A stretch of 64,000 nt of DNA, taken from Mesorhizobium huakuii. Its GTDB lineage: Bacteria; Pseudomonadota; Alphaproteobacteria; Rhizobiales; Rhizobiaceae. The stretch spans positions 620,001 through 684,000 of the forward strand of contig NZ_CP050296.1 in NCBI RefSeq assembly GCF_014189455.1, written 5' to 3'. Under the pieces are notes generated by a model. That model searched no databases. It was not told the DNA's origin and saw only the letters and a program-made list of their open reading frames with translations. The position numbers were made by a program, and so were the translations under genes. Of the stretch, positions 1 through 64,000 are shown one piece after another. Each line of letters starts with the position of its first letter. Position 1 is the first letter of the stretch.

Positions 1-902
1 GAGCAGATTGGCGGTGGCGTAGAAATCGGTGAACGGGATTTCCACCAGCCGGCAGCCGAGCTTTTCCAGAAGGCCAAGAGCGGCCTCGAAGCCGGCTTGC
101 ATCGAGGCATCGCCGAAGAATTGCAGGTCCGCCTTCGCCGGCACCCCGACGCTCAGCACCGGCGGGCGCGCCGCAAGCGCCGGCACCTTCACAGCGCGCG
201 AATAGGCATCGGCCGGGTCCTTGGCCGCGCCACGCCGAATACCGCATAGGCATCGTCGACGGTCAGCGCGAACACCGAGACGCAGTCGAGCGTGCGGCAG
301 GCCGGCACGACCCCGGCGGCGGAGAGCGCGCCGACGGTCGGCTTCAGCCCCACGATGTTGTTGAGGCCGGCGGGGATGCGGCCGGACCCGGCCGTATCGG
401 TGCCGAGCGCGAAGGACACGATACCGCGCGCCGTCGCCACCGCCGACCCCGACGAGGAGCCGCCGGGCACGAGGCTGGCATCGACGGTGTTCCTCGGGAT
501 CGGATAGGGCGTGCGCACGCCGACCAGGCCGGTGGCGAACTGGTCGAGATTGGTCTTGCCGACCACCAGCGCGCCGGCGGCCTTCAGCCGTGCCACCACG
601 GTGGCGTCATGGTCGGGCGTATAGGCATATTCGGCGCAGGCGGCGGTGGTCGGCATACCGGCGACTTCGATGTTGTCCTTGACTGCGAACGGCACGCCCC
701 ACAGCGGCTTGGCCACCGGATCGAACGGCCCGAGCTTTTGCGCCTGCGCCAGCATCTCCGCCCGGCTGACCAGATGAATGAAGATACCGGGATCGTCAGC
801 CGCCGCGATGCGCGCATGCACGGCATCGATCATGTCGGCGACAGTAACTCCGGCGGCGTAGGCCGCATGCAGACTGCCGATGTCGAAGCGGATCTCGCTC
901 AT
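1..902 (-). pseudogene. atzF: Allophanate hydrolase (amidase domain), frameshifted and cut by window edge
   Basis: Amidase-signature enzyme that would split allophanate to ammonia and CO2, the last step of biuret breakdown. From the ATG at 902 the catalytic triad is visible: Lys75 (in VKDNIEV), Ser149 (in PGGSSSGS) and Ser173 (in DTAGSGR), with spacing that matches characterised AtzF. The frame ends early at 189, but the reading frame one base over continues smoothly to position 1 (KDPADAYSRAVKVPAL onward). One base therefore appears to be missing near 224-226. The start overlaps the stop of the upstream cupin gene as ATGA, so it is the last visible gene of the biuret operon. The frameshift may be real or a sequencing error. 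The 3' end lies outside the window. Confidence 0.85.
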
Positions 903-1249
903 TTGGCCTCCCCCAGAATGATCACCGGCAAATCCCACTGGATCAGCACGACGCAGCCGTTCTTCGTCCACACCGAATGCTCGGTGCCGACCGGGTTCAG
1001 GATGACGCTGCCGGCTGAATAGTCGCCATTCTCGTCGCTCTGCGTGCCCGCGAGCACGACGATGGTTTCCAGCCCGACATGGCGGTGGCGCGGCACGCCG
1101 GCGCCGGCCCGGTAGTCGAGGATCGCCACCGACGGCTCGACCGGCCCGCCCTTGAGCAGCCAGTGCACCGTGATGCCCTCGCGAAAAGGCTCGAACGCCA
1201 GGTCGCGCCAGCCGCCACCGACGAGGCCGGCAAAACTCAGATTAGCCAT
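899..1249 (-). CDS. Small cupin-domain protein
   Basis: A 116-residue single-domain cupin. The metal-binding pattern is visible as His55 and His57 (PRHRHVGLE), Glu61, and a later His in GTEHSVW, the layout of ChrR-like cupins. I chose the ATG at 1249, which overlaps the stop of the upstream hydrolase, over a TTG two codons earlier. It sits between two hydrolases in the biuret operon and overlaps atzF by ATGA. A role in sensing or binding a small ligand or metal for this pathway is an inference; no reaction can be assigned. Confidence 0.85.
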   Translation of the reverse strand: MANLSFAGLVGGGWRDLAFEPFREGITVHWLLKGGPVEPSVAILDYRAGAGVPRHRHVGLETIVVLAGTQSDENGDYSAGSVILNPVGTEHSVWTKNGCVVLIQWDLPVIILGEAK

Positions 1250-1910
1250 CGGCAAGTCCCTGCAGCACCTGGTCGGTCGTCGCCGTCCAGCCGACGATGG
1301 CGCCTTGCGCCCGGATCATGGCGATGGCCGCCGCCTTGAACTCGGGGAAATAGCTTTCCGTCGCGTCTTCGGCGAGCAGGCACTCATAGCCGCGATCATT
1401 GGCCTCGCGCATCGTCGTCTGCACGCAGACCTCGGTGGTGACACCGGCGAAAACCAGCTGCCTGGCGCCGAGCCGCTTCAGCTCGTCACCGAAGCTGGTC
1501 GCATAGAAGGCCCCCTTGCCGGGCTTCTCGATGACGATCTCGCCCGGCAGCGGCTTGAGTTCGTCGAGGATTGCCGTGCCCGGCTCGCCGACGATCAGCA
1601 CCCTGCCCATCGGCCCGACATCGCCGATGCGGATCGACGGATTGCCGCGATTGCGCTTGGCCGGCGGCAGGTCGGACAGATCGGCGCGGTGGCACTCCAT
1701 GGTGTGGATCACCGGCAGGCCGGCGGCACGGAACCCTTCGATCAATTTCTTCACCGTCGGCACGATCGCCGTGACCCGGCTGACATCATTGCCGAGGCTG
1801 GCGCCGAAGCCACCCGGCTCGGCGAAATCGCGCTGCATGTCGATGACGACCAGCGCCATCGTCTGCGGCTTGAAGGCGAAGGAAAACGGCAGCGCATCGA
1901 TTTCCGGCAT
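1242..1910 (-). CDS. Isochorismatase-family amidohydrolase (BiuH paralogue)
   Basis: A 222-residue cysteine hydrolase of the isochorismatase fold. The Asp-Lys-Cys triad is seen as Asp24 (VVIDMQRDF), Lys129 (EKPGKGAF) and Cys162 (TTEVCVQTTM). It is a clear paralogue of the BiuH gene two positions upstream in the same operon, sharing [13 protein letters not shown], but it lacks the long N-terminal lead-in of BiuH. Its start overlaps the ATPase stop as TGATG, so translation is probably coupled. It may take a related ureide or amide such as a biuret derivative or ureidoacrylate; substrate unknown. Confidence 0.9.
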   Translation of the reverse strand: MPEIDALPFSFAFKPQTMALVVIDMQRDFAEPGGFGASLGNDVSRVTAIVPTVKKLIEGFRAAGLPVIHTMECHRADLSDLPPAKRNRGNPSIRIGDVGPMGRVLIVGEPGTAILDELKPLPGEIVIEKPGKGAFYATSFGDELKRLGARQLVFAGVTTEVCVQTTMREANDRGYECLLAEDATESYFPEFKAAAIAMIRAQGAIVGWTATTDQVLQGLADG

Positions 1911-3433
1911 CAGTGATGTCCTGCCATATGCTCGCCGATCGTCTGAACGCTCGCTTGCGCGATCGGCGTCTCGTAGACCAGCGCGCCGTCCGACATGACG
2001 AAGATGCGGTCCGACAATTCCAGCAACTCGTCGAGGTCCTCCGACATCAGCAGCACGGCCGCACCCGCATTGCGCGCCTTCATGATGCGGGCGCGGATTT
2101 CGGCCACGGCCGAGAAATCGAGGCCGAAGCATGGGTTGGAGACGATCAGCAGATCGACCTCGCCGGTCAGCTCGCGCGCCAGCATCGCACGCTGCACATT
2201 GCCGCCCGACAGCGAGGCGATGGGCGAGGACAGGGAGGCGGTCTTGACCTTGAACTGCTCGACCAGCCGGGCGCTGAAGGCGCGGATAGCGCTGGTGCTG
2301 ATCCAGCTTACCGGCCGGCCATTGCCGTCCATGTCGAAGGTGCGGAAGGAGATGTTCTCGGCCACTGTCATTTTCGGCGCGCAGGCATTCTTCAGCGGCT
2401 CCTCGGGAATGAGCCGCACATTGAGCGCACGCGCCTCGGCCCGTGTCGCCGCATAGGCGGAACCGCGCACCAGCACCTCGCCGCCGTCGCGCGGCCGCTG
2501 GCCGGCCAGCACTTCAAGGAATTCCTTCTGGCCGTTGCCGGAAATGCCGGCGATGCCGACGATCTCGCCCGAGCGCACGCCGAGATCCGCGATGCGGATC
2601 GACTTCAGCCCGGTACGGTCCGGCGCCTTCAGCGATTTGACCTTGAGCACGATCTCGGCATCGGCCTTGGGTGCTGCGCGGCTGTCGAGAGCGGCGATCG
2701 GCTGGTCGCCGATCATCATCGCCGCCATCGCCTTGTGGTCGAGATCGGCGACGCGGCCGGTTCCCGTCAGTCTGCCCTTGCGCAGCACGCTGACATCGTC
2801 GGCGAAGGCGGTCACCTCATGGAATTTGTGCGAGATCATCAGCACGGTGAGGTCGCCGGCCTTTGTCATGTCCCGCACCAGCCCCAGCACCTCCTGCGCC
2901 TCGCCGGGCGTCAGCACCGAGGTCGGCTCGTCCAGCACCAGGAAGGAGCGGCCGAGATAGAGCTGCTTGATGATTTCAAGCTTCTGCTTCTCGCCGGCCG
3001 CGAGCTCCGCCACCTTGACGTCGAGCGGCAGCTTGAACGGCATGCGCTCCATGAACACGGCAAGCTCTCCGCGCTCCTTGCGCCAGTCGATCACACCGGG
3101 AACTTTTTCGCGCGAGATGACGAGGTTTTCCGCACCGGTCAGCGAGGGGACGAGGGTAAAGTGCTGGTAGACCATGCCGAGCCCGAGCGCCGAGGCGTCG
3201 CGCGGACTGGCAATCGCCACCTCGCGGCCATCGACGAGGATGTCGCCGGAGGTCGGGTGATAAAAACCCATCATGCATTTGACCAGCGTCGACTTGCCGG
3301 CGCCGTTCTCGCCGAGCAGCGCATGGAACGAGCCCGCCGGCACCTTCACCGACACGGCGTCCAGCGCCGTGAAACCGCCGAAACGCATGGTCATCCCAAT
3401 GGTTTCGACGCCGACCGCTTTCCTGTCGCTCAT
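1910..3433 (-). CDS. ABC transporter ATP-binding protein, nucleoside/BMP type (two ATPase domains)
   Basis: A 507-residue protein with two fused ATPase domains, as in the YufO/NupO ATPases paired with BMP-family binding proteins. The first domain has Walker [10 protein letters not shown] at 41-49, a signature region LAAGEKQ at about 144-150 and Walker B FLVLDEP at 164-170. The second domain has a degenerate Walker A (ISGNGQKEF) but a proper signature (LSGGNVQRA), which is usual for this family. It powers the import complex made with the two permeases and the binding protein encoded upstream. An AG-rich ribosome site (gaggaggc) precedes the ATG at 3433. Confidence 0.93.
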   Translation of the reverse strand: MSDRKAVGVETIGMTMRFGGFTALDAVSVKVPAGSFHALLGENGAGKSTLVKCMMGFYHPTSGDILVDGREVAIASPRDASALGLGMVYQHFTLVPSLTGAENLVISREKVPGVIDWRKERGELAVFMERMPFKLPLDVKVAELAAGEKQKLEIIKQLYLGRSFLVLDEPTSVLTPGEAQEVLGLVRDMTKAGDLTVLMISHKFHEVTAFADDVSVLRKGRLTGTGRVADLDHKAMAAMMIGDQPIAALDSRAAPKADAEIVLKVKSLKAPDRTGLKSIRIADLGVRSGEIVGIAGISGNGQKEFLEVLAGQRPRDGGEVLVRGSAYAATRAEARALNVRLIPEEPLKNACAPKMTVAENISFRTFDMDGNGRPVSWISTSAIRAFSARLVEQFKVKTASLSSPIASLSGGNVQRAMLARELTGEVDLLIVSNPCFGLDFSAVAEIRARIMKARNAGAAVLLMSEDLDELLELSDRIFVMSDGALVYETPIAQASVQTIGEHMAGHH

Positions 3434-3443
3434 CGCGGCCTCC

Positions 3444-4145
3444 TCACGGCAGTTGCGCGATAAGCGCCTTCGAATTCGACACCGTGCCGAAGACGCCGCC
3501 CTGCATCTTGATCATCTTGATCGCCGCCAGATGGTTGCCGAAGTCGGTCGCCCCGCAGCAATCTTCCAGCATCATGCATTCATAGCCGCGGTCATTGGCC
3601 TCGCGCATGGTGGTGTGCACGCAGACATCGGTGGTGATGCCGGTCAGCACGATGTTCTCGATGCCGCGCTGGTTGAGGATCAGCTCCAGATCGGTGGCGC
3701 AGAACGAGCCCTTGCCGGGCTTGTCGATGATCGGCTCGCCCTCGATCGGATAGAGGTCGGGGATGATGTCCCAGCCCGGCTCGCCACGCACCAGGATGCG
3801 CCCGCACGGACCGGGGTCGCCGATGCCGGCATTGATGCGGCGCGAGCGCCAGCGCTTGTTGGCCGGCAGGTCGGCGAGATCGGGTCGGTGCCCCTCGCGC
3901 GTGTGGATGATGGTGTAGCCCTTGGCCCGCATCGCCGACAGCACCGCCTTGATCGGCTCGATCGGCGCCCGGACCAGTGAGAGGTCGTAGCCCATATGGT
4001 CGACATAGCCGCCCGGCCCGCAGAAATCGGTCTGCATGTCGATGATGATCAGCGCCGTGTTGTCGGGCCGCAGGTCGCCATTATAGGGCCACGGATAGGG
4101 CTCGGCGTCGATCGTGTGCTGGGTGAATTCGGCTCTGGCGTTCAT
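3444..4145 (-). CDS. biuH: Biuret amidohydrolase BiuH
   Basis: Isochorismatase-fold hydrolase converting biuret to allophanate and ammonia. From the ATG at 4145, Asp36 (IIIDMQTDF), Lys142 (DKPGKGSF) and Cys175 ([10 protein letters not shown]) fall on exactly the numbers known for the Rhizobium leguminosarum bv. viciae 3841 enzyme. The N-terminal segment [11 protein letters not shown] and the stretch [13 protein letters not shown] also look like that enzyme from memory. It lies between permease and ATPase genes in the uptake operon, with AtzF at the end to take the product. Start: the frame is open further upstream, but the family length fits 4145 (233 residues). Confidence 0.93.
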
Positions 4146-4155
4146 CGGCAAAACT

Positions 4156-4183
4156 CCAGTCATTTGGTGCCAGTCATTTGGTG
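4156..4183. repeat. Perfect 14-bp tandem duplication at a permease stop codon
   Basis: The unit ccagtcatttggtg occurs twice without a gap (4156-4169 and 4170-4183). On the minus strand the upstream copy spans the permease stop codon (4176-4174), and the second copy lies in the short leader of biuH. The protein sequence is not altered because the duplicate falls after the stop. Confidence 0.9.
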
Positions 4184-5100
4184 ATCGACAATTCGCCCGG
4201 CGCGCCCGCAAGCGAGCGCGTCGGCGACGAGGTGGCGATCATGATGATGAGGGTGAGGATGTAGGGCGCAGCGTAGAACAGATAGTACCCTTGCGTGACG
4301 CCGACCGATTGCAGCGCCGGTCCGAGCGCGCCCGCCCCGCCGAACAGAAGGGCGGCGGCAAAGCAGCCGAGCGGGTTCCAGCGCGCGAAGATGACCAGCG
4401 CCACCGCCATCAGGCCCTGCCCCGACGAGATGCGCTCGGTCCAGCTGCCGGGATAATAGAGCGACAGATAGGCGCCGCCGATGCCGGCCAACGCGCCGCC
4501 AACGCCGGTGGCGGCGAGCCGCACCGTGTCGGGGTTGAGACCCATGGCGCGCGCCGCATCCGAACTGTCGCCGACGACGCGCACGATGAGACCTGCGCGC
4601 GTGTTGCGGAACGCCCACCACAGGATGACCGACAGCACCGCCCCGATCAGGAACAGCACGTTGACGTCGAGTGCCGCCTGCACCTGGGGAATGTCGGACC
4701 AGCCGCCGAAGGGAATGGCCGGCAGATTGGGGGCCTTCGGCTTGATGAACGGCTTACCGAAGAAGAAGGCCAGCCCCGAGCCGAACAGCATCAGCGCGAT
4801 GCCGATGGCGATGTCGTTCACCTTGGGGAATTTGCAGATCCAGCCGTGGAACAGGCCGAAGCACAGGCCGGCGAAGGCGGCGGCAAGCAGGCCGATCCAG
4901 GGCGAGTTGGTCATCACCGCGACCGCATAGGCGGTCATGGCGCCGAAGACGAGCGTGCCTTCGAGCCCCAGATTGATGCGGCCGGACCGCTCGGTGATCG
5001 CCTCGCCCAGCGAGACGAAGATGAAGGGCGTCGACACGCGGATGGCGCCACCCAGAATGGCCAGCGGCACGCCCCACAGGCCGATCTCGGTCGCGTCCAT
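4174..5100 (-). CDS. ABC transporter permease, nucleoside/BMP type (second subunit)
   Basis: A 308-residue integral membrane permease of the YufQ/BPD_transp_2 type, with hydrophobic segments throughout and the family motif [10 protein letters not shown] near residue 40. Its ATG at 5100 overlaps the stop of the upstream permease as TGATG. The frame stays open far upstream through the first permease gene, but that extension is Arg/Pro/His-rich and non-hydrophobic, so it is rejected. It forms the channel of the putative biuret importer with its neighbour. Confidence 0.92.
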
Positions 5101-6242
5101 CAGGCAGTCCCCTTCAAGAGATCGGGCCTCTTCCACAGATCGGGATTGAAGGCCTTGAAGCGGCCGTAAAAGGTTTCGCTGAACAGGATGACGATGAAGA
5201 TCATGCCTTGCAGCACCAGCACCGTGGCGTCTGGCAGGTCCAGGCGGCGCTGGATCAGCCCGCCCGAGGCGTCGATGCCGCCAAGCAGGATGGCGACCGG
5301 GATGATCGCCAGCGGATTGTGGCGGGCCAGGAAGGCGACGAGGATGCCGGTATAGCCATAGCCGGCGGCGAGCGAGGCATTGGCGCTGCCCTGCACGGCG
5401 GCGACCTCCAGCATGCCGGCAAGCCCGGCGAAGCCACCGGCCAGCGCCGTGAAGCCGACGATGAGCGGCCCGACGGCCAGCCCCTGCACCTGTGCCGCCC
5501 GCACATTGCCACCGGCGATGCGGGCGGCAAAACCCCAGCGGGTCTTTTCGATGAGCACCCAGGACAGGACGCAGGCGACGACGCCGACGACCAGCCCCCA
5601 ATGCACGTCCATGCCCGGTATGTTGCCGATACGGTAGATCTCCGCCAGCGGTTGCGTCGACGGCTTGTTGAGCGAGGCCGGGTCGCGCAGCGGCCCTTCG
5701 ACCAGCTGGTTCATCAGCGCTATGGCGATGTAGGCCATCAGCAGGCTGGAGATGGTTTCGTTGACGGCCCGGTAGTGGCGCAGCGCGCCGACGGCACCGA
5801 TCCAGATGCCGCCGGCGGCCAGGCCCGCCACGCCCATGGCAAGAATGACGATTGGGGAAGGCGCGCCGCTCAGCGTCACGCCGATGGCAGCGGCGGCAAC
5901 ACCGCCGAGCACGATGGCGCCCTCGCCGCCGATGACGACGAGGCCAAGCCGCGCCGGCAGCGCCACGCAGAGCGCCGCCAGAAGCAGCGGTGCGGCCCGC
6001 GACAGCGAGTTCTGGATGGAGAACCAGGAGCCGAAACCGCCGCGCCACATGGTTTCATAGAGCAGGACCGGCGACTTGCCGACGAGCGCAATGAACAGGC
6101 TGAACAGCGCCATGCCGACGACGAGTGCCGCCAGCGGAATGACGAAAGCCTCCGCCCGCCGCGCGATCCATTCCAGCGCCGCCGGATAGAACCTGGCGCC
6201 GAAGAGTGCCGGCACGCCGGCTTCTGTCACCGTATCCGTCAT
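5100..6242 (-). CDS. ABC transporter permease, nucleoside/BMP type (first subunit)
   Basis: A 380-residue membrane permease of the YufP type, with about nine hydrophobic segments. The conserved inner-membrane motif LVVIGGEGAIVLGG and the cytoplasmic-loop motif TRWGFAARIAGGN are visible. It lies 18 bp downstream of the binding-protein gene and overlaps the next permease by 1 bp, so the transport genes are one transcription unit. It partners with the permease ending at 4174 and the double ATPase. Confidence 0.93.
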   Translation of the reverse strand: MTDTVTEAGVPALFGARFYPAALEWIARRAEAFVIPLAALVVGMALFSLFIALVGKSPVLLYETMWRGGFGSWFSIQNSLSRAAPLLLAALCVALPARLGLVVIGGEGAIVLGGVAAAAIGVTLSGAPSPIVILAMGVAGLAAGGIWIGAVGALRHYRAVNETISSLLMAYIAIALMNQLVEGPLRDPASLNKPSTQPLAEIYRIGNIPGMDVHWGLVVGVVACVLSWVLIEKTRWGFAARIAGGNVRAAQVQGLAVGPLIVGFTALAGGFAGLAGMLEVAAVQGSANASLAAGYGYTGILVAFLARHNPLAIIPVAILLGGIDASGGLIQRRLDLPDATVLVLQGMIFIVILFSETFYGRFKAFNPDLWKRPDLLKGTA

Positions 6243-6260
6243 CGCCCCACTCCCCTCAGA

Positions 6261-7388
6261 TCAGGCGGTCGAGCCGACGACGCCCTCGACGAGATAATCC
6301 ATGCTTTCGAGCTCGATGGCGGTCTCGACGAAGGCCTGGCCCGCGGTGGCGACGACGGCACCCTTGTTGCTCTTCAGCGGCCCCTTGATGACGGAGAAGC
6401 CACCCTTCATCATTTCAGCCAGCGTGGCGTCGAACTGCTTGCGCGCCGGCTCGCCGACGGCGGGGCCGAGCGGGCTCATCTTGACGAAGCCGTCGGCCAG
6501 GCCGCCGCGGGTGAAGTTGGGCAGCGGCGTGCCGGCGACGAGGTCGTCGACGAACATCTTGTAGACCTTGGCCCAGTTCCACTCGGCGCCGGTCAGGTAT
6601 TTTTCCGGCGCCAGCGGGCTCTGGTTGGCGTGATAGCCGCAGACGAAGGCGCCGCGGCCGGCCGCGGTCTCGACCACCACCTTCGGGCTGTCGACATGGC
6701 AGGTGATGACGTCGGCGCCCTGGTCGACCAGCGCGTTGGTGGCTTCCGCTTCCTTGACCGCCAGCGACCATTCGCCGGTGAAGATGACCTGGCAGGTGAT
6801 GGCCGGATCGACCGAGCGCGCGCCGAGCAGGAAGGAATTGATGTTGAGCAGCACCTGCGGGATCGGCTTGGCGGCGACGAAGCCGAGTTTCTTGGTCTTC
6901 GAGGTGTGGCCGGCAACGACACCGTTCAGATACTGGCCCATGCCGATATAGCCGAAATAGGAGCCGGCATTCATCGGATGCTTGGCCTTGTCCCACATGC
7001 CGCCGCAGTGGCGGAACTGCACGTCGGGGAATTTCGCGCACATCGCCAGCATGTGCGGGTCGAAATAGCCGAACGAGGTCGGGAAGATCAGCGAGGCGCC
7101 GTCGAGATTGATCATCGATTCCATCGTCTTCTGGACATCGACCGTTTCCGGCACGTTCTCCTCCTCGACGACGGTAATGCCCTCGATGCCCTTCAGTGTC
7201 GCCGCCCCCTCGGCATGCGCCTGGTTGTAGCCATAGTCGTCCTTCGGCCCGACATAGATGAAGCCGACTGTGGCGGTGGCGGCAAAGGCCCGCGAGATGG
7301 GAAGGGCCGCCGAGGCAAGCCCGAATGCCGCCCCGGCGGCGGAGGTCTTGAGCAATTGGCGGCGGCTAAGCATGAATCTGTCGGTCAT
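6261..7388 (-). CDS. BMP-family ABC substrate-binding protein, Tat-exported
   Basis: A 375-residue periplasmic binding protein of the basic-membrane-protein (PnrA/Bmp) family. The N-terminus has a twin-arginine signal (SRRQLLKTSAAGA) and an AFA-type cleavage site near residue 35. The family ligand-region motifs FGYFDPHML and HVDSPKVVVE are visible. The start at 7388 is supported by ggggag a few bases upstream. As the first gene of the operon containing biuH and atzF it is inferred to bind biuret or a related ureide; relatives usually bind nucleosides, so the ligand is not proved. Confidence 0.9.
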   Translation of the reverse strand: MTDRFMLSRRQLLKTSAAGAAFGLASAALPISRAFAATATVGFIYVGPKDDYGYNQAHAEGAATLKGIEGITVVEEENVPETVDVQKTMESMINLDGASLIFPTSFGYFDPHMLAMCAKFPDVQFRHCGGMWDKAKHPMNAGSYFGYIGMGQYLNGVVAGHTSKTKKLGFVAAKPIPQVLLNINSFLLGARSVDPAITCQVIFTGEWSLAVKEAEATNALVDQGADVITCHVDSPKVVVETAAGRGAFVCGYHANQSPLAPEKYLTGAEWNWAKVYKMFVDDLVAGTPLPNFTRGGLADGFVKMSPLGPAVGEPARKQFDATLAEMMKGGFSVIKGPLKSNKGAVVATAGQAFVETAIELESMDYLVEGVVGSTA

Positions 7389-7440
7389 CTGAATGCTCCC
7401 CTGTAGGACCCTTTCCGGGTCGGTTAACGCCTTCTCAAGA

Positions 7441-7545
7441 AAGTGCATGCAATCGCCATGCCAGTTCAAATTTATAAATTTATCCAATAAAATCAATGAC
7501 GGTTGCAACACGCCATGCACAAGCGAGAGGCAATTGCATGCACTT
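7441..7545. promoter_or_regulatory. Pair of inverted TGCATGCA operator-like sites between gntR and the biuret operon
   Basis: AAGTGCATGCAAT (7441-7453) and its exact reverse complement ATTGCATGCACTT (7533-7545) lie in the 291-bp divergent intergenic region. Each contains the self-complementary core TGCATGCA, and the cores are 91 bp apart. An AT-rich palindrome (aaatttataaattt, 7468-7481) lies between them. FCD-type GntR regulators bind short palindromes next to their own genes, so these are the best candidates for the operators of the adjacent GntR protein. Two similar sites in mirror orientation could allow looping. Confidence 0.6.
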
Positions 7546-7566
7546 TTTGCCTTGAAAACAGCCAAT

Positions 7567-7596
7567 TTGACATGCAGATTAAAACATAGGCATAGA
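7567..7596 (+). promoter_or_regulatory. Possible promoter of the gntR gene
   Basis: A perfect TTGACA box at 7567-7572 is followed 17-18 bp later by a weak -10 (around 7590-7596, catagag). It lies 22 bp downstream of the second TGCATGCA site. The -10 match is poor, so only the -35 is convincing. Confidence 0.35.
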
Positions 7597-7679
7597 GGGT
7601 GCGACCTGAGTCGGGATCGCGCCGTCTGGCCGCTGGATTTCATGGCTTGGGACGCCGGAGCACGGGAGGCGAAGCGGAT

Positions 7680-8372
7680 TTGTCGGCAAAGCGCGGGTTG
7701 ATCCGGTCGGGCACGACCGTCGATCAGATGGTGCGGGCGATCGGCGACCGCATCGTCACCGGCGTGCTGCGTCCGGGCGAAAAACTCGACGAGGTTTCGC
7801 TGGCCGCCCGCTTCGAGGTGTCACGCACGCCGGTGCGCGAGGCGCTCGGCCAGCTCAGCGCCATGGGCCTCGTCGAAAGGCGACCCAACAGGGGCGCCAT
7901 CGTCGCCGTCGTTACCCAGGAGCATCTCACCTCGATGTTCGAGAGCATGGCCGAGCTGGAAGGCATATGCGCGCGCTTCTGCGCCGAGCGCATGACCGGC
8001 AGCGAGCGCCGCGCGCTCGAGACCGAGCACCAGGCCTCGGCGCGGCTGGTGCGGCTGGGCGCCGAGGAAGACTATGAATATTTCAACACCGAGTTCCACA
8101 GCCGGCTCTATCGCGGCGCCCACAGCACCCACATCCAGGAGCTGACGGCGACGACGCGCAGCCGGCTGGCCCCCTTCCGCCGCGCCCAGTTCAGGCTGGC
8201 CGGACGCCTGGCCAAATCCTGGCAGGAGCATGATGCCATCGTCACCGCGATCCTGCGTGGCGACGGCGCCGCCGCAGGCAAGGCCGCGCGCGACCACGTC
8301 TCCATCGTCAGCGAGGCAAGCGCCGTCTTTGCTGTCGGCGACCAGCCGAAGGCCGCCACCATGCGCCGGTGA
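7680..8372 (+). CDS. GntR-family (FCD) transcriptional regulator
   Basis: A 230-residue regulator with an N-terminal winged helix (LAARFEVSRTPVREALGQL) and a C-terminal all-helical FCD ligand domain carrying the usual metal-binding residues (FHSRLY, then a late DHVSIV). I chose TTG at 7680 because gggagg ends 10 bases before it; a longer frame upstream has no such signal. It is divergent from the biuret operon and is the obvious local regulator, probably a repressor relieved by a pathway compound. Confidence 0.88.
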   Translation: MSAKRGLIRSGTTVDQMVRAIGDRIVTGVLRPGEKLDEVSLAARFEVSRTPVREALGQLSAMGLVERRPNRGAIVAVVTQEHLTSMFESMAELEGICARFCAERMTGSERRALETEHQASARLVRLGAEEDYEYFNTEFHSRLYRGAHSTHIQELTATTRSRLAPFRRAQFRLAGRLAKSWQEHDAIVTAILRGDGAAAGKAARDHVSIVSEASAVFAVGDQPKAATMRR

Positions 8373-8426
8373 CGTCAGGCTGAGGGTCCAGCCAGCTTCA
8401 ATGGCATCGGGGACATGGCCAAGCCG

Positions 8427-8447
8427 TGTCGCACAACCGGTGCGACA
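8427..8447. terminator. Hairpin between convergent gntR and sulfotransferase genes
   Basis: TGTCGCAC (8427-8434) pairs perfectly with GTGCGACA (8440-8447) around a five-base loop. It sits in the 82-bp gap between two convergent genes, where a bidirectional terminator is expected. There is no clear T-run, so termination is inferred. Confidence 0.5.
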
Positions 8448-8454
8448 AGCCCCC

Positions 8455-9278
8455 TCACCAAAACCCGACCAGCGATCTAAGCATCGCAACCGGGCCAACC
8501 GCCTCGCGGCACATCTCGCGAAAGCCGGCCCGTCCCGTTGCATCGAGCACATCGTCGTCGATGGCGCGCAGGATGGTGCTCGCGTTGCGCCAGCCGATCC
8601 TGGCCAGCGCCGAGGCCAGCTCGGCGCGCGCCGGATCAAACGCGGCGCGCTCATCCATCATGCCCGCAACCTGGTCGAGATCATTGCTCGCGTCGAGCGT
8701 GTGCCGCGGATCTCCACCACGCTACGGACGTCGAAAGGCCTGGCAAAGCCGAGGAAATCAGAGATCAGATACAGCGACGTGGCCGCCGATGAGACGAGCT
8801 GCTCATAGCACATGAAATGCACCGGGGCGCCGGCGCGGCGAAGCGCATCCATGGCGAAGTAGAACTGGTTCCAGTAATCGGCTGGCGACCGGAACCTGTA
8901 TTCCATTCGCCTTGCTCCGGTAAAATCCTGCCTGACCTCGAACGGGTTGCTGAGAAACGAGCCGAGATTTCCGTTCGGCTTGAAGATCGTGTCGTTCCTG
9001 GCAAGGCGATACCACGACAGAATCTGACTGACGGGATCCTTGCTCATGACGACAATGGGCAAGCCGCCATGGTCGATCTCGCGCCCGCTCATCAACGCGG
9101 GGAAGACCCCGTGTTTCCAGAACCCCTGATCGAAGACGACCGGGATTTCGAGGTAGCGTTCAATAAGGTGCTTGGCGAGGTTGGTGCCGGATCGCGGCGT
9201 CCCCATCACCCGGACGGCAATATTGCCGGGCCGCTCCCGCGCCCCGCCGAGCGTCGACATATCCACAATGGTTCCCAT
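8455..9278 (-). pseudogene. Sulfotransferase-family protein, frameshifted
   Basis: The N-terminal part has the PAPS-binding loop of sulfotransferases (MGTPRSGTNLAKHL, about residues 26-39) and a later KDPVSQILSWYRLAR region. The frame stops at 8658, but the frame one base over continues without a break as NDLDQVAGMMDERAAFDPAR down to 8455, so a base appears to be lost near 8694. If repaired it encodes about 274 residues. The start at 9278 overlaps the glycosyltransferase stop as TGATG, so the two form an operon, perhaps decorating a surface glycan. The acceptor is unknown. Confidence 0.75.
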
Positions 9279-10792
9279 CACGCCCTGCGAAAAACTGGTT
9301 GTTCGGCCGCCAACGGGCCAGGCCCCCTGGCCTGCCCGGCCACCACCCGGTTCGGCCCATAAATCCTCGGCGCTAGATCATCTGAAGCGATGCCTGCGAC
9401 AGGGTCGACGGCCGCGGCGTGGTCGGCTTCTGCGGCGTGGTCGATTGCCGCCACGTGGTCGACTATGGTGGCGAAAAACGCGCGCTCACGGATCGGGCGG
9501 TATCGTGTCGCGATGATGTGGCGCAATTCCGCCAGCCAGACCGGATCCGTGCAGGCCTTGGCGACCGCGGCGCACCAGCCTTCAACGTCGCGCGCGGGGA
9601 TGGTCGGCATCAGCCCTTGCGTTGCCTCCGTCAGCGACGGAGCGTCCGAAATCAGCACCGGCAGCCCGAAATCGAGGCACTCGGCCGCTCCCAGGCCCCA
9701 GCCTTCGACCGCGGAAGGATAGACGCTGAATTCGGCGTCCCGATAGAGTTCCGCCAGTTCCCGGTCGCCGAGGTTGGAGCGGAACTCGACATGTTCGGCA
9801 AGCTCGGGATGCTGCGCCATGAAGGCGGTAAGCTCCTCATACATCCAGCCCCATCGGCCGCACAGCACGAGCGTCGGCAGCCGCTCACCCAGCAGCGGCA
9901 AAAGCCGGTGCCAGACCTTGAGCAGAAGGATGTGGTTTTTGCGGATCTCGATCGTCGAGCAGTAGAGGACGAATTTGCGCTTCTGATTTTGCCGTTCGAC
10001 CGACATCTCCCGGTCGGTGACGCTTTCCCTCAGGAAGGCGCCGGGCGATGCAACCGCGACTTGGGGAATCCGGCGCAGGCCGGAGGCCTTGGCATGGCAT
10101 CTCACCCTGTCGGCGGTGTATTTCGACACGCAGACGAGCAGCTGCGCATTTTCGAGCTGCCATGCCGTGTTGCGGGCGAAACCGCGCGCGTGATGCGGAC
10201 CGACGAATTGCGGGAAGTCGATCGGAATGAGGTCGTGCATCAGGGTGAAGATGCCGCTTTTGGCTTTTCCCGTGAGCTTCTTGGCGGCCAGTTCGTGCAC
10301 GCTTGCGCTGGACAGAAAGCATATGGCGTTTTCGTCTTTCAGCGGATCTCCGGTGTCGAGCCTGCTTGGCCGCAGCGCCGACTTCACGATCTTGAAAAGC
10401 CGGATGGCCGTCTTGGACAGCTGAAACCTAAGCCCGCGCCTCTTCTCGGAACCCGAGAGGAAGATCGCCGCCACGCGATCGAACTCGCGCCCACAGGCAA
10501 AGGGCGCCTCCCGCATGATCGCCAGCACTTTCCACAGCCGCGCCAGATAGGAGTTGCCCTCGCCGCCAATCGGCTGCGGCAAATCACCGTCGACGAGCCG
10601 CTTCAGATACCGAAGTTCGGTTTCATCGAGCCTCTGACCCTGCCCCCACGCGTCGACGATGAAGAAGCCGACCGGCGAGCCCTTCCAACGAAGCGCCTGG
10701 CGAATGAGCGCCGTTTCGACGCGCGGGATACCCACTGGTGGATGCGGCCCCCAGCGAAACGGCAGGGAGGCATCAATATACAGTTTTTTCAA
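9278..10792 (-). CDS. Glycosyltransferase, GT4-like, with C-terminal His/Asp repeat tail
   Basis: A 504-residue cytoplasmic glycosyltransferase. The donor-binding half shows KNHILLLKVWHRLLP, LVLCGRWGW, and the typical FSVYPSAVEGWGLGAAECL and GLPVLISDAPSLTE regions of GT4 enzymes. The gene starts with TTG at 10792, preceded by aagg. After about residue 440 there is a low-complexity tail in which DH(A/V)A-type units repeat, from 18-bp DNA units at about 9418-9472. A promoter with a 17-bp palindromic operator lies about 140 bp upstream. It is co-transcribed with the sulfotransferase; the substrate is not known. Confidence 0.85.
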   Translation of the reverse strand: MKKLYIDASLPFRWGPHPPVGIPRVETALIRQALRWKGSPVGFFIVDAWGQGQRLDETELRYLKRLVDGDLPQPIGGEGNSYLARLWKVLAIMREAPFACGREFDRVAAIFLSGSEKRRGLRFQLSKTAIRLFKIVKSALRPSRLDTGDPLKDENAICFLSSASVHELAAKKLTGKAKSGIFTLMHDLIPIDFPQFVGPHHARGFARNTAWQLENAQLLVCVSKYTADRVRCHAKASGLRRIPQVAVASPGAFLRESVTDREMSVERQNQKRKFVLYCSTIEIRKNHILLLKVWHRLLPLLGERLPTLVLCGRWGWMYEELTAFMAQHPELAEHVEFRSNLGDRELAELYRDAEFSVYPSAVEGWGLGAAECLDFGLPVLISDAPSLTEATQGLMPTIPARDVEGWCAAVAKACTDPVWLAELRHIIATRYRPIRERAFFATIVDHVAAIDHAAEADHAAAVDPVAGIASDDLAPRIYGPNRVVAGQARGPGPLAAEQPVFRRA

Positions 10793-10936
10793 TGGTTTAC
10801 CTTCGAGGTTGCTTCACCGAAATCAATCAATCCGGAGGCAACAAAATCCGTGGCGGTCAAAGCCGCATCCATTCGGATTGTTTGCCTTTGTTCCGAGGCC
10901 CGAGGGTTGCAAATGATCGTCCTCAGGTGTTGATTT

Positions 10937-10965
10937 CTTCTACGTGGGAAATTTACCCACGTCAA
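10937..10965 (-). promoter_or_regulatory. Promoter with 17-bp palindrome (site A) for the glycosyltransferase operon
   Basis: On the minus strand, TTGACG (10965-10960) and TAGAAG (10942-10937) are 17 bp apart. The spacer is almost exactly filled by GTGGGAAATTTACCCAC (10944-10960, plus-strand reading), itself inside a 21-bp palindrome with arms ACGTGGG and CCCACGT (10942-10962). Binding there would occlude RNA polymerase, which suggests repression. Confidence 0.65.
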
Positions 10966-10975
10966 GCACACAGAG

Positions 10976-11004
10976 TTGACTTGTGGGTAATTTTCCCACA
11001 TGTT
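10976..11004 (+). promoter_or_regulatory. Second 17-bp palindrome (site B) with a possible rightward promoter
   Basis: GTGGGTAATTTTCCCAC lies at 10983-10999, centred 39 bp from site A. On the plus strand TTGACT (10976-10981) and a weak CATGTT (10999-11004) flank it at 17-bp spacing. No gene follows on the plus strand, so it may instead be an auxiliary operator for site A. Confidence 0.5.
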
Positions 11005-11322
11005 GAACTGTCAGCGACTGTGAGAGGAAAGGAAGCCAGGACATTCCATCGAATTCAGCGGACCGTCCGCCCCCCGCATGGTCCGCGGAAGGCAGCCGTA
11101 CCCAAAAAAGCTCACGCCCCTACCCCAACGAGCCCCGTACGGCTGTGCCGGCCGGTTCCGTCTATCGCAAAGGACGGACCGGCCGGATTATTGCTTCCGC
11201 ACAGGAAGTGCGAGGGACTTCCCCCATCCGAAGATGCGCAAAGCTATAGGAAATGGAGGCGCTCAGCGTTTCGTGAAGCGATGAACCGCTCCAATTCCGC
11301 TGCGCAATAACGGCCAGCCGTT

Positions 11323-11506
11323 GGCGCTGCCCCCTCACCTGCCTGCCGGCATCCTCTCCCCGTATAGTGACGGGGAGAGGGACGCTGTCATCGGCGGCTT
11401 CGCCAATCTCCAGTGTTGCAAAAAAGGCGCCGCCGTTGCGGCCAGCCCCTCTCCCCCCGTCACTATACGGGGAGAGATGTCCGGCAGGACAGTGAGGGGC
11501 GGCGCC
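11323..11506. repeat. Long imperfect inverted repeat (intergenic palindromic element)
   Basis: Arms of about 58 bp (11323-11380 and 11448-11506) are near-perfect reverse complements, separated by about 67 bp. Each arm contains its own smaller hairpin, cgtatagtgacg flanked by ctctcccc and ggggagag. The sequence style matches the other intergenic mosaic elements in this window. It could act as a terminator for the DUF5666 gene. Confidence 0.75.
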
Positions 11507-11551
11507 AACCGGTGAAGACTGCCGCGTTCCGCCGAGAGAAAGCATGTTGGA

Positions 11552-12622
11552 CTAGGGCCCGCCTGGGCCGCCAGGCCCCCCAGGTCCACCAGGCCCGCCT
11601 GGCCCATTCGGTCCGCCGGGTCCACCCGGAGTACCTGGCCCATTCAGCCCGCCGGGAGGCTGACCGGGCAGACCCGGTGGGTTCGGCCCAGGCTGGTTGG
11701 GCGACGGCCCACCGGCACCGCGACCACGCGACGCCGACACGATATTGCCCTCGCGATCGAACCCAACCTCGATAAACGCCCTGACGGCACCAGTCGATTT
11801 CACATCGCCATTCAGATTGTCGACGGCGACGCCAAGACCCGATTCCAGCCGCTGCCCCCGGCGTTGCAAAAACGTCTCGTAGAGAACATCCGCGACATTG
11901 GCCTGCGGAACCGGCGCTTCCGCTTCCAGATGCACCACTCTGTATCCGCCCGTGGCCTTGGTGAGGGTCAGCTGAACGCGCCGATTTGCCAGCGGCGACG
12001 AACCGGCTCCGATCTTGAGCTGCCCGACCAGCAACGCGCCCGACCGCACGACCGCCAGGCCGCGAAGCAGATAGGTCTGCTCATCCGGCCTCGCCTCCAC
12101 CAGGCTGGCGACGATTTTCCCGTCGGGCCGGCGAATGCCGTGAACCGCAACGATATCGCCCACCCCGACCTTCAATCCCTCCGCAAGCTGGCTGATGTCG
12201 ACCTGCTGTCCCAGCACCCGCATCGATTTGGCTGTCTTGCGCTCGACCGGTCCCACCACCTCGCTGGTGACATGGATGGCTGAGGTCACGATGCGATCGG
12301 CCTTTTGCACCACCGCGACGCGCACGATATGCCCGATCTTCAGGCTATTCGGGGCGACGGGGACGTCGTCGATCCAGACCGGCACGTCAGGCTGGTACTG
12401 AACCCGCACGCCATTGACGAAAATGCTGCCGAAGCGCTGGATCGTCCCGACGATGCCGGTGCCGCCGATGCCCTGGTCGCCATCGGTCCCGGCCGTCCAG
12501 CCGGTGCCGCCAATGCCCTGGTCTTTCGACGGTTCGGTCGCCCGCGCAAGCAGACTGAAAAACACCGCCGGCACGGCGGCTGCGAGCGTCAGGAAACCCC
12601 GTCTCGTCGGCCTCCCGCTCAT
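11552..12622 (-). CDS. DUF5666-type exported protein with collagen-like Gly-Pro tail
   Basis: A 356-residue protein. It begins with a twin-arginine-like signal (TRRGFLTLAAAVPA) and then has repeats of about 60-70 residues of the DUF5666 kind (IQRFGSIFVNGVRV and related stretches, small OB-like beta modules). From about residue 310 the chain becomes a Gly-Gly-Pro repeat tail, collagen-like, running to the stop at 11552. The motif DQGIGGTG occurs twice just after the signal. Its ATG at 12622 overlaps the DUF6502 stop as ATGA. Function unknown; a cell-surface or periplasmic role is inferred. Confidence 0.85.
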   Translation of the reverse strand: MSGRPTRRGFLTLAAAVPAVFFSLLARATEPSKDQGIGGTGWTAGTDGDQGIGGTGIVGTIQRFGSIFVNGVRVQYQPDVPVWIDDVPVAPNSLKIGHIVRVAVVQKADRIVTSAIHVTSEVVGPVERKTAKSMRVLGQQVDISQLAEGLKVGVGDIVAVHGIRRPDGKIVASLVEARPDEQTYLLRGLAVVRSGALLVGQLKIGAGSSPLANRRVQLTLTKATGGYRVVHLEAEAPVPQANVADVLYETFLQRRGQRLESGLGVAVDNLNGDVKSTGAVRAFIEVGFDREGNIVSASRGRGAGGPSPNQPGPNPPGLPGQPPGGLNGPGTPGGPGGPNGPGGPGGPGGPGGPGGP

Positions 12623-13488
12623 GCCGTCTCTCCGCCGGCATCCTTGTTCTCGGGCGTTTCTTCGGCAACGAGCGACGTGCCGTCGGAGGTGAGGATATAG
12701 ACACCCCAGTTCCACCGGCTGGTCCCGCCCGGATCGCTCTGAATGGCCTGGTTTGCGTATTTGTTCAGGCGCAGCAGCGTTTCGACCGCGATCTCGCGGC
12801 TGTAGGCCTCGAGCGACCTGGCCAGCTCTTCCGACAGCCCGTCATAGTGGACGGCGCGCTCGAGGAAGGGCGGCGCGTCGGCCAGCACGTTCTGGACCGA
12901 GGCCGCCGCATGATCCCCGAGATTTCGGGCAAAATAGTAGAGCCGGACCTCGCCGTCGCCGCGCGGCACCATTGCCCCTTCCATCAGCACGATCCGGTCC
13001 TTGCCGTCGATTTCGACCAGCTTTCGGTCGAGCCAGTCGTCGAGAACCGCGCGCGGCCTGAGATCGCGGGTTACCGATTCCACCAGACCGGCAAAGGACG
13101 GCTCTCCCGCCTCACTCGTTCGCGCCAGCGGCAACGGCACGCCCTTGGCGTCGACGAACTGCGGATCGGCAAGCCAGCGCGCGACGATGGCGCTGGTCCT
13201 GGAAACGGAATCGGGCACCACCCGCACCGGAGCGCCCGCCCCTCTCAGCCGGCTGACTTCCTTCCTGTGCACGCCCGTCAGCAGGCTGACCCTCGAGTCG
13301 GTTTGCTGCTTGTCCGGCAGCGCGAATTCATGCTCCGCCACATTGACGTAGAGCTGGCGCAGCAGGTCGACGAAGGCCGGAAAGGTCACGCCGCACTTGA
13401 TGGCCAACCGCACCAGCGGGCGAAGGACCCGGTTCAACGCGTTCTGGACCCCTGCGGCATCCAGATGTTGTCCCCCCGATTTGCTCAT
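12619..13488 (-). CDS. DUF6502-family protein with HTH-like segment
   Basis: A 289-residue soluble protein of unknown function, recognised as DUF6502-like (opening LNRVLRPLVRLAIKCGVTFP, then a LTGVHRKEVSRLR segment). The segment SRVSLLTGVHRKEVSRLR reads like a helix-turn-helix, so DNA binding is plausible. It is translationally coupled to the exported DUF5666 protein. Its upstream region carries a 17-bp palindrome inside the promoter spacer, so it may regulate itself and the other genes that share that palindrome. The regulator role is inference. Confidence 0.82.
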   Translation of the reverse strand: MSKSGGQHLDAAGVQNALNRVLRPLVRLAIKCGVTFPAFVDLLRQLYVNVAEHEFALPDKQQTDSRVSLLTGVHRKEVSRLRGAGAPVRVVPDSVSRTSAIVARWLADPQFVDAKGVPLPLARTSEAGEPSFAGLVESVTRDLRPRAVLDDWLDRKLVEIDGKDRIVLMEGAMVPRGDGEVRLYYFARNLGDHAAASVQNVLADAPPFLERAVHYDGLSEELARSLEAYSREIAVETLLRLNKYANQAIQSDPGGTSRWNWGVYILTSDGTSLVAEETPENKDAGGETA

Positions 13489-13547
13489 TGTCGTCCTTCA
13501 CTTGCCAATCGTTAAATCGGTCATCCATCCCTCGGAAATTCCTGCCG

Positions 13548-13576
13548 AAAATAGCTTGTGGGAAATGCTTCCACAA
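13548..13576 (-). promoter_or_regulatory. Promoter with 17-bp palindrome (site C) for the DUF6502-DUF5666 operon
   Basis: GTGGGAAATGCTTCCAC at 13558-13574 lies within the longer palindrome arms CTTGTGG (13555-13561) and CCACAAG (13571-13577). On the minus strand a TTGTGG (13576-13571) and a TATTTT (13553-13548) box are 17 bp apart, with most of the palindrome between them. It is 60-90 bp upstream of the DUF6502 start. Confidence 0.55.
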
Positions 13577-13699
13577 GGGTGCCGACCAAAGAAGCGACAT
13601 CGGCGATCCTTCTGTCGCGTCAGTTCCGGTTGCCCGCATCCCGACGGGGAACAACGCTTCGACTTGGCCGAAATCATCTTGCGACGCGTTTCACACCAG

Positions 13700-13729
13700 T
13701 TGACACGTGTGAAATTTTCCCACAACTAT
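13700..13729 (+). promoter_or_regulatory. Promoter with 17-bp palindrome (site D) for the Ros/MucR-like gene
   Basis: TTGACA at 13700-13705 and AACTAT at 13724-13729 are separated by 18 bp, and GTGTGAAATTTTCCCAC (13707-13723) fills the spacer. The downstream gene starts at 13778. The layout matches sites A and C. Confidence 0.65.
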
Positions 13730-13777
13730 GTTCCGGCAGATGCATCAGCCAGCCCATGCTCGTCAAGGAGAAACCTT

Positions 13778-14278
13778 TTGAAGAAGCCTTATGTCAGACC
13801 AACCATAGTCCGAGCCGGGGGAATTTTCGAAGAAACGTCTGATGAAGTCACCGACGGCGCCAGCACATACGCCGGAAACGGAAAACATATCGACCCGGTT
13901 ATCTCGATAACCGCCGATATTGTCTCGTCCTATGTCTCGAACAACCCCATTCCCGCCGCCGAGCTTCCCGACTTCATTGGCAAAATACACGCGTCGATCC
14001 GAAATATTTCGGATGGTGTTGCCGATGGCGGCCCCGACGAGATCAGATATGCCGTCCCCGTCAAAAAATCCGTGACGCCCGATTTCATCATCTGCCTGGA
14101 GGACGGCAAGCGCTTCAAATCGCTGAAGCGGCATATCGAGACGAACTATGGGCTGACACCGGACCAGTATCGCAAGAAGTGGAACCTGCCTTCCAACTAC
14201 CCGATGGTGGCGCCAAACTATTCCGCGACCCGCTCGAAACTCGCCAAATCCATGGGGCTGGGCCGCAAATCAAAATAG
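13778..14278 (+). CDS. Ros/MucR-family regulator with lasso-leader-like N-terminus
   Basis: A 166-residue protein. Residues from about 43 on are a Ros/MucR regulator: ITADIVSSYVSNNPIPAAEL, then FKSLKRHIETNYGLTPDQYR, KKWNLPSNYPMVAPNYS and a basic tail. Of the four Ros zinc ligands, the pattern here is Cys-X2-Asp for the first pair, one His, and Tyr in place of the last His, so zinc binding is probably lost, as known for some Mesorhizobium loti homologues. The first 40 residues are not part of the usual family: YVRPTIVRAGGIFEET fits the YxxPxLxxxGxxxxxT leader motif of lasso peptide precursors. The TTG start at 13778 is supported by aaggag at 13765-13770. Confidence 0.85.
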   Translation: MKKPYVRPTIVRAGGIFEETSDEVTDGASTYAGNGKHIDPVISITADIVSSYVSNNPIPAAELPDFIGKIHASIRNISDGVADGGPDEIRYAVPVKKSVTPDFIICLEDGKRFKSLKRHIETNYGLTPDQYRKKWNLPSNYPMVAPNYSATRSKLAKSMGLGRKSK

Positions 14279-14301
14279 CCGGCCGGAAGCGGCGCGCCCC
14301 C

Positions 14302-15804
14302 TCAGAGCGCCAGGCTCCCCTGCTCCGCCTCCTCGGCATTGGGGTCGCCGGGCGCCGTGGCCCAGGCGAGTTCGACCAGCGTCACGGTGCGCTTTCCCGT
14401 GCCGTCGAGCTGGCAGACGATGAGGCCCTGCTCCTCGATATAGGTCAGGAGACGCCGGGCACGGCGCAGCGAGTGCGAACCGTAGGCGCGTGCGATCGCG
14501 GCGTCGCTCGGGCACGGCCAGCCCTCCTTCGCCGCCCGCGCGATCATCATGAACACGCCCTGCATGTCGTCGGGCAGCAGCGAGGCGCGGACGGAAACGT
14601 CCCGCCACGCGTCATCCTGCGTCGTCTCGGAGCCGAGGCCGGCGCGGGCGCGCGTCAGCATGCGGCGGAATTCAGCGAGGTCCGGCACCACCGAGGCGAG
14701 GCCCTCGATGCGGCAGCGCACCACGAATTCCTGGTAGAGCACGCCGATGACGCGAAAACCCGCATCGGGCTGCGCCAGAATGGCGCGCAGCACGCGGTCG
14801 ACCCGCTCGCGCCGCTCCGCCAGATCCTCGGCGCTGATTTGCGGCTCCGCCGGTTCGGGGCGGATTTCCAGCGCCGCCGATTTCGCCGCCATCAGCTGGT
14901 CGAGCAGGTCTGGTGACGCCACCCGGCGCGGCGTGCGCACCGTCTCGGGCGGCGGTGCCGCCAGGATGATCGCACGGGCGTCCTCGAGCGCTGATTCCGG
15001 CATCGCCATCAGCCGCGGCGTGCCGTTGCGCGGGCTGGTGTCGGTCGGGCCGATACGCAGGCCGAGCGGCCGCCGCGACAGCGCCGGCCCCAGCGCCATG
15101 AACTGCCCGCGCTCCAGATCGCGAAACGCTTCCGCCTGGCGCCGCTCCATGCCGAGCAGATCGGCGGCGCGCGCCATGTCGATATCGAGGAAGGTGCGGC
15201 CCATGAGGAAATTGGAGGCTTCCGCCGCGACATTCTTGGCAAGCTTGGCCAGCCGCTGCGTGGCGATGATGCCAGCCAGTCCCCGCTTGCGGCCACGGCA
15301 CATCAGATTGGTCATGGCGCCGAGCGAGAGTTTGCGCGCTTCGTCCGAAACCTCGCCGGCCACAGCCGGCGCGAACAGCTGCGCCTCGTCCACCACCACC
15401 AGCATCGGATACCAATGGTCGCGGGCGACCTCGAACAACCCGCCCAGGAAGGCAGCGGCGCGCCGCATCTGGTTTTCGGCGTCGAGCCCTTCGAGGTTGA
15501 GCACGGTGGAAACGCGGTGGATGCGTGCGCGCTCGCCGGCCGCCTGCAGGCCGCGCTCGGTGTGCTCCTCGGCATCGATCACCAGATGGCCGTAACGCTC
15601 GCCGAGCGAGACGAAATCGCCTTCGGGATCGATGATGGTCTGTTGCACCCAGGGCGCGCTCTGCTCCAGCAGCCGGCGCAACAGATGCGACTTGCCGGAG
15701 CCCGAATTACCCTGCACCAGAAGGCGGGTCGCCAGCAGCTCCTCGAGATCGAGGTTCGCTGGGGCGCCCGCCGTGGTGTGTCCCATCTCGATCGCAACGG
15801 TCAT
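14302..15804 (-). CDS. HerA/VirB4-like ATP-binding protein (DUF87 type)
   Basis: A 500-residue P-loop ATPase. Walker A is GNSGSGKS at 32-39, Walker B is MLVVVDEAQLF with Asp139-Glu140, and the sensor region IIATQRLAKLAKNVAAE follows, as in HerA/DUF87 helicase-like ATPases. The C-terminal half is charged, with a possible winged-helix segment (AIARAYGSHSLRRARRLLTYIEEQG). The ATG at 15804 was chosen because the frame further upstream is Arg/Pro-rich. No NurA-like nuclease gene is adjacent, so it is an orphan. Likely a DNA-translocating or DNA-repair ATPase, exact job unknown. Confidence 0.85.
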   Translation of the reverse strand: MTVAIEMGHTTAGAPANLDLEELLATRLLVQGNSGSGKSHLLRRLLEQSAPWVQQTIIDPEGDFVSLGERYGHLVIDAEEHTERGLQAAGERARIHRVSTVLNLEGLDAENQMRRAAAFLGGLFEVARDHWYPMLVVVDEAQLFAPAVAGEVSDEARKLSLGAMTNLMCRGRKRGLAGIIATQRLAKLAKNVAAEASNFLMGRTFLDIDMARAADLLGMERRQAEAFRDLERGQFMALGPALSRRPLGLRIGPTDTSPRNGTPRLMAMPESALEDARAIILAAPPPETVRTPRRVASPDLLDQLMAAKSAALEIRPEPAEPQISAEDLAERRERVDRVLRAILAQPDAGFRVIGVLYQEFVVRCRIEGLASVVPDLAEFRRMLTRARAGLGSETTQDDAWRDVSVRASLLPDDMQGVFMMIARAAKEGWPCPSDAAIARAYGSHSLRRARRLLTYIEEQGLIVCQLDGTGKRTVTLVELAWATAPGDPNAEEAEQGSLAL

Positions 15805-16134
15805 GTCTCGACTCAAAAAGGTCTCCTGCGCGGCATGGGGCTTACCAACCCGGGCGCGGCCCGTCGAGCACCGATGGCCAAGCAGCGGGTGTTGCGCACA
15901 GTTGTGAGCAAGGGTGAAGCGCCGGCAAGAGCGGCCGCGCCGGCCGGCGCCTGTGGATAGTAACCACCTGTTCACCATAGGCCGGCGTTGCGATTGCAGA
16001 GGCCGGCCATCCGTTTAGCCTGACCTTGCATCGCGCCCCAACGAGATGCACCCCAACGCCCCAAATGGCGGCCGGCGCCTTCAAGTTTCCTTTGTGTATG
16101 CGCCGGTCGTCAGTTTTTCCCCAACGCTCTCAGC
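15805..16134. other. 330-bp gap between HerA-like and GST genes
   Basis: Non-coding region between two minus-strand genes. I see no clear promoter, repeat or RNA. It must contain the promoter of the HerA-like gene. Confidence 0.4.
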
Positions 16135-16821
16135 TTACGCGCCTTGCTGCGGCACCGGCGGCAAATGCGGCGCATCCAGCCCCGCGAAAGGGTCGCGCCA
16201 GGCATCGATGGCTTCGAGCCGGCGATACCAGCGCGCGAGCGCGGGATAGTCCTCAAGCGGCAGGCCGGCGACTTCGTTGAAGGGCAGGAACGTCGCCATG
16301 CGGAAATCGGCATAGGAAACCCGATCTCCCACCAGCCATTGCCGGTTGCCAAGCGCTGCCTCCAGGATTGCCGCCGTTGTGTCGAAGAGCCTCAGCCCCT
16401 CCTCGACCAGTTGATGATCGATTGGGCCTAAGTGATAGCGCTGCTTGGTGCCACGCTCGAAATGCACCATGTCGCAGGCCCGCGCAAAATTCTCCTTGCC
16501 CCAGCTCAGCCAGCGGATCATGTCGGGCTCGTCATCACCGGTGCGCCAGAAATCCGATCCGACGTCGCGCGACAGCCGGCAGGCTATGGCGTCCGCTTCC
16601 CAAAGGCTGCCGCCCGGCCATGCGAGGATGGGAATGGAAAGGTTGGGATTGAGCGGCCGGAATCGCTCCGCTTGCCCCGGCGCAAAGGGTGACGCGAATT
16701 CGAAAGTCACCTGCGCCTCGAGATGGCGTGCCACCGCGACCGCCAGGCGCGGATTGGGATTGCGGCTGAAGTACAGTTTCATTTCGCTGCCAGCCGGCAT
16801 CGGCTCGACCCTGTCACGCAT
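16135..16821 (-). CDS. Glutathione S-transferase family protein
   Basis: A 228-residue GST. The thioredoxin-like N-terminal domain starts at KLYFSRNPNPRLAVAVA, with the glutathione-contact turn SIPILAWPGGSLWEADAIA; the helical C-terminal domain has WLVGDRVSYADFRMAT. The start at 16821 is supported by ggagagg eight bases upstream; an internal ATG at 16782 (at KLYFSRN) is the alternative and would give the more usual N-terminus. Soluble, probably detoxification; the substrate is unknown. Confidence 0.88.
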   Translation of the reverse strand: MRDRVEPMPAGSEMKLYFSRNPNPRLAVAVARHLEAQVTFEFASPFAPGQAERFRPLNPNLSIPILAWPGGSLWEADAIACRLSRDVGSDFWRTGDDEPDMIRWLSWGKENFARACDMVHFERGTKQRYHLGPIDHQLVEEGLRLFDTTAAILEAALGNRQWLVGDRVSYADFRMATFLPFNEVAGLPLEDYPALARWYRRLEAIDAWRDPFAGLDAPHLPPVPQQGA

Positions 16822-16957
16822 AAAATGCCTCTCCTTGTCCTGGCGAACATCGCCAGACCTAGGACGGAGGTGGCCGATGTAATCCGACAAAGTGTGGGTT
16901 GACCACCATCGATGGCGAGGCGACACTTCATCTCGCACCAAGGCAGGAGGAAATGCG

Positions 16958-17266
16958 ATGGACGAGCCCGAACGGTGGCGCCACATGTCGACGGCGCCCA
17001 AGGACGGCAGCCGGATCCTGGTCACGGTCCGTCCCTCCGAACAGGGACCGGCGGAAGTCGACCTCGCCTACTGGGCGCGCGGCGACCAGTTCGCCGGGGA
17101 AGGCTGGCGGGCGTCGGATTCCTCGCCCGGCCGCGTCGTCGAATATGCCGAACCGGAGCTGAAATGCTGGATGCCCCTGCCCTCGGCCAATCTCAGCCGC
17201 GGCGGCTCGCTGCCGGCGCCCTGGGAAGGCGACGACGCGCAGCAGCTCGACGGGTCGGGGATTTAG
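16958..17266 (+). CDS. Small DUF551-like hypothetical protein
   Basis: A 102-residue protein. A perfect aggagg (16945-16950) lies seven bases before the ATG at 16958. The core MSTAPKDGSRILVTV and the ending region ELKCWMPLPSA resemble short DUF551-type proteins found in phages and bacterial genomes. Function unknown. It is divergent from the GST gene. Confidence 0.7.
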   Translation: MDEPERWRHMSTAPKDGSRILVTVRPSEQGPAEVDLAYWARGDQFAGEGWRASDSSPGRVVEYAEPELKCWMPLPSANLSRGGSLPAPWEGDDAQQLDGSGI

Positions 17267-17278
17267 CAAAAAGGGCGC

Positions 17279-17640
17279 AGCTGCCGATCTCCCCCCTCGT
17301 GGGGGTTGAGGAGTGGTCCGCATAGCGGACAGAAAGCCAATTGCTTGGCTTTCTGAACGACGAACGTCCGGCAGGACAGAAGTCCAGCTTGGGTTCCTCG
17401 CCCCACGAAGTGGGGAGAGGTGGCTCGGCGAAGCCGAGACGGAGAGGGGAATGGCACTGACCTGTGCTGGAATGCTCCGGCATGAGCGCCTGCGCCCTAC
17501 GAAGGCCCCCTCTCCGACCGCTTCGCGGCCACCTCTCCCCGCTTCGCGGGGGCGAGGAACCCAGATCCTGATATGCCGGCGGGGCAGCGCCCCCCCTCAG
17601 TCCTGCCGGACATCTCCCCCACGAGGGGGAGATCGGCAGC
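17279..17640. repeat. Intergenic mosaic element, inverted repeat type
   Basis: A non-coding 375-bp gap is filled by a mosaic of palindromes. The outer ends (ctgccgatctcccccctcgt at 17281-17300 and its near reverse complement ending at 17640) face each other, as do the inner gtccggcagga/tcctgccggac units. Smaller hairpins include CAGAAAGCCAA (17330-17340) with TTGGCTTTCTG (17345-17355), and ggctcggcgaagccgag. The same building blocks recur in other gaps of this window. Confidence 0.75.
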
Positions 17641-17641
17641 G

Positions 17642-18487
17642 TCATCGCCGGCTCCTCAGAACAAAAAACGACGCCGTCGCCGGGTTCGGGCCGTCGCGTC
17701 CATCAGCCGAATCCATGCCGGCGATCGTCTTCAGGTCCTGCGCGTCCAGCTCGAAATCGAAGACATCGAAATTGGCTGATATGCGATCCTGGCGGACCGA
17801 TTTCGGGATGACGATCAGCCCTTGCTGCAGGTGCCAGCGGATGATCGCCTGCGCCGCCGACTTGCCGTGCTTACCGGCAATGCCCGCGATGGTCGGGTCG
17901 CTCAGCAGCCGGCCGCTGCCCAGCGGGCTCCAGCTTTCGGTGTGGATGTTGTGGCGGGCGTGAAATTCCCTGAGCGCGCGCTGCTGGAAACGCGGATGCA
18001 GTTCGATTTGGTTGGCCACCGGAACCACGCCGGTCTCGCCGATGATGCGCTCCAGGTGATCCCTGTTGAAATTCGACACGCCGATCGACTTGATGCGGCC
18101 GGCCTGCTTGAGCTCGATGAGGGTCTTCCAGGCCTCGACATATCTGTCCCGGCTGGGCACCGGCCAGTGGATCAGGAACAGGTCGATCTGCTCGACGCCG
18201 AGTTTTTCCATCGTGTCGTCGAAAGCGCGCAAGGCGGCATCGCGCTGGTGGGCGCCGTTGCGCAGTTTCGAGGTGATGAACAGCTCGTTTCTCGGCACAT
18301 CGGCGGAGCGGATCGCCTCGCCGACGCCCTCCTCGTTCTGGTAGCCTTCGGCGGTGTCGATCAGCCGGTAGCCGGCCTTAATCGCCCAGCCCACGACTTG
18401 GGCGGTGATGCCGTGATCGACCTGCCACACGCCAAGGCCAAGCTGGGGGATGGTGGCGCCGTCGTTCAGCGTGATCTGTGCGGGCAT
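17642..18487 (-). CDS. Aldo/keto reductase
   Basis: A 281-residue NADPH-dependent oxidoreductase of the 2,5-diketo-D-gluconate reductase type. The catalytic tetrad is seen as Asp44 and Tyr49 (LIDTAEGYQNE), Lys74 (ITSKLRN) and His107 (FLIHWPV). The cofactor motif IPKSVRQDRISANFDVF is near the C-terminus. The length is normal for the family. It is a single gene ending at a mosaic element; the natural substrate cannot be named. Confidence 0.92.
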   Translation of the reverse strand: MPAQITLNDGATIPQLGLGVWQVDHGITAQVVGWAIKAGYRLIDTAEGYQNEEGVGEAIRSADVPRNELFITSKLRNGAHQRDAALRAFDDTMEKLGVEQIDLFLIHWPVPSRDRYVEAWKTLIELKQAGRIKSIGVSNFNRDHLERIIGETGVVPVANQIELHPRFQQRALREFHARHNIHTESWSPLGSGRLLSDPTIAGIAGKHGKSAAQAIIRWHLQQGLIVIPKSVRQDRISANFDVFDFELDAQDLKTIAGMDSADGRDGPNPATASFFVLRSRR

Positions 18488-18630
18488 GGTCGGGTCCTTT
18501 GCGAAGAGATGTCCGGGCGGTCGCCCAACGCAGCCTATCTAGGCACGCGCTGGGGCGACGACCAGTCGCCGGTGGACAAATTCGCGAGGCTCGACTTCAC
18601 AGCCCCGATGTCTGCGTCAGGGGAACCGGC

Positions 18631-19287
18631 TCATTTCGGCCGGCGCACCGCCCGCACCACCCCGGTGGATGTGCTGCCGCAGTAGAGGCGGTCACCGCCG
18701 TCGGATTCCAGTCCCGAGACGGTCATGCCGGCCGGCATGTCGAGCCGTTCCAGGAGCTTGCCGGTCTTGGGGTCGACACGACGCAGATCGCTCTCGTCGC
18801 CTTCCCAGGTGCCGTGCCACAGCTCGCCGTCCACCCAGGTCACGCCGGTGACGAAACGGCTGGATTCGATGCTGCGCAGGATTTTCCCGGTCTCGGGATC
18901 GATCTGGTGGATCTTGCGCTCGCGGTACTGCCCCACCCAGAGCGTGCCTTCGGCCCAGGTCAGCCCGGAGTCGCGGCCGCCGCCGGGCGCCGGGATGGTG
19001 GAGAGCACCGCACCAGTATCGGGGTCGATCTTCTGGATGCGGTCATCGGCGAGCTGGTAGAAATACCGGCCGTCATAGGCGGTGCCGGCATGGGCGGCGA
19101 CATCGATCGAGCGCAGTGGCTGTCCGCTTTGCGGATCGAAGGCATTCAGCCTGTCGCCCGAGGCGAACCAGACATTCTCGCCGTCAAAGCTCACCCCATG
19201 TATCCGCTCCACACCGGGAAAGGGTCCGTATTCGCGCAGGATTTCGGCCGGTGAATGTTTCATGTCTTGATCCTCGATTGTGGTCAT
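18631..19287 (-). CDS. Beta-propeller protein (glutamine cyclotransferase/streptogramin-lyase-like)
   Basis: A 218-residue protein made of repeated blades: DRLNAFDPQSGQPLRSI, DRIQKIDPDTGAVLSTI, RKIHQIDPETGKILRSI and SDLRRVDPKTGKLLERL, each about 45 residues apart. This is a PQQ-like or NHL-like propeller. There is no signal peptide, so it should be cytoplasmic. The start at 19287 has aggaaggg upstream. It follows the putative regulator by 9 bp and is probably co-transcribed with it. It may bind a ligand for that regulator (inference). Confidence 0.82.
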   Translation of the reverse strand: MTTIEDQDMKHSPAEILREYGPFPGVERIHGVSFDGENVWFASGDRLNAFDPQSGQPLRSIDVAAHAGTAYDGRYFYQLADDRIQKIDPDTGAVLSTIPAPGGGRDSGLTWAEGTLWVGQYRERKIHQIDPETGKILRSIESSRFVTGVTWVDGELWHGTWEGDESDLRRVDPKTGKLLERLDMPAGMTVSGLESDGGDRLYCGSTSTGVVRAVRRPK

Positions 19288-19296
19288 CCACCCTTC

Positions 19297-20517
19297 CTAA
19301 CTGCTTGGCAGCGGCGCCGGGAGTAACAAGGTGGTCGTGAATCCGGCCACTGGCGGCGTCATCCAGCGGCGCGCCCGGCCGTGGCCGAAAGACTGCACCT
19401 TGCCGGCCTCGGCGAGCGGCTCGAGCGCCCGCTGCACGCTGCGCTGGCCGGTTCCGAGCGCCAGCGCCAGCGCCGAGCTCGACCAGGCTTCGCCGTCGGC
19501 GAGCAAGGCCAGCACCGCCGCGTGGCGTTCCTCGATCGGCCGCGCCAGCACCATCACCGCGCGCGCCTGGCGCGGCGCCAGCGTGAAGCCGCGCTTGGTG
19601 GCGCTGATGTCGGCCAGCGCGGCAAGCTCGACGCGCAGCCGGCCGATCTCGACGCGCAGCCGGGCGCGGTGCGATTCATCGGCATGCTTGCCGCCAAAGG
19701 CCCGCGCCACGAGCTCCTCGCGCGAGACATCCCCGGGCCAGGCTTCAGCGAGCGCACGCGCCAGCGAAAACAGCACCGGCCGGCTCGCCAGCGAGACCGT
19801 CCTGTCCCCGGCGCGCACGGCATAGCGAAAAGCATCGACGACCAGTGCCGTCGATGCCTGCAGCGCCTCGACCTCTTCGAGCAGCAGCGGTCGCTCCGTA
19901 CCGTGGGTGATCAGCCGCGCCGCCGGCGTTTCCAGCGCCAGCGATGCGGTGGCGACCTCCGCCATCAGGCCGGGAATGCCGGCCTGGCGGGCGGCGTTGC
20001 GTGCCCATTCCAGCGCCGCGCGCGCCGGCCGGGTCCGCAGACGCCGCATGGCGATGCCGGCGACGGCGAGTTCATGTGCGGCCCGCGCGGCCGGCGGCAG
20101 CGGCGTCGGGTCGAGCCCGGCCAGCACATGCTCGGCCTCGTCGAGCCGGCCGATCAGCAGCAGGCGCCGCACCTTGAGGTGGCCGGCATGCGCCGCGTTC
20201 AGCCGGTCGCCATGCTTTTCCAGCGTGGTGCGTGCCGCGTCGAGCGCCTTGGCCGGCCAGCCCAGATCACGCGAGACCAGCGCGATCTCGGCCTCGGCGA
20301 CGACGCATCTGGCGCGCGCGACGGCCTCTTTCGGGCTGAACGCGCGGGCCGCCCGGCGCAAGAGCAGCTTGGCGCGATCGAAATCGCCGAGCTGCGCCAT
20401 GGCGATGCCGCGCAGCGCCAGCGCCGGCGCATCTTCGCGGAGCGCGACGCGGTCGAGCGCGCCGAGCGGATCGCCCGCCGCCAGCGCCAGCGCTGCCGCC
20501 GTGATCAGCGAGTCCAT
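19297..20517 (-). CDS. TPR-like transcriptional regulator with winged-helix domains
   Basis: A 406-residue soluble protein. The first 220 residues are Ala-rich helical pairs resembling TPR repeats (RGIAMAQLGDFDRAKLLLRR). A winged-helix-like stretch follows at about 270-320 (EELVARAFGGKHADESHRAR, ending near ISATKRGFTLAP), similar to OmpR/SARP domains. A second wHTH (SSALALALGTGQRSVQRALE) is near the C-terminus. It starts two bases before a 23-bp sequence that is repeated upstream of the DUF899 gene, a possible binding site. It is co-directional with the propeller gene. Confidence 0.78.
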   Translation of the reverse strand: MDSLITAAALALAAGDPLGALDRVALREDAPALALRGIAMAQLGDFDRAKLLLRRAARAFSPKEAVARARCVVAEAEIALVSRDLGWPAKALDAARTTLEKHGDRLNAAHAGHLKVRRLLLIGRLDEAEHVLAGLDPTPLPPAARAAHELAVAGIAMRRLRTRPARAALEWARNAARQAGIPGLMAEVATASLALETPAARLITHGTERPLLLEEVEALQASTALVVDAFRYAVRAGDRTVSLASRPVLFSLARALAEAWPGDVSREELVARAFGGKHADESHRARLRVEIGRLRVELAALADISATKRGFTLAPRQARAVMVLARPIEERHAAVLALLADGEAWSSSALALALGTGQRSVQRALEPLAEAGKVQSFGHGRARRWMTPPVAGFTTTLLLPAPLPSS

Positions 20518-20519
20518 TC

Positions 20520-20542
20520 AAATCCCGTCACACTTGTAACTC
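20520..20542 (+). promoter_or_regulatory. 23-bp repeated control element, copy 1
   Basis: AAATCCCGTC, six variable bases, then GTAACTC. The element lies two bases upstream of the TPR-like regulator gene (which reads the other way) and matches copy 2 at 20792-20814 at 20 of 23 positions. Both are followed by a similar CACCCC-rich run ending in GCACCGC or ACACCGC. Confidence 0.55.
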
Positions 20543-20791
20543 CCACCCCCGCACCGCCCTAACTTAAATCACCACTGCCGGCCAGCAAGTCGCATCGAGC
20601 CAGGGGAGACCTAGCCATGTGGCTGAGGGCACCACCGGCGCGGTTGACGCCAATTCCGGCGCTAGCTAGCCTGAGCATCTCAGGTATTCATATTAAGCAT
20701 CTCATTAGAGGTAGTTGAAAATGCCTGCAACCGACAATCTCGAACACGCCGCACGGCCCCACCACCCCTGCTGCGCCGGGCCGGAGGATGT
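20543..20791. other. Non-coding stretch between the repeated control elements
   Basis: The 373-bp gap between the TPR-like regulator and the DUF899 gene is partly a duplication: sequence after copy 1 (agccaggggagacctagccatg onward to gggcaccaccgg) loosely resembles that after copy 2. I see no gene in it. Confidence 0.4.
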
Positions 20792-20814
20792 AAATCCCGT
20801 CGCAGATGTAACTC
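20792..20814 (+). promoter_or_regulatory. 23-bp repeated control element, copy 2, upstream of DUF899 gene
   Basis: Same element as at 20520-20542, in the same orientation, 76 bp upstream of the DUF899 start. It could be an operator or an ECF-sigma-type promoter (TGTAAC as a -35 box). The sequence alone does not decide. Confidence 0.5.
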
Positions 20815-20890
20815 ACCCCACACCGCTTCATCGCTCTAGCCTGGATCCCCAGGTAGCCCGCGATGGCACCACTGGCAAAGGAGAAGACCA

Positions 20891-21640
20891 ATGACCAAGC
20901 ACATGACGATGCAGACCCCGCCGATCGTTTCCAGGCAGGATTGGGACGCCGCGCGCGAAAAGATGCTGGTGAAGGAAAAGGCGACGCTGCGCGCCAAGGA
21001 CGCGCTTGCCGCCGAACGCCGGCGCATGCCGTGGATGGAAGTGGACAAGGCCTATGTGTTCGAAGGCCCCAACGGCAAGGCAAGCCTGCTCGACCTGTTC
21101 GAAGGCCGCCGCCAGCTGATCGTCTACCGCGCCTTCTTCGAACCGGGCGTCTATGGCTGGCCCGATCATGCCTGCCGCGGCTGCTCGCTCGGCGCCGACC
21201 AGGTCGGCCACCTCGCCCATCTCAATGCCCGCAACACCACGCTTGCCTACGCTTCGCGCGCACCGCAGGACGACATTGCGCGGCTGAAGACGCGGATGGG
21301 CTGGGAGATGCCCTGGTACACAATCACCGACAGCTTCGACAAGGATTTCGGCGTCGACGAGTGGCACGGCCACAACGTCTTCATCCAAGACGGCGACCGC
21401 GTCTTCCGCACCTATTTCATCAACAGCCGCGGCGACGAGGCGATGGGCACGGTCTGGAGCTATCTCGACGCCACCCCGCTCGGCCGCCAGGAGGTCTGGG
21501 AGGATTCGCCCGAGGGCTATCCCCAGACCCCGCTCTACAGCTGGTGGAACTGGCACGACAATTACGAAGCCGGAGCCGACAAGAAATGGGCCGAAGTGGC
21601 GGCCGCGGGCGAAGCCGCGTTCAGGGATAAGGGCGAGTAG
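20891..21640 (+). CDS. DUF899 family (thioredoxin-like) protein
   Basis: A 249-residue protein of the DUF899 family, a thioredoxin-fold group of unknown activity. Visible family features are VSRQDWDAAREKMLVKEK at the start, then GWPDHACRGCSLGADQVGHL with two cysteines spaced CxxC, and FNxS-like FRTYFINSRGDEAMGTVWSY. The ATG at 20891 has aaggag upstream. It probably acts in the cytoplasm. It shares a repeated upstream element with the regulator at 20517, so that protein may control it. Confidence 0.88.
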   Translation: MTKHMTMQTPPIVSRQDWDAAREKMLVKEKATLRAKDALAAERRRMPWMEVDKAYVFEGPNGKASLLDLFEGRRQLIVYRAFFEPGVYGWPDHACRGCSLGADQVGHLAHLNARNTTLAYASRAPQDDIARLKTRMGWEMPWYTITDSFDKDFGVDEWHGHNVFIQDGDRVFRTYFINSRGDEAMGTVWSYLDATPLGRQEVWEDSPEGYPQTPLYSWWNWHDNYEAGADKKWAEVAAAGEAAFRDKGE

Positions 21641-21654
21641 CTGGGACTGACGAG

Positions 21655-21900
21655 AGCAAGCCCCCTTGTGCCGCGTTGGTCGACCCCCACTCCGTCTCGG
21701 CTTCGCCGAGCCACCTGCCGGGGCGAGCCACGGGTCTCGCCCGTCCTTCGGACCCCCGATCGACGGGGTAGAGGAAAGGCGCCTGGCTTTTTGCCGTCAA
21801 CGCTCGTCCAGCAACGCTCCCTTCCTTTCCTCCGGAGGGGGGAAAGGTGGCGCTGCGAAGCAGCGACGGATTGGGGGAACCACCTGCCAATCAAGCATGG
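21655..21900. repeat. Intergenic mosaic element
   Basis: The 354-bp gap between the DUF899 gene and the small membrane protein gene contains mosaic hairpins of the same style as elsewhere: cggcttcgccgag (about 21699), cctttcctccggagggggg and ggcgctgcgaagcagcg. No gene is seen here. Confidence 0.65.
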
Positions 21901-21994
21901 CCCTGATCAGTCACGCCAATCACCCATAGCCTAGACGAAAGTGGGGCGAGGAACGCAGATTCTGACGGGCCGCAACCATTAAGGGATTAAGATT

Positions 21995-22267
21995 ATGAGC
22001 GATATCCATTCTGGCACCGGCAGCGCAACCCCTGAAAACACAGCCGCCCTCGGCACAGTCGACTGGCTCTGCCTCGCCGCCGCCCCGACTTTCGCGGTGA
22101 TGGCACTGCTCTCCTGCCTTCAGGGCAGTGACGCGGCTATGCTGTGCATGGGCGCCTCGCCGCTGACCGGCCCGTCTTTGACCGGGATGCCGGCCATGTA
22201 TCTCTTGATGAGCGCCTTCCACCTGGCACCCTGGCTGCGGGTGATTTCCGGACGCCAGATCCGATAG
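21995..22267 (+). CDS. Small membrane protein, unknown function
   Basis: A 90-residue protein with two hydrophobic segments (about 24-46 and 63-85, for example LCLAAAPTFAVMALLSCL). The start is preceded by an aagggatta stretch. It does not match any family I recognise. It lies 43 bp upstream of the alcohol dehydrogenase gene and may be co-transcribed with it. Confidence 0.65.
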   Translation: MSDIHSGTGSATPENTAALGTVDWLCLAAAPTFAVMALLSCLQGSDAAMLCMGASPLTGPSLTGMPAMYLLMSAFHLAPWLRVISGRQIR

Positions 22268-22310
22268 GCCCAGCCCCCGTATCGAAACACCCCACACATC
22301 GGAGAAGACA

Positions 22311-23315
22311 ATGAAGCTCGTCAGGCTGAGAGCGCCGGGTGGCTTGGACAGGCTCGATCTGGTCGAGGAAGATCCGCCCCAGCCGGGGCCTGACGACGTG
22401 ATGGTCAGGATCCGCGCCTGCTCGCTGAACATGCGCGACGATTTCGCGGTGCAGGGCAAGACGCCGCTGGCCGATGGCCGCGTGCCGCTGTCCGACGGCG
22501 CGGGTGAAGTGATCGCCGTCGGCAGCGGGGTCGATGCGCTCAAGCCCGGCGACAGCGTCGTCAGCACCTTCTATCCATGGTGGCTGGACGGCGACATGAC
22601 ACCCGCCACAAGGCGCGACATTCCAGGCGACAGTTTTGACGGCTTCGCCAGCGAGTATGTCTGCATGCCCGCGCAGGCCTTCACCAAAGCTCCAGCGGGC
22701 TATACGCACGCGCAAGCCGCAGCGCTGACCTGCACCGGCGTCACAGCCTGGCGAGGCCTGGTCGTCTGCGGCAAGGTGAAGCCCGGCGACACGGTCCTGG
22801 TCCTCGGCACCGGCAGTGTGTCGCTGTTTGCGCTGCAATTCGCCAAGGCCGCCGGCGCCCGGGTCATCGCCACCTCATCCGACGAGGAGAAGCTGGAGCG
22901 GCTAAGCCGCCTCGGCGCCGATGCCGTCATCAACTACAAGGCGGTGCCGGATTGGGGCCGCAAGGCCAGGGAGTTGACCTGCGGACGCGGCGTCGATCAC
23001 GTGATCGAGGTCGGCGGCCCCGCGACGCTGGCACAGTCGATAGCCGCCTGCCGGACAGGCGGTCACATCGCCCTGATCGGCGTGCTTACCGGCTTCGCCG
23101 CCGACGTCTCGATCCCGGCCGTGTTTTCGAACCAGATCCGCATCAGCGGTATTTCCATCGGCAGCCGGGCGGACCAGCAGGACATGATCCGCGCGATCGA
23201 GGTCAACGGCATAAAGCCCGTCATCGACCGCCGTTTCCCGCTGCGCGACATCGCCGCCGCCTTCACGCACTACGGAGCCCAGAAGCATTTTGGGAAAGTC
23301 TGCCTCGAGCTTTAG
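22311..23315 (+). CDS. Zinc-type alcohol dehydrogenase / quinone oxidoreductase (MDR family)
   Basis: A 334-residue medium-chain dehydrogenase. The N-terminal GroES-like domain is followed by the NAD(P)-binding motif LVLGTGSVSLFALQFAKAAG (about 165-184). Catalytic zinc ligands are absent or unclear, so it is more like the zinc-free quinone oxidoreductases. An ADP-binding GxGxxS pattern is present. ggagaag precedes the ATG. It resembles the protein encoded at 39550-40560. Confidence 0.9.
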   Translation: MKLVRLRAPGGLDRLDLVEEDPPQPGPDDVMVRIRACSLNMRDDFAVQGKTPLADGRVPLSDGAGEVIAVGSGVDALKPGDSVVSTFYPWWLDGDMTPATRRDIPGDSFDGFASEYVCMPAQAFTKAPAGYTHAQAAALTCTGVTAWRGLVVCGKVKPGDTVLVLGTGSVSLFALQFAKAAGARVIATSSDEEKLERLSRLGADAVINYKAVPDWGRKARELTCGRGVDHVIEVGGPATLAQSIAACRTGGHIALIGVLTGFAADVSIPAVFSNQIRISGISIGSRADQQDMIRAIEVNGIKPVIDRRFPLRDIAAAFTHYGAQKHFGKVCLEL

Positions 23316-23437
23316 GAAGTCCATCAGCAACAGCTAATTGACAGCCTGCGGGAAACGGCGCTCATTGGCCCCGTAAAGGTGGATCGCAGCATAGGCGGGC
23401 GATTTCGGCCGCCGGCGTCACCTTTGGGGAGGATGCC

Positions 23438-23710
23438 ATGCCAACAGTCATCGGTCATCACAACATCACGAAAGACAGCAAGCACTGGTTGAGCTCACCC
23501 AAGCGCAAGGAGCTTTTCGGCTCGCTGGGGATCACCAACATCCGCACCTTCGTCGATCCGCAGAATCCGAAACGGGTGGCCGTAATGATGGACGTTCCGG
23601 ACATGGATAAGATGGCCGCGCTGATGCAGAGCAAGGCGGCCGCCGACGCCATGGCGCATGATGGCGTGGTGCCGGAATCGCTGGTGATCCTGGTCGAGGC
23701 GAAAGCGTAG
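23438..23710 (+). CDS. Small hypothetical protein (dimeric alpha-beta barrel-like)
   Basis: A 90-residue protein with an excellent ribosome site (ggggagg six bases before the ATG). Alternating strand/helix content (FVDPQNPKRVAVMMDVPDMD, then a helix MAALMQSKAAADAMAHDG, then LVILVEAKA) suggests a small ferredoxin-like or ABM-type fold. The function is not recognised. Confidence 0.75.
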   Translation: MPTVIGHHNITKDSKHWLSSPKRKELFGSLGITNIRTFVDPQNPKRVAVMMDVPDMDKMAALMQSKAAADAMAHDGVVPESLVILVEAKA

Positions 23711-23729
23711 CCGCGCCAGATCAGGCACT

Positions 23730-24727
23730 TCAGGTCGCGATATCGTTCACCGGCAGCAAGGGCTTGGGCAGGTCAGCTTCGCCAAGTCCGGCGCGCAGTT
23801 CGATCTCGATGTCACGGCAGATCTGCGAGATCGGAACGTCGTTGGCGTTGCCCTCGAACGGGTTGGCGCTGCTCTCGCCGACCTGGTCGAGCGACATGTA
23901 GGCCCAGCCCAGCAGCGTGCTGAACGGGATCGTCAGCCAGATCCCGACCGTGCCGAGCACGCCGCCAAGCTTGCCCATCTCCGCGAACACCGGAACGACG
24001 CCGAACGGCAACAGCGTGCAGAAGACCATCACGAACATCGAACTGACGATGGCGTATTGGCGCGGATAGGGATTGTTCTTGATGCGGTCGCAGCGCGCCT
24101 GCTGATCATGGAAATCGCGGATCAGCTTGGTCAGTTCGACGTAAATCTGCGGGGGAAGCTTGGTGTCCTTGAACAGCGTGTTGACCTGGACCGATTGCAT
24201 TTCGAGCAAAGCCAACGCCGGCTGCGGCGATTTCAGCACCTTGTCGGTCTGTTCCGCCAGCAGCGGCCGCAATTCGTCGGCGATCGAGCCCTTGTCCTCC
24301 CGGATATGGTAGCGCCGCCGGTACTCGATGTTGGCGGCCTTGCCCATGGATTCCCAAGGCATCGGCCGCCGCAGCGAAAGCGCAGTGCCGTCATCCAGGC
24401 GATGTGGCGGTAGATGAGTTGCCTGGCCGTCGACACGTCGAGGAAGTCACGGCAGAAATTGGACCACACCCGGCTGCTGGCGGTGATTTGCGTGAACGCC
24501 TGCAGCGCCTCGCCGCTGCGGGTGAACACCTGCGAATTCTTGAAGCCGGTGACCAGCGACACGGTGGTGCCGAGCACCAGCACGACCGACCATGGCACCG
24601 AGAACCCTGCAATGCCGGGAAGACGGTAAGCCGCGACGGCCAGTCCGCTCACCACGACCATGTAAATAACGCTGCGCCGCGACCACAGCGCAAAATCAGT
24701 CACCTTGTAGGAACGGCCCACATACAT
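23730..24727 (-). pseudogene. Bestrophin-like anion channel, frameshifted
   Basis: The two halves of one bestrophin-family membrane protein are in different frames. The first half (from ATG 24727) begins MYVGRSYKVTDFALWSRRSV, has hydrophobic segments and FKNSQVFTRSGEALQAF, and should read on past ALRFR. The second half, in the neighbouring frame, resumes as LRRPMPWESMGKAANIEYRR and runs to 23730 with LLGWAYMSLDQVGESSANPFEG, the classic bestrophin C-terminal motif. One base seems missing at 24373/24374. If the error is in the sequence, the gene encodes a normal channel of about 332 residues in the inner membrane. Confidence 0.8.
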
Positions 24728-24860
24728 CGCATCCCCTCGAAAACATGGATAACAGGCAAATCAAGCTATCTTGCTGTGACGCCTAGCATACCGTGTGCGC
24801 GCGATGAATGGCCGTTCTGGCTCGGGGGCGCGGGATCTCTCCCGCGCCCATGTCACTGCC

Positions 24861-26012
24861 TCAATTGCACTTCGGCTTGGCGCTGTTGCAGGCGTCGACC
24901 AGTTCGGCCGGCGGGTCCTTGTGGAAAACCGTCTTGAAGGATTCCAGCACGTTGGACTGCACCACGGGCAACGACTGCACGCCGACCCAGGCGGGCGTGG
25001 GCTGCCCGATCAGCGCCTTCATCATGGCCAGCGCCTCGGCGACGCCCTGGTCATAGGGGCGCTGCGAACCGGTTGCCTTGAGGGGCCCGCCCTTGGCGAT
25101 CTCGATTGCAGACTGCAGGCCGAGATCGACCGTGGTGATCGGAATGTCGATGCCTTGCGCGCGCATCGAGGAGAGCGTGTCGAGCGCCGGCTGGTCCCAC
25201 ACCGCGTACAGGCCCTTCACATCGGGGTTGCCGGTGAGGAAGTCGCCGGCGATCTGCGACACTTTCGAGGGATCGGTGAAATCGACCTGCTTCATGACGA
25301 TGTCGGGCCGGTTCTTCTTCATCCACTCGCTGACACCCTTGGTGCGCTCATTGGTGCTGAAATAGTCGACGCCGAAATTCACCAGGCCGATCGTGCCGCC
25401 CTTGGGCATGCAGGACGCCAGGATCGTCGCCGCGATCTGGCCATTGCCCTGGCTGTCGGCCGAGATCATCGAGGCAAAATCCTTTGGCGATGAGAGGCCG
25501 ACCGGAATGCTGTCCATGAACACCAGCTTGATGCCGGCCTCGCCCACCTTCTTGTAGGTCGGCGCCGTCGCGGTGAAATCGACGGGGATGGAAATGATGC
25601 CGTCGGGATGCTGCTGGATGGTGTTTTCGATATCGGCGATCTGCTTGTCGACCTGGTATTCGGCCGAGGCCACGCCGGTGACGGTGACGCCGTATTTGGC
25701 CAGCGTTTCGCTGATGCCCGCCACTTGCAGCTGCGACCAGTCGAGGTTCACCGTCTGCATGGAGATGCCGACCTTGAACTTGCCGGCCTTGACCTTGCCG
25801 GCTTCGTCGTCGGTCAATTTCAGCTCGTCGGGCGAGGCTGCCTTTTCGCCATGCGGGCCTTGCCCGACAATGCCCTTGGGGCCGAGCGTCGCGAGGTCGA
25901 CGCCGGTCACGCAGGTATCGGGCGTTTGCGCAAAACCTGGGGATGTCGATAGCGCGAAGGCGCTGGCGGCGAGGCTCAATGTGCTGAACAGGATTCGTGC
26001 CGAGTGGTTCAT
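24861..26012 (-). CDS. Sugar ABC transporter substrate-binding protein (CUT2 type)
   Basis: A 383-residue periplasmic binding protein, first gene of a CUT2 import set. The Sec signal peptide ends near AFALSTSPGFAQ. The ligand domain carries QVDKQIADIENTIQQHPDGI, IPVDFTATAPTYKKV and GLYAVWDQPALDTLSSMRAQG, typical of the ribose-binding-protein-like group. ggaggaaag precedes the ATG at 26012. Transcription runs from the ATPase at 28645 down to this gene. No sugar-metabolism gene adjoins, so the substrate is unknown. Confidence 0.9.
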   Translation of the reverse strand: MNHSARILFSTLSLAASAFALSTSPGFAQTPDTCVTGVDLATLGPKGIVGQGPHGEKAASPDELKLTDDEAGKVKAGKFKVGISMQTVNLDWSQLQVAGISETLAKYGVTVTGVASAEYQVDKQIADIENTIQQHPDGIISIPVDFTATAPTYKKVGEAGIKLVFMDSIPVGLSSPKDFASMISADSQGNGQIAATILASCMPKGGTIGLVNFGVDYFSTNERTKGVSEWMKKNRPDIVMKQVDFTDPSKVSQIAGDFLTGNPDVKGLYAVWDQPALDTLSSMRAQGIDIPITTVDLGLQSAIEIAKGGPLKATGSQRPYDQGVAEALAMMKALIGQPTPAWVGVQSLPVVQSNVLESFKTVFHKDPPAELVDACNSAKPKCN

Positions 26013-26089
26013 GACTTTCCTCCGTTGATATTGATGTTTGTTTTGCCGTTTGGAGCCGGCGGTTTTCTGCTGATTTCCGCGTGCGCGCC

Positions 26090-27076
26090 TTACCTCCTCG
26101 TGAACGCGACCGCGGCGACGATGATTGCTCCCTTGATGACGAGTTGCAGCGACGAGCTGACGCCGAGCAGCACCAGACCGTTGTTGAGCGTGCCGATGAT
26201 CAGGCTGCCGAGCAGCGTGCCGAGCACGAAGCCGCGGCCGCCGAACAGGCTGCAGCCGCCGAGGATGACCGAGGCGATGACGTCGAGTTCCATGCCTTGC
26301 ACGACGTCGGGCCGCGCCGCGTGCGAACGTGCCGACAGGATCAGCGATGCGAGGCCCGCGAGCGTCCCGGTCAGCACGAAGGCCAGCGTCGTGACCTGCT
26401 TGATGTGGACGCCGGAATAGAGTGCCGCCGTCGGGTTGCCGCCCGCCGCGTAGACCCGCCGCCCGTAGACGCTGTAATGCAGCAGCAAGATGCCGGCGAT
26501 GGTGACGCCGAGCGTCCACAGGATCGGCGCCGGGATGCCGAGCACCGAGCCCTCGCCGAAGATCGCGAAATAATATTCGTTGGTGATGATCACCGGCTTG
26601 GTGTTGGTGACCATCAGCGCCAACCCGCGCGCGCCGCTCAGCGTGCCCAATGTCACCAGGAAGGACGGGATTTCGAGCCGCGTGGTCAAGACGCCGTTGA
26701 TCAGCCCGATCAACGCCCCGGTGCCCAGCCCCGCCACAGCGCCGACGACCCAGTTGTTGGCGACGAACGCCATGGCCAGCGACGCGCTCATCCCCGAAAG
26801 CGCCAGCGTCGAGGCGACCGACAGGTCGATCTGCCTGGAAATGATGACGAATGTCATGCCGACCGCAATGATCGAGACCAGTGTCGTCTGCCGGCCGATG
26901 TTGAGAAAATTGTCGATCGACAGGAACCAGGGCGACGCCAGGCTGAAGACGATCAGCATGATGGCGAAGGCGACATAGAGCATATAGGGACGCTCGCCCT
27001 GCAGCAGATGCCGCAAGGCCGAGCGACCTCCCGGCGGATCGACGGCAGCTTTTGCCGGGCTTTCAGTGTCGGTCAT
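26090..27076 (-). CDS. Sugar ABC transporter permease (CUT2 type)
   Basis: A 328-residue inner-membrane permease of the RbsC family with about nine hydrophobic segments and the EAA-equivalent region AAGGNPTAALYSGVHIKQV. The family motif FVIISRQIDLSVAS is near residue 80. Its ATG at 27076 overlaps the ATPase stop as ATGA, and the binding-protein gene follows 77 bp further on. Confidence 0.92.
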   Translation of the reverse strand: MTDTESPAKAAVDPPGGRSALRHLLQGERPYMLYVAFAIMLIVFSLASPWFLSIDNFLNIGRQTTLVSIIAVGMTFVIISRQIDLSVASTLALSGMSASLAMAFVANNWVVGAVAGLGTGALIGLINGVLTTRLEIPSFLVTLGTLSGARGLALMVTNTKPVIITNEYYFAIFGEGSVLGIPAPILWTLGVTIAGILLLHYSVYGRRVYAAGGNPTAALYSGVHIKQVTTLAFVLTGTLAGLASLILSARSHAARPDVVQGMELDVIASVILGGCSLFGGRGFVLGTLLGSLIIGTLNNGLVLLGVSSSLQLVIKGAIIVAAVAFTRR

Positions 27077-28645
27077 GCCGCGTGCTCTTCCGATGGCTGC
27101 GAAAGTTGAATGAGGTGATGGAGGTCCTCGGCGCTGCCGAAGTCCGGCCGCGCGATCGTCCTGGTGACGTGGCCATCGACGACGATCGAGATGCGGTCGC
27201 AAAGCTGCAGCAGTTCGGAGAGATCCGAAGACACCAGCAGCACCCCGCTTCCTGCCGCCGCCGCAGCACGAATGACGCCGTAAATCTCCTCGCGCGCGCC
27301 GACATCGACACCGACCGTCGGCTCGTCGAGCAACAGCACGCGCGGCCGTGGCTCGTTCCATTTGCCGAACACGACCTTCTGCTGGTTGCCGCCGGACAGG
27401 TTCTTCACAAGGGTCAACGCGCTTGGCGCCTTGACGGAAAGCCGGCGCATCGCGGCATTGGCATGTTCGCTCGCCGGACCGCGCTGCAGCCAGCCAAGGC
27501 GGGAGAAATACGGCAACCGCGGCAAAGTCAGGTTGCGCTCGATCGAATGTTCGAGAACCAGGCCCTGGACGTGCCGGTCCTCCGGCACCAGCGCGATGCC
27601 TTGCCGTATTGCTGCCGCCGGATCGATGTCTTTCAGCGAGACGCCGTCCAGGCTGGCCTCACCCGACTGGACGGGCCGCAGGCCGAAGATGGTTTGCAGG
27701 ATTTCGGTGCGTCCGCTGCCGATCAGCCCGGCAAGGCCATGGATTTCGCCAGCGCGCAATTCGAGGCTGACCCCGTCGAGCCTGTCATTGCTGACGTTCT
27801 TCAACTCAAGCACGGGCTTTTGAGATGAACCAGGGGAAGCCGATGACGGCGTGCTTTGCCCGGCGCCGTCCGTCTTCAGCACAGCATGATCCGGCCCGAC
27901 GATCGCACCGACCAATTGCCGCATATTGGTCTGCGCCGTGACGAAGGTTCCGGCGTTCTGCCCGTCGCGGAACACAGTCACCCGGTTCGAGATGCGGAAG
28001 ACCTCGTTGAGGCGATGCGTGACGTAGATCACCCCGACGCCGCGCGCCGCGACCGCCCGGATCGCCTCGAACAGGATCTTTTCTTCGTCGTCGGTCAGCG
28101 CCGAGGTCGGCTCGTCGAGGATAAGCAGGCGGACGTCGCCCATCAGCGCCTTGGCGATCTCCGTCATCTGGCGATAGGCGAAGGGCAGCGACCCGACCAT
28201 GGCGCGGGCATCGAGCGGGATATTCTGCGATTTGAGGAAGGCTTCTGCCTGCGTCACCAGCTGGCGTTTTTTCAGGAAGCCAAGCCGCGTCTTCGGCTCT
28301 CGCCCCAAAAGCAGATTGTCGGCAACCGAAAGCGATTCGACCAGGCTCAGATCCTGGTAGACGACCGCCACGCCGGCATCGCGCGACTTGGGCTGGCGAA
28401 GAAAACGAGACCGGCTTGCCGTCGATTTCGATCGCGCCGCCATCATGCACATGCACGCCGCTCAGGATCTTGATCAGCGTCGACTTGCCGGCGCCGTTTT
28501 CGCCGAGCAAGGCGTGGACTTCACCGGACAGGATTTCGAGACTGACGCCGCGCAGCGCATTGACGCCGCCGAACCGCTTCCTGACGCCCTCGACGCGCAG
28601 CAAGGGGGCATCGGATAGTGGCGCAATCGAACCCGGTTCGATCAT
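27073..28645 (-). pseudogene. Sugar ABC transporter ATP-binding protein (CUT2 type), frameshifted
   Basis: A double-domain RbsA/XylG-type ATPase of about 523 residues if repaired. The first frame has Walker [16 protein letters not shown] (about residues 46-60) and stays good to [11 protein letters not shown], then turns into nonsense. The neighbouring frame picks up as [17 protein letters not shown] and continues with the Q-loop, [11 protein letters not shown], the second domain (GLIGSGRTEILQTIF) and LSGGNQQKVVFGKW to the stop at 27073. The change is one extra base in a C-run near 28390. It may be a sequencing error, since the rest is intact. Confidence 0.82.
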
Positions 28646-28693
28646 GACGCCCGCACTTCCTCCCTTTGACGTCCCCTACCCCAGACTGTCGAG

Positions 28694-28731
28694 AGTCTCT
28701 TTTGAGACTTCTCTTACTTTTTTTGTGACTT
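28694..28731 (-). promoter_or_regulatory. Candidate DeoR operator upstream of the sugar ABC operon
   Basis: TTTTGAGACTT (28700-28710) and TTTTGTGACTT (28721-28731) are direct repeats 21 bp apart, two helical turns. The first overlaps the hairpin AGTCTC/GAGACT (28694-28709). They lie 50-90 bp upstream of the ATPase start. The DeoR gene ends just on the other side, and DeoR-family regulators use direct repeats of this kind. Confidence 0.55.
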
Positions 28732-28762
28732 TTCCATCACCTTGGGGAAATGTCAAACGGAG

Positions 28763-29506
28763 TCAGGCTGGCGGCCGGAATGAATCCGGCCCGACCTCGC
28801 CATGTTCGGTGACGATGGCGTCGAAGCCGTCCATGGCTGAGAAAAAGGCGCGCTTGAGCTTGCCGATCTTGCTGGAGTCGATGACCAGGTAGTTTTCGCG
28901 TGCCAGGCTCATCACCTTTTGCTTCACCACCGCCTCGTGGAAATGCTCGCAGGTGGCGCCGCGCTTGGCGTCGACGCCGGCGGCGGACAGGAAGGCGGCG
29001 TTGATGCCGACGCTGTTTAAGATGTCGAAATCATGCGTGCCCGAGAAAGACGCCGACGCCGGGTGATAGACGCCACCCAGCATGATGATCGTGACGTTAG
29101 GCTTACGGCTCAGGCGCTCCGCGACATTCATGGCGTAACATATTGCCGTTATTTGATAATTGTCGGGAATGAGATCGATCAGATGGATCAGCGTCGTGCC
29201 GCAGTCGATGAAGATCGTCTCGTCGGGCCGTATCTTGCGCACTGCATGCGCGCAGGCTTCGCGCTTCGCCGCCGCATGGCTGTCGGCCGCGGTCGCCAGT
29301 TCGTAGGGAACATCGGCCTCGATCTCGGCCGCCGCCAATATGTGACCGCCGAGATAGGCGATCTGCCCCGGGTTGGTGGCGATGTCGCGCCGCACCGTCA
29401 TCTCGGAGACGCCGAGAAGTGCTGCCGCTTCACTGAGATGGATGACCCGCCGCTGCGACAGCAGATCGATCAGCCGGGCTGTCCTTTGCGCCTTGCGAGC
29501 ACTCAT
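28763..29506 (-). CDS. DeoR-family transcriptional regulator
   Basis: A 247-residue regulator. The N-terminal HTH is HLSEAAALLGVSEMTVRRDI. The C-terminal DeoR ligand domain has IFIDCGTTLIHLIDLIP and the typical SAAGVDAKRGATCEHFHEA (sugar-phosphate sensing region) and a VIDSSKIGKLKRA element. It lies directly upstream of the sugar ABC operon in the same orientation, so it is the probable controller, responding to a phosphorylated sugar. Confidence 0.92.
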   Translation of the reverse strand: MSARKAQRTARLIDLLSQRRVIHLSEAAALLGVSEMTVRRDIATNPGQIAYLGGHILAAAEIEADVPYELATAADSHAAAKREACAHAVRKIRPDETIFIDCGTTLIHLIDLIPDNYQITAICYAMNVAERLSRKPNVTIIMLGGVYHPASASFSGTHDFDILNSVGINAAFLSAAGVDAKRGATCEHFHEAVVKQKVMSLARENYLVIDSSKIGKLKRAFFSAMDGFDAIVTEHGEVGPDSFRPPA

Positions 29507-29655
29507 GCGTTGGGCCTGTGTATCCCGTGAAATGTGAGGATTTTAACAACCGCTCTCATTCAGATGCAAGGCCGGTGTGCAGGTTCGCGCTGCAATGGCT
29601 AACGGACGCGCCTGTCTACGAGGTTTTGCTTGGCTGGGATCGGTCGCGGAAACCG

Positions 29656-30276
29656 TCAGGCCTTGGCGACCGCCCCGAACCGCAACCCGTCCATCAACAG
29701 CCTGACCAAGCGCCGCGAGCGGTCGCGCCATTCCGGGGTGTCGGGCGCCGAATAGATGCCCGACAGCGCGTGCAGCACGTCGGAGGCGTCGACATCGCCG
29801 CGGATGGTGCCGTCGGCCACCGCCGCCTCGACCAGTTGCCGCAAGGCCTGCGACACTCGGCCCGACGTGTCCGAGAACAGCGTCGAATTGGTGCTGAGCA
29901 GGATGCGCAGGCTGGTCGCCAGGCCGCGCTTGGTGGCGATGTAGTCGACGAAGCGCTGCATCCACTGCTCCAGCGCGACATCGGACGGATGTTTTGCCGC
30001 GAGATCACCGGCGGCCGCGCACAGCCCCTCCGCCTCGCGGCGGTAGACCACCTCGACCAGATGCTCGCGCGTCGGGAAATGCCGGTAGAGCGTGCCGATG
30101 CCGACGCCGGCGCGCCGCGCGATCTCCTCCAGCGAGGCATCGATGCCGCGCTCGGCAAACACGGCCGCCGCCACCTCGACCAGCCGGTCGCGGTTGCGCC
30201 GTGCATCCGCGCGCAGCGGTTTTTCCACTGCGGCCTTCTCTGCGGCGATGTCGGCGTCTGCCAATTTTTTCTCCAC
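29656..30276 (-). CDS. TetR-family transcriptional regulator
   Basis: A 206-residue regulator with an N-terminal HTH (SLEEIARRAGVGIGTLYRHF) and a helical ligand domain that ends in SRRLVRLLMDGLRFG, the TetR_C11/SbtR-like form. It is divergent from the molybdenum-enzyme operons, with a GC palindrome 50 bp upstream that is the likely operator. A Lys/Ala-rich N-terminal extension of about 25 residues precedes the HTH. Confidence 0.92.
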   Translation of the reverse strand: MEKKLADADIAAEKAAVEKPLRADARRNRDRLVEVAAAVFAERGIDASLEEIARRAGVGIGTLYRHFPTREHLVEVVYRREAEGLCAAAGDLAAKHPSDVALEQWMQRFVDYIATKRGLATSLRILLSTNSTLFSDTSGRVSQALRQLVEAAVADGTIRGDVDASDVLHALSGIYSAPDTPEWRDRSRRLVRLLMDGLRFGAVAKA

Positions 30277-30324
30277 GGACCAAATATGGGGGCTTGAACC
30301 CGGCCGGGTCAGCTCCCACTTAAT

Positions 30325-30344
30325 AAACGGAGGCGCCTCCGCTT
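30325..30344. promoter_or_regulatory. Palindromic TetR operator candidate
   Basis: CGGAGGCGCCTCCG at 30328-30341 is a perfect 14-bp palindrome, extending imperfectly to 30325-30344 (AAACGGAGG...CCTCCGCTT). It lies between the TetR gene and the divergent oxidoreductase operon, the normal place for a TetR operator. Similar AAACGGAG-type palindromes are known for TetR regulators in alphaproteobacteria. Confidence 0.65.
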
Positions 30345-30555
30345 TAGTGGAGTGCCTTTATCATATAAGAAGGGGAAGCGGTATGTCACGTCTTTCGAAC
30401 CTGCAAGCCGACATCTCCCCTGCCCGCCTGTTTCCCGGGACATCCGCTGTCATCTCCACCTCCGCCCACACCTGACCTTAAGGTTACCTTGCCCTTCTCC
30501 GGCAAGGCACCAGTTCACGTCCCATCCGCGTCAAGCAAACTGGAGCCAGACGCCC

Positions 30556-31053
30556 ATGACCAGCCTTCCCATCACCCTCACCATCAACGGACACCGACAC
30601 GAGCTGGAGGTCGATCCGCGCGTAACCCTGCTCGACCTCTTGCGTGAGCGGCTTGACCTCACCGGCACCAAGAAGGGCTGCGACCGCGGCCAGTGCGGCG
30701 CCTGCACGGTGCTGGTCGACGGCAAGCGCATCAACTCCTGCCTGGCGCTGGCGGTCAGCCATGACGGCGCCGATGTCTTGACCATCGAAGGCGTGGCCCA
30801 CGGTGAAGAGCTGCATCCGGTGCAGGCCGCCTTCATCGCCCATGACGGCTTCCAGTGCGGTTTCTGCACGCCCGGCCAGATCATGAGCACGCTCGGCCTG
30901 ATCGCCGAGGGACAGGCCGGCGACGATCCCGAACGCATCCGCGAGGGGCTGAGCGGCAACATATGCCGCTGCGCGGCCTATGGCGGCATCGTCGAGGCCG
31001 TCCTGGAGGCCCAGGAAAAACTTGCCACAGCCGACCGGAGGGCAGCGGCATGA
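30556..31053 (+). CDS. Aldehyde oxidoreductase, [2Fe-2S] subunit (PaoA-like), set 1
   Basis: A 165-residue electron-transfer subunit of the xanthine-oxidase family. The plant-type cluster motif is GCDRGQCGACTVLVDG; the second cluster is in CGFCTPG and CRCAAYGG. It starts at ATG 30556. Unlike E. coli PaoA there is no Tat signal, so the enzyme is predicted cytoplasmic. The leader contains hairpin CCTTGCC/GGCAAGG (30487-30507). It overlaps the FAD subunit by ATGA. Confidence 0.93.
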   Translation: MTSLPITLTINGHRHELEVDPRVTLLDLLRERLDLTGTKKGCDRGQCGACTVLVDGKRINSCLALAVSHDGADVLTIEGVAHGEELHPVQAAFIAHDGFQCGFCTPGQIMSTLGLIAEGQAGDDPERIREGLSGNICRCAAYGGIVEAVLEAQEKLATADRRAAA

Positions 31054-32108
31054 GAGACTTCGACTATATCAGGCCCGCCACCATTCCCGACGCCATCGCG
31101 GCGGCGGCCGAGCCGGGTTCGGCCTACCTGGCCGGCGGCACCAATCTGCTCGACCTGATGAAAGGCGGCATCGCCAGCCCCGAGCGCATCGTCGACATCT
31201 CGCGGCTGCCGGAACTCAACCGCATCGAGCGGCTGGACGATGGCGGCCTGCGCATCGGTGCGCTGGTCCGCAATGCCGATCTCGCCCACGACGCGGCGTT
31301 CGCAAAAGCCTATCCGGCGGTGGCCGAAGCGCTGCTGTCGGGAGCCTCGGCGCAGCTTCGCAACGCCGCCACGGTCGGCGGCAATCTCCTGCAGCGCACG
31401 CGCTGCAGCTATTTCTACGACACCGCCAGCGCCTGCAACAAGCGCGAGCCCGGCGCCGGCTGCGATGCACTGGGTGGCGAGAACCGCCTGCACGCAGTAC
31501 TCGGCTGGAGCGATGCCTGCATCGCCACCCATCCGTCGGACTTCTGCGTGCCGCTGGTGGCACTCGACGCCGTCGTCGAGATCGAGGGCAAGGAGGGCCG
31601 GCGCCACGTCACGCTGGCGGAATTCCACCGGCTTCCTGGCGAAACGCCGCAGCGGGAGAATGCGCTTGAGCCCGGCGACCTGATCGTGGCGGTGCGCCTG
31701 CCGGCGGAGGCCGCCTCCTTCGCCGCCAATGCCCGTTACCTGAAAGTCCGCGAGCGCACCTCCTATGCTTTCGCCGTCGTCTCGGCCGCAGCGGCACTTG
31801 TCGTCGATGGCGGCAAGATCCGTGCCGCGAGACTGGCGCTCGGCGGCGTCGCGGCCAAGCCGTGGCGGGCGCGCTCGGCGGAGGCCGTCCTGCTTGGCGC
31901 CGATGCCAACGAGGCGACCTTCGCCAGCGCGGCGAACGCCGCCTTGGCCGATGCCAGCCCCTCCGGCGACAATGCGTTCAAGATCGAGCTTGCCCGCCGC
32001 ATCGTGGTCAGGGCGCTGACGTCTGCCCTGGCGGGAACGCCCGAGCGGCTGCCGGCCCTCCCTGCCTCCCCCTTTTCCTCCGCTCCCGGAGCGCGCCATG
32101 ACGCTTGA
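31050..32108 (+). CDS. Aldehyde oxidoreductase, FAD subunit (PaoB-like, extra cluster), set 1
   Basis: A 352-residue FAD-binding subunit with the flavin motif AGGTNLLDLM near residue 29 and the second loop TVGGNLLQRTRC. Four cysteines (119, 129, 138, 157) fall in the insert that holds the additional [4Fe-4S] cluster of PaoB-type enzymes. It passes electrons from the molybdenum subunit. It overlaps the next gene by 11 bp. Confidence 0.92.
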   Translation: MRDFDYIRPATIPDAIAAAAEPGSAYLAGGTNLLDLMKGGIASPERIVDISRLPELNRIERLDDGGLRIGALVRNADLAHDAAFAKAYPAVAEALLSGASAQLRNAATVGGNLLQRTRCSYFYDTASACNKREPGAGCDALGGENRLHAVLGWSDACIATHPSDFCVPLVALDAVVEIEGKEGRRHVTLAEFHRLPGETPQRENALEPGDLIVAVRLPAEAASFAANARYLKVRERTSYAFAVVSAAAALVVDGGKIRAARLALGGVAAKPWRARSAEAVLLGADANEATFASAANAALADASPSGDNAFKIELARRIVVRALTSALAGTPERLPALPASPFSSAPGARHDA

Positions 32109-34356
32109 ACTCAGCCTCAACCAGCAACCCGCCCATATCAGGCAGGGCTCCAGCATCGGTCAGCCACTGACACGCCGCGACGGCTTCCTGAAAGTTACCG
32201 GAGCCGCGCGCTACGCGGCCGACAACCATCCGTCCGGCATGCTCTACGCCGTGCTCGCTGTCTCCAGCATCGCGCGCGGGCGCGTTGCCTCGCTGGATAT
32301 CGAGGCAGCCAAGGCGCACAAGGGCGTGGTCGAGGTGATGACGCCCAAGAACCGGCCGGCGCTCGCCGCCGACCCGGATGCCAAGGACCATCCCTTCATG
32401 TTCCGGCTCGACCTGCTGCAGAACGACCGGGTTCGCTACCCCAACCAGAGCATCGCCGTGGTGATCGCCGAAACGCTGGAGGCGGCGACCGAGGGGGCGG
32501 CGCTGCTTTCGCCGCGCTATGAAGCGCTGCCGGCGCGCGTCGGTCTCGACGATGCCGAAAGCTTCGTGCCGCGTGGGGTCGGCGTCGGCAATCCGGCCGT
32601 TCAGCACAAGGGCGATGTCGAGGCCGGCCTCAAATCGGCGAAGACGCGGATCGAGGCCACCTACGAGACGCCGGCCCAGTACCACAACGCCATGGAGCCG
32701 CACGCGATCGTCGCCGCCTGGGATGGCGACCGGCTGTCGATCGACACGCCGAGCCAGGGCCTGGCCATGGCGCAGGGCCGCATCGCCGGCCTGTTTGGCA
32801 TCGCGCCGCAAAACATCCACATCCGCAGCCCTTTCCTCGGCGGCGGCTTCGGGTCGAAAGGCATGATTTCCGGGCCGCAGGTGCTGGGCATCCTGGCGGC
32901 GCGTCTCGTTGGCCGTCCCGTCAAGCTGGTGCTGCGGCGCGAGCAGATGTACGGGCCGGTCGGCCACCGCGCGCCGACGCGCCAGACCCTGCGCATGGGC
33001 ATGGATGGCGAGGGGCGGCTGACGGCCATCGACCATCACGCCAAGACCACGTCGAGCACCTTCGACGATTTCTTCGAACCGGCGGCGGATGCCTCGCACA
33101 CGCTCTATGCCAGCCCTGCCATCACCACTTCGCACGAGGCGGTGCGGCTCGACACCGGGACGCCGCTGTTCATGCGCGCGCCCGGCGAAGCCACCGGCTC
33201 GATCGCGCTCGAAAGCGCCATCGATGAGGCGGCGCATGCCTGCGGCATGGACCCGCTGGAATTCCGGCTCAGGAACTATGCCGAGGTCGAGCCGATGACC
33301 GGCAAGCCGTTTTCCTCCAAGGCGCTGCGCGAATGCTATAGCCAAGCCGCGAAGGCATTCGACTGGGCGAGCCGCCCGCTGCAGCCGCGACTGATGCGCG
33401 ACGCCGACGGTTTCCTCACCGGCTGGGGCGTGGGCACGGCGACCTTCCCGGCCATCATGTTCCAGGCCGAAGCGCGAGCGGTGCTCAAGGCCGATGGCAG
33501 CGGCCTGATGGAGACCGGCGCGCAGGACATGGGGCAAGGCGCCTGGACCGCCTTCGCCCAGATCGCCGCCGATGGGCTGGGGCTCGACATCGACCAGGTC
33601 GACTTTAGGGCCGGCAGCTCCGACCTGCCCAATGCGGGCATTGCCGGCGGCTCCGGCCATACGGCGACGGCCGGCATGGCGATCCACAATGCCGGTGCCG
33701 CCGTGATCGCCAGGCTCGCCGATCTCGCCACCGGCAACGAGGCCTCGCCGCTGTTCGGCGCCGGCAATGAAGGCGTTGTGGCGCGCGGCGGCCGGCTGTA
33801 TCGCAGCGACGACGAAAATCGCAGCGAAGGTTACGCCGAGATCCTCACACGCGCCGGCCTGACGGAGATCGAAGGCCACGGCAAGGGCGCTCCAGACCCG
33901 GCGTCCCAGGAGACCTATGCCAAGCACGCGCATGGCGCCGTCTTCGCCGAGGTCAAGGTCGATCCCGATTTCGGCCAGATCCGCGTCACAAGGCTGGTCG
34001 GCGCCTTCGCCGCAGGGCGAGTCATCAATCCCAGGCTTGTGCGCAGCCAGTATTATGGCGGCATGATCTGGGGCGTCTCCTTCGCGCTGCACGAGGAAGC
34101 CATCACCGACCGGCGCACGGGCCGGATCCAGAATGCCAACCTCGCCGAATACCATGTCCCGGTGAATGCCGACGTGCCGTCGGTCGAGGCGATCCTGGTC
34201 CATGAGGACGACCCTTACGTCAATGCGCTCGGCATCAAGGGCGTCGGCGAAATCGGCGTCACCGGCACGGCTGGCGCGGTTGCCAACGCGGTCTGGCATG
34301 CAACCGGCGTGCGGCCCCGCCGCTTTCCGATCCGCATCGAGGATCTGCTGGCCTGA
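32098..34356 (+). CDS. Aldehyde oxidoreductase, molybdenum-cofactor subunit, set 1
   Basis: A 752-residue catalytic subunit binding molybdopterin cytosine dinucleotide. Visible family motifs are PFLGGGFGSKG, RAPGEATGSIALESAIDE, DMGQGAWTAFAQIAADGLGL and the C-terminal GVGEIGVTGTAG carrying the essential Glu. The substrate is inferred to be an aldehyde or N-heterocycle. No XdhC/PaoD-type maturation gene is seen in the window. Confidence 0.92.
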   Translation: MTLELSLNQQPAHIRQGSSIGQPLTRRDGFLKVTGAARYAADNHPSGMLYAVLAVSSIARGRVASLDIEAAKAHKGVVEVMTPKNRPALAADPDAKDHPFMFRLDLLQNDRVRYPNQSIAVVIAETLEAATEGAALLSPRYEALPARVGLDDAESFVPRGVGVGNPAVQHKGDVEAGLKSAKTRIEATYETPAQYHNAMEPHAIVAAWDGDRLSIDTPSQGLAMAQGRIAGLFGIAPQNIHIRSPFLGGGFGSKGMISGPQVLGILAARLVGRPVKLVLRREQMYGPVGHRAPTRQTLRMGMDGEGRLTAIDHHAKTTSSTFDDFFEPAADASHTLYASPAITTSHEAVRLDTGTPLFMRAPGEATGSIALESAIDEAAHACGMDPLEFRLRNYAEVEPMTGKPFSSKALRECYSQAAKAFDWASRPLQPRLMRDADGFLTGWGVGTATFPAIMFQAEARAVLKADGSGLMETGAQDMGQGAWTAFAQIAADGLGLDIDQVDFRAGSSDLPNAGIAGGSGHTATAGMAIHNAGAAVIARLADLATGNEASPLFGAGNEGVVARGGRLYRSDDENRSEGYAEILTRAGLTEIEGHGKGAPDPASQETYAKHAHGAVFAEVKVDPDFGQIRVTRLVGAFAAGRVINPRLVRSQYYGGMIWGVSFALHEEAITDRRTGRIQNANLAEYHVPVNADVPSVEAILVHEDDPYVNALGIKGVGEIGVTGTAGAVANAVWHATGVRPRRFPIRIEDLLA

Positions 34357-34390
34357 GAAGTGGCGAACGCCCGGAGCGAAAGCGCCGGAC

Positions 34391-34414
34391 GGACAGGTGG
34401 GCCTCCACCTGTCC
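34391..34414. terminator. Perfect hairpin between the two oxidoreductase operons
   Basis: GGACAGGTGG (34391-34400) pairs exactly with CCACCTGTCC (34405-34414) around a 4-base loop, 35 bp after the first set ends. It could separate transcription of the two sets. There is no T-run, so it may be a mosaic-type hairpin. Confidence 0.5.
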
Positions 34415-34461
34415 AACATGAAATAATCCCACCAGCGTCAAGCAACTGGAGCCCGACGCCC

Positions 34462-34935
34462 ATGACGAAAATCCCCGTACATCTCGACATCAACGGCCAG
34501 CACCACGAATTGCAGCTCGAGCCGCGCGTGACGCTGCTCGATGCCTTGCGCGAGCGGCTCGGCCTGACCGGCACCAAGAAGGGCTGCGACCATGGCCAGT
34601 GTGGCGCCTGCACCGTGCATGTCGACGGCGAGCGCGTGCTGGCCTGTCTGACGCTGGCGGCGCAAGCCGAAGGCCGCGCCATCACCACCATAGAGGGGCT
34701 TGCACGGGAGGGCGAACTGCATCCCGTGCAGGCTGCCTTCCTCGAACAGGACGCCTTCCAGTGCGGCTATTGCACGCCGGGCCAGATCATGTCGGCGGTG
34801 GCTTGCATCCGCGAAGGCCACGCCGGCTCGGATGAGGAAATCCGCGAATACATGGCCGGCAATCTCTGCCGCTGCGGCGCCTATCCGCACATTGTCGCCG
34901 CTGTCCGCCAGGCAGCCCTGGAGGTCGCATCATGA
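34462..34935 (+). CDS. Aldehyde oxidoreductase, [2Fe-2S] subunit (PaoA-like), set 2
   Basis: A 157-residue subunit like the first (GCDHGQCGACTVHVDG; CGYCTPG; CRCGAYPH). The leader gcgtcaagcaactggagccc followed by gacgcccatgac is nearly the same as the leader of set 1, so the two operons arose by duplication. No export signal. It overlaps the FAD gene as ATGA. Confidence 0.93.
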   Translation: MTKIPVHLDINGQHHELQLEPRVTLLDALRERLGLTGTKKGCDHGQCGACTVHVDGERVLACLTLAAQAEGRAITTIEGLAREGELHPVQAAFLEQDAFQCGYCTPGQIMSAVACIREGHAGSDEEIREYMAGNLCRCGAYPHIVAAVRQAALEVAS

Positions 34936-35915
34936 GGGATTTTTCATACCTACGCGCCGGCTCGCTTGATGCCGCACGCCAGGCAGCCACCCTGCCCGGC
35001 GCCATGCTGCTTGCCGGCGGCACGACGCTGATCGACCTCGCTAAATGCGGCGTCGCCGAGCCCGACACACTGGTCGACATCACCCATCTCAAGGGGCTCG
35101 ACCGGATCGAACTGAACGAGCGCGGCGCCACCATCGGCGCGCTCGCCAGAATGGGCCATGTCGCCGACCATGCCGACATCAAGAGCCGCTTCCCCGCCAT
35201 CTCGGAAGCACTCTGGCAGGCGGCGTCGGCGCAAATCCGTAACATGGCAACCATCGGCGGCAATCTGATGCAACGCACGCGCTGCCCGTACTTCCGTGAT
35301 CCCGCGAATTTTTCCGCCTGCAACAAGCGGCAGCCCGGCTCTGGCTGTTCGGCCATCGGCGGCGTCACAAGGGGCCACGCCGTGCTCGGCACCAGCGACG
35401 CCTGTATCGCTATGTATCCCGGGGACCTCGCCACCGCTTTGGTCGCCTTCGACGCAACAATTCATCTCGGCGAGCGTAGGCTTCTGGTGGACGACTTTTT
35501 CCTGTTGCCGGGCACCACGCCCGACAGGGAACACGCCATCGAGCCGGGCGAGATGATCACCGCCATCGAAATCCCCGGCTCCGCCGCCGCCCGCCGCTCG
35601 ACCTATCTGAAGATCCGCGACCGGCAATCCTATGAATTCGCCGCGGCGAGTGCCGCCGTCGGCATCGAATTCGAAGCCGATGGCCGCACCATCCGCGACC
35701 TGCGTGTCGCGCTCGGCGGCGTCGCGACCAAGCCGTGGCGAGCCCGTGCCGTCGAAGACGCGCTGAAAGGCAAGGTGCTGGAGCCGGAAACCGTCCGTGC
35801 CGCCAGCCTGCTCGCCGTCGAAGGCGCCGTCGACCATGGCGCCAACCACTACAAGATCGAGCTCGCGCCGCGCGTCGTCGCGCGCGCCATCCTCAAATTG
35901 GGAGAGACGGCATGA
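34932..35915 (+). CDS. Aldehyde oxidoreductase, FAD subunit (PaoB-like), set 2
   Basis: A 327-residue FAD subunit with AGGTTLIDLAKCG and ATIGGNLMQRTRC. The four cysteines of the PaoB-type [4Fe-4S] insert are at 118, 130, 139 and 158, the same layout as in set 1. It overlaps the molybdenum subunit gene as ATGA. Confidence 0.92.
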   Translation: MRDFSYLRAGSLDAARQAATLPGAMLLAGGTTLIDLAKCGVAEPDTLVDITHLKGLDRIELNERGATIGALARMGHVADHADIKSRFPAISEALWQAASAQIRNMATIGGNLMQRTRCPYFRDPANFSACNKRQPGSGCSAIGGVTRGHAVLGTSDACIAMYPGDLATALVAFDATIHLGERRLLVDDFFLLPGTTPDREHAIEPGEMITAIEIPGSAAARRSTYLKIRDRQSYEFAAASAAVGIEFEADGRTIRDLRVALGGVATKPWRARAVEDALKGKVLEPETVRAASLLAVEGAVDHGANHYKIELAPRVVARAILKLGETA

Positions 35916-38209
35916 CCGTTCACAACATCAGACATGGTGACGCGTCAGACGGCGCACTGGCGGAGGCCGTCGGCGGCCGGCTGTCGCGCGTCGACGGCCC
36001 GGCCAAGATCACCGGTGCGGCCAAATACGCCGTCGAGCAACAGCTCGAAGGCCTCGCCTATGCCGTGCTGGTCGAGAGCACGATCGCATCCGGCAAGGTG
36101 CGCGCGATCGACACCGCGCAGGCCGAGGCGGCACCGGGCGTGCTCAAGGTGCTGACACCGGACACCATCATCAGCCTCAGGACCGCATCCGACTGGTTCG
36201 GCACGCCGCCGCCCGACAAGCCCTATTGCCCGCTGGCACGCGACATCACCTTTTCGGGCCAGCATGTCGCCGCTGTCGTCGCCGAGACCTTCGAGCAGGC
36301 GGTCGCCGCCGCAGCCCTCGTCAAGGTCAGCTATGACGAGACGCCGGCAATCGTCGACCTCAGCGACGGCAAGGCCGGCGACGGCATTCCGATCGACGCC
36401 ATGACCAAGGAATGGGGCGATGCGCCCGCAGCCTTCGCCGCCGCGCCGGTGCGCATCTGCGCTGCCTACAACACGCCGCGCGAATACCAGGCGCCGATGG
36501 AGCCGCATGGCCTGATCGCGCGCTGGGAAGGCGATCATCTGACCGTCTGGGAGCCGAGCCAGTGGCTGGACGGCATGGCCCGCACCTATGCCGAATGGTT
36601 CGAACTGCCATTCGAGAATGTGCGGCTGGTCTCGCCCTATATTGGCGGCGGCTTCGGCTCCAAGGCGCTGGCGCTCAGCCATGGCGCGGTGGCCGCGAGT
36701 GCCGCTAAAATGCTGGGCCGGCCGGTGAAGCTGGTGATGACGCGGCCGCAGACCTTTACCGGCTATGGCGGACGCGCCGCGACGCGCCAGACGGTGACGA
36801 TCGGCGCCGACCATGACGGCGTGATCCAGTCGATCGTGCATCGCGGCGTCAATGAAACCTCCATCGACGGCATGTGGGTCGAGCCGCTGGGCTCGGTCAC
36901 CTCGATCATGTACGCGACGCCGAATTTCTCCTCGAAACAGAATGTCGTGCGGGTCAATTCCGTGGTGCCAGGCGCCATGCGCGCGCCGGGCGAAAACCCC
37001 TCGGCCTTCGGCATCGAAAGCGCCATCGACGAACTCGCCTACGAGGTCGGCATCGATCCACTGGAGATCCGGCTGCGGAACTATGCCGAGCAGGATCCGC
37101 ACGCCAAAAAAGCCTGGTCGACCAGGCAGTTGCGCGAGGCTTTTGCCGCGGGCGCCGAACGCTTCGGCTGGGCCAGTCGCTCGCCGGAGCCGCGCTCGAT
37201 GCGCGATGGCAACCAGCTGATCGGCTGGGGCGTCGCCGCCGGCACCTATCCGGTGCGGCGCGCCTATGGCGAGGCTGTCGTGCGCATCCTGGCCAACGGC
37301 TCGGTCGAGGTCGAAAGCTCCTCGATCGACATGGGCCAGGGCACCTACACCATCCTGGCGCAGACCGCCGCCGAGACGGTCGGCGTGCCGGCCGACGACG
37401 TGGTGGTGAAGCTCGGCGATTCCCGCTTTGCCCGCGCCGGCGTCAGCGGCGGCTCGCGGCTGGCCGGCGTGATGACTGGGGCCGTCTACAAGGCGGCGAC
37501 CTCGGCGCTCGACCAGCTGGTCGGCCTGGCGATCAGCGATCCGCGTTCGCCCTTCCATGCGCTGCAAGCCAACACTCTGGTCGTCGCCAATGGCCGCATC
37601 GGCTCACCGCGCGGCGACGGCCCCGATCTTTCGATCACCGAACTGCTAAAGAGCGTCGGCCGCACCCACATCGAGGCCACCGGCGACACCATGCCGGCCA
37701 ATTCGACCGCCGAGGACCGCTACAAGAACTACACCACCATCGCCATGGCGTTGCCGCACACCGAGGGCGACTATTCGCGCCACTCCTGGTGCGCGCATTT
37801 CATCGAGGTGCGCGTCGATGAGGACTTCGGCACGGTGCGCGTGTCGCGTGTGGTGTCGGCGCTGGATTCCGGCCGGCTCTACAATCCGAAGCTCGCCGAA
37901 AGCCAGTGGAAGGGCGGCATCATCATGGGCATCGGCCAGGCGCTGCTGGAGGAAGGCATCATGGACCGCCGCCACGGCCGCATCGTCAACAACAACCTCG
38001 CCGATTATCTCGTACCGACCAATGCCGACATTCCCGACATCGAGGTGATCTCGGTCGGCATTCCCGACCTGCACTCCTCGGTGCTCGGCGGCAAGGGCGT
38101 CGGCGAACTGGCGATTGTTGGTGTGGCGCCGGCGATTGCAAATGCGGTGTTCCACGCGACGGGGAAAAGGGTGCGGGATTTGCCGATCACGCTGGAGAAG
38201 CTGATCTGA
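35912..38209 (+). CDS. Aldehyde oxidoreductase, molybdenum-cofactor subunit, set 2
   Basis: A 765-residue catalytic subunit with IGGGFGSKALALS, MRAPGENPSAFGIESAIDEL, DMGQGTYTILAQTAAETVG and GKGVGELAIVGVAPAIANAV (catalytic Glu). It has clearly diverged from the set 1 subunit while keeping the same architecture, so the two enzymes probably act on different substrates. It is the last gene before an intergenic element and the IS. Confidence 0.92.
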   Translation: MTVHNIRHGDASDGALAEAVGGRLSRVDGPAKITGAAKYAVEQQLEGLAYAVLVESTIASGKVRAIDTAQAEAAPGVLKVLTPDTIISLRTASDWFGTPPPDKPYCPLARDITFSGQHVAAVVAETFEQAVAAAALVKVSYDETPAIVDLSDGKAGDGIPIDAMTKEWGDAPAAFAAAPVRICAAYNTPREYQAPMEPHGLIARWEGDHLTVWEPSQWLDGMARTYAEWFELPFENVRLVSPYIGGGFGSKALALSHGAVAASAAKMLGRPVKLVMTRPQTFTGYGGRAATRQTVTIGADHDGVIQSIVHRGVNETSIDGMWVEPLGSVTSIMYATPNFSSKQNVVRVNSVVPGAMRAPGENPSAFGIESAIDELAYEVGIDPLEIRLRNYAEQDPHAKKAWSTRQLREAFAAGAERFGWASRSPEPRSMRDGNQLIGWGVAAGTYPVRRAYGEAVVRILANGSVEVESSSIDMGQGTYTILAQTAAETVGVPADDVVVKLGDSRFARAGVSGGSRLAGVMTGAVYKAATSALDQLVGLAISDPRSPFHALQANTLVVANGRIGSPRGDGPDLSITELLKSVGRTHIEATGDTMPANSTAEDRYKNYTTIAMALPHTEGDYSRHSWCAHFIEVRVDEDFGTVRVSRVVSALDSGRLYNPKLAESQWKGGIIMGIGQALLEEGIMDRRHGRIVNNNLADYLVPTNADIPDIEVISVGIPDLHSSVLGGKGVGELAIVGVAPAIANAVFHATGKRVRDLPITLEKLI

Positions 38210-38215
38210 AGGGCG

Positions 38216-38362
38216 GTGGCTGATCTCCCCCTCGAGGGGGAGATGTCGCCAAAGGCGACAGAGGGGGTCGCCGCGCGGAAAGCGCCAACCTCGTCTGAAG
38301 CGCAGCAGTCCGAGCCCAGTCGGACCGACCCCCTCTGGCCTGCCGGCCATCTCCCCCCAAGT
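38216..38362. repeat. Intergenic mosaic element interrupted by an IS
   Basis: The gap holds the palindrome ctccccctcgagggggag (about 38225), tgtcgccaaaggcgaca and cggccatctccccccaagt at the IS junction. A further piece of the same kind (ctcgaggggggagatggccg) lies just right of the IS, at about 39521-39541, so the IS appears inserted in or next to such an element. Confidence 0.65.
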
Positions 38363-39520
38363 GGCAGGGGAATCGCATATGGCGATTTTGGGCTTGAAGT
38401 TGGTTTGAGAAGGGATTCTTTGGGAAGGCAGTCCAGCGAGGAGTGACTGCCATTACCAGCCTTGAGAGCTATTTCGGTACGGTGCCTGATCCGCGCGCGG
38501 CCAACGCCACACATCGGCTTGGCGACCTGATCGTGATGATGATCGCTGCGAGCCTGTGTGGCGCGACCAGCGCAACGGAGTTTTCGTTGTTCGCGCAAGA
38601 GCGCAAACAGGCGCTGTCGCGCTTGATCGACTATGAGGAGGCGCCTAGCCACGACACCTTCTCGCGGCTGTTGCGCCTGCTCGATCCGGAGGCCTTCGGA
38701 CGGGCGTTCGCCGCCTTTGCCGCAGGCTTTGCCCAGGCACGTCAGGGTGTGGTCGCACTTGATGGCAAGGCGCTGCGGCGGGCCTATGAGAAAGGCCTTG
38801 CGGCCAGCCCGCCCCTGACGGTGTCGGCCTTTGCCAGCCAGACGCGGCTGTGTTTGGCGGCGGTCTCGCCCGGCGACGAAGACAATGAGGTCGAGGCTGC
38901 CCTCAAGGTCGTCGAACTCATTGATCTTACTGGCCGATTGGTCACGGCCGATGCCCTCCACTGCCACACGCGCATGGCCAAGGCCATCATTCAGCGCGGC
39001 GGCGACTATCTGCTTGCACTCAAGAGAAACCGCCGGCATTGGTTGGCTCGGGCCAATCAACAACTGGCCCAGACCACTCCCGCCGTCACTGAGCGGACCG
39101 AGACCAGCCATGGCCGCAACGAATGGCGGCAGGCAGAGGTCGTGGTGGCGGCTGAACCAATGATGCCGGGGCACAAGGCCTTCATCCGCATCACCAGCCG
39201 GCGCGATCAGGCCGAGCCGCTGACGCGCCTGTTCATGGCCTCAACGCTGCTGTCGCCACAGCAGGCGATCGACCTCACCAGAGCCCATTGGCAGATCGAG
39301 AACGCACTGCACTGGATGCTCGACGTTCATCTGCACGAGGACCTCAGTCGTGCCCGCAAGGACAACGCTCCCGCCAACACCGCCCTCATCAACCGCATCG
39401 CCAGAAATATCCTTCAGGCCGCCGACATCGACAAAGTCCCCATTAGCCACCGCATCAAGAAATGCGCTTGGAATGACGACTATCTCATCCAGGCAATCGC
39501 TCATATGCGATAGCCCTGCC
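38363..39520 (+). mobile_element. ISAs1-family insertion sequence
   Basis: The transposase gene is bounded by inverted repeats: left GGCAGGGGAATCGCATATGG from 38363 and, reading inward from 39520, GGCAGGGCTATCGCATATGA. The match covers about 21-24 of 27 positions. Length is about 1158 bp. No clear target duplication was found. The transposase is intact, so it may be active. Confidence 0.85.
38443..39513 (+). CDS. ISAs1-family transposase
   Basis: A 356-residue DDE transposase. The N-terminal domain YFGTVPDPRAANATHRLGDL and the catalytic residues in VVALDGKALR, VTADALHCH and HWQIENALHWMLDVHLHED (Asp, Asp, Glu) are visible. It starts with GTG at 38443 and fills almost the whole element. It is full length for the family. 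Confidence 0.92.
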   Translation: MTAITSLESYFGTVPDPRAANATHRLGDLIVMMIAASLCGATSATEFSLFAQERKQALSRLIDYEEAPSHDTFSRLLRLLDPEAFGRAFAAFAAGFAQARQGVVALDGKALRRAYEKGLAASPPLTVSAFASQTRLCLAAVSPGDEDNEVEAALKVVELIDLTGRLVTADALHCHTRMAKAIIQRGGDYLLALKRNRRHWLARANQQLAQTTPAVTERTETSHGRNEWRQAEVVVAAEPMMPGHKAFIRITSRRDQAEPLTRLFMASTLLSPQQAIDLTRAHWQIENALHWMLDVHLHEDLSRARKDNAPANTALINRIARNILQAADIDKVPISHRIKKCAWNDDYLIQAIAHMR

Positions 39521-39549
39521 CTCGAGGGGGGAGATGGCCGCTTCGCCGA

Positions 39550-40560
39550 TCACCACTCCAACCCGAACACCAGCTTGCCGAAGTGCAGGCCGCCGGCGGC
39601 CATGTGGGCGTAGGCTTCGGCCGCATCATCAGGTGAAAACACCTTGTCGACGACCGGTTCGATCCCGGCTGCACCGACGGCGCGGGCGGCGTCGCGAAGG
39701 TCGGACACCGACCCGGTGTTGTTGCCGACAATTTTCAGCGCCTTGATGATGATCGGCAGCAGGTTGACCGTGGCCTCGGCGCCGGTGACGAAACCGATGG
39801 TGAACAGCGTGCCGCCGGGTGCGGTGGCGTTGATGGCGCGGGCGAAGGTGGCGGTGCCGCCGGTTTCGACGACGAGGTCGGCGCCGAGGCCGCCGGTCAG
39901 CTCCAGCACCTTGCCGTCCCAGTCTGATGTCGCGCGGTAGTTGATGAGATGATCGGCGCCGAGCGCCTTCGCCCGCTCCAGCTTCTCGTCCGACGACGAG
40001 GTGATGATGACGGTGGCGCCGGCGGCTTTCGCCAGCTGCAGGGTGAAGATCGAGACGCCGCCGGTGCCGAGCAGCACGACGACCGAGCCCGGCCCGACAT
40101 TGGCGGCGCGGATGGCGTTCCAGGCGGTGGTGCCGGCGATCGGCAGCGTCGACGCCGCCTCGAAGGAGAGATGCGCCGGGACCGGCACGAGCGAATTGGC
40201 CGGCAACGCGACATATTCGGCCAGCGACCCCGGCAGCGATATGCCGCGCATCTGCGTCATCTCGTAGGGTCGCGGCCGGCCACCGATCCAGCGCGGCTTG
40301 GCATGGGCGACGACACGATCGCCGACGGCGAAATTCGCAACGCCCTCGCCCAGCGCGACGATCTCGCCGGCGCCATCGGCGACGGGGATCAGCGGAAAGC
40401 TCGGTCCGGGATAATTGCCGCTCGCCACCGCGACATCGACGAAATTGAGGCTTGCCGCACGCTGGCGGATCAGCACCTCGCCGCGCTGCGGTTCGGGGGT
40501 GGCGAGGGTGGCGGCGCGGAAGGCGTCGAGCCTGGGTTGGCTCAGTTCGATGGCTTTCAT
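39550..40560 (-). CDS. NADPH quinone oxidoreductase / zinc-type alcohol dehydrogenase-like protein
   Basis: A 336-residue medium-chain dehydrogenase. GroES-like N-terminal domain, then the nucleotide motif VVLLGTGGVSIFTLQLAKAAG near 170. No catalytic zinc site is visible. It is related to the protein at 22311. It is divergent from a LysR gene 97 bp away, which probably regulates it. Confidence 0.92.
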   Translation of the reverse strand: MKAIELSQPRLDAFRAATLATPEPQRGEVLIRQRAASLNFVDVAVASGNYPGPSFPLIPVADGAGEIVALGEGVANFAVGDRVVAHAKPRWIGGRPRPYEMTQMRGISLPGSLAEYVALPANSLVPVPAHLSFEAASTLPIAGTTAWNAIRAANVGPGSVVVLLGTGGVSIFTLQLAKAAGATVIITSSSDEKLERAKALGADHLINYRATSDWDGKVLELTGGLGADLVVETGGTATFARAINATAPGGTLFTIGFVTGAEATVNLLPIIIKALKIVGNNTGSVSDLRDAARAVGAAGIEPVVDKVFSPDDAAEAYAHMAAGGLHFGKLVFGLEW

Positions 40561-40656
40561 GGTTTCACTCCGGTGGGACGATTGAGGATTGAGTGAACCT
40601 ATCTCCTGCGCTATTTATGGATAATCATTCCATTTTGCATTTGAGTACTGCGAAAC

Positions 40657-41586
40657 ATGCAGCAATCTCACGAACCTGCGGCCCTTGCCGAAATGGCGGC
40701 CTTCGCGGCCATCGCCGAGGCCCGCTCCTTCACCAGGGCGGCAGCGCGCGTCGGGCGCGACGCGACCATCCTGTCGCGGCGCCTGCAATCGCTGGAGGAG
40801 CGGCTGGGGGTCAGGCTTCTCCATCGCACGACGCGCAGCGTGTCGCTGACCGAAGCGGGCGCCGAATTCCTGGTGCGCGTGCGCGCCATCCTCGCCTCCG
40901 TCGACGAGGCCGAGGCCGCCGCGTCGGCGCATGCCGATGGGGGCCCGCGCGGCCTGCTCAGGCTGGCGCTGCCCGGCACGTTCGGGCGCATGTGGATCGG
41001 ACCGCTGCTGCCGCAATTCCTTGCCGAATTTCCCGATATCCGCATCGAGGCAGAATTCTCCAACCGTTTCGCCGATCTGGTCGCCGAGAATTTCGACGTC
41101 GCCGTGCGGCTCGGCGCGCTGGAGGATTCGCGCCTGGTGGCGCGCAAGGTGGCGACGCGGCGCCGGCTGCTTTGCGCCGCCCCCTCCTACCTCGCCCGAA
41201 GGGGCCGGCCGGAGACGCCGCAGGCGCTGCTCGACCATTCCTGCCTGGGCTTCAGCGGCTTCCAGACCTTTCCGGCCTGGGAGATGACCGACCGCGAGGG
41301 TCGGAGCGCACGCGTCGAGGTTTCCGGACCGCTGGTCAGCGACGATGCCGAGGTGCTCGTCGAGGCCGCCGTGCAGGGCCTCGGCCTGATGATGAGCACC
41401 GACTGGCTGATCGGCCGCGAGCTCGCCGACGGACGGCTGGTGCCAGTACTCGAGGAGTGGACGCTGGCCGACGAAGGCGCGGTCTATGTCGTCGTGCCCT
41501 CAGCCAAGGGACAGGCCGCCAAGACCCGCGCCTTCGCCGACTGGATCGGCAAGCGCTTCGCGCCGGAGCCGCCGTGGCGAGGGTGA
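40657..41586 (+). CDS. LysR-family transcriptional regulator
   Basis: A 309-residue LTTR. The N-terminal HTH reads AAFAAIAEARSFTRAAARVG and LHRTTRSVSLTEAGAEFL. The C-terminal periplasmic-binding-like domain is in the PBP2_CrgA/HTH-type group (RLALPGTFGRMWIGPLLPQF). It is transcribed away from the oxidoreductase gene, as usual for a LysR and its target. Confidence 0.93.
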   Translation: MQQSHEPAALAEMAAFAAIAEARSFTRAAARVGRDATILSRRLQSLEERLGVRLLHRTTRSVSLTEAGAEFLVRVRAILASVDEAEAAASAHADGGPRGLLRLALPGTFGRMWIGPLLPQFLAEFPDIRIEAEFSNRFADLVAENFDVAVRLGALEDSRLVARKVATRRRLLCAAPSYLARRGRPETPQALLDHSCLGFSGFQTFPAWEMTDREGRSARVEVSGPLVSDDAEVLVEAAVQGLGLMMSTDWLIGRELADGRLVPVLEEWTLADEGAVYVVVPSAKGQAAKTRAFADWIGKRFAPEPPWRG

Positions 41587-41596
41587 CGTTGCTGCA

Positions 41597-41790
41597 ACGC
41601 TCCCCTTTTCCCCTTGTGGGGTCCGAAGGACGGGGCGAGACAAGCGGCTCGCCCCCGGGCGGTGTCGCCGTAGGCGACGGATGAGGGGTGCTCCAGCTTG
41701 GCGCCGACGGCGATCCTTCACGCACCCCTCATCCGTCTCGGCGCTGCGCGCCGATCCACCTTCTCCCACAAGGGGAGAAGGGAAGGCCGC
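41597..41790. repeat. Intergenic mosaic element
   Basis: A 208-bp gap between convergent genes is filled with palindromes: ccccttgtgggg, tgtcgccgtaggcgacg, and the facing units gatgaggggtg / cacccctcatc. It probably doubles as a two-way terminator. Confidence 0.65.
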
Positions 41791-41794
41791 AGCC

Positions 41795-42553
41795 TCACTT
41801 CCCCTGCCCCTTCATGAACTGGCTGAGCAGATCCACCGGCAGCGGGAACACCACAGTGGACGAGCGCTCGCCGGCGATGTCGTGCAGGGCCTCGAAATAG
41901 CGTAGCTGCATGGCCTGCGGTTCGGCCGCCAGCATACGGCCCGCCTCGACCAGTTTCGCCGCCGCCTGCTGCTCGCCATCGGCATTGATCACCTTGGCGC
42001 GCCGCAACCGCTCGGCCTCGGCCTGCTTGGCGATGGCGCGGATCATGCTTTCGTTCAGGTCGACATGCTTGATCTCGACATTCGACACCTTGATGCCCCA
42101 GGCGTCGGTGCGCTGGTCGAGGATTTCCTGGATATCGCTGTTGAGCTTGTCGCGCTCGGCCAGCATTTCGTCGAGCTCGTGCTTGCCGAGCACCGAGCGC
42201 AGCGTGGTCTGCGCCAGCTGGTTGGTGGCAGCCATGTAGTCCTCGACCTGGATGATCGCCCGCTCGGCGTCGACGATGCGGAAATAAAGCACGGCGTTGA
42301 CCTTCACCGAGACGTTGTCGCGCGAAATCACGTCCTGCGGCGGGACATCCTGCACCACCACCCGCAGGTCGACCTTGACCATCTGCTGCACGAAGGGGAC
42401 GAGGAGGATGAGGCCGGGCCCCTTGACCCCGGTAAAGCGGCCGAGTGTGAAAACCACGCCGCGCTGATATTCCCTGAGAATACGGATGGCCGCCGACAGA
42501 AACACGACCACGACCAGTGCAAGCAGCAGATAGGCGACGTAACCGATGCTCAT
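41795..42553 (-). CDS. Slipin/stomatin-like SPFH protein
   Basis: A 252-residue membrane-anchored protein. One N-terminal hydrophobic helix (about 3-25), then the SPFH/Band 7 domain ([55 protein letters not shown]) and a charged helical end. It overlaps the NfeD gene by 4 bp (ATGA). Slipin-NfeD pairs are known to form membrane microdomain complexes. Confidence 0.94.
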
Positions 42554-43968
42554 TGTCTTGCTCCATTCCTTCCCGGATCGCGCCGCCGCACGGTGAGCAC
42601 GAGATCGCTGATGTCGGTGACCTCGGCGCTGTCGCCGGCCGCGATCGGTTCGTCGGCCTTTGCCCGCCAGCGCTCGCCCAGGGCCAGCACATGGCCCTCG
42701 CCACCCTGCCAGTCGAGGATCTCGACGGGCAGGCCGCGCATCGCCTCGCCGCCGACGCGCGGCGGGTTCTTGCGCGCCGCCCAGACATAGGTGCCGGTCA
42801 ACAGCGCCAGCCCAAGCGTCAGCGCGGCGGCGGGACCGATGACGGCCCAGGACATGGCAAAGCCCGGCCCCTCTGCCCGCAGCAGCATGGCGGCGCCGAA
42901 CAGAAAGGCGGCCACGCCGCTTAGACCAAGCACGACGGTGGGGTTGAAGGCTTCGATGACGAGGAAGGCGATGCCGAGCAGCATTAGCGCAAGGCCGGTA
43001 TAGTTGATCGGCAAGAGGTTGAGCGCATAGAGGCCGAGCACGAGGCAGATGGTGCCGATGACGCCGGGCGCGACCGCGCCGGGACTGGTGAACTCGAAGA
43101 CGATGCCATAGACGCCGACCAGCATCAGGATGACCGCGATGTTCGGATCGGTGATGACGGCAAGCAGCCGGATGAACCAGCCGGGTTCCAGCGTCTCGAC
43201 CGGCAGCCCCCTGGTCGCCAGCACCACTTTCTTGCCGGCCACATCGACGGTGCGCCCATCGGCCAATTGCAACAGCTCGGTGGTGTCGTGGGCGACGAAG
43301 TCGATGACATGCTCCTGCAGCGCCGCATTGGCCGACAGGCTTGCCGCCTCGCGCACAGCCTTCTCGCCCCAGTCACCATTGCGCCCACGCAGTTCGGCCA
43401 ACGAGCGGATCAGGGCGACCGCGTCATTGGTCACCTTGGCCATCATCGCGTCGCCTGCCGGCCGCCCGCCCTGGCCCTTCTGATCGCCCTGGTCCTTCTG
43501 GTCGCCCTGGTCCTTCTGGTCGCCGTTGTCACTCTTGTCGCCGCCCGGAAGCGACGGCAGCCCGCCGATCTCGACCGGTGTCGCGGCGCCGATATTGGTG
43601 CCGGGCGCCATCGCCGCGACATGGGTGGCGTAGAGGATGTAGGTGCCGGCACTCGCCGCATGGCCGCCGGCCGGCGCGACATAGCCGATGACAGGCACCG
43701 GCGAAGCCAGGATGTCGGCGATCATCTCGCGCATCGAGGTGACCAGCCCGCCGGGCGTATCGAGTTGCAGGATCAGGACTTCGGCGTCCCGCTTGGCGGC
43801 GACATCAAGCGCTTCCTCGAGCTGCCTGGTGCTTGCCGGTCCGATGGCGCCGTCAATAGCGACGCTCAGCGCAACCCTCTCGCTCCCGGCCGAGGAGAAG
43901 GGAGAAAATGCAGCCATGGCGACAAAGGCCACGACGAGAAGGGCCACCCGCGCGAAGGACACGCTCAA
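42550..43968 (-). CDS. NfeD-family membrane serine protease with Gln-Lys-Asp-Gln repeat insert
   Basis: A 472-residue protein: signal peptide, ClpP-like protease domain (catalytic Ser in [12 protein letters not shown], later Lys in [11 protein letters not shown]), then several transmembrane helices and a C-terminal NfeD OB-fold ([17 protein letters not shown]). The protease domain carries an insert of tandem GDQKDQ units after residue 138, encoded by 18-bp repeats at about 43469-43522. It partners with the slipin downstream and is probably a membrane quality-control protease. Confidence 0.93.
43469..43522. repeat. 18-bp tandem repeats inside the NfeD gene
   Basis: Three copies of an 18-bp unit (the last two identical: ccctggtccttctggtcg at 43487-43504 and 43505-43522, the first with two changes). 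A decayed fourth unit follows. The frame is kept, so the insert length can vary. Confidence 0.85.
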
Positions 43969-44000
43969 AGCTCCATGGACTCAATATGGGTGGTGTCTTG

Positions 44001-44032
44001 GCGAAGTCCAATGGGGGCGAAGTCCAATGGGG
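44001..44032. repeat. Perfect 16-bp tandem duplication upstream of NfeD
   Basis: gcgaagtccaatgggg is present twice (44001-44016 and 44017-44032) in the short gap between the LuxR gene and the NfeD gene. Effect unknown. Confidence 0.9.
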
Positions 44033-44115
44033 GAGCTGACGTCGGCGATTGGCGACCACGGCCGAGCGCGCATCTCCCCTCGTCGGGGAGATTTGCAGCT
44101 TCAGCCGGCTCACCA

Positions 44116-45336
44116 CTATGATTCGGGAGCCACCAGCGGCGTGCGTATGTCCGAAACGAGTTTGACCAGATCGGCTTGGCGTCTCGTGCCGGTTTTGGCG
44201 AAGATACGGTTGAGGTGGGTCTTCAAGGTGTTTTCGCCGATGCCGAGCGACACCGCGCTTTTCGACCCGGACAATCCGCTGCCGATGCGCAGCAGCACCC
44301 GCGCCTCCGTGGGCGTAAGGTCGAACAGCGTGGTCAGAACGGCCTCCGGCAGTGGCGAAGAGGACGTCGTGGTCGAGACGAAGACGGCGGCACAGGCGGG
44401 CCGGAAAGCCGCGCGCGCGGTGCCTTCGGTCAACGGCAGCACATAGGCGACCGCGGGCGGCTGGCCCGGGGCCGAAATCGGCAGGCCTATGCCGCGGGCG
44501 CCAAGCGAGGCATCGGCATGCCCGGCACTGGCGATCGCTTCCAGCAAGGCGCGGGCCACCGCTGGATTCTGCGGCTGGAGCTGGCCCTTCCTGGAAAGAA
44601 TGGGACCTTGCTCGGAAAACATCCGATCGGCAGCCGCATTCGCATGGAGGATTGCTCCGTCGGCGCCAGTAAGAACAACAGGCACAGCGAAATGGTCGAG
44701 CGTCTGGCGATAGAGATTGGCGGTAATGCGGGTTTGATCGAACAGATCTCCGATCAGGGAAGCACGGCGCAGATGCGGCGAGAGCAAGGCCAGGAAACGC
44801 TGTTCTTCAACTGATATTGCCCCCCTGCTGGCCCGCGTGGTGCAGCCCAGGAGCCCGATTCGGTCCGGCGTATGAACGAATTTGACGATACAGCCTTCGC
44901 GCAATCCCTGCGGTCCGGCCCAATTCCGAAAAAATGCCGTCAGCTGGAGCTCGGCTTCACTCATTAGCGAAAGCGTCGTAACGGGCGTGTCGATGTCGCC
45001 GACGACCGCCGCCTTCAGTCCAGGAATTCCATCAAAGTCATAGTCTTCCTGGAGAACCCGCATTTGCGCAGGATCCCAAGGCGACTGGGCCATGAAACGG
45101 CCATGATTATCGGCAGTTCTGGCAAGAGCAATTGTGGAATAGGCCGCATCGACAGCTTCTGTGATACGGGTCATTACTCCAGACCAGCCCTCCGGATTCA
45201 AAACACAATCATATATATCAGCGATAATCGAAGAAAGTACTTCGATCCCCAGCCCTTCTACCACCACCCCTCTCCCTAACATGCCCCGATCTCGCTGCTC
45301 AAGATTTCGCGGCGTCATACTTTCGGGTGACGCCAC
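44116..45336 (-). CDS. LuxR-family transcriptional regulator
   Basis: A 406-residue protein. The N-terminal half is a PAS/GAF-like sensor (MTRITEAVDAAYSTIALART). The C-terminal GerE/LuxR HTH is LTPTEARVLLRIGSGLSGSK, followed by GIGENTLKTHLNRIF. There is no receiver domain, so it is not a classical response regulator. The ligand and targets are unknown; a decayed AraC gene and the autotransporter lie upstream on the other strand. Confidence 0.9.
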   Translation of the reverse strand: MASPESMTPRNLEQRDRGMLGRGVVVEGLGIEVLSSIIADIYDCVLNPEGWSGVMTRITEAVDAAYSTIALARTADNHGRFMAQSPWDPAQMRVLQEDYDFDGIPGLKAAVVGDIDTPVTTLSLMSEAELQLTAFFRNWAGPQGLREGCIVKFVHTPDRIGLLGCTTRASRGAISVEEQRFLALLSPHLRRASLIGDLFDQTRITANLYRQTLDHFAVPVVLTGADGAILHANAAADRMFSEQGPILSRKGQLQPQNPAVARALLEAIASAGHADASLGARGIGLPISAPGQPPAVAYVLPLTEGTARAAFRPACAAVFVSTTTSSSPLPEAVLTTLFDLTPTEARVLLRIGSGLSGSKSAVSLGIGENTLKTHLNRIFAKTGTRRQADLVKLVSDIRTPLVAPES

Positions 45337-45401
45337 GCGTGATTGAGCTCGACTAAGGAGTTAAGCTGATAAGCTGAACACCAGGTGACTAATGTTGCTG
45401 G

Positions 45402-46458
45402 TTGTTCCGGGAATGGGAAGCATCGCGTTCGATTTTTTTGAAGCCGTGGGGGCTTTGCCGGGGTCTTCGATTGTCGCGAGAGACGGGGTTTTCGTCGACT
45501 GATTTGCCGTCGCATCTCAGCGAACGCGATCGATTTCCCCTCTGGCAAGACATCCATGTCGCGGAGATTGCCGGTCGAATACGGCATATCGGAAGACCTG
45601 CCTTTCGAAGCTGCGATCGAAGCCACGGCTGTCGGATCACTGGTTCTTCAGCAGATGTCCGGGACGATCAGGCACGCGACGAGGAAGGCGAGCAACATCG
45701 CCCGTGACAGCAATGGATAACAACGATGATGGATATCTCCTGCTGATCAACAACACCGACACCGTGTTGAGTGGGGCACAAGCCGGCCGCGAATATGGTG
45801 TCGGCCCAGGAGAAGCGGTCCTGGTCACAGCATCGGAAGCGCTGAAATCGGAAGCGCTGAAAATGGCCGGCGCCGACTGGAATGTGTGGACGACCGTGGT
45901 GGTCCCACGTGCTGCCCTCATACAGACCTTCCCGCAGATCGATGACAGGCTGGCGTTGAAGATCGGCGCCGACAACGAAGCTCTCGATCTTCTCAAACGG
46001 TATTGCCAGTTGCTTGAAACCGGCCGCCCCCTTGTCTCACCCGATCTCATATCGCACGCAACAGAAACGATCGTCGATCTGATCGGGCTGGTGACAGGCG
46101 CGAAGGGCGAGGCTGCCGAACTGGCCGGCCCGCGGGCCTGCGGGCAGCCAGGCTGCAGGCAGTCCTGGCCAAGATCGCGGACAATTTCGCCAGTCCCGGC
46201 ATCTCCGCGCAAGGCGTCGCAAAGGAACTCGGCCTGTCGGCGCGCTATGTCCAGGATTTGCTTCAGGAGACAGGCATCAGCTTCTCCGAGCGCGTTCTCG
46301 AACTGCGCTTGCAGAGCGCCCATAGGATGCTGTCGCAGAGGAATAGTGTCGAGATGCGGGTCGGCGAAATCGCCATGACAAGCGGATTCAGCGATGTGTC
46401 TTACTTCAATCGCTGCTTCCGTCGTCGCTTCGGCTATACGCCAACGGGCGCAAGATAA
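45402..46458 (+). pseudogene. AraC-family regulator, decayed by several frameshifts
   Basis: Three reading frames together give one AraC-type regulator. Frame one contains STDLPSHLSERDRFPLWQDI; near 45573 it shifts to a frame reading VEYGISEDLPFEAAIEA and GTIRHATRKASNIARD; near 45715 it shifts again to NNDDGYLLLINNTDTV; near 46130 it shifts a third time to GLRAARLQAVLAKIAD and the HTH region ending FSDVSYFNRCFRRRFGYTP. An in-frame 15-bp tandem duplication (tcggaagcgctgaaa, 45833-45862) also occurs. With three shifts it is very likely a true pseudogene. The start is uncertain. Confidence 0.75.
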
Positions 46459-46689
46459 ACCTGGGCACGTCCGACAACGGCCAGGCGACGCGATTTCCGG
46501 TTTCCCTCTCCGTCAGAAGCCGATGCCCAAAGCGCCTGGGGCGATCGATGATGCAATTTCACCACAAGTGCGCAGAAATGCGCTCGGCACCTCTTTCCAG
46601 TCCAATTCCAGTGCGGTCCTGCCCAAGACAACGCCTGGCCGTAATGACATGTCGGCTGTGGGCAAACGACTGTCGCGTCGGGGGATTGA

Positions 46690-49600
46690 ATGCAGCAGAA
46701 TATGTTCGGAAGCCGCAAGGCGTCGCTGACTTTCGTCGCGCCGACGAGTTACCTCAACCTACGCGACAACCTGCGCTCGCAGGCGAGTCGGCTTGCGCTG
46801 CGATCCGCAATCGGCATCGCCACGGCTGCGGGCGTGAGCCTGCTGGCACCCGCCCAGGCCTGGGCGGATTGTCTCGTCGGCGCGACCACTGTCCAATGCG
46901 ACACGACCTCCACCACCGACACGACCTTTCCCGCCAACGCACCCAGTGACCGCGCCTATCAGGGCTTGTTGCCCGTGCCGGTCGACGTGACCGTCGATGC
47001 GGGAACGACGATAAGCGGGAATGGCCTTGCGGTCACCAACACCGGCACCGGCGGCGTCACAGTCACCAACAATGGTACGATCAGTGTCGATACCGGCAAC
47101 ACGCCGACCGCGGGCGGCACGGCGGCGCTGTCGATCTCGGCGGCCGGCGGCGCGATCACCTACACGGGTGGAAACATCATCAACCATGGCGCCGGCAACG
47201 CGTTCGATGTGTCGCAAACGGCCGGCGCCGGTTCGGTGAGCATCAACGTCTCCGGCAATATCTTTTCGGCGACAGGCGAAGGCATCGTCATCCGCGACGT
47301 CGCGACCAGCACCGGCATTTCGGTGACCACCAACGATGTCACCGCGCTGACGGCGGGCAAGGACGCGATCGACGCCCAGAGCCAGTCGTTGACAGGCAAT
47401 GTCGTCGAGGTCGCCAACGGCAACCTCCAGGCGGGCAATGCCGGCATGGTGGCCGCGATCCTCAACGCCGCGGCGACCGGCAACATCGACGTGACCGCCA
47501 ACGGGTCGCTCGACGCCCGCTTCGGCATCGATGCCGAGAACTTCGGCTCGGGCTCCACCAGCGTCACCACGGTCGGCCCGGTCAATGTGACCACCGGCAA
47601 CGGCATCTTCGCGCTGTCGACCGGCGGCAATGTCATCGTGAACGCGGGCGATGTCACCTCGACCGGCAACACCGCGATCATCGCCCAGCAGACCAAGGTC
47701 GCTGGTACGGGCTTGATCGGCGTGACCGCGGGCAACGTCTCGGGCACGACGGGCATCGATGCGCACAACTTCGGTACGGGCGACATCGGCATCGTCGCCA
47801 ATGGCACGGTGACCGGCACTGCCGCCGAGGGCATCAAGGCTGTCGGCAACGCCGGCGTGTTCGTGTCGGTGAACCAGACGGTGACTGGCGCGACGCTTGG
47901 CCTGAGTTTGGTTGGCGGCACCGGCGGCACGGGGAACATCTCGGTGACCGGCACCGGCGGGTTCGTCGGCGGCAGCGGCGACGCGGCAAACATCCTCAAC
48001 AACGGCTCGGGCACGGTCACGGTCGACATCTCGGGCGCGAGCAGCTCGACCGGCGGCGAAGGCATCTTCGTGCGCGACGTGGCGACCAGCACCGGCATCA
48101 GCGTGACCACAGGCGCGGTCACCGCGCTGACGGCGGGCAAGGACGCGATCGACGTCCAGAGCCAGTCGTTGACAGGCAATGTCATCGAGGTCGCCAACGG
48201 CAATCTCCAGGCGGGCAACGCCGGCATGGTGGCCGCGATCCTCAACGCTGCGGCGACCGGCTATATCTCTGTGACCGCCAACGGGTCGCTCGACGCCCGG
48301 TTCGGCATCGATGCCGAGAACTTCGGCTCGGGCTCGACCAGTGTCATCACGGTTGGTCCCGTTACCGCGACCACCGGCAACGGCATCTTTGCGCTGACGA
48401 CCGGCGGCACCGCCGTCGTGATCGCGGGGGATGTCACCTCGACCGGCAACACCGCGATCATCGCCCAGCAGACCAAGGTCGCTGGCACGGGCTTGATCGA
48501 CGTGACCGCAGGCAACGTCTCGGGCACGACAGGTATCGATGCGCACAACTTCGGCACGGGCGCGACCAGCGTCACCGCCAATGGCACGGTGACCGGCACG
48601 CTCGCCGAGGGCATCAAGGCGACCGGCAACGGCGCGGTGAGCGTATCGGTCGCCGACACGGTGACCGGCGCGACGCGCGGCCTCAGTCTGGTTGGCGGCA
48701 CCGGCGGCACGGGGAACATCTCGGTGACCGGCACCGGCGGGTTCGTCGGCGGCAGCGGCGACGCGGCAAACATCCTCAACAACGGCTCGGGCACGGTCAC
48801 GGTCGACATCTCGGGCGCGAGCAGCTCGACCGGCGGCGAAGGCATCTTCGTGCGCGACGTGGCGACCAGCACCGGCATCAGCGTGACCACAGGCGCGGTC
48901 ACCGCGCTGACGGCGGGCAAGGACGCGATCGACGTCCAGAGCCAGTCGTTGACAGGCAATGTCATCGAGGTCGCCAACGGCAATCTCCAGGCGGGCAACG
49001 CCGGCATGGTGGCCGCGATCCTCAACGCTGCGGCGACCGGCTATATCTCTGTGACCGCCAACGGGTCGCTCGACGCCCGGTTCGGCATCGATGCCGAGAA
49101 CTTCGGCTCGGGCTCGACCAGTGTCATCACGGTTGGTCCCGTTACCGCGACCACCGGCAACGGCATCTTTGCGCTGACGACCGGCGGCACCGCCGTCGTG
49201 ATCGCGGGGGATGTCACCTCGACCGGCAACACCGCGATCATCGCCCAGCAGACCAAGGTCGCTGGCACGGGCTTGATCGACGTGACCGCAGGCAACGTCT
49301 CGGGCACGACAGGTATCGATGCGCACAACTTCGGCACGGGCGCGACCAGCGTCACCGCCAATGGCACGGTGACCGGCACGCTCGCCGAGGGCATCAAGGC
49401 GACCGGCAACGGCGCGGTGAGCGTATCGGTCGCCGACACGGTGACCGGCGCGACGCGCGGCCTCAGTCTGGTTGGCGGCACCGGCGGTTCGGGCGACATC
49501 TCGGTGACCGGCACCGGCGGGTTCGTCGGCGGCAGCGGCGACGCGGCAAACATCCTCAATGGCGGCTCGGGCACGGTCACGGTCGACATCTCGGGCGCCA

Positions 49601-51888
49601 GCAGCTCGACCGGCGGCGAAGGCATCTTCGTGCGCGACACTTCGGCCGGCGGCAAGATCAGCGTCACCACCGGCGCGGTCACCGCGCTGACGGCTGGCAA
49701 GGATGGCATCGACGTCCAGAGCCACTCGGTGATCGGCAATATCACCGAGGTCGCCAATGGCGACATCAAGGCCGGCAATGCCGGCATGGTGGCCGCCTTC
49801 CTCAACGCTGCGGCCGTCGGCAACATCGACGTGACCGCCAACGGATCGATCGATGCGCGGTTCGGCATCGACGCCGAGAACTTCGGCTCGGGCTCGACCA
49901 AGGTGACCACGGTCGGCCCGGTGACCACGACCAACGGCAACGGCATCTTCGCGCGGTCGAGCGGCGGCGACGTGACGGTCAACGCCGGCGATGTCACCTC
50001 CACCGGCAACACCGCCATCGTCGCACGACAGACCGGCGTTGGCGCGATCGCCATCACCACCAGCGGCACCGTCGAAGGCTCCCTCGCGGCGATCGACGCA
50101 CAATCAAACGCCGGCCACGCCATCGGCATCACTCTTTCCGGCGCGACGCACAACAGCGCTCAGACGGCCACAGCGCTGGCCATCGTCACGGCCGGCGGCG
50201 CCACCACGCTCACCAATGACGGCGCGCTGCTTGGCCGGGTGACGCTTGGCGACTTCGTCGACAAGGTGACCAACAACGCCACCTGGACGACCGGCGGCAC
50301 CAGCCAGTTCGGCGCCGGCTTCGACAGCTTGATCAACGCGGCCTCGGCAACGCTCGTCACCGCCAGCATTGGCGCATCACTCGAGACCACGACCTTCAGC
50401 GGCCTCGAATCCCTGTCGAATTCCGGACTTTTGACCATGCAGGACGGCGGCGCCGGCGACCGCACCCTGGTTTCGGGCAATGTGACGCTGGCGGCCGGCT
50501 CGACCTACGCCATCGACATCGGCGGGGCTCAGTCGGATCTGCTTCATGCCTCCGGCACCGCCGACATCACCGGCTCGACGCTGGCGGTCAATATACAGGG
50601 CGGCCTGCAGTTCGGTTCCCACTATACGGTGCTGACCGCCGATCTCGGACTGGCCGGCCACTTCGCCGACGTGACAGGAATCACCAACACCGCGTTCCTG
50701 TCGGTGATCGATACCTATGACTTCAACAACGCCTATCTCGACGTGTTGAAGACGCAAACCTTCGCCGATGCCGGGCTGACGCCCAACCAGATCGCCACCG
50801 GCCAAGGGCTCGACAGCATTCCGGCATCCGGATCACTGTTCAATGCCGTCGCCGGCCTGGCCACCGACGCCGAGGCACGCGCCGCCTTCGACCAACTGTC
50901 GGGTGAGATCCATGCCTCGGCCAAGGGAATGCTGGTGGAGGACTCGAGCTTCATCCGCGACGCCGCCAGCAACCGCATCGCTGCAGCCTTCGGCGATGCT
51001 GGTGCCGCCGCATTGCCGGTCATGGCCTATGGCGAAGGCGGGCCGGAAATGGTCGCCGCCGACACCGACCGCTTCGCCGTCTGGGGCCAGGCCTTCGGCT
51101 CCTGGGGCAACACGGATTCCGACGGCAACGCCGCCGCCTTCGACCGCTCGACAGGCGGCCTGCTGGCCGGCGCCGACACGCTGGTCGGCGGCTGGCGCGT
51201 CGGCCTGCTCGGCGGGTACAGCCATTCCTCCTTCAACGCCGACGATCGTAATTCCTCCGGCAAGAGCGACAACTACCATCTCGGCCTCTATGGCGGCACC
51301 AACTGGGGCGCCATCGCCTTCCGCACCGGTGCGGCCTATAGCTGGAGCAGCCTCTCGACACATCGCTCCGTTGCCTTCAACGGCTTCGCGGATGCGCTGT
51401 CGGCCCACTACGATGCCGGCACCGCGCAGGTCTTTGGCGAACTCGCCTACAAGGCCGATGCGGGCCGCTTCAAGTTCGAGCCTTTCGCCAATCTCGCTTA
51501 TGTCAGCGTGCACACGGACGGCTTCACCGAAACAGGTGGCGCTGCCGCACTGACCAGTGCCGGTTCGACCACCGACGCGACCTTCACCACGCTCGGGTTG
51601 CGGGGCTCGACCGACTTCGCGCTGGGCGGCATCGACGCCACCGCGCGCGGCACGCTCGGCTGGCGCCATGCCTTTGGCGATGTCACGCCGACCTCCAGCT
51701 TCGCCTTCGCTGGCGGCAACGCCTTCACCATCGCCGGCGTGCCGATCGCCAGGGACAGCGCGATCATCGAGGCTGGTATCGACATGAAAATGTCGCCCAA
51801 TGCGACGCTCGGCCTGTCCTATACCGGGCAATTCGGCGGCGGCACGGTCGATAACGGCGCCAGGGCAAACCTCAGCGTCAAGTTCTGA
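46690..51888 (+). CDS. Giant autotransporter with internal 260-residue repeats
   Basis: A 1732-residue type V secretion protein. An extended signal (LRSAIGIATAAGVSLLAPAQ, ending QAWA) is followed by a Gly/Thr/Ala/Val/Asn-rich passenger, predicted to be a beta-helix, containing four repeats of about 260 residues (GGEGIFVRD..., SLDARFGIDAENFGSGST, VSGTTGIDAHNFGTG). The C-terminal barrel (from about residue 1460, FAVWGQAFGSWGN) ends in Phe, as required for outer-membrane insertion. A gggggat ribosome site precedes ATG 46690. Probably a surface adhesin. The regulator upstream is broken. Confidence 0.93.
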   Translation: MQQNMFGSRKASLTFVAPTSYLNLRDNLRSQASRLALRSAIGIATAAGVSLLAPAQAWADCLVGATTVQCDTTSTTDTTFPANAPSDRAYQGLLPVPVDVTVDAGTTISGNGLAVTNTGTGGVTVTNNGTISVDTGNTPTAGGTAALSISAAGGAITYTGGNIINHGAGNAFDVSQTAGAGSVSINVSGNIFSATGEGIVIRDVATSTGISVTTNDVTALTAGKDAIDAQSQSLTGNVVEVANGNLQAGNAGMVAAILNAAATGNIDVTANGSLDARFGIDAENFGSGSTSVTTVGPVNVTTGNGIFALSTGGNVIVNAGDVTSTGNTAIIAQQTKVAGTGLIGVTAGNVSGTTGIDAHNFGTGDIGIVANGTVTGTAAEGIKAVGNAGVFVSVNQTVTGATLGLSLVGGTGGTGNISVTGTGGFVGGSGDAANILNNGSGTVTVDISGASSSTGGEGIFVRDVATSTGISVTTGAVTALTAGKDAIDVQSQSLTGNVIEVANGNLQAGNAGMVAAILNAAATGYISVTANGSLDARFGIDAENFGSGSTSVITVGPVTATTGNGIFALTTGGTAVVIAGDVTSTGNTAIIAQQTKVAGTGLIDVTAGNVSGTTGIDAHNFGTGATSVTANGTVTGTLAEGIKATGNGAVSVSVADTVTGATRGLSLVGGTGGTGNISVTGTGGFVGGSGDAANILNNGSGTVTVDISGASSSTGGEGIFVRDVATSTGISVTTGAVTALTAGKDAIDVQSQSLTGNVIEVANGNLQAGNAGMVAAILNAAATGYISVTANGSLDARFGIDAENFGSGSTSVITVGPVTATTGNGIFALTTGGTAVVIAGDVTSTGNTAIIAQQTKVAGTGLIDVTAGNVSGTTGIDAHNFGTGATSVTANGTVTGTLAEGIKATGNGAVSVSVADTVTGATRGLSLVGGTGGSGDISVTGTGGFVGGSGDAANILNGGSGTVTVDISGASSSTGGEGIFVRDTSAGGKISVTTGAVTALTAGKDGIDVQSHSVIGNITEVANGDIKAGNAGMVAAFLNAAAVGNIDVTANGSIDARFGIDAENFGSGSTKVTTVGPVTTTNGNGIFARSSGGDVTVNAGDVTSTGNTAIVARQTGVGAIAITTSGTVEGSLAAIDAQSNAGHAIGITLSGATHNSAQTATALAIVTAGGATTLTNDGALLGRVTLGDFVDKVTNNATWTTGGTSQFGAGFDSLINAASATLVTASIGASLETTTFSGLESLSNSGLLTMQDGGAGDRTLVSGNVTLAAGSTYAIDIGGAQSDLLHASGTADITGSTLAVNIQGGLQFGSHYTVLTADLGLAGHFADVTGITNTAFLSVIDTYDFNNAYLDVLKTQTFADAGLTPNQIATGQGLDSIPASGSLFNAVAGLATDAEARAAFDQLSGEIHASAKGMLVEDSSFIRDAASNRIAAAFGDAGAAALPVMAYGEGGPEMVAADTDRFAVWGQAFGSWGNTDSDGNAAAFDRSTGGLLAGADTLVGGWRVGLLGGYSHSSFNADDRNSSGKSDNYHLGLYGGTNWGAIAFRTGAAYSWSSLSTHRSVAFNGFADALSAHYDAGTAQVFGELAYKADAGRFKFEPFANLAYVSVHTDGFTETGGAAALTSAGSTTDATFTTLGLRGSTDFALGGIDATARGTLGWRHAFGDVTPTSSFAFAGGNAFTIAGVPIARDSAIIEAGIDMKMSPNATLGLSYTGQFGGGTVDNGARANLSVKF
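47909..49487. repeat. Two tandem 780-bp repeats, identical at DNA level
   Basis: By line-by-line reading, bases 47909-48707 are identical to 48689-49487 (799 matching bases with a 780-bp offset). Flanking repeats (before 47909 and after 49487) are similar but diverged. The offset is a multiple of three, so the frame is kept. It points to a recent duplication or gene conversion. Confidence 0.9.
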
Positions 51889-51949
51889 CGACAGCAGGCC
51901 ACCGGGTCACCGCCAGATTGACGTCGCCGTGCGGCCGATGCGTCCGTCC

Positions 51950-52186
51950 CTACTCCGGCGACGGCACCGGCGGCCTCGAGGTCAGCGCGGTGCCGGCGGC
52001 CGCGACAATGACGGCGGCGATGCCCGCCAGTTGCGGCGAGGTCAGGCCCCCGTGCAGGAACAGGAAGCCGGCGAGCGCGCCAAGCCCCGGCTCCAGGCAG
52101 GTCAGCGTGCCGTAGATGCGGGCCGGCATGCCGGTCAGCGCCACCATCTCCAGGAAGAACGGCAGCGCGCTTGATAACAGGCCGAC
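51950..52186 (-). pseudogene. C-terminal fragment of an EamA/DMT transporter gene
   Basis: Only the last 70-80 codons of an EamA transporter are present (FFLEMVALTGMPARIYGTL, PGLGALAGFLFLHGGLTSPQ, ending PPVPSPE). The fragment is about 90% similar to the end of the intact gene at 54292-55173. Homology stops abruptly at about 52186, where unrelated sequence begins. It lies 62 bp beyond the autotransporter stop and is not expressed as a transporter. Confidence 0.85.
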
Positions 52187-52540
52187 ATGCCGACCCGGTC
52201 CGTCGGCTGCTTCCCGGCTGCTCCGTGAACTGGGCCTATAAGCGCGCTGTCCAGACTTCTACCCGCCAGAACGGGTCCCACACAAACAGCCGGACAACCG
52301 AAGGGCGATATTCTCAAAAAAGGCCGGGCGGACTCGCACAAGATACTTCCGTCAATGTGTAATCGTCGGAGAACAGTTCTCTGCTGCAAATAAATACCCT
52401 CGACACACAACTTCTGTTGATTTCCCGGAAAAAATTTCTCGCGTATAGTGCCAATCCGAGGGTCATGGAAGCCGTAGAGAGCACCCATGCCTGAAACAGG
52501 GGATTTTCAAACATCGAGTTGTAACTGGGGGGGACGGGAC
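52187..52540. other. 354-bp gap upstream of the repeat-bearing membrane protein
   Basis: No gene is seen. AT-richer than its surroundings towards the end, with a possible -10 box TATAGT at 52444-52449 but no clear -35. The strong G-run ctgggggggacggg directly precedes the gene start at 52541. Confidence 0.45.
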
Positions 52541-54224
52541 ATGCTTGAAGGATTGACGGGGTTCAGGGACAAATTGACGTCGCGGTTTGCGGCCAAATGT
52601 TTCGCGATCGCTGGTAGCTTGCTGCTGATTTTATGCCTGGGACGGACCGCATGGCTGGAGCATATTGCCGCGCCGACCCAGTCACTTGCAATGGCCTGGT
52701 TACGCCTGACGGCAAGGTTGTGCCTGAGACACCGCCGGACGACAAGGTTCCGCCTGAGACACCGCCAGACGGCAAGGTTACGCCTGGGACGCCGACAGAC
52801 GAACAGAAGGCGGCGATGGCCGATGGTGCCTTGCAGTTGCTGGCGGTCCGGCCGACGTCGACGGTCATAAATCACCACATCTGCATCGTTGTCGGCGGTG
52901 TCGTGCCACAAGTCGCCGAGGCGCGTCTGGCGGACGACATCATCCAGAAGCGCAAAACGCGTGATGAAGCGCAAGCCGATTACGAAGCCGCAAGCGGATC
53001 GGCGCGCGATGGGGCGTGGAACACGCTACAAGCAACCGACACGGCTCTGCAGAAGGCGCTCACTGCTGCCGCCACCAAGCCGCAACCGATCACCTTGTCG
53101 GTGTTCCTGAACGGCAAGACCTCTTCCGACCTGACGGTTCCGGCCGAAGCCAAGTCAGGCCCGCAGGCCCTTCTGTTCGGCTTGGAGGTTCCCAACGATG
53201 CAGAAAAAGCGGTGCGACCTTCTGGCGCGAACTGCTGAGTGCCCCGACGCCGGACAAGGACTGGACCAAAATTGGTCAGAAGGCCCTCGCCATTGGTCTG
53301 TCGCGAGGCACAACCACCTTGCCGGATACGACGACCGAGACGGTCACGGTCATGGTCTACGATCTCCTGACGCTGGCGATCGGCACCCTTTCGCTTCTGT
53401 GCTTTACCGCTAGCTTCTGCGGACTGGCCAGGCAGACGACGATGCTGCGCGACAACAAGCGCACCCAGAACGACGTGCAGATCGCGACCGACGCGTTGAC
53501 GGCGGCGCAGACGGCAGATCAGGACGCAAAAGCAAAGCTGAAGGACTCCGTCGATGCCGCCGCGGCGGCAAAGACCGGTGTTGCCAACGCAAACGACGCG
53601 GCCGCCAAAGCCGCCGACGATGCCGCCAAAGCCGCCGCTGCCGACGCCGTGGCAAAGGCTGCCGCCGAATCCGAAAGCGCGCAGACAGCCGTGGTCACCG
53701 CAACGGCTGCCGCCAACAATGCGGCCAGCACGTTGAAGGCGGCTCAAGCCAAGGCCGATGAGGCGGCCAAGACTGGCAATATCGAACGGCCGATAGGCCC
53801 CTACAGCCTCGCCCGCACGCAAATGGCCTTCTGGATGTTCCTGACAGTGGCCGGGTTCGTGTTCATCTGGCTGACCATGGGCATCTATCTCGGGCTGATC
53901 ACCAGCGGCATTCTTGTGCTCTTGGGAATCAATGCGACATCCGGAATGGCGGCCATCGGCCTCAACGATGGGAACGACGACACAAGCACCTCGAACTCGT
54001 TCTTTCTGGATATTCTAAGCGATGGCAAAGGACCCGTGCTGCATCGTATCCAGGCGGTGGCGTGGACTTGCATCCTGGGAATCCTGTTCATTTGGAACGT
54101 CGTCTGGAGCTTCACCTTCGTCAACTTCGACACCAATCTGCTGCTGCTGGTCGGTGTGGCGCAGAGCATGTACGTCGGTTTCAAATGGCAGGAAGCGCCG
54201 GCCGCGCCGCCCGATCAGAATTGA
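52541..54224 (+). pseudogene. Large membrane protein with coiled coil and Pro repeat, frameshifted
   Basis: Not recognised. Starting at ATG 52541 there is one hydrophobic helix (AIAGSLLLILCLG); the frame then appears to change between 52633 and 52700. The next frame carries three 10-residue repeats (DGKVVPETPP and variants) and then DEQKAAMADGALQLLAVRPT. A second shift near 53208, in an A-run, leads to FWRELLSAPTPDKDWTKIG, a transmembrane helix, an Ala/Lys-rich coiled coil of about 100 residues, and a C-terminal four-helix membrane part (SLARTQMAFWMFLTVAGFVF). If repaired it is about 560 residues. The two shifts suggest decay or sequence errors. It lies between two copies of an EamA 3' end. 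Confidence 0.6.
52708..52797. repeat. Three 30-bp tandem repeats
   Basis: Units at 52708-52737, 52738-52767 and 52768-52797, each beginning gac and encoding DGKVVPETPP, DDKVPPETPP and DGKVTPGTPT. The frame is kept across units. Confidence 0.85.
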
Positions 54225-54291
54225 TCTGTCGAAAGCATTACGGCCGGGGACTTCCCCCGGCCGGGCGGTTCGGCACGAGCATCGCCGCCCC

Positions 54292-55173
54292 CTACTCCGG
54301 CGACGGCACCGGCGGCTTCGAGGTCAGCGCCGTGCCGGCGGCCGCGACAACGACCGCGGCAATGCCGGCCAGCTGCGGCGGGGTCAGGCTCTCATGCAGG
54401 AACAGGAAGCCGGCCAGCGCGCCCAGTCCCGGCTCCAGGCAGGTCAGCGTGCCGTAGATGCGGGCCGGCATGCGGGTCAGCGCCACCATCTCCAGGAAGA
54501 ACGGCAGCGCGCTCGAAAACAGGCCGACGAGCAGCGCGCTGACCAGGATCGACGGTGCCAGCAGCCCCGTTCCCGCCTGCGCCACGCCGAAGGGCAGCAC
54601 CAGCACGGCGGCGATCGCCATACCGTAGGCGGTGGTGCGGGTGCCGAGCTCGGCACCCGCCTTCTGCGCCAGCACGATGTAGAGCGCCCAGAACCCGCCG
54701 GCCGCCAGCGCCAGCATCACCCCGATCGGATCGAGCGGCTGCAGCGAATGAATGAAGGGCGACAACAGGATGATGCCGGCCACTGCCAGCGCGATCCAGG
54801 CAAAATCGCTGGCCCGCCGCGAGGTCAGCGTCGCCACCAGCAGCGGCCCGGAAAATTCGAGCGCCACCGCGACACCGAGCGGGATCCTGGCAAGGGCTGC
54901 ATAGAACAGCAGGTTGAGCGCGCCGAGCGTCACGCCATAGGCGACCAGCCACGGCAAGGTGGCGCGCGTCGGCCGCATCTGCCAGGGCCGCAGCACCGCG
55001 ATCAGCATCAGCGCGCCGATGACCAGCCGCAACGTCGTTGTGCCCTGCGCGCCGATCTGTGGGAACAGCGTCTTGGCGAAGGTGGCGCCGATCTGGATCG
55101 ACACCATGGCCCCCATCAGCGCCGCGACAGGCAAGGGCGCTGCTTCGCGACGGGCAATTGGCGTCGATGTCAC
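54292..55173 (-). CDS. EamA/DMT-family exporter (RhtA-like)
   Basis: A 293-residue inner-membrane protein with about ten hydrophobic helices and two EamA halves. Family-type segments are GATFAKTLFPQIGAQGTTTL, ALEFSGPLLVATL and FFLEMVALTRMPARIYGTL. I chose GTG at 55173, which gives MTSTPIARREAAPLPV before the first helix; the frame is open upstream but that stretch is Arg/Pro/Gly-rich. Likely an amino-acid or metabolite exporter. The stop is shared in sequence with the fragment at 51950. Confidence 0.85.
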   Translation of the reverse strand: MTSTPIARREAAPLPVAALMGAMVSIQIGATFAKTLFPQIGAQGTTTLRLVIGALMLIAVLRPWQMRPTRATLPWLVAYGVTLGALNLLFYAALARIPLGVAVALEFSGPLLVATLTSRRASDFAWIALAVAGIILLSPFIHSLQPLDPIGVMLALAAGGFWALYIVLAQKAGAELGTRTTAYGMAIAAVLVLPFGVAQAGTGLLAPSILVSALLVGLFSSALPFFLEMVALTRMPARIYGTLTCLEPGLGALAGFLFLHESLTPPQLAGIAAVVVAAAGTALTSKPPVPSPE

Positions 55174-55357
55174 TTGGGTTTCATCCTTCCCTGCCGGGCA
55201 TCCGCGCGACCCGGCGGCATGGCTGGCAGCTATGGCCTGCCCGGGCGGGCCTGTCGTGAGGCACGGGACGACAGTCGGCTGGGGCAAGCGCTGGCATCGG
55301 GTCCGGAAGTCGGGGAACACCCTTCCGGCCATTCACGGCATGCTTGGGGCTGCCTGC

Positions 55358-56443
55358 CTAAGCGGCGGCGGCAACAGAGCGCTTGAAGACGATGGTGACC
55401 CGCGTGCCCTTGCCGGCGCTCGAATTCACGTCGAATTCCGCCTTGGCGTTCTCGGTCAGCGAACGCGCGATCAGCGCGCCGAGCTTGCCGGGCTTGGGCC
55501 AGGTCTCGCCTTCGGGCAGGCCGATGCCGTCGTCGGCGATCACAATACGGCAGCCATCGCCGTTGACGATGCTGTGCAGTGTGATCGTGCCGCCGTCGCG
55601 CCCTTTGAAGGCATGCTTGAGCGCATTGGTCAAAAGCTCGTTCACCACCAGCCCGGTTGGCATGGCGACGTTGACCGACACCGGATAGGTATCGACCTTC
55701 ATGTCGAGGCGAATTCCCTCGACCGCATGCGAGTTCATCACCGCCGATGCGATCTGGCTGAGATAGACGCCGAGATCGACCTCGTCCTTGTGATCGTCGC
55801 CCGACAGCGTCTGGTAAAGGATCGCCAGCGCGTCGACGCGGCCGGCCAGCCTCTCGAACCGCTTCTGGTCCGGCTCCATCGCATTGCGCGTCTCCAGCCG
55901 GATCAGCGCGGTGATCATCTGCAGATTGTTTTTCACCCGGTGCTGCAATTCGCGCAGCAGCGTGTCCTTCTCGCGCACGAGTTCCTCGACCGAAGCTGCA
56001 TCCTCGGTCTCGCCATGGGCCGAGACGTCGACCAGCGCAACCAGCCGGAAGCAGACCTTGCCATTGTCGTCCTCGATGACGTTGGAATAGGCGTCGACGA
56101 TCGCCGGCGTGTCCTCGGCCCGCTCCAGCCGGAACGTACCGACAAAATCGGTCTCCTCGACCAACGCTTCGAACAGTGCGCGGTCCTTCTGCTGGTGCAG
56201 GCCGGTGCCGGAAAGTGCCGCCCAGTGCTTCTGGGCGAGCCTGGCCGCCTTCAGCCCTGACAGCTTCTCGAATTCCGGGTTGGCATAGACGACGCGCTCC
56301 TTCGCGCCGAGGTCCGAGACGGCAATGGCGATCGGCACCTGGTCGAGGAACTTCTTGAACTGTTCGCTTTCCAGCGCGCTGGCAAGGTCCGGCGTATCGA
56401 GCAACTGCTCGACCGCTTCGGCCTTCTGTGTGTCGGATGTCAT
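55358..56443 (-). CDS. PAS-containing HWE/HisKA_2 histidine kinase
   Basis: A 361-residue soluble sensor kinase. PAS/PAC domain (FLDQVPIAIAVSDLGAKERV, VYANPEFEKLSG), then the HisKA_2 box LLRELQHRVKNNLQMI with phospho-His168, the N-box NELLTNALKHAFKG and G-box DDGIGLPEG. Of the kind found in alphaproteobacterial general-stress or light signalling. No response regulator is adjacent. No transmembrane helix is visible. Confidence 0.92.
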   Translation of the reverse strand: MTSDTQKAEAVEQLLDTPDLASALESEQFKKFLDQVPIAIAVSDLGAKERVVYANPEFEKLSGLKAARLAQKHWAALSGTGLHQQKDRALFEALVEETDFVGTFRLERAEDTPAIVDAYSNVIEDDNGKVCFRLVALVDVSAHGETEDAASVEELVREKDTLLRELQHRVKNNLQMITALIRLETRNAMEPDQKRFERLAGRVDALAILYQTLSGDDHKDEVDLGVYLSQIASAVMNSHAVEGIRLDMKVDTYPVSVNVAMPTGLVVNELLTNALKHAFKGRDGGTITLHSIVNGDGCRIVIADDGIGLPEGETWPKPGKLGALIARSLTENAKAEFDVNSSAGKGTRVTIVFKRSVAAAA

Positions 56444-56570
56444 CTGCGGCGCCTGTGCTGTGCGTGAGCGCCATCAGTATCAGCGATAGGGTGCGCCTGC
56501 CATCACAATGCAGGAGGAGGCTGGCACCTGCCTCCGCGTCAGGGCGCCAAATCGGTCGCCCGCCCCCGGT

Positions 56571-57257
56571 TCAGGCGCTGAACGACACGCCCCTGCGGCG
56601 CATTCCGGCCTGCACGCCGCGCACGATCAGCCGGGAGAGCATTTCCATGTCCCAGGGCATTCCCGGACGCCAGACATCCAGCAGCAGGGCTATGCGACCT
56701 TCATCGGCGTTGTTCATCACCTCGTGCGGGTAGGTGTCGTCCCACAACATGCCTTCGCCGTCGGTGATCCGCTTCTCCTGATGGTTGATCATCATGATGG
56801 TTGCCGGGCGGCCATCGGCCTGGCGCGGGATGACCAGGCCAAGGTGGAACCGCATGATGCCGCGGAACGGTCCGCGGTGGGCGGGTATGTGCTTGCGCGG
56901 CGCGAGGAACGAGATAGCCGCCGATTTGACTTCGGGGCATTCGGCAAGCAACCGGCTGAGAACCGGCATCCGCGCCAGGTTCTCCGGAACAGTCATGTCA
57001 TAGGCCTTGAGCACGAACATGCGCCAGTCGAGCCCGTCATTGGCCGAGATATCGGCCTGCTCGGGCATGATGTCGTGGAAGCGCGGGACCTTGCCCAGAT
57101 GCACGCCCAGCGCTTCGTCGCGGATGTCGCGCCAGGCATTGGTGAATTTCGCCGCGTTCGGAAATTCGGTGGCGGTATCGAGGATCGCCGGCGCGTCTAT
57201 GCGCTTTTCATAGACACGCCGGATCACATCGGATGCAAGATCGTAGGTACGGGACAT
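56571..57257 (-). CDS. Aspartyl/asparaginyl beta-hydroxylase family protein
   Basis: A 228-residue 2-oxoglutarate/iron oxygenase. Visible are the HxRGPFRG motif (AHRGPFRGIMRFHLGL), ending in DDTYPHEVMNNADEGRIALL with a second His, and the Arg in RIALLLDVWRP. The family hydroxylates Asp/Asn or lipid A in bacteria (LpxO-like). Cytoplasmic, no signal. Convergent features are absent, and it lies next to the outer-membrane factor gene but is not part of it. Confidence 0.88.
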   Translation of the reverse strand: MSRTYDLASDVIRRVYEKRIDAPAILDTATEFPNAAKFTNAWRDIRDEALGVHLGKVPRFHDIMPEQADISANDGLDWRMFVLKAYDMTVPENLARMPVLSRLLAECPEVKSAAISFLAPRKHIPAHRGPFRGIMRFHLGLVIPRQADGRPATIMMINHQEKRITDGEGMLWDDTYPHEVMNNADEGRIALLLDVWRPGMPWDMEMLSRLIVRGVQAGMRRRGVSFSA

Positions 57258-57315
57258 CGCATTGCCTCCACGACATTTTAAACGGACGGCCCCCGGTTTT
57301 GCTTACACATTTAGT

Positions 57316-58760
57316 TCACTGCGACGTCATCGTGGCCAGCCGTGGCCCGGTCTTGACGTCGACGATCTCGGGCTTGCTGCTGTCGACCGCACCATCCCAG
57401 CCGCCGCCGAGCGCCTTGTTGAGGGCGATGTAGTTGGTGGCCAGAAGGACGCGGCTTTGCAGCAGGGAATCCTCGGCTGAGTAGAGCGAGCGCTGGGCGT
57501 CGAGCACGTCGAGCAGGCTGGTCTCGCCGGCCTTGTAGAGCGTGCCTTCGAGGCTCGCCGCCTCGCCATAGGATTTCGCCGACGCGGCAAGCTTGCTGAT
57601 CCGGATGCGCTCCTGCGCCATCAGCACCAGCGCATTCTCGACATCCTCGAGCGCGGTCAGCACCGAGGCGCGGTAGGCGATGAAATACTGGTCGCGCTGC
57701 GCGCGGGCGACGTCGGCGGCCGCCTGCAGCTGCCCTGCATTGAACAGCGGCACGCTGAGCGACGGCCCGAAAGACCAGCCGATCGACGAATTCTTGCCGA
57801 GATCGCCGAGATTGAGCGCCGCCGTGCTGATGTTTCCCGTCAGGCTGACCGAGGGATAGCGCGCCGCCTCGGCCTGGCCGACCTTGGCGGTGTATTGCGC
57901 ATATTGCCGCTCGGCCATGCGCACATCGGGGCGCGACAAAAGGATGTCGGCGGGAATCCCGGTCGGCATCGGCAGGCGCGGCGACGGGATCGGCTTGCTG
58001 CGCTTCAGCCGCTCGCTGAGTGCCGCCGGCGGCCGGCCGGTGAGCACCGACAGGCGATGCACCGCCTCGGCATAGCTTGCCTCCAGCGTCGGCACCGCGC
58101 CTCGGTGCTGGCCGCCTGCCCCATCGCCTTGGCGACGTCGGCGGCCGTCGCCGACCCCGCCAGCGCCATGGTGCGGGTGAGTTCGGCGGTCTGCCGCTGC
58201 GACACGGCCGAACGCCGGGCGAGCGCGATGCGGGCCTGGTAGCCGCGCGCCTGGGTGTAATAGGACGCGACATCGCCGACCAGGGTCAGCAGCGTCGAGC
58301 GCAGCTCCTCCTCAGACGCGTCCACACCGTAGCGCGCCGCCTCGACGCCCCTGCGGTTGGCGCCGAACAGGTCGAGCTCCCAGCTGGCGTCGAAGCCTGC
58401 CTGGTATTCTGCGTAGATGGAATTGGTTCCCGATGTGGTCTCGGCCGACTTGTTGCGCGTCACCGAGCCGGAGCCGTCCACCGACGGCAGCAATGTGCCG
58501 GCGCTCTGGCGGTAGCTGGCGCGCGCTTCGCGGATCTTGGCCTTAGCGGTGGCGACGTCGAGATTGCCGGCGACGGCTTCCTCGACAAGCGTGTTGAGCT
58601 GCGGATCGCGCAGCCGCTGCCACCATTGCGACAGTTGCGCCGGCTGGACGGATTTCGTCGGCTTCTCACCGCTCCAGTTCGCCGGCATCGGCAGGATGGG
58701 CGTGCGATAGTCCGGGCCAACGACGCATCCGGCGAGCAAAACAGCCGTAATCATGGGCAC
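57316..58760 (-). pseudogene. Outer-membrane efflux factor (OprM/NodT family lipoprotein), frameshifted
   Basis: The first frame starts with a lipobox (TAVLLAGC, so Cys-anchored) and RND-type outer-membrane factor features (VVGPDYRTP, SQWWQRLRDPQLNTLVEEA, ANRRGVEAARYGVDASEEEL). It breaks at about 58096 and the neighbouring frame resumes VPTLEASYAEAVHRLSVLTG, then DILLSRPDVRMAERQYAQ and AALNLGDLGKNSSIGW to 57316. One base seems missing at 58096. Repaired length is about 480 residues. It is the outer-membrane part of the RND operon just upstream. The exact start (GTG 58760 or ATG 58754) is uncertain. Confidence 0.83.
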
Positions 58761-58815
58761 AATGAGCCGCCCCGCGCCACCGGGCCACGTTCAAAACCTG
58801 TCATGGAAAGTTTCC

Positions 58816-61800
58816 TTATTGCTGGTTGGCCGTCGCCGGCTTCTCGTCGCTGCCCTGCCCAGAATCTTGTTTGGCCGCGCCGCCCTTGAAGATGCGCCGC
58901 ACCGTGACGAACAGCAGCGGCACCAGGAACACGCCGATCACCGTCGCCGCGATCATGCCGCCCATGACGCCGATGCCGACCGAATTCTGCGCGCCGGAGC
59001 CGGCGCCGCTGGCAATCGCGAGCGGCGTGACGCCGAGGATGAAGGCCAGCGACGTCATCAGGATCGGCCGCAGTCGTTGTCGCGCCGCCTCCAGCGTCGC
59101 CTCGACCAGCCCCATGCCCGCCGCCTGCCGCTCGATGGCGAACTCGACGATGAGGATGGCGTTCTTGGAAGCCAGGCCGATCGTGGTCAGCAGGCCGACC
59201 TTGAAATAGACGTCGTTGGTCTGGCCGAAGAGTGTCGCCGCCGCCAGCGCGCCGAAAATGCCGATCGGCACCGACAGCATGACCGCGAACGGGATCGACC
59301 AGCTCTCATAAAGCGCCGCCAGGCACAGGAACACGACCAGCGCCGAGATCGCATAGAGCGACAGTGCCTGGTTGCCCGAAAGCCGTTCCTGATGCGACAG
59401 GCCGGTCCACTCATGCGAATAGCCGGCCGGCAGCTGCGCCACCAGCCTGTCGATCTCATCCATGGCCGCACCCGAGCTTACGCCCGCGGCCGCCGCGCCC
59501 TGGATCTCGACCGCCGCCGAGCCATTGTAGCGTTCCAGCCGCGGCGAACCGAATGTCCAGTGGCTGGAGGTGAAGGCCGAGAACGGCACCATGGCGCCGC
59601 TGGCATTGCGAACCTGCCATTTGTCCAGATCTTCCGGCTGCATGCGGAAGTTCGCGTCCGACTGCATATAGACCGGCTTCACCCGCCCGCGGTCGATGAA
59701 GTCGTTGACGTAGTCGCTGCCCCAGGCGCTCGACAGTGTGTTGTTGATGTCGGCGAGGCTGACGCCGAGCGCGCTGGCCTTTTCCTGGTCGATGTCGACA
59801 GAGAATTGCGGCTGGTCCTCCTGGCCGTTGGGCCTTGTGGCGGTGAGCAGCTTGCTCTGTGCCGCGAGGCCCAGAAGCTGGTTGCGCGTCTGGATCAGCG
59901 CGTCATGGCCGGCGCCGTTGACGTCCTGGAGGTAGAAATCGAAGCCGTTGGTGTTGCCAAAACCCTGGATCGCGGGCGGGGCAAGCGCGAAGACCTGCGC
60001 GTCCCTGATCTTGCGGAAGGCACCCATGGCACGGCCGGCGACCGCTTGCGCCGCCAGGGCCGGCGATGAGCGCTCGCTGAATTCCTTCAGCGGCACGAAA
60101 GCAATACCAACATTCTGCCCGGCGCCGCCGAAGCCGAAGCCGGAAGCGGTGAAGACGCCTTGGACAGCGTCCTTTTCCTCCTTGAGATAATGATCGGTCA
60201 CCTCAGCCAGCACACGCTCGGTCCGGTCCTGTGTCGCACCGACCGGCAGCGACACGCTGGTGATCAGGATGCCCTGGTCCTCTTCCGGCAGGAACGAGCT
60301 CGGCAGCCGGGCAAACATCCAGCCCATGGCGATGACGATGGCGAGGAACACGGCGAGGAAGCGCCAGGACCGATTGATGATCCCGTGCGAGCCGTCGCGA
60401 TAGGCCGTCGTGCCGCGATCGAAGACGCGGTTGAACCAGCCGAACGGGCCGGTCTGCGTCGCATGGTCCTTGGGCCGCCGCAGGATCGTGGCGCACAGCG
60501 CCGGCGTCAGCACAAGTGCCACCAGCACGGACAGCACCATGGCCGAAACGATGGTCACCGAGAACTGCCGGTAGATGATGCCGGTCGAGCCGCCGAAAAA
60601 GGCCATCGGCACGAACACCGCCGACAGCACGGTGGCGATGCCGACCAGCGCGCCGGTGATCTCGTTCATCGATTTTCGCGTCGCCTCCTTAGGCGATAGA
60701 TCTTCCTCCTGCATGACGCGCTCGACATTCTCGACGACGACGATGGCGTCGTCGACCAGCAGGCCGATGGCCAGCACCATGGCGAACATGGTCAGCGTGT
60801 TGACCGAATAGCCGAACAGCGACAGCACGCCGAACGTGCCGAGCAGCACCACCGGCACGGCGATGGTCGGGATGATCGTCGCCCGCAGATTCTGCAGGAA
60901 GATGAACATCACCAGGAACACCAGCACGATCGCCTCGGCCAGTGTCTTGACCACCTCCTCGATCGACAGCCGCACGAAGGGTGAGGTGTCGTAGGGATAG
61001 ACGACCTCGACACCTTGCGGGAAGGTCGAGCTCAGCCGGTTGATCGTCGAGCGCACCGCTTCCGCGGTGCTGATGGCGTTGGCGCCGGTTGCGAGGTTGA
61101 TGGCGACGCCGGCCGCCGGCTGGCCGTTGTATCTGGCTTGCGTCGTATAGCTCTCGGCGCCGAGCTCTACGGTGGCGACGTCGTTGAGGCGAACCAGCGA
61201 ACCGTCGGTCTGGCTTTTCAGGATGATGTTGCGGAACTGTTCGGCGGTCTGCAGCCGGCTCTTGGCCGTCACCGTGGCGTTGAGCTGCTGGCCCTTGCGT
61301 TGCGGCATGCCGCCGAGCTGGCCGGCCGAGACCTGCGTGTTCTGCGCCTCGATCGCCGAGGCCACGTCGCTCGGCATCAGCGTGTATTTGGCGAGCTTGT
61401 CGGGATCGAGCCAGATGCGCATGGCATAGCTGGAGCCGAACAGCTGCGTCGAGCCGACGCCTTCGACGCGCTTCAGCGTGTCGTTTATGGTCGAGTCGAC
61501 ATAGTCGGCAAGGTCGGTCGAGTTCATCTTGCCGTCGCTGGAGACGAAGCCGATGACCATCAGGAAGCCGGTCGAGGATTTCGAGACGGTGATGCCGTTG
61601 CTCTGCACCACTTGCGGCAGCTGCGACTGCACCAGCTGCAGCTTGTTCTGCGTCTGCACCTGGGCGGTGTCGGGATCGGCCGCACTGGTGAAGGTCAGCG
61701 TGATCGTGGCCGCACCGGTCGAGGTCGAGGTCGCCGTCATATAGTCGAGATTGTCGATGCCGGTCATGCCTTGCTCGATGACCTTGGTCACCGAATTCTC

Positions 61801-61971
61801 GACCGTTTGCGCGTCGGCGCCGGGATAATTGGCGCTGATGTTGACCGTGGTCGGCGCGATCTGCGGATATTGCGAAATCGGCAGCGTGGTGAGCGCGAGC
61901 AAGCCGCCCAGCATGATCACGATGGCGATCACCCAGGCGAAGATCGGCCGGTTGATGAAGAATGCTGACAT
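58816..61971 (-). CDS. RND multidrug efflux pump, AcrB/MexB type
   Basis: A 1051-residue inner-membrane pump, full length. The N-terminus [18 protein letters not shown], the [20 protein letters not shown] porter region and [13 protein letters not shown] are typical. Repeated transmembrane blocks carry the proton-relay Asp-Asp pair in [13 protein letters not shown]. Ends with [16 protein letters not shown]. Starts 3 bp after the stop of the periplasmic adaptor gene, so they are one operon with the outer-membrane factor. Substrates are unknown. Confidence 0.95.
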
Positions 61972-61974
61972 CGC

Positions 61975-63234
61975 TCAGTTCCCGGTCGACTGGCTGCTAT
62001 CGGCCATCTTGGGCGTGGAAGATATGGAAGAAGAGGTCTGTGCCCGGTCCTTGACCTCGCCGGTCGTCTCGTCGATCGTCACTTCGACGCCCGTCGCGTC
62101 GCCGCCGGGGCGCACCAGTTGCAGGCCCTCGACGATGACGCGGTCGCCGTCGCCAACGCCTGAATCCACCAGCCAGTTGTTGCCGACGCTGTTGCGCACG
62201 GCCAGCACGCGCGTCTCGACTTTCCCTTGCGCGTTGATGACCATGGCGGTCGCCTCGCCCTTGGTGTTGCGGGTGACGCCGCGCTGCGGCACCAGGAAAC
62301 TGTTCTGGGCGACGCCCTCTTCGACCAGCGCCCGCACATACATGCCCGGCAGAAGCAGGCGGTCGGGATTGGGGAACTCGGCCCGCAGCGCAAAGGTGCC
62401 GGTGGTCTGGTCGACATTGGCGCCGGCGAATTCCAGCTTGCCGGTCTGGTTATAGATGGTGCCGTTCTCGAGCTTCAGCTTGACGCTGACATTGGGGCCG
62501 CTGAACTTCAGCCGGCCCTCATTGATAGCCTGGCGCAGATTGAGCAAATTGGTGCTCGACTGCGTGACGTCGACATTGATCGGATCGAGCGAACGGATGG
62601 TGGTGAGCAAGGTGTCCTGATTGGCGGTGACCAGGGCGCCTGGCGTCAGCGACGACTTGTCGATGCGGCCGGCGATCGGCGCGGTGATCTTGGTGTAGTC
62701 GAGATTGATGCGCGCGGTTTCGACACTGGCCTTGGCAGACGCCACATCCGCATTGGCCTGGGCCAGCGTTGCCGCGGCATCGTCGTAATCCTGTTTGGAA
62801 ACAACGTTCTGCTTCAACAAGCCGGCATAGCGGTCGAACTTGGCCTGCGCCGTCGGCACCGCCGCTTCGGCCTTCTGCTGGGCTGCCTGCGCGCTGTCAT
62901 AGGCGGCCTGGTAGCTCGCCGGATCGATGAGGTAGAGCGGCTGCCCGACCACCACCTCGCTGCCCTCTTTGAACAGCCGTGCCTGGATGATGCCGTTGAC
63001 CTGCGGGCGCACATCGGCGGTGAGCGAGGCTGACGTGCGTCCCGGCAGTTCGGCCGTGATCGCCACCGATTGCGGATGCAGCGTGACGACGCCGACCTCC
63101 GGCTTGCCGACGCCGCCCATGCCGGCGGGAGCTTTGCTCCCCTCCTGCGAACAGGCCGCCAGAAGAACCGTGGTGATGAGTATCGCCGCGAGCCGGCGGA
63201 CCGGCAGGGAGGACGGACTAGACTGGATAGACAT
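61975..63234 (-). CDS. RND efflux periplasmic adaptor (AcrA/MexA family lipoprotein)
   Basis: A 419-residue membrane fusion protein. Signal with lipobox (TTVLLAACSQEG, Cys-anchored), the barrel-sandwich motif PEVGVVTLHPQSVAITAEL, the alpha-hairpin (AAQQKAEAAVPTAQAKFDRY) and LPGMYVRALVEEGVAQNSFL. I chose ATG 63234. It overlaps the end of the upstream RND pump gene by 17 bp, indicating a single transcript. Confidence 0.94.
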   Translation of the reverse strand: MSIQSSPSSLPVRRLAAILITTVLLAACSQEGSKAPAGMGGVGKPEVGVVTLHPQSVAITAELPGRTSASLTADVRPQVNGIIQARLFKEGSEVVVGQPLYLIDPASYQAAYDSAQAAQQKAEAAVPTAQAKFDRYAGLLKQNVVSKQDYDDAAATLAQANADVASAKASVETARINLDYTKITAPIAGRIDKSSLTPGALVTANQDTLLTTIRSLDPINVDVTQSSTNLLNLRQAINEGRLKFSGPNVSVKLKLENGTIYNQTGKLEFAGANVDQTTGTFALRAEFPNPDRLLLPGMYVRALVEEGVAQNSFLVPQRGVTRNTKGEATAMVINAQGKVETRVLAVRNSVGNNWLVDSGVGDGDRVIVEGLQLVRPGGDATGVEVTIDETTGEVKDRAQTSSSISSTPKMADSSQSTGN

Positions 63235-64000
63235 GGCCTGGATGATCTTTCGCTGGAGTTGCGGTCGCCGTCTGGCTGTCGGGATCGGAGCGTTCCACCA
63301 GCAGCCGCGCGAGATGCCGGCCGAGGAAGCGCTGGATGTCGTCCATGAAGGTGTAGACGACGGGAACATAGACGAGGCTGAGCACGGTCGAGGAGATGAG
63401 TCCGCCGATCACGGCGATCGCCATCGGCGCCCGCGTCTCGGCGTCCGCGCCGATGCCGAGCGCGATCGGCAACATGCCGGCGCCCATGGCGATCGATGTC
63501 ATGACGATGGGCCGTGCCCGCTTGCGGGCGGCGTCGAGCAGTGCGTCGAGGCGGCTCATGCCACGCTCCTTCTCGGCGACCAGGGCGTACTCGACAAGCA
63601 AGATCGAGTTCTTGGCCGCAATGCCCATCAGCATCAATATCCCGATCAGCGGCGATATACCAAGCGCCTTGCCGGTCATCAGCATGAAGCCGAGCGCACC
63701 GCCAATCGAAAGCGGCAGCGCGACCAGGATGGTCACCGGCTGCACGAAGCCTCGAAACAGCAGCACCAGCGTCAGGTACATCAGCAGAATGCCTGCGGCG
63801 ATCGCGGTGGCGAAGCCGGAAAACAGCTCCTGCATGCGCTGAGCGTCGCCGCGCGCCAGCTCTTGCACGCCGGCCGGCAGATTGCGCATCGCCGGCAAGG
63901 CGTGGATGGAAGCGGTCCCCTGGCCGAGCGTCAGGCCGGAAAGATCCGCCTCGACCGTGGCGCTGCGGCTGCGCCCCACCCTGGTGATGCTGTTTGGCCC
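63218..64000 (-). CDS. RND efflux pump, C-terminal part (cut by window edge)
   Basis: The C-terminal 260 residues of a second RND transporter, continuing beyond 64000 (GPNSITRVGRSRSATVEA reads through to the edge). Visible transmembrane blocks include FSGFATAIAAGILLMYLTLV, ILMLMGIAAKNSILLVEYAL and KRARPIVMTSIAMGAGMLPI, the latter two being signature pump motifs. It belongs to the HAE1/CzcA-type family. A second RND pump directly before an adaptor is uncommon; it may have its own adaptor upstream, outside the window. Confidence 0.9.
   Translation of the reverse strand, partial: GPNSITRVGRSRSATVEADLSGLTLGQGTASIHALPAMRNLPAGVQELARGDAQRMQELFSGFATAIAAGILLMYLTLVLLFRGFVQPVTILVALPLSIGGALGFMLMTGKALGISPLIGILMLMGIAAKNSILLVEYALVAEKERGMSRLDALLDAARKRARPIVMTSIAMGAGMLPIALGIGADAETRAPMAIAVIGGLISSTVLSLVYVPVVYTFMDDIQRFLGRHLARLLVERSDPDSQTATATPAKDHPGHVYPV

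Follow-up and report, generated by a model that had tools for sequence, protein, structure and literature searches.

We identified four 17-bp palindromes at a single locus of Mesorhizobium huakuii, and these are probably operators of the DUF6502 protein encoded between them. Seated in or over the promoter spacers, a dimer of this protein would repress four promoters, its own included. That DUF6502 dimerises, that it binds these sites and that it represses rather than activates are things we infer, as are the expression of a small RNA from one of the promoters and the nature of the surface glycan that the locus would make. The window analysed is a stretch of 64,000 nucleotides (contig NZ_CP050296.1, positions 620,001 to 684,000).

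Palindromes and promoters of the locus

The four 17-mers are real and far beyond chance, and both the coordinates and the letters given for them in the original prediction are correct. When the window was scanned with the consensus at up to 3 mismatches, matches appeared at four places only (seven rows over both strands), whereas shuffled windows gave 0.06 matches on average and none of 100 reached seven. The sites depart from the consensus by 1, 1, 3 and 1 mismatches, 13558-13574 being the weakest of the four. Across the whole genome (8.45 Mb), a scan at up to 2 mismatches returned three of the four sites and no others; at the 3-mismatch level four extra scattered places emerged, against six for a reversed-pattern control, which is chance level. 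Frequent random occurrences of the 17-mer, which would have spoken against a regulatory role, are thus not found. A wide regulon is rejected, given that the whole-genome scan yields above-chance sites at this locus only, and sites so confined are a poor fit to a widely acting regulator. The putative operators and the genes around them are as follows.

10944..10960, minus strand: putative operator in the promoter spacer of the glycosyltransferase (GT) operon, from sequence; -35 TTGACG (10965-10960), -10 TAGAAG (10942-10937), 17-bp spacer
10983..10999, plus strand: putative operator in the spacer of a divergent promoter, before the three-hairpin RNA; -35 TTGACT (10976-10981), -10 CATGTT (10999-11004), 17 bp
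13558..13574, minus strand: putative operator overlapping the -35 box and spacer of the DUF6502-DUF5666 promoter; -35 TTGTGG (13576-13571), -10 TATTTT (13553-13548), 17 bp
13707..13723, plus strand: putative operator in the promoter spacer of the Ros/MucR-like gene, from sequence; -35 TTGACA (13700-13705)
12619..13488, minus strand: DUF6502 protein (PF20112), 289 aa, Pfam E 1.7e-30, proposed binder of all four operators
11552..12622, minus strand: DUF5666 protein with a Gly-Pro-rich C-terminus, Pfam PF18914 E 1.3e-7, start at the ATG at 12622
9278..10792, minus strand: group 1 glycosyltransferase (GT), 504 aa, TTG start, Pfam PF00534 E 1.3e-16
8658..9281, minus strand: sulfotransferase-like protein with a 4-bp overlap with the GT stop; its Pfam match (PF00685, E 3.7e-4) is slightly under the curated cut-off
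13778..14278, plus strand: Ros/MucR-like regulator, 166 aa, TTG start, Pfam PF05443 E 2.3e-48 and alignment

The boxes originally quoted at three of the sites are present, but the promoters number four, because 10983-10999 has a plus-strand promoter of its own. Both GT-side sites had been assigned to the GT operon; this holds for 10944-10960, while the far site (10983-10999) drives the opposite strand, away from the GT and toward the DUF5666 end, where the structured RNA lies. At the Ros promoter the -10 box may be AACTAT (13724-13729) at 18 bp or CAACTA (13723-13728) at 17 bp, and 17-bp spacers are possible at all four promoters in the window. The spacer placement, which had been read as a repressor layout, was borne out: the operators fall between -35 and -10, and the arrangement is conserved among loci. 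In the alignments (from which the DUF6502-side site of locus L049 was excluded) the surroundings read TTGACAc-GTGTGAAATTTTCCCAC-Aa for the Ros site, Ct.TT-GTGGAAgCATTTCCCAC-g.GCTATTTTCGg for the DUF6502 site and CTTGAC-GTGGGtAAtTTTCCCAC-gTA for the near GT site, each in 20 loci, and TTGACtT-GTGGGtaattTTCCCAC-A for the far site in 21 loci. That the two GT-side sites cooperate or form a loop is not favoured, since their spacing ranges from 39 to 149 bp in the 20 loci having both and keeps no fixed phase.

The stop of DUF6502 overlaps the start of DUF5666 (ATGA). Searches with the DUF5666 protein used a start at 12634, four residues longer than the ATG at 12622; its RRGFL motif resembles a Tat signal, by which the protein would be exported. 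The Ros/MucR-like regulator carries an N-terminal extension that looks like a lasso leader in the alignment (the leader count excludes L049, where the distant Ros-like match is not an ortholog). PHROGs gave no match for the DUF6502, Ros-like or DUF5666 protein, and the NCBIfam matches were all below cut-off and for the GT.

Co-occurrence of sites and DUF6502 in Mesorhizobium

Among 146 genomes of the genus, by counts made per genome, 43 have matches at up to 2 mismatches: at least two local sites in 25 and a single isolated match in 18. The DUF6502 protein is present in 26, and site clusters (two or more) were found in 25 of these 26 genomes versus none of the other 120 (Fisher p 2.8e-27, with genomes that are not independent). 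The sites are conserved in relatives that encode DUF6502, and the small local regulon that had been postulated is supported, its sites being local and conserved together with DUF6502 across the genus. The 26th genome, G034, holds two more diverged sites, which adjoin DUF6502 and Ros respectively.

We inspected the loci of all 26 DUF6502-encoding genomes, the window included. All four sites are present in 23, and the DUF6502 site is retained in the other three; a conserved operator in the promoter of its own gene is what an autoregulatory transcription factor should have. Each site goes with its own gene, because the losses are of gene and site together. In G034 the GT, the sulfotransferase, both GT-side sites and the RNA are missing; G104 (L053) is without the GT, the sulfotransferase and the near site and retains the far site and the RNA; G065 (L049) has lost the neighbouring Ros gene and the Ros site and retains the other three sites, that of DUF6502 being weak, as well as the RNA.

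DUF6502 loci outside the genus

A single protein search gave 2,480 relatives of DUF6502. We took the best 80 of at least 535 confirmed DUF6502 stretches in named genomes, set aside nine Mesorhizobium-like loci (L098-L106) and scored the other 71 (L107-L177), which come from Bradyrhizobium, Methylobacterium, Bosea, Kaistia, Beijerinckia and others. In every one of the 71, the 700 bp ahead of the DUF6502 match hold two to three palindromes with no more than 1 arm mismatch. This amounts to 167 matches in 51,830 upstream bases versus 19 in the remaining 539,610, and a divergent-strand TTGAC abuts one site in 64 of the 71 loci, against a background of 0.6%. Along with the clusters in 25 of 26 versus 0 of 120 genomes of the genus, the sites in 71 of 71 loci elsewhere strongly support DUF6502 as the binder, for which it had been named first candidate.

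A neighbouring DUF5666 gene recurs with PF20112 in 67 of the 71 fetched stretches, and a GT of the window's type is found in one. The longest divergent frame carries the same glycosyltransferase N-terminus at or soon after its start in 20 of 71, with a variant in L170. A family scan of seven divergent frames identified group 1 glycosyltransferases carrying an ABC-2 transporter domain in three (L108, L143 and L159) and matched nothing in the other four. Moreover, DUF6502 has a relative of the window's GT as its neighbour in L152, from Kaistia soli, and in five order-level loci out of 30, the five belonging to one genus. Given these GT relatives and divergent-frame enzymes, glycosyltransferases recur under the operator.

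More broadly, PF20112 occurs in 37 of 397 genomes in the order-level set and in 21 of 398 in the phylum-level set, which also contains some members of the order. At up to 2 arm mismatches, a site is present in 28 of the 30 upstream windows taken from the order-level set, one of them being that of the window itself, and in 7 of the 17 from the phylum-level set, where 0.03 to 0.09 sites per window are expected by chance. By eye, TGGG-N8-CCCA can be seen in three further windows (L178-L180) and TGTG-N7-CACA in another three (L188-L190). L182 has a half site at most upstream of DUF6502, and the upstream windows of L068, L088, L186, L187 and L193 show no site; as L088 comes from the window's own family, its lack of a visible site speaks against a universal operator. 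A shifted operator, AATGGG...CCCATT, accompanies the distant homologs L095, L097 and L185, as would be expected if DUF6502 reads the operators. The first residue of the recognition helix changes from H to Q alongside AATGGG in L095 and L097. Nonetheless, we do not claim a code in which this residue specifies the outer operator base, since L184 and L185 keep H with ATGGG.

A proposed three-hairpin RNA beyond the divergent promoter

The promoter at the far site points into a conserved structured element.

11030..11190, plus strand: conserved three-hairpin structured RNA, ends approximate, from alignment, covariation and a covariance model; proposed product of the divergent promoter

The element follows the far site, spans roughly 160 nt and is conserved in 21 aligned loci. 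The fold of the window's RNA lies 4.8 standard deviations below shuffles, and the RNAalifold consensus has 37 pairs, 10 of them with two-sided changes. In the alignment 95.6% of cells pair, and sliding the partners abolishes the pairing; of five measures, four are higher than in any of 500 shuffles, the exception being further pair types. Trained on the 21 loci, a covariance model matched all four held-out loci (L196-L199) at 120 to 164 bits, these being of the same genus and not remote, and gave no match in L195. Searched against 61 relatives, it matched strongly in seven, namely all seven genus genomes with DUF6502 in the set, and weakly (E 8.2e-4) in two, G131 and G040. The RNA looks specific to Mesorhizobium, because G169 and G170, outside the genus, have DUF6502 and gave no match to the model. 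Rfam gave no match over 11030-11190 at E 1 or better; its sole match in 10700-13800 is a plant microRNA model at 11351-11476 on the minus strand, below the gathering score. The loops of the hairpins are C-rich. A small protein in place of the RNA is not favoured, because the many indels seen by eye in the alignment would break the frame.

We assign the RNA to the plus strand, from which it would be expressed, mainly from the promoter, as the evidence from folding is mixed. The hairpins could instead be a terminator or the 3' untranslated part of the minus-strand DUF6502-DUF5666 transcript, a reading that we regard as unlikely. They do lie downstream of DUF5666 and can form on either strand, and the want of a long T run after the third hairpin was also counted for this reading. 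Plus-fold pairs include 57 G-U versus 14 A-C, but these pairs were predicted on the plus strand, and the 26 pairs common to the folds of both strands, with 8 G-U and 8 A-C, make the wobble test neutral. However, in all 21 loci a conserved, operator-bearing plus-strand promoter points into the hairpins, which in the window end some 360 bp beyond the stop of DUF5666. The consensus fold is also better on the plus strand (-41.5 vs -32.7 kcal/mol); the mean energy of the single sequences, by contrast, favours the minus strand (-83.7 vs -77.8).

The DUF6502 protein

The protein of the window belongs to the DUF6502 family of Pfam with 106.2 bits against a cut-off of 27, over profile positions 6-251 of 268. 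Its predicted fold appears to combine a helix-turn-helix with winged-helix-like parts. A single-sequence search of the PDB returned weak matches only (E 0.14 or worse, mostly dye-decolorising peroxidases), and the DUF6502 profile gave no match among PDB chains up to E 10. The top Foldseek rows for the predicted fold are HetR (PDB 4hri, 4j00, 3qod, 4yrv and 4izz), the cyanobacterial differentiation regulator, which is similar in length and has an N-terminal DNA-binding part, as predicted for DUF6502. The likeness may extend to the DNA, the putative DUF6502 operator and the HetR target both being GGG-spacer-CCC palindromes; PMC4192349 gives GGGnnnnnCCC as required by HetR. In the literature searched there is no function or DNA target on record for DUF6502, and neither DUF6502 or PF20112 nor three forms of the operator retrieved a paper. 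DUF5666 does occur in the literature.

Proposed mechanism and alternatives

We propose that DUF6502, as a dimer, recognises GTGGG-N7-CCCAC where it lies within the 17-bp spacers or overlaps them, and thereby keeps RNA polymerase off the four promoters. It would block its own operon, DUF6502-DUF5666, in negative autoregulation, and likewise the GT-sulfotransferase operon, the Ros/MucR-like gene and the divergent small-RNA promoter. Repression would be relieved by a signal, for which the second winged-helix-like part or the C-terminal helices may be the sensor, and the locus would then produce its surface-glycan enzymes together with the RNA, the second regulator and the exported DUF5666 protein. 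Classic local autorepressors, such as those of the TetR type, have their operators in the promoter spacer and act on the promoter of their own gene. The present locus is alike in both its putative spacer operators and its putative own-promoter operator, and differs in the protein family and in the structured RNA among the targets.

DUF6502 might also bind the same sites and activate, or both activate and repress, which we consider rather improbable. MerR-type activators also bind in promoter spacers, and weak -10 boxes are seen in both the Ros promoter and the fourth one (10983-10999), that of the RNA; normal 17-bp spacers and the overlap of site and box, however, fit a steric block better. 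We give very little credence to the idea that the palindromes are bound by the Ros/MucR-like protein, which would then control the locus along with its own gene. Named second candidate in the original prediction, it is encoded within the locus and belongs to a DNA-binding family (Pfam), and in 20 loci one of the putative operators lies in its promoter. Additionally, MucR and the Mesorhizobium loti Ml proteins are reported to have AT-rich targets (PMC5693944), and the operator core is AT-rich as well. Yet no Ros relative is present in any of the 71 fetched operator-bearing DUF6502 stretches, which cover about 4 kb on each side and less at contig ends, and G065 keeps three sites where the neighbouring Ros gene and its site are gone, so that palindrome clusters occur without a neighbouring Ros gene. 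Ros paralogs, in turn, are found in 146 of 146 genus genomes versus site clusters in 25. The family does not track this palindrome, and Ros/MucR was rejected as the binder on co-occurrence; in this locus one of its members would rather be a target of DUF6502.

Implications

Local autoregulated regulons are already known; what is new, as far as we searched, is DUF6502 in the proposed role of regulator, together with its operator and the RNA. Taken together, it is conceivable, if quite doubtful in all its parts at once, that DUF6502 constitutes an unrecognised phylum-wide family of transcription factors that reads TGGG-N7-CCCA, is perhaps a remote relative of HetR and runs surface-glycan/DUF5666 loci, to which Mesorhizobium has added by capture a lineage-specific RNA and a Ros/MucR protein mimicking a lasso leader. 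Such mimicry could tie that regulator to the lasso-peptide machinery of the cell. If the repressor mechanism proposed above is true, DUF6502 would gain its first function and a testable DNA target, and the operator could serve to predict targets in any genome that encodes DUF6502. Here, it would place glycosyltransferases under joint control with an exported DUF5666 protein and a new small RNA, and the system would offer a tractable entry to the switching of surface coats in rhizobia and methylobacteria.

Additional palindromes and an intergenic inverted repeat

Seven DUF6502 loci in Bradyrhizobium carry an extra pair of the same palindromes, spaced ~39 bp apart, which lies upstream of a small conserved protein containing ..RFDLAIAEAC..; a Pfam search with the copy from one of these loci (L132) returned no match. 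A related palindrome, GTGGGGAATTTCCCCAC, is repeated in several Mesorhizobium genomes, most of which either lack DUF6502 or carry the palindrome at a distance from it. Perhaps it is the site of a different regulator.

Loci L114, L125, L126, L132, L133, L136, L137: second palindrome pair, ~700-920 bp upstream of DUF6502
Genomes G017, G031, G065 (two places), G104: GTGGGGAATTTCCCCAC palindrome, away from DUF6502

Between the three-hairpin RNA and the DUF5666 gene lies an inverted repeat around CTCTCCCCGTATAGTGACGGGGAGAG (11351-11476). Its plant microRNA match in Rfam was under the cut-off, and it looks like an intergenic repeat element.

A lasso-leader-like N-terminus on the Ros/MucR-like protein

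The N-terminus of the Ros/MucR-like protein, KKPYVRPTIVRAGGIFEET, fits Y-x2-P-x-[LI], the pattern of lasso-peptide leaders, and has a Thr 15 residues past the Tyr. PMC10368454 describes lasso-peptide leaders in which YxxPxL occupies positions -17 to -12 and a Thr stands at position -2. Across the alignment, YxxP[TAS][IL] and the TTG start are both conserved in 20/20 orthologs. The leader spacing is identical in a true lasso precursor of the same genome (G000), encoded at L213:8498-8662.

13778-13838, +: lasso-leader-like start of the Ros/MucR-like protein (sequence pattern)
G000:C1 3.62 Mb (L213): PqqD-like + Transglut_core3 locus, lasso-peptide type
G000:C1 3.65 Mb (L214): PqqD-like + Transglut_core3 locus, lasso-peptide type

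Transglut_core3 was found in 113 of the 146 genus genomes and is present in 25 of the 26 that encode DUF6502. The sole exception, G065, is also the genome that lacks the leader-bearing Ros gene; this is suggestive, albeit as a single case.
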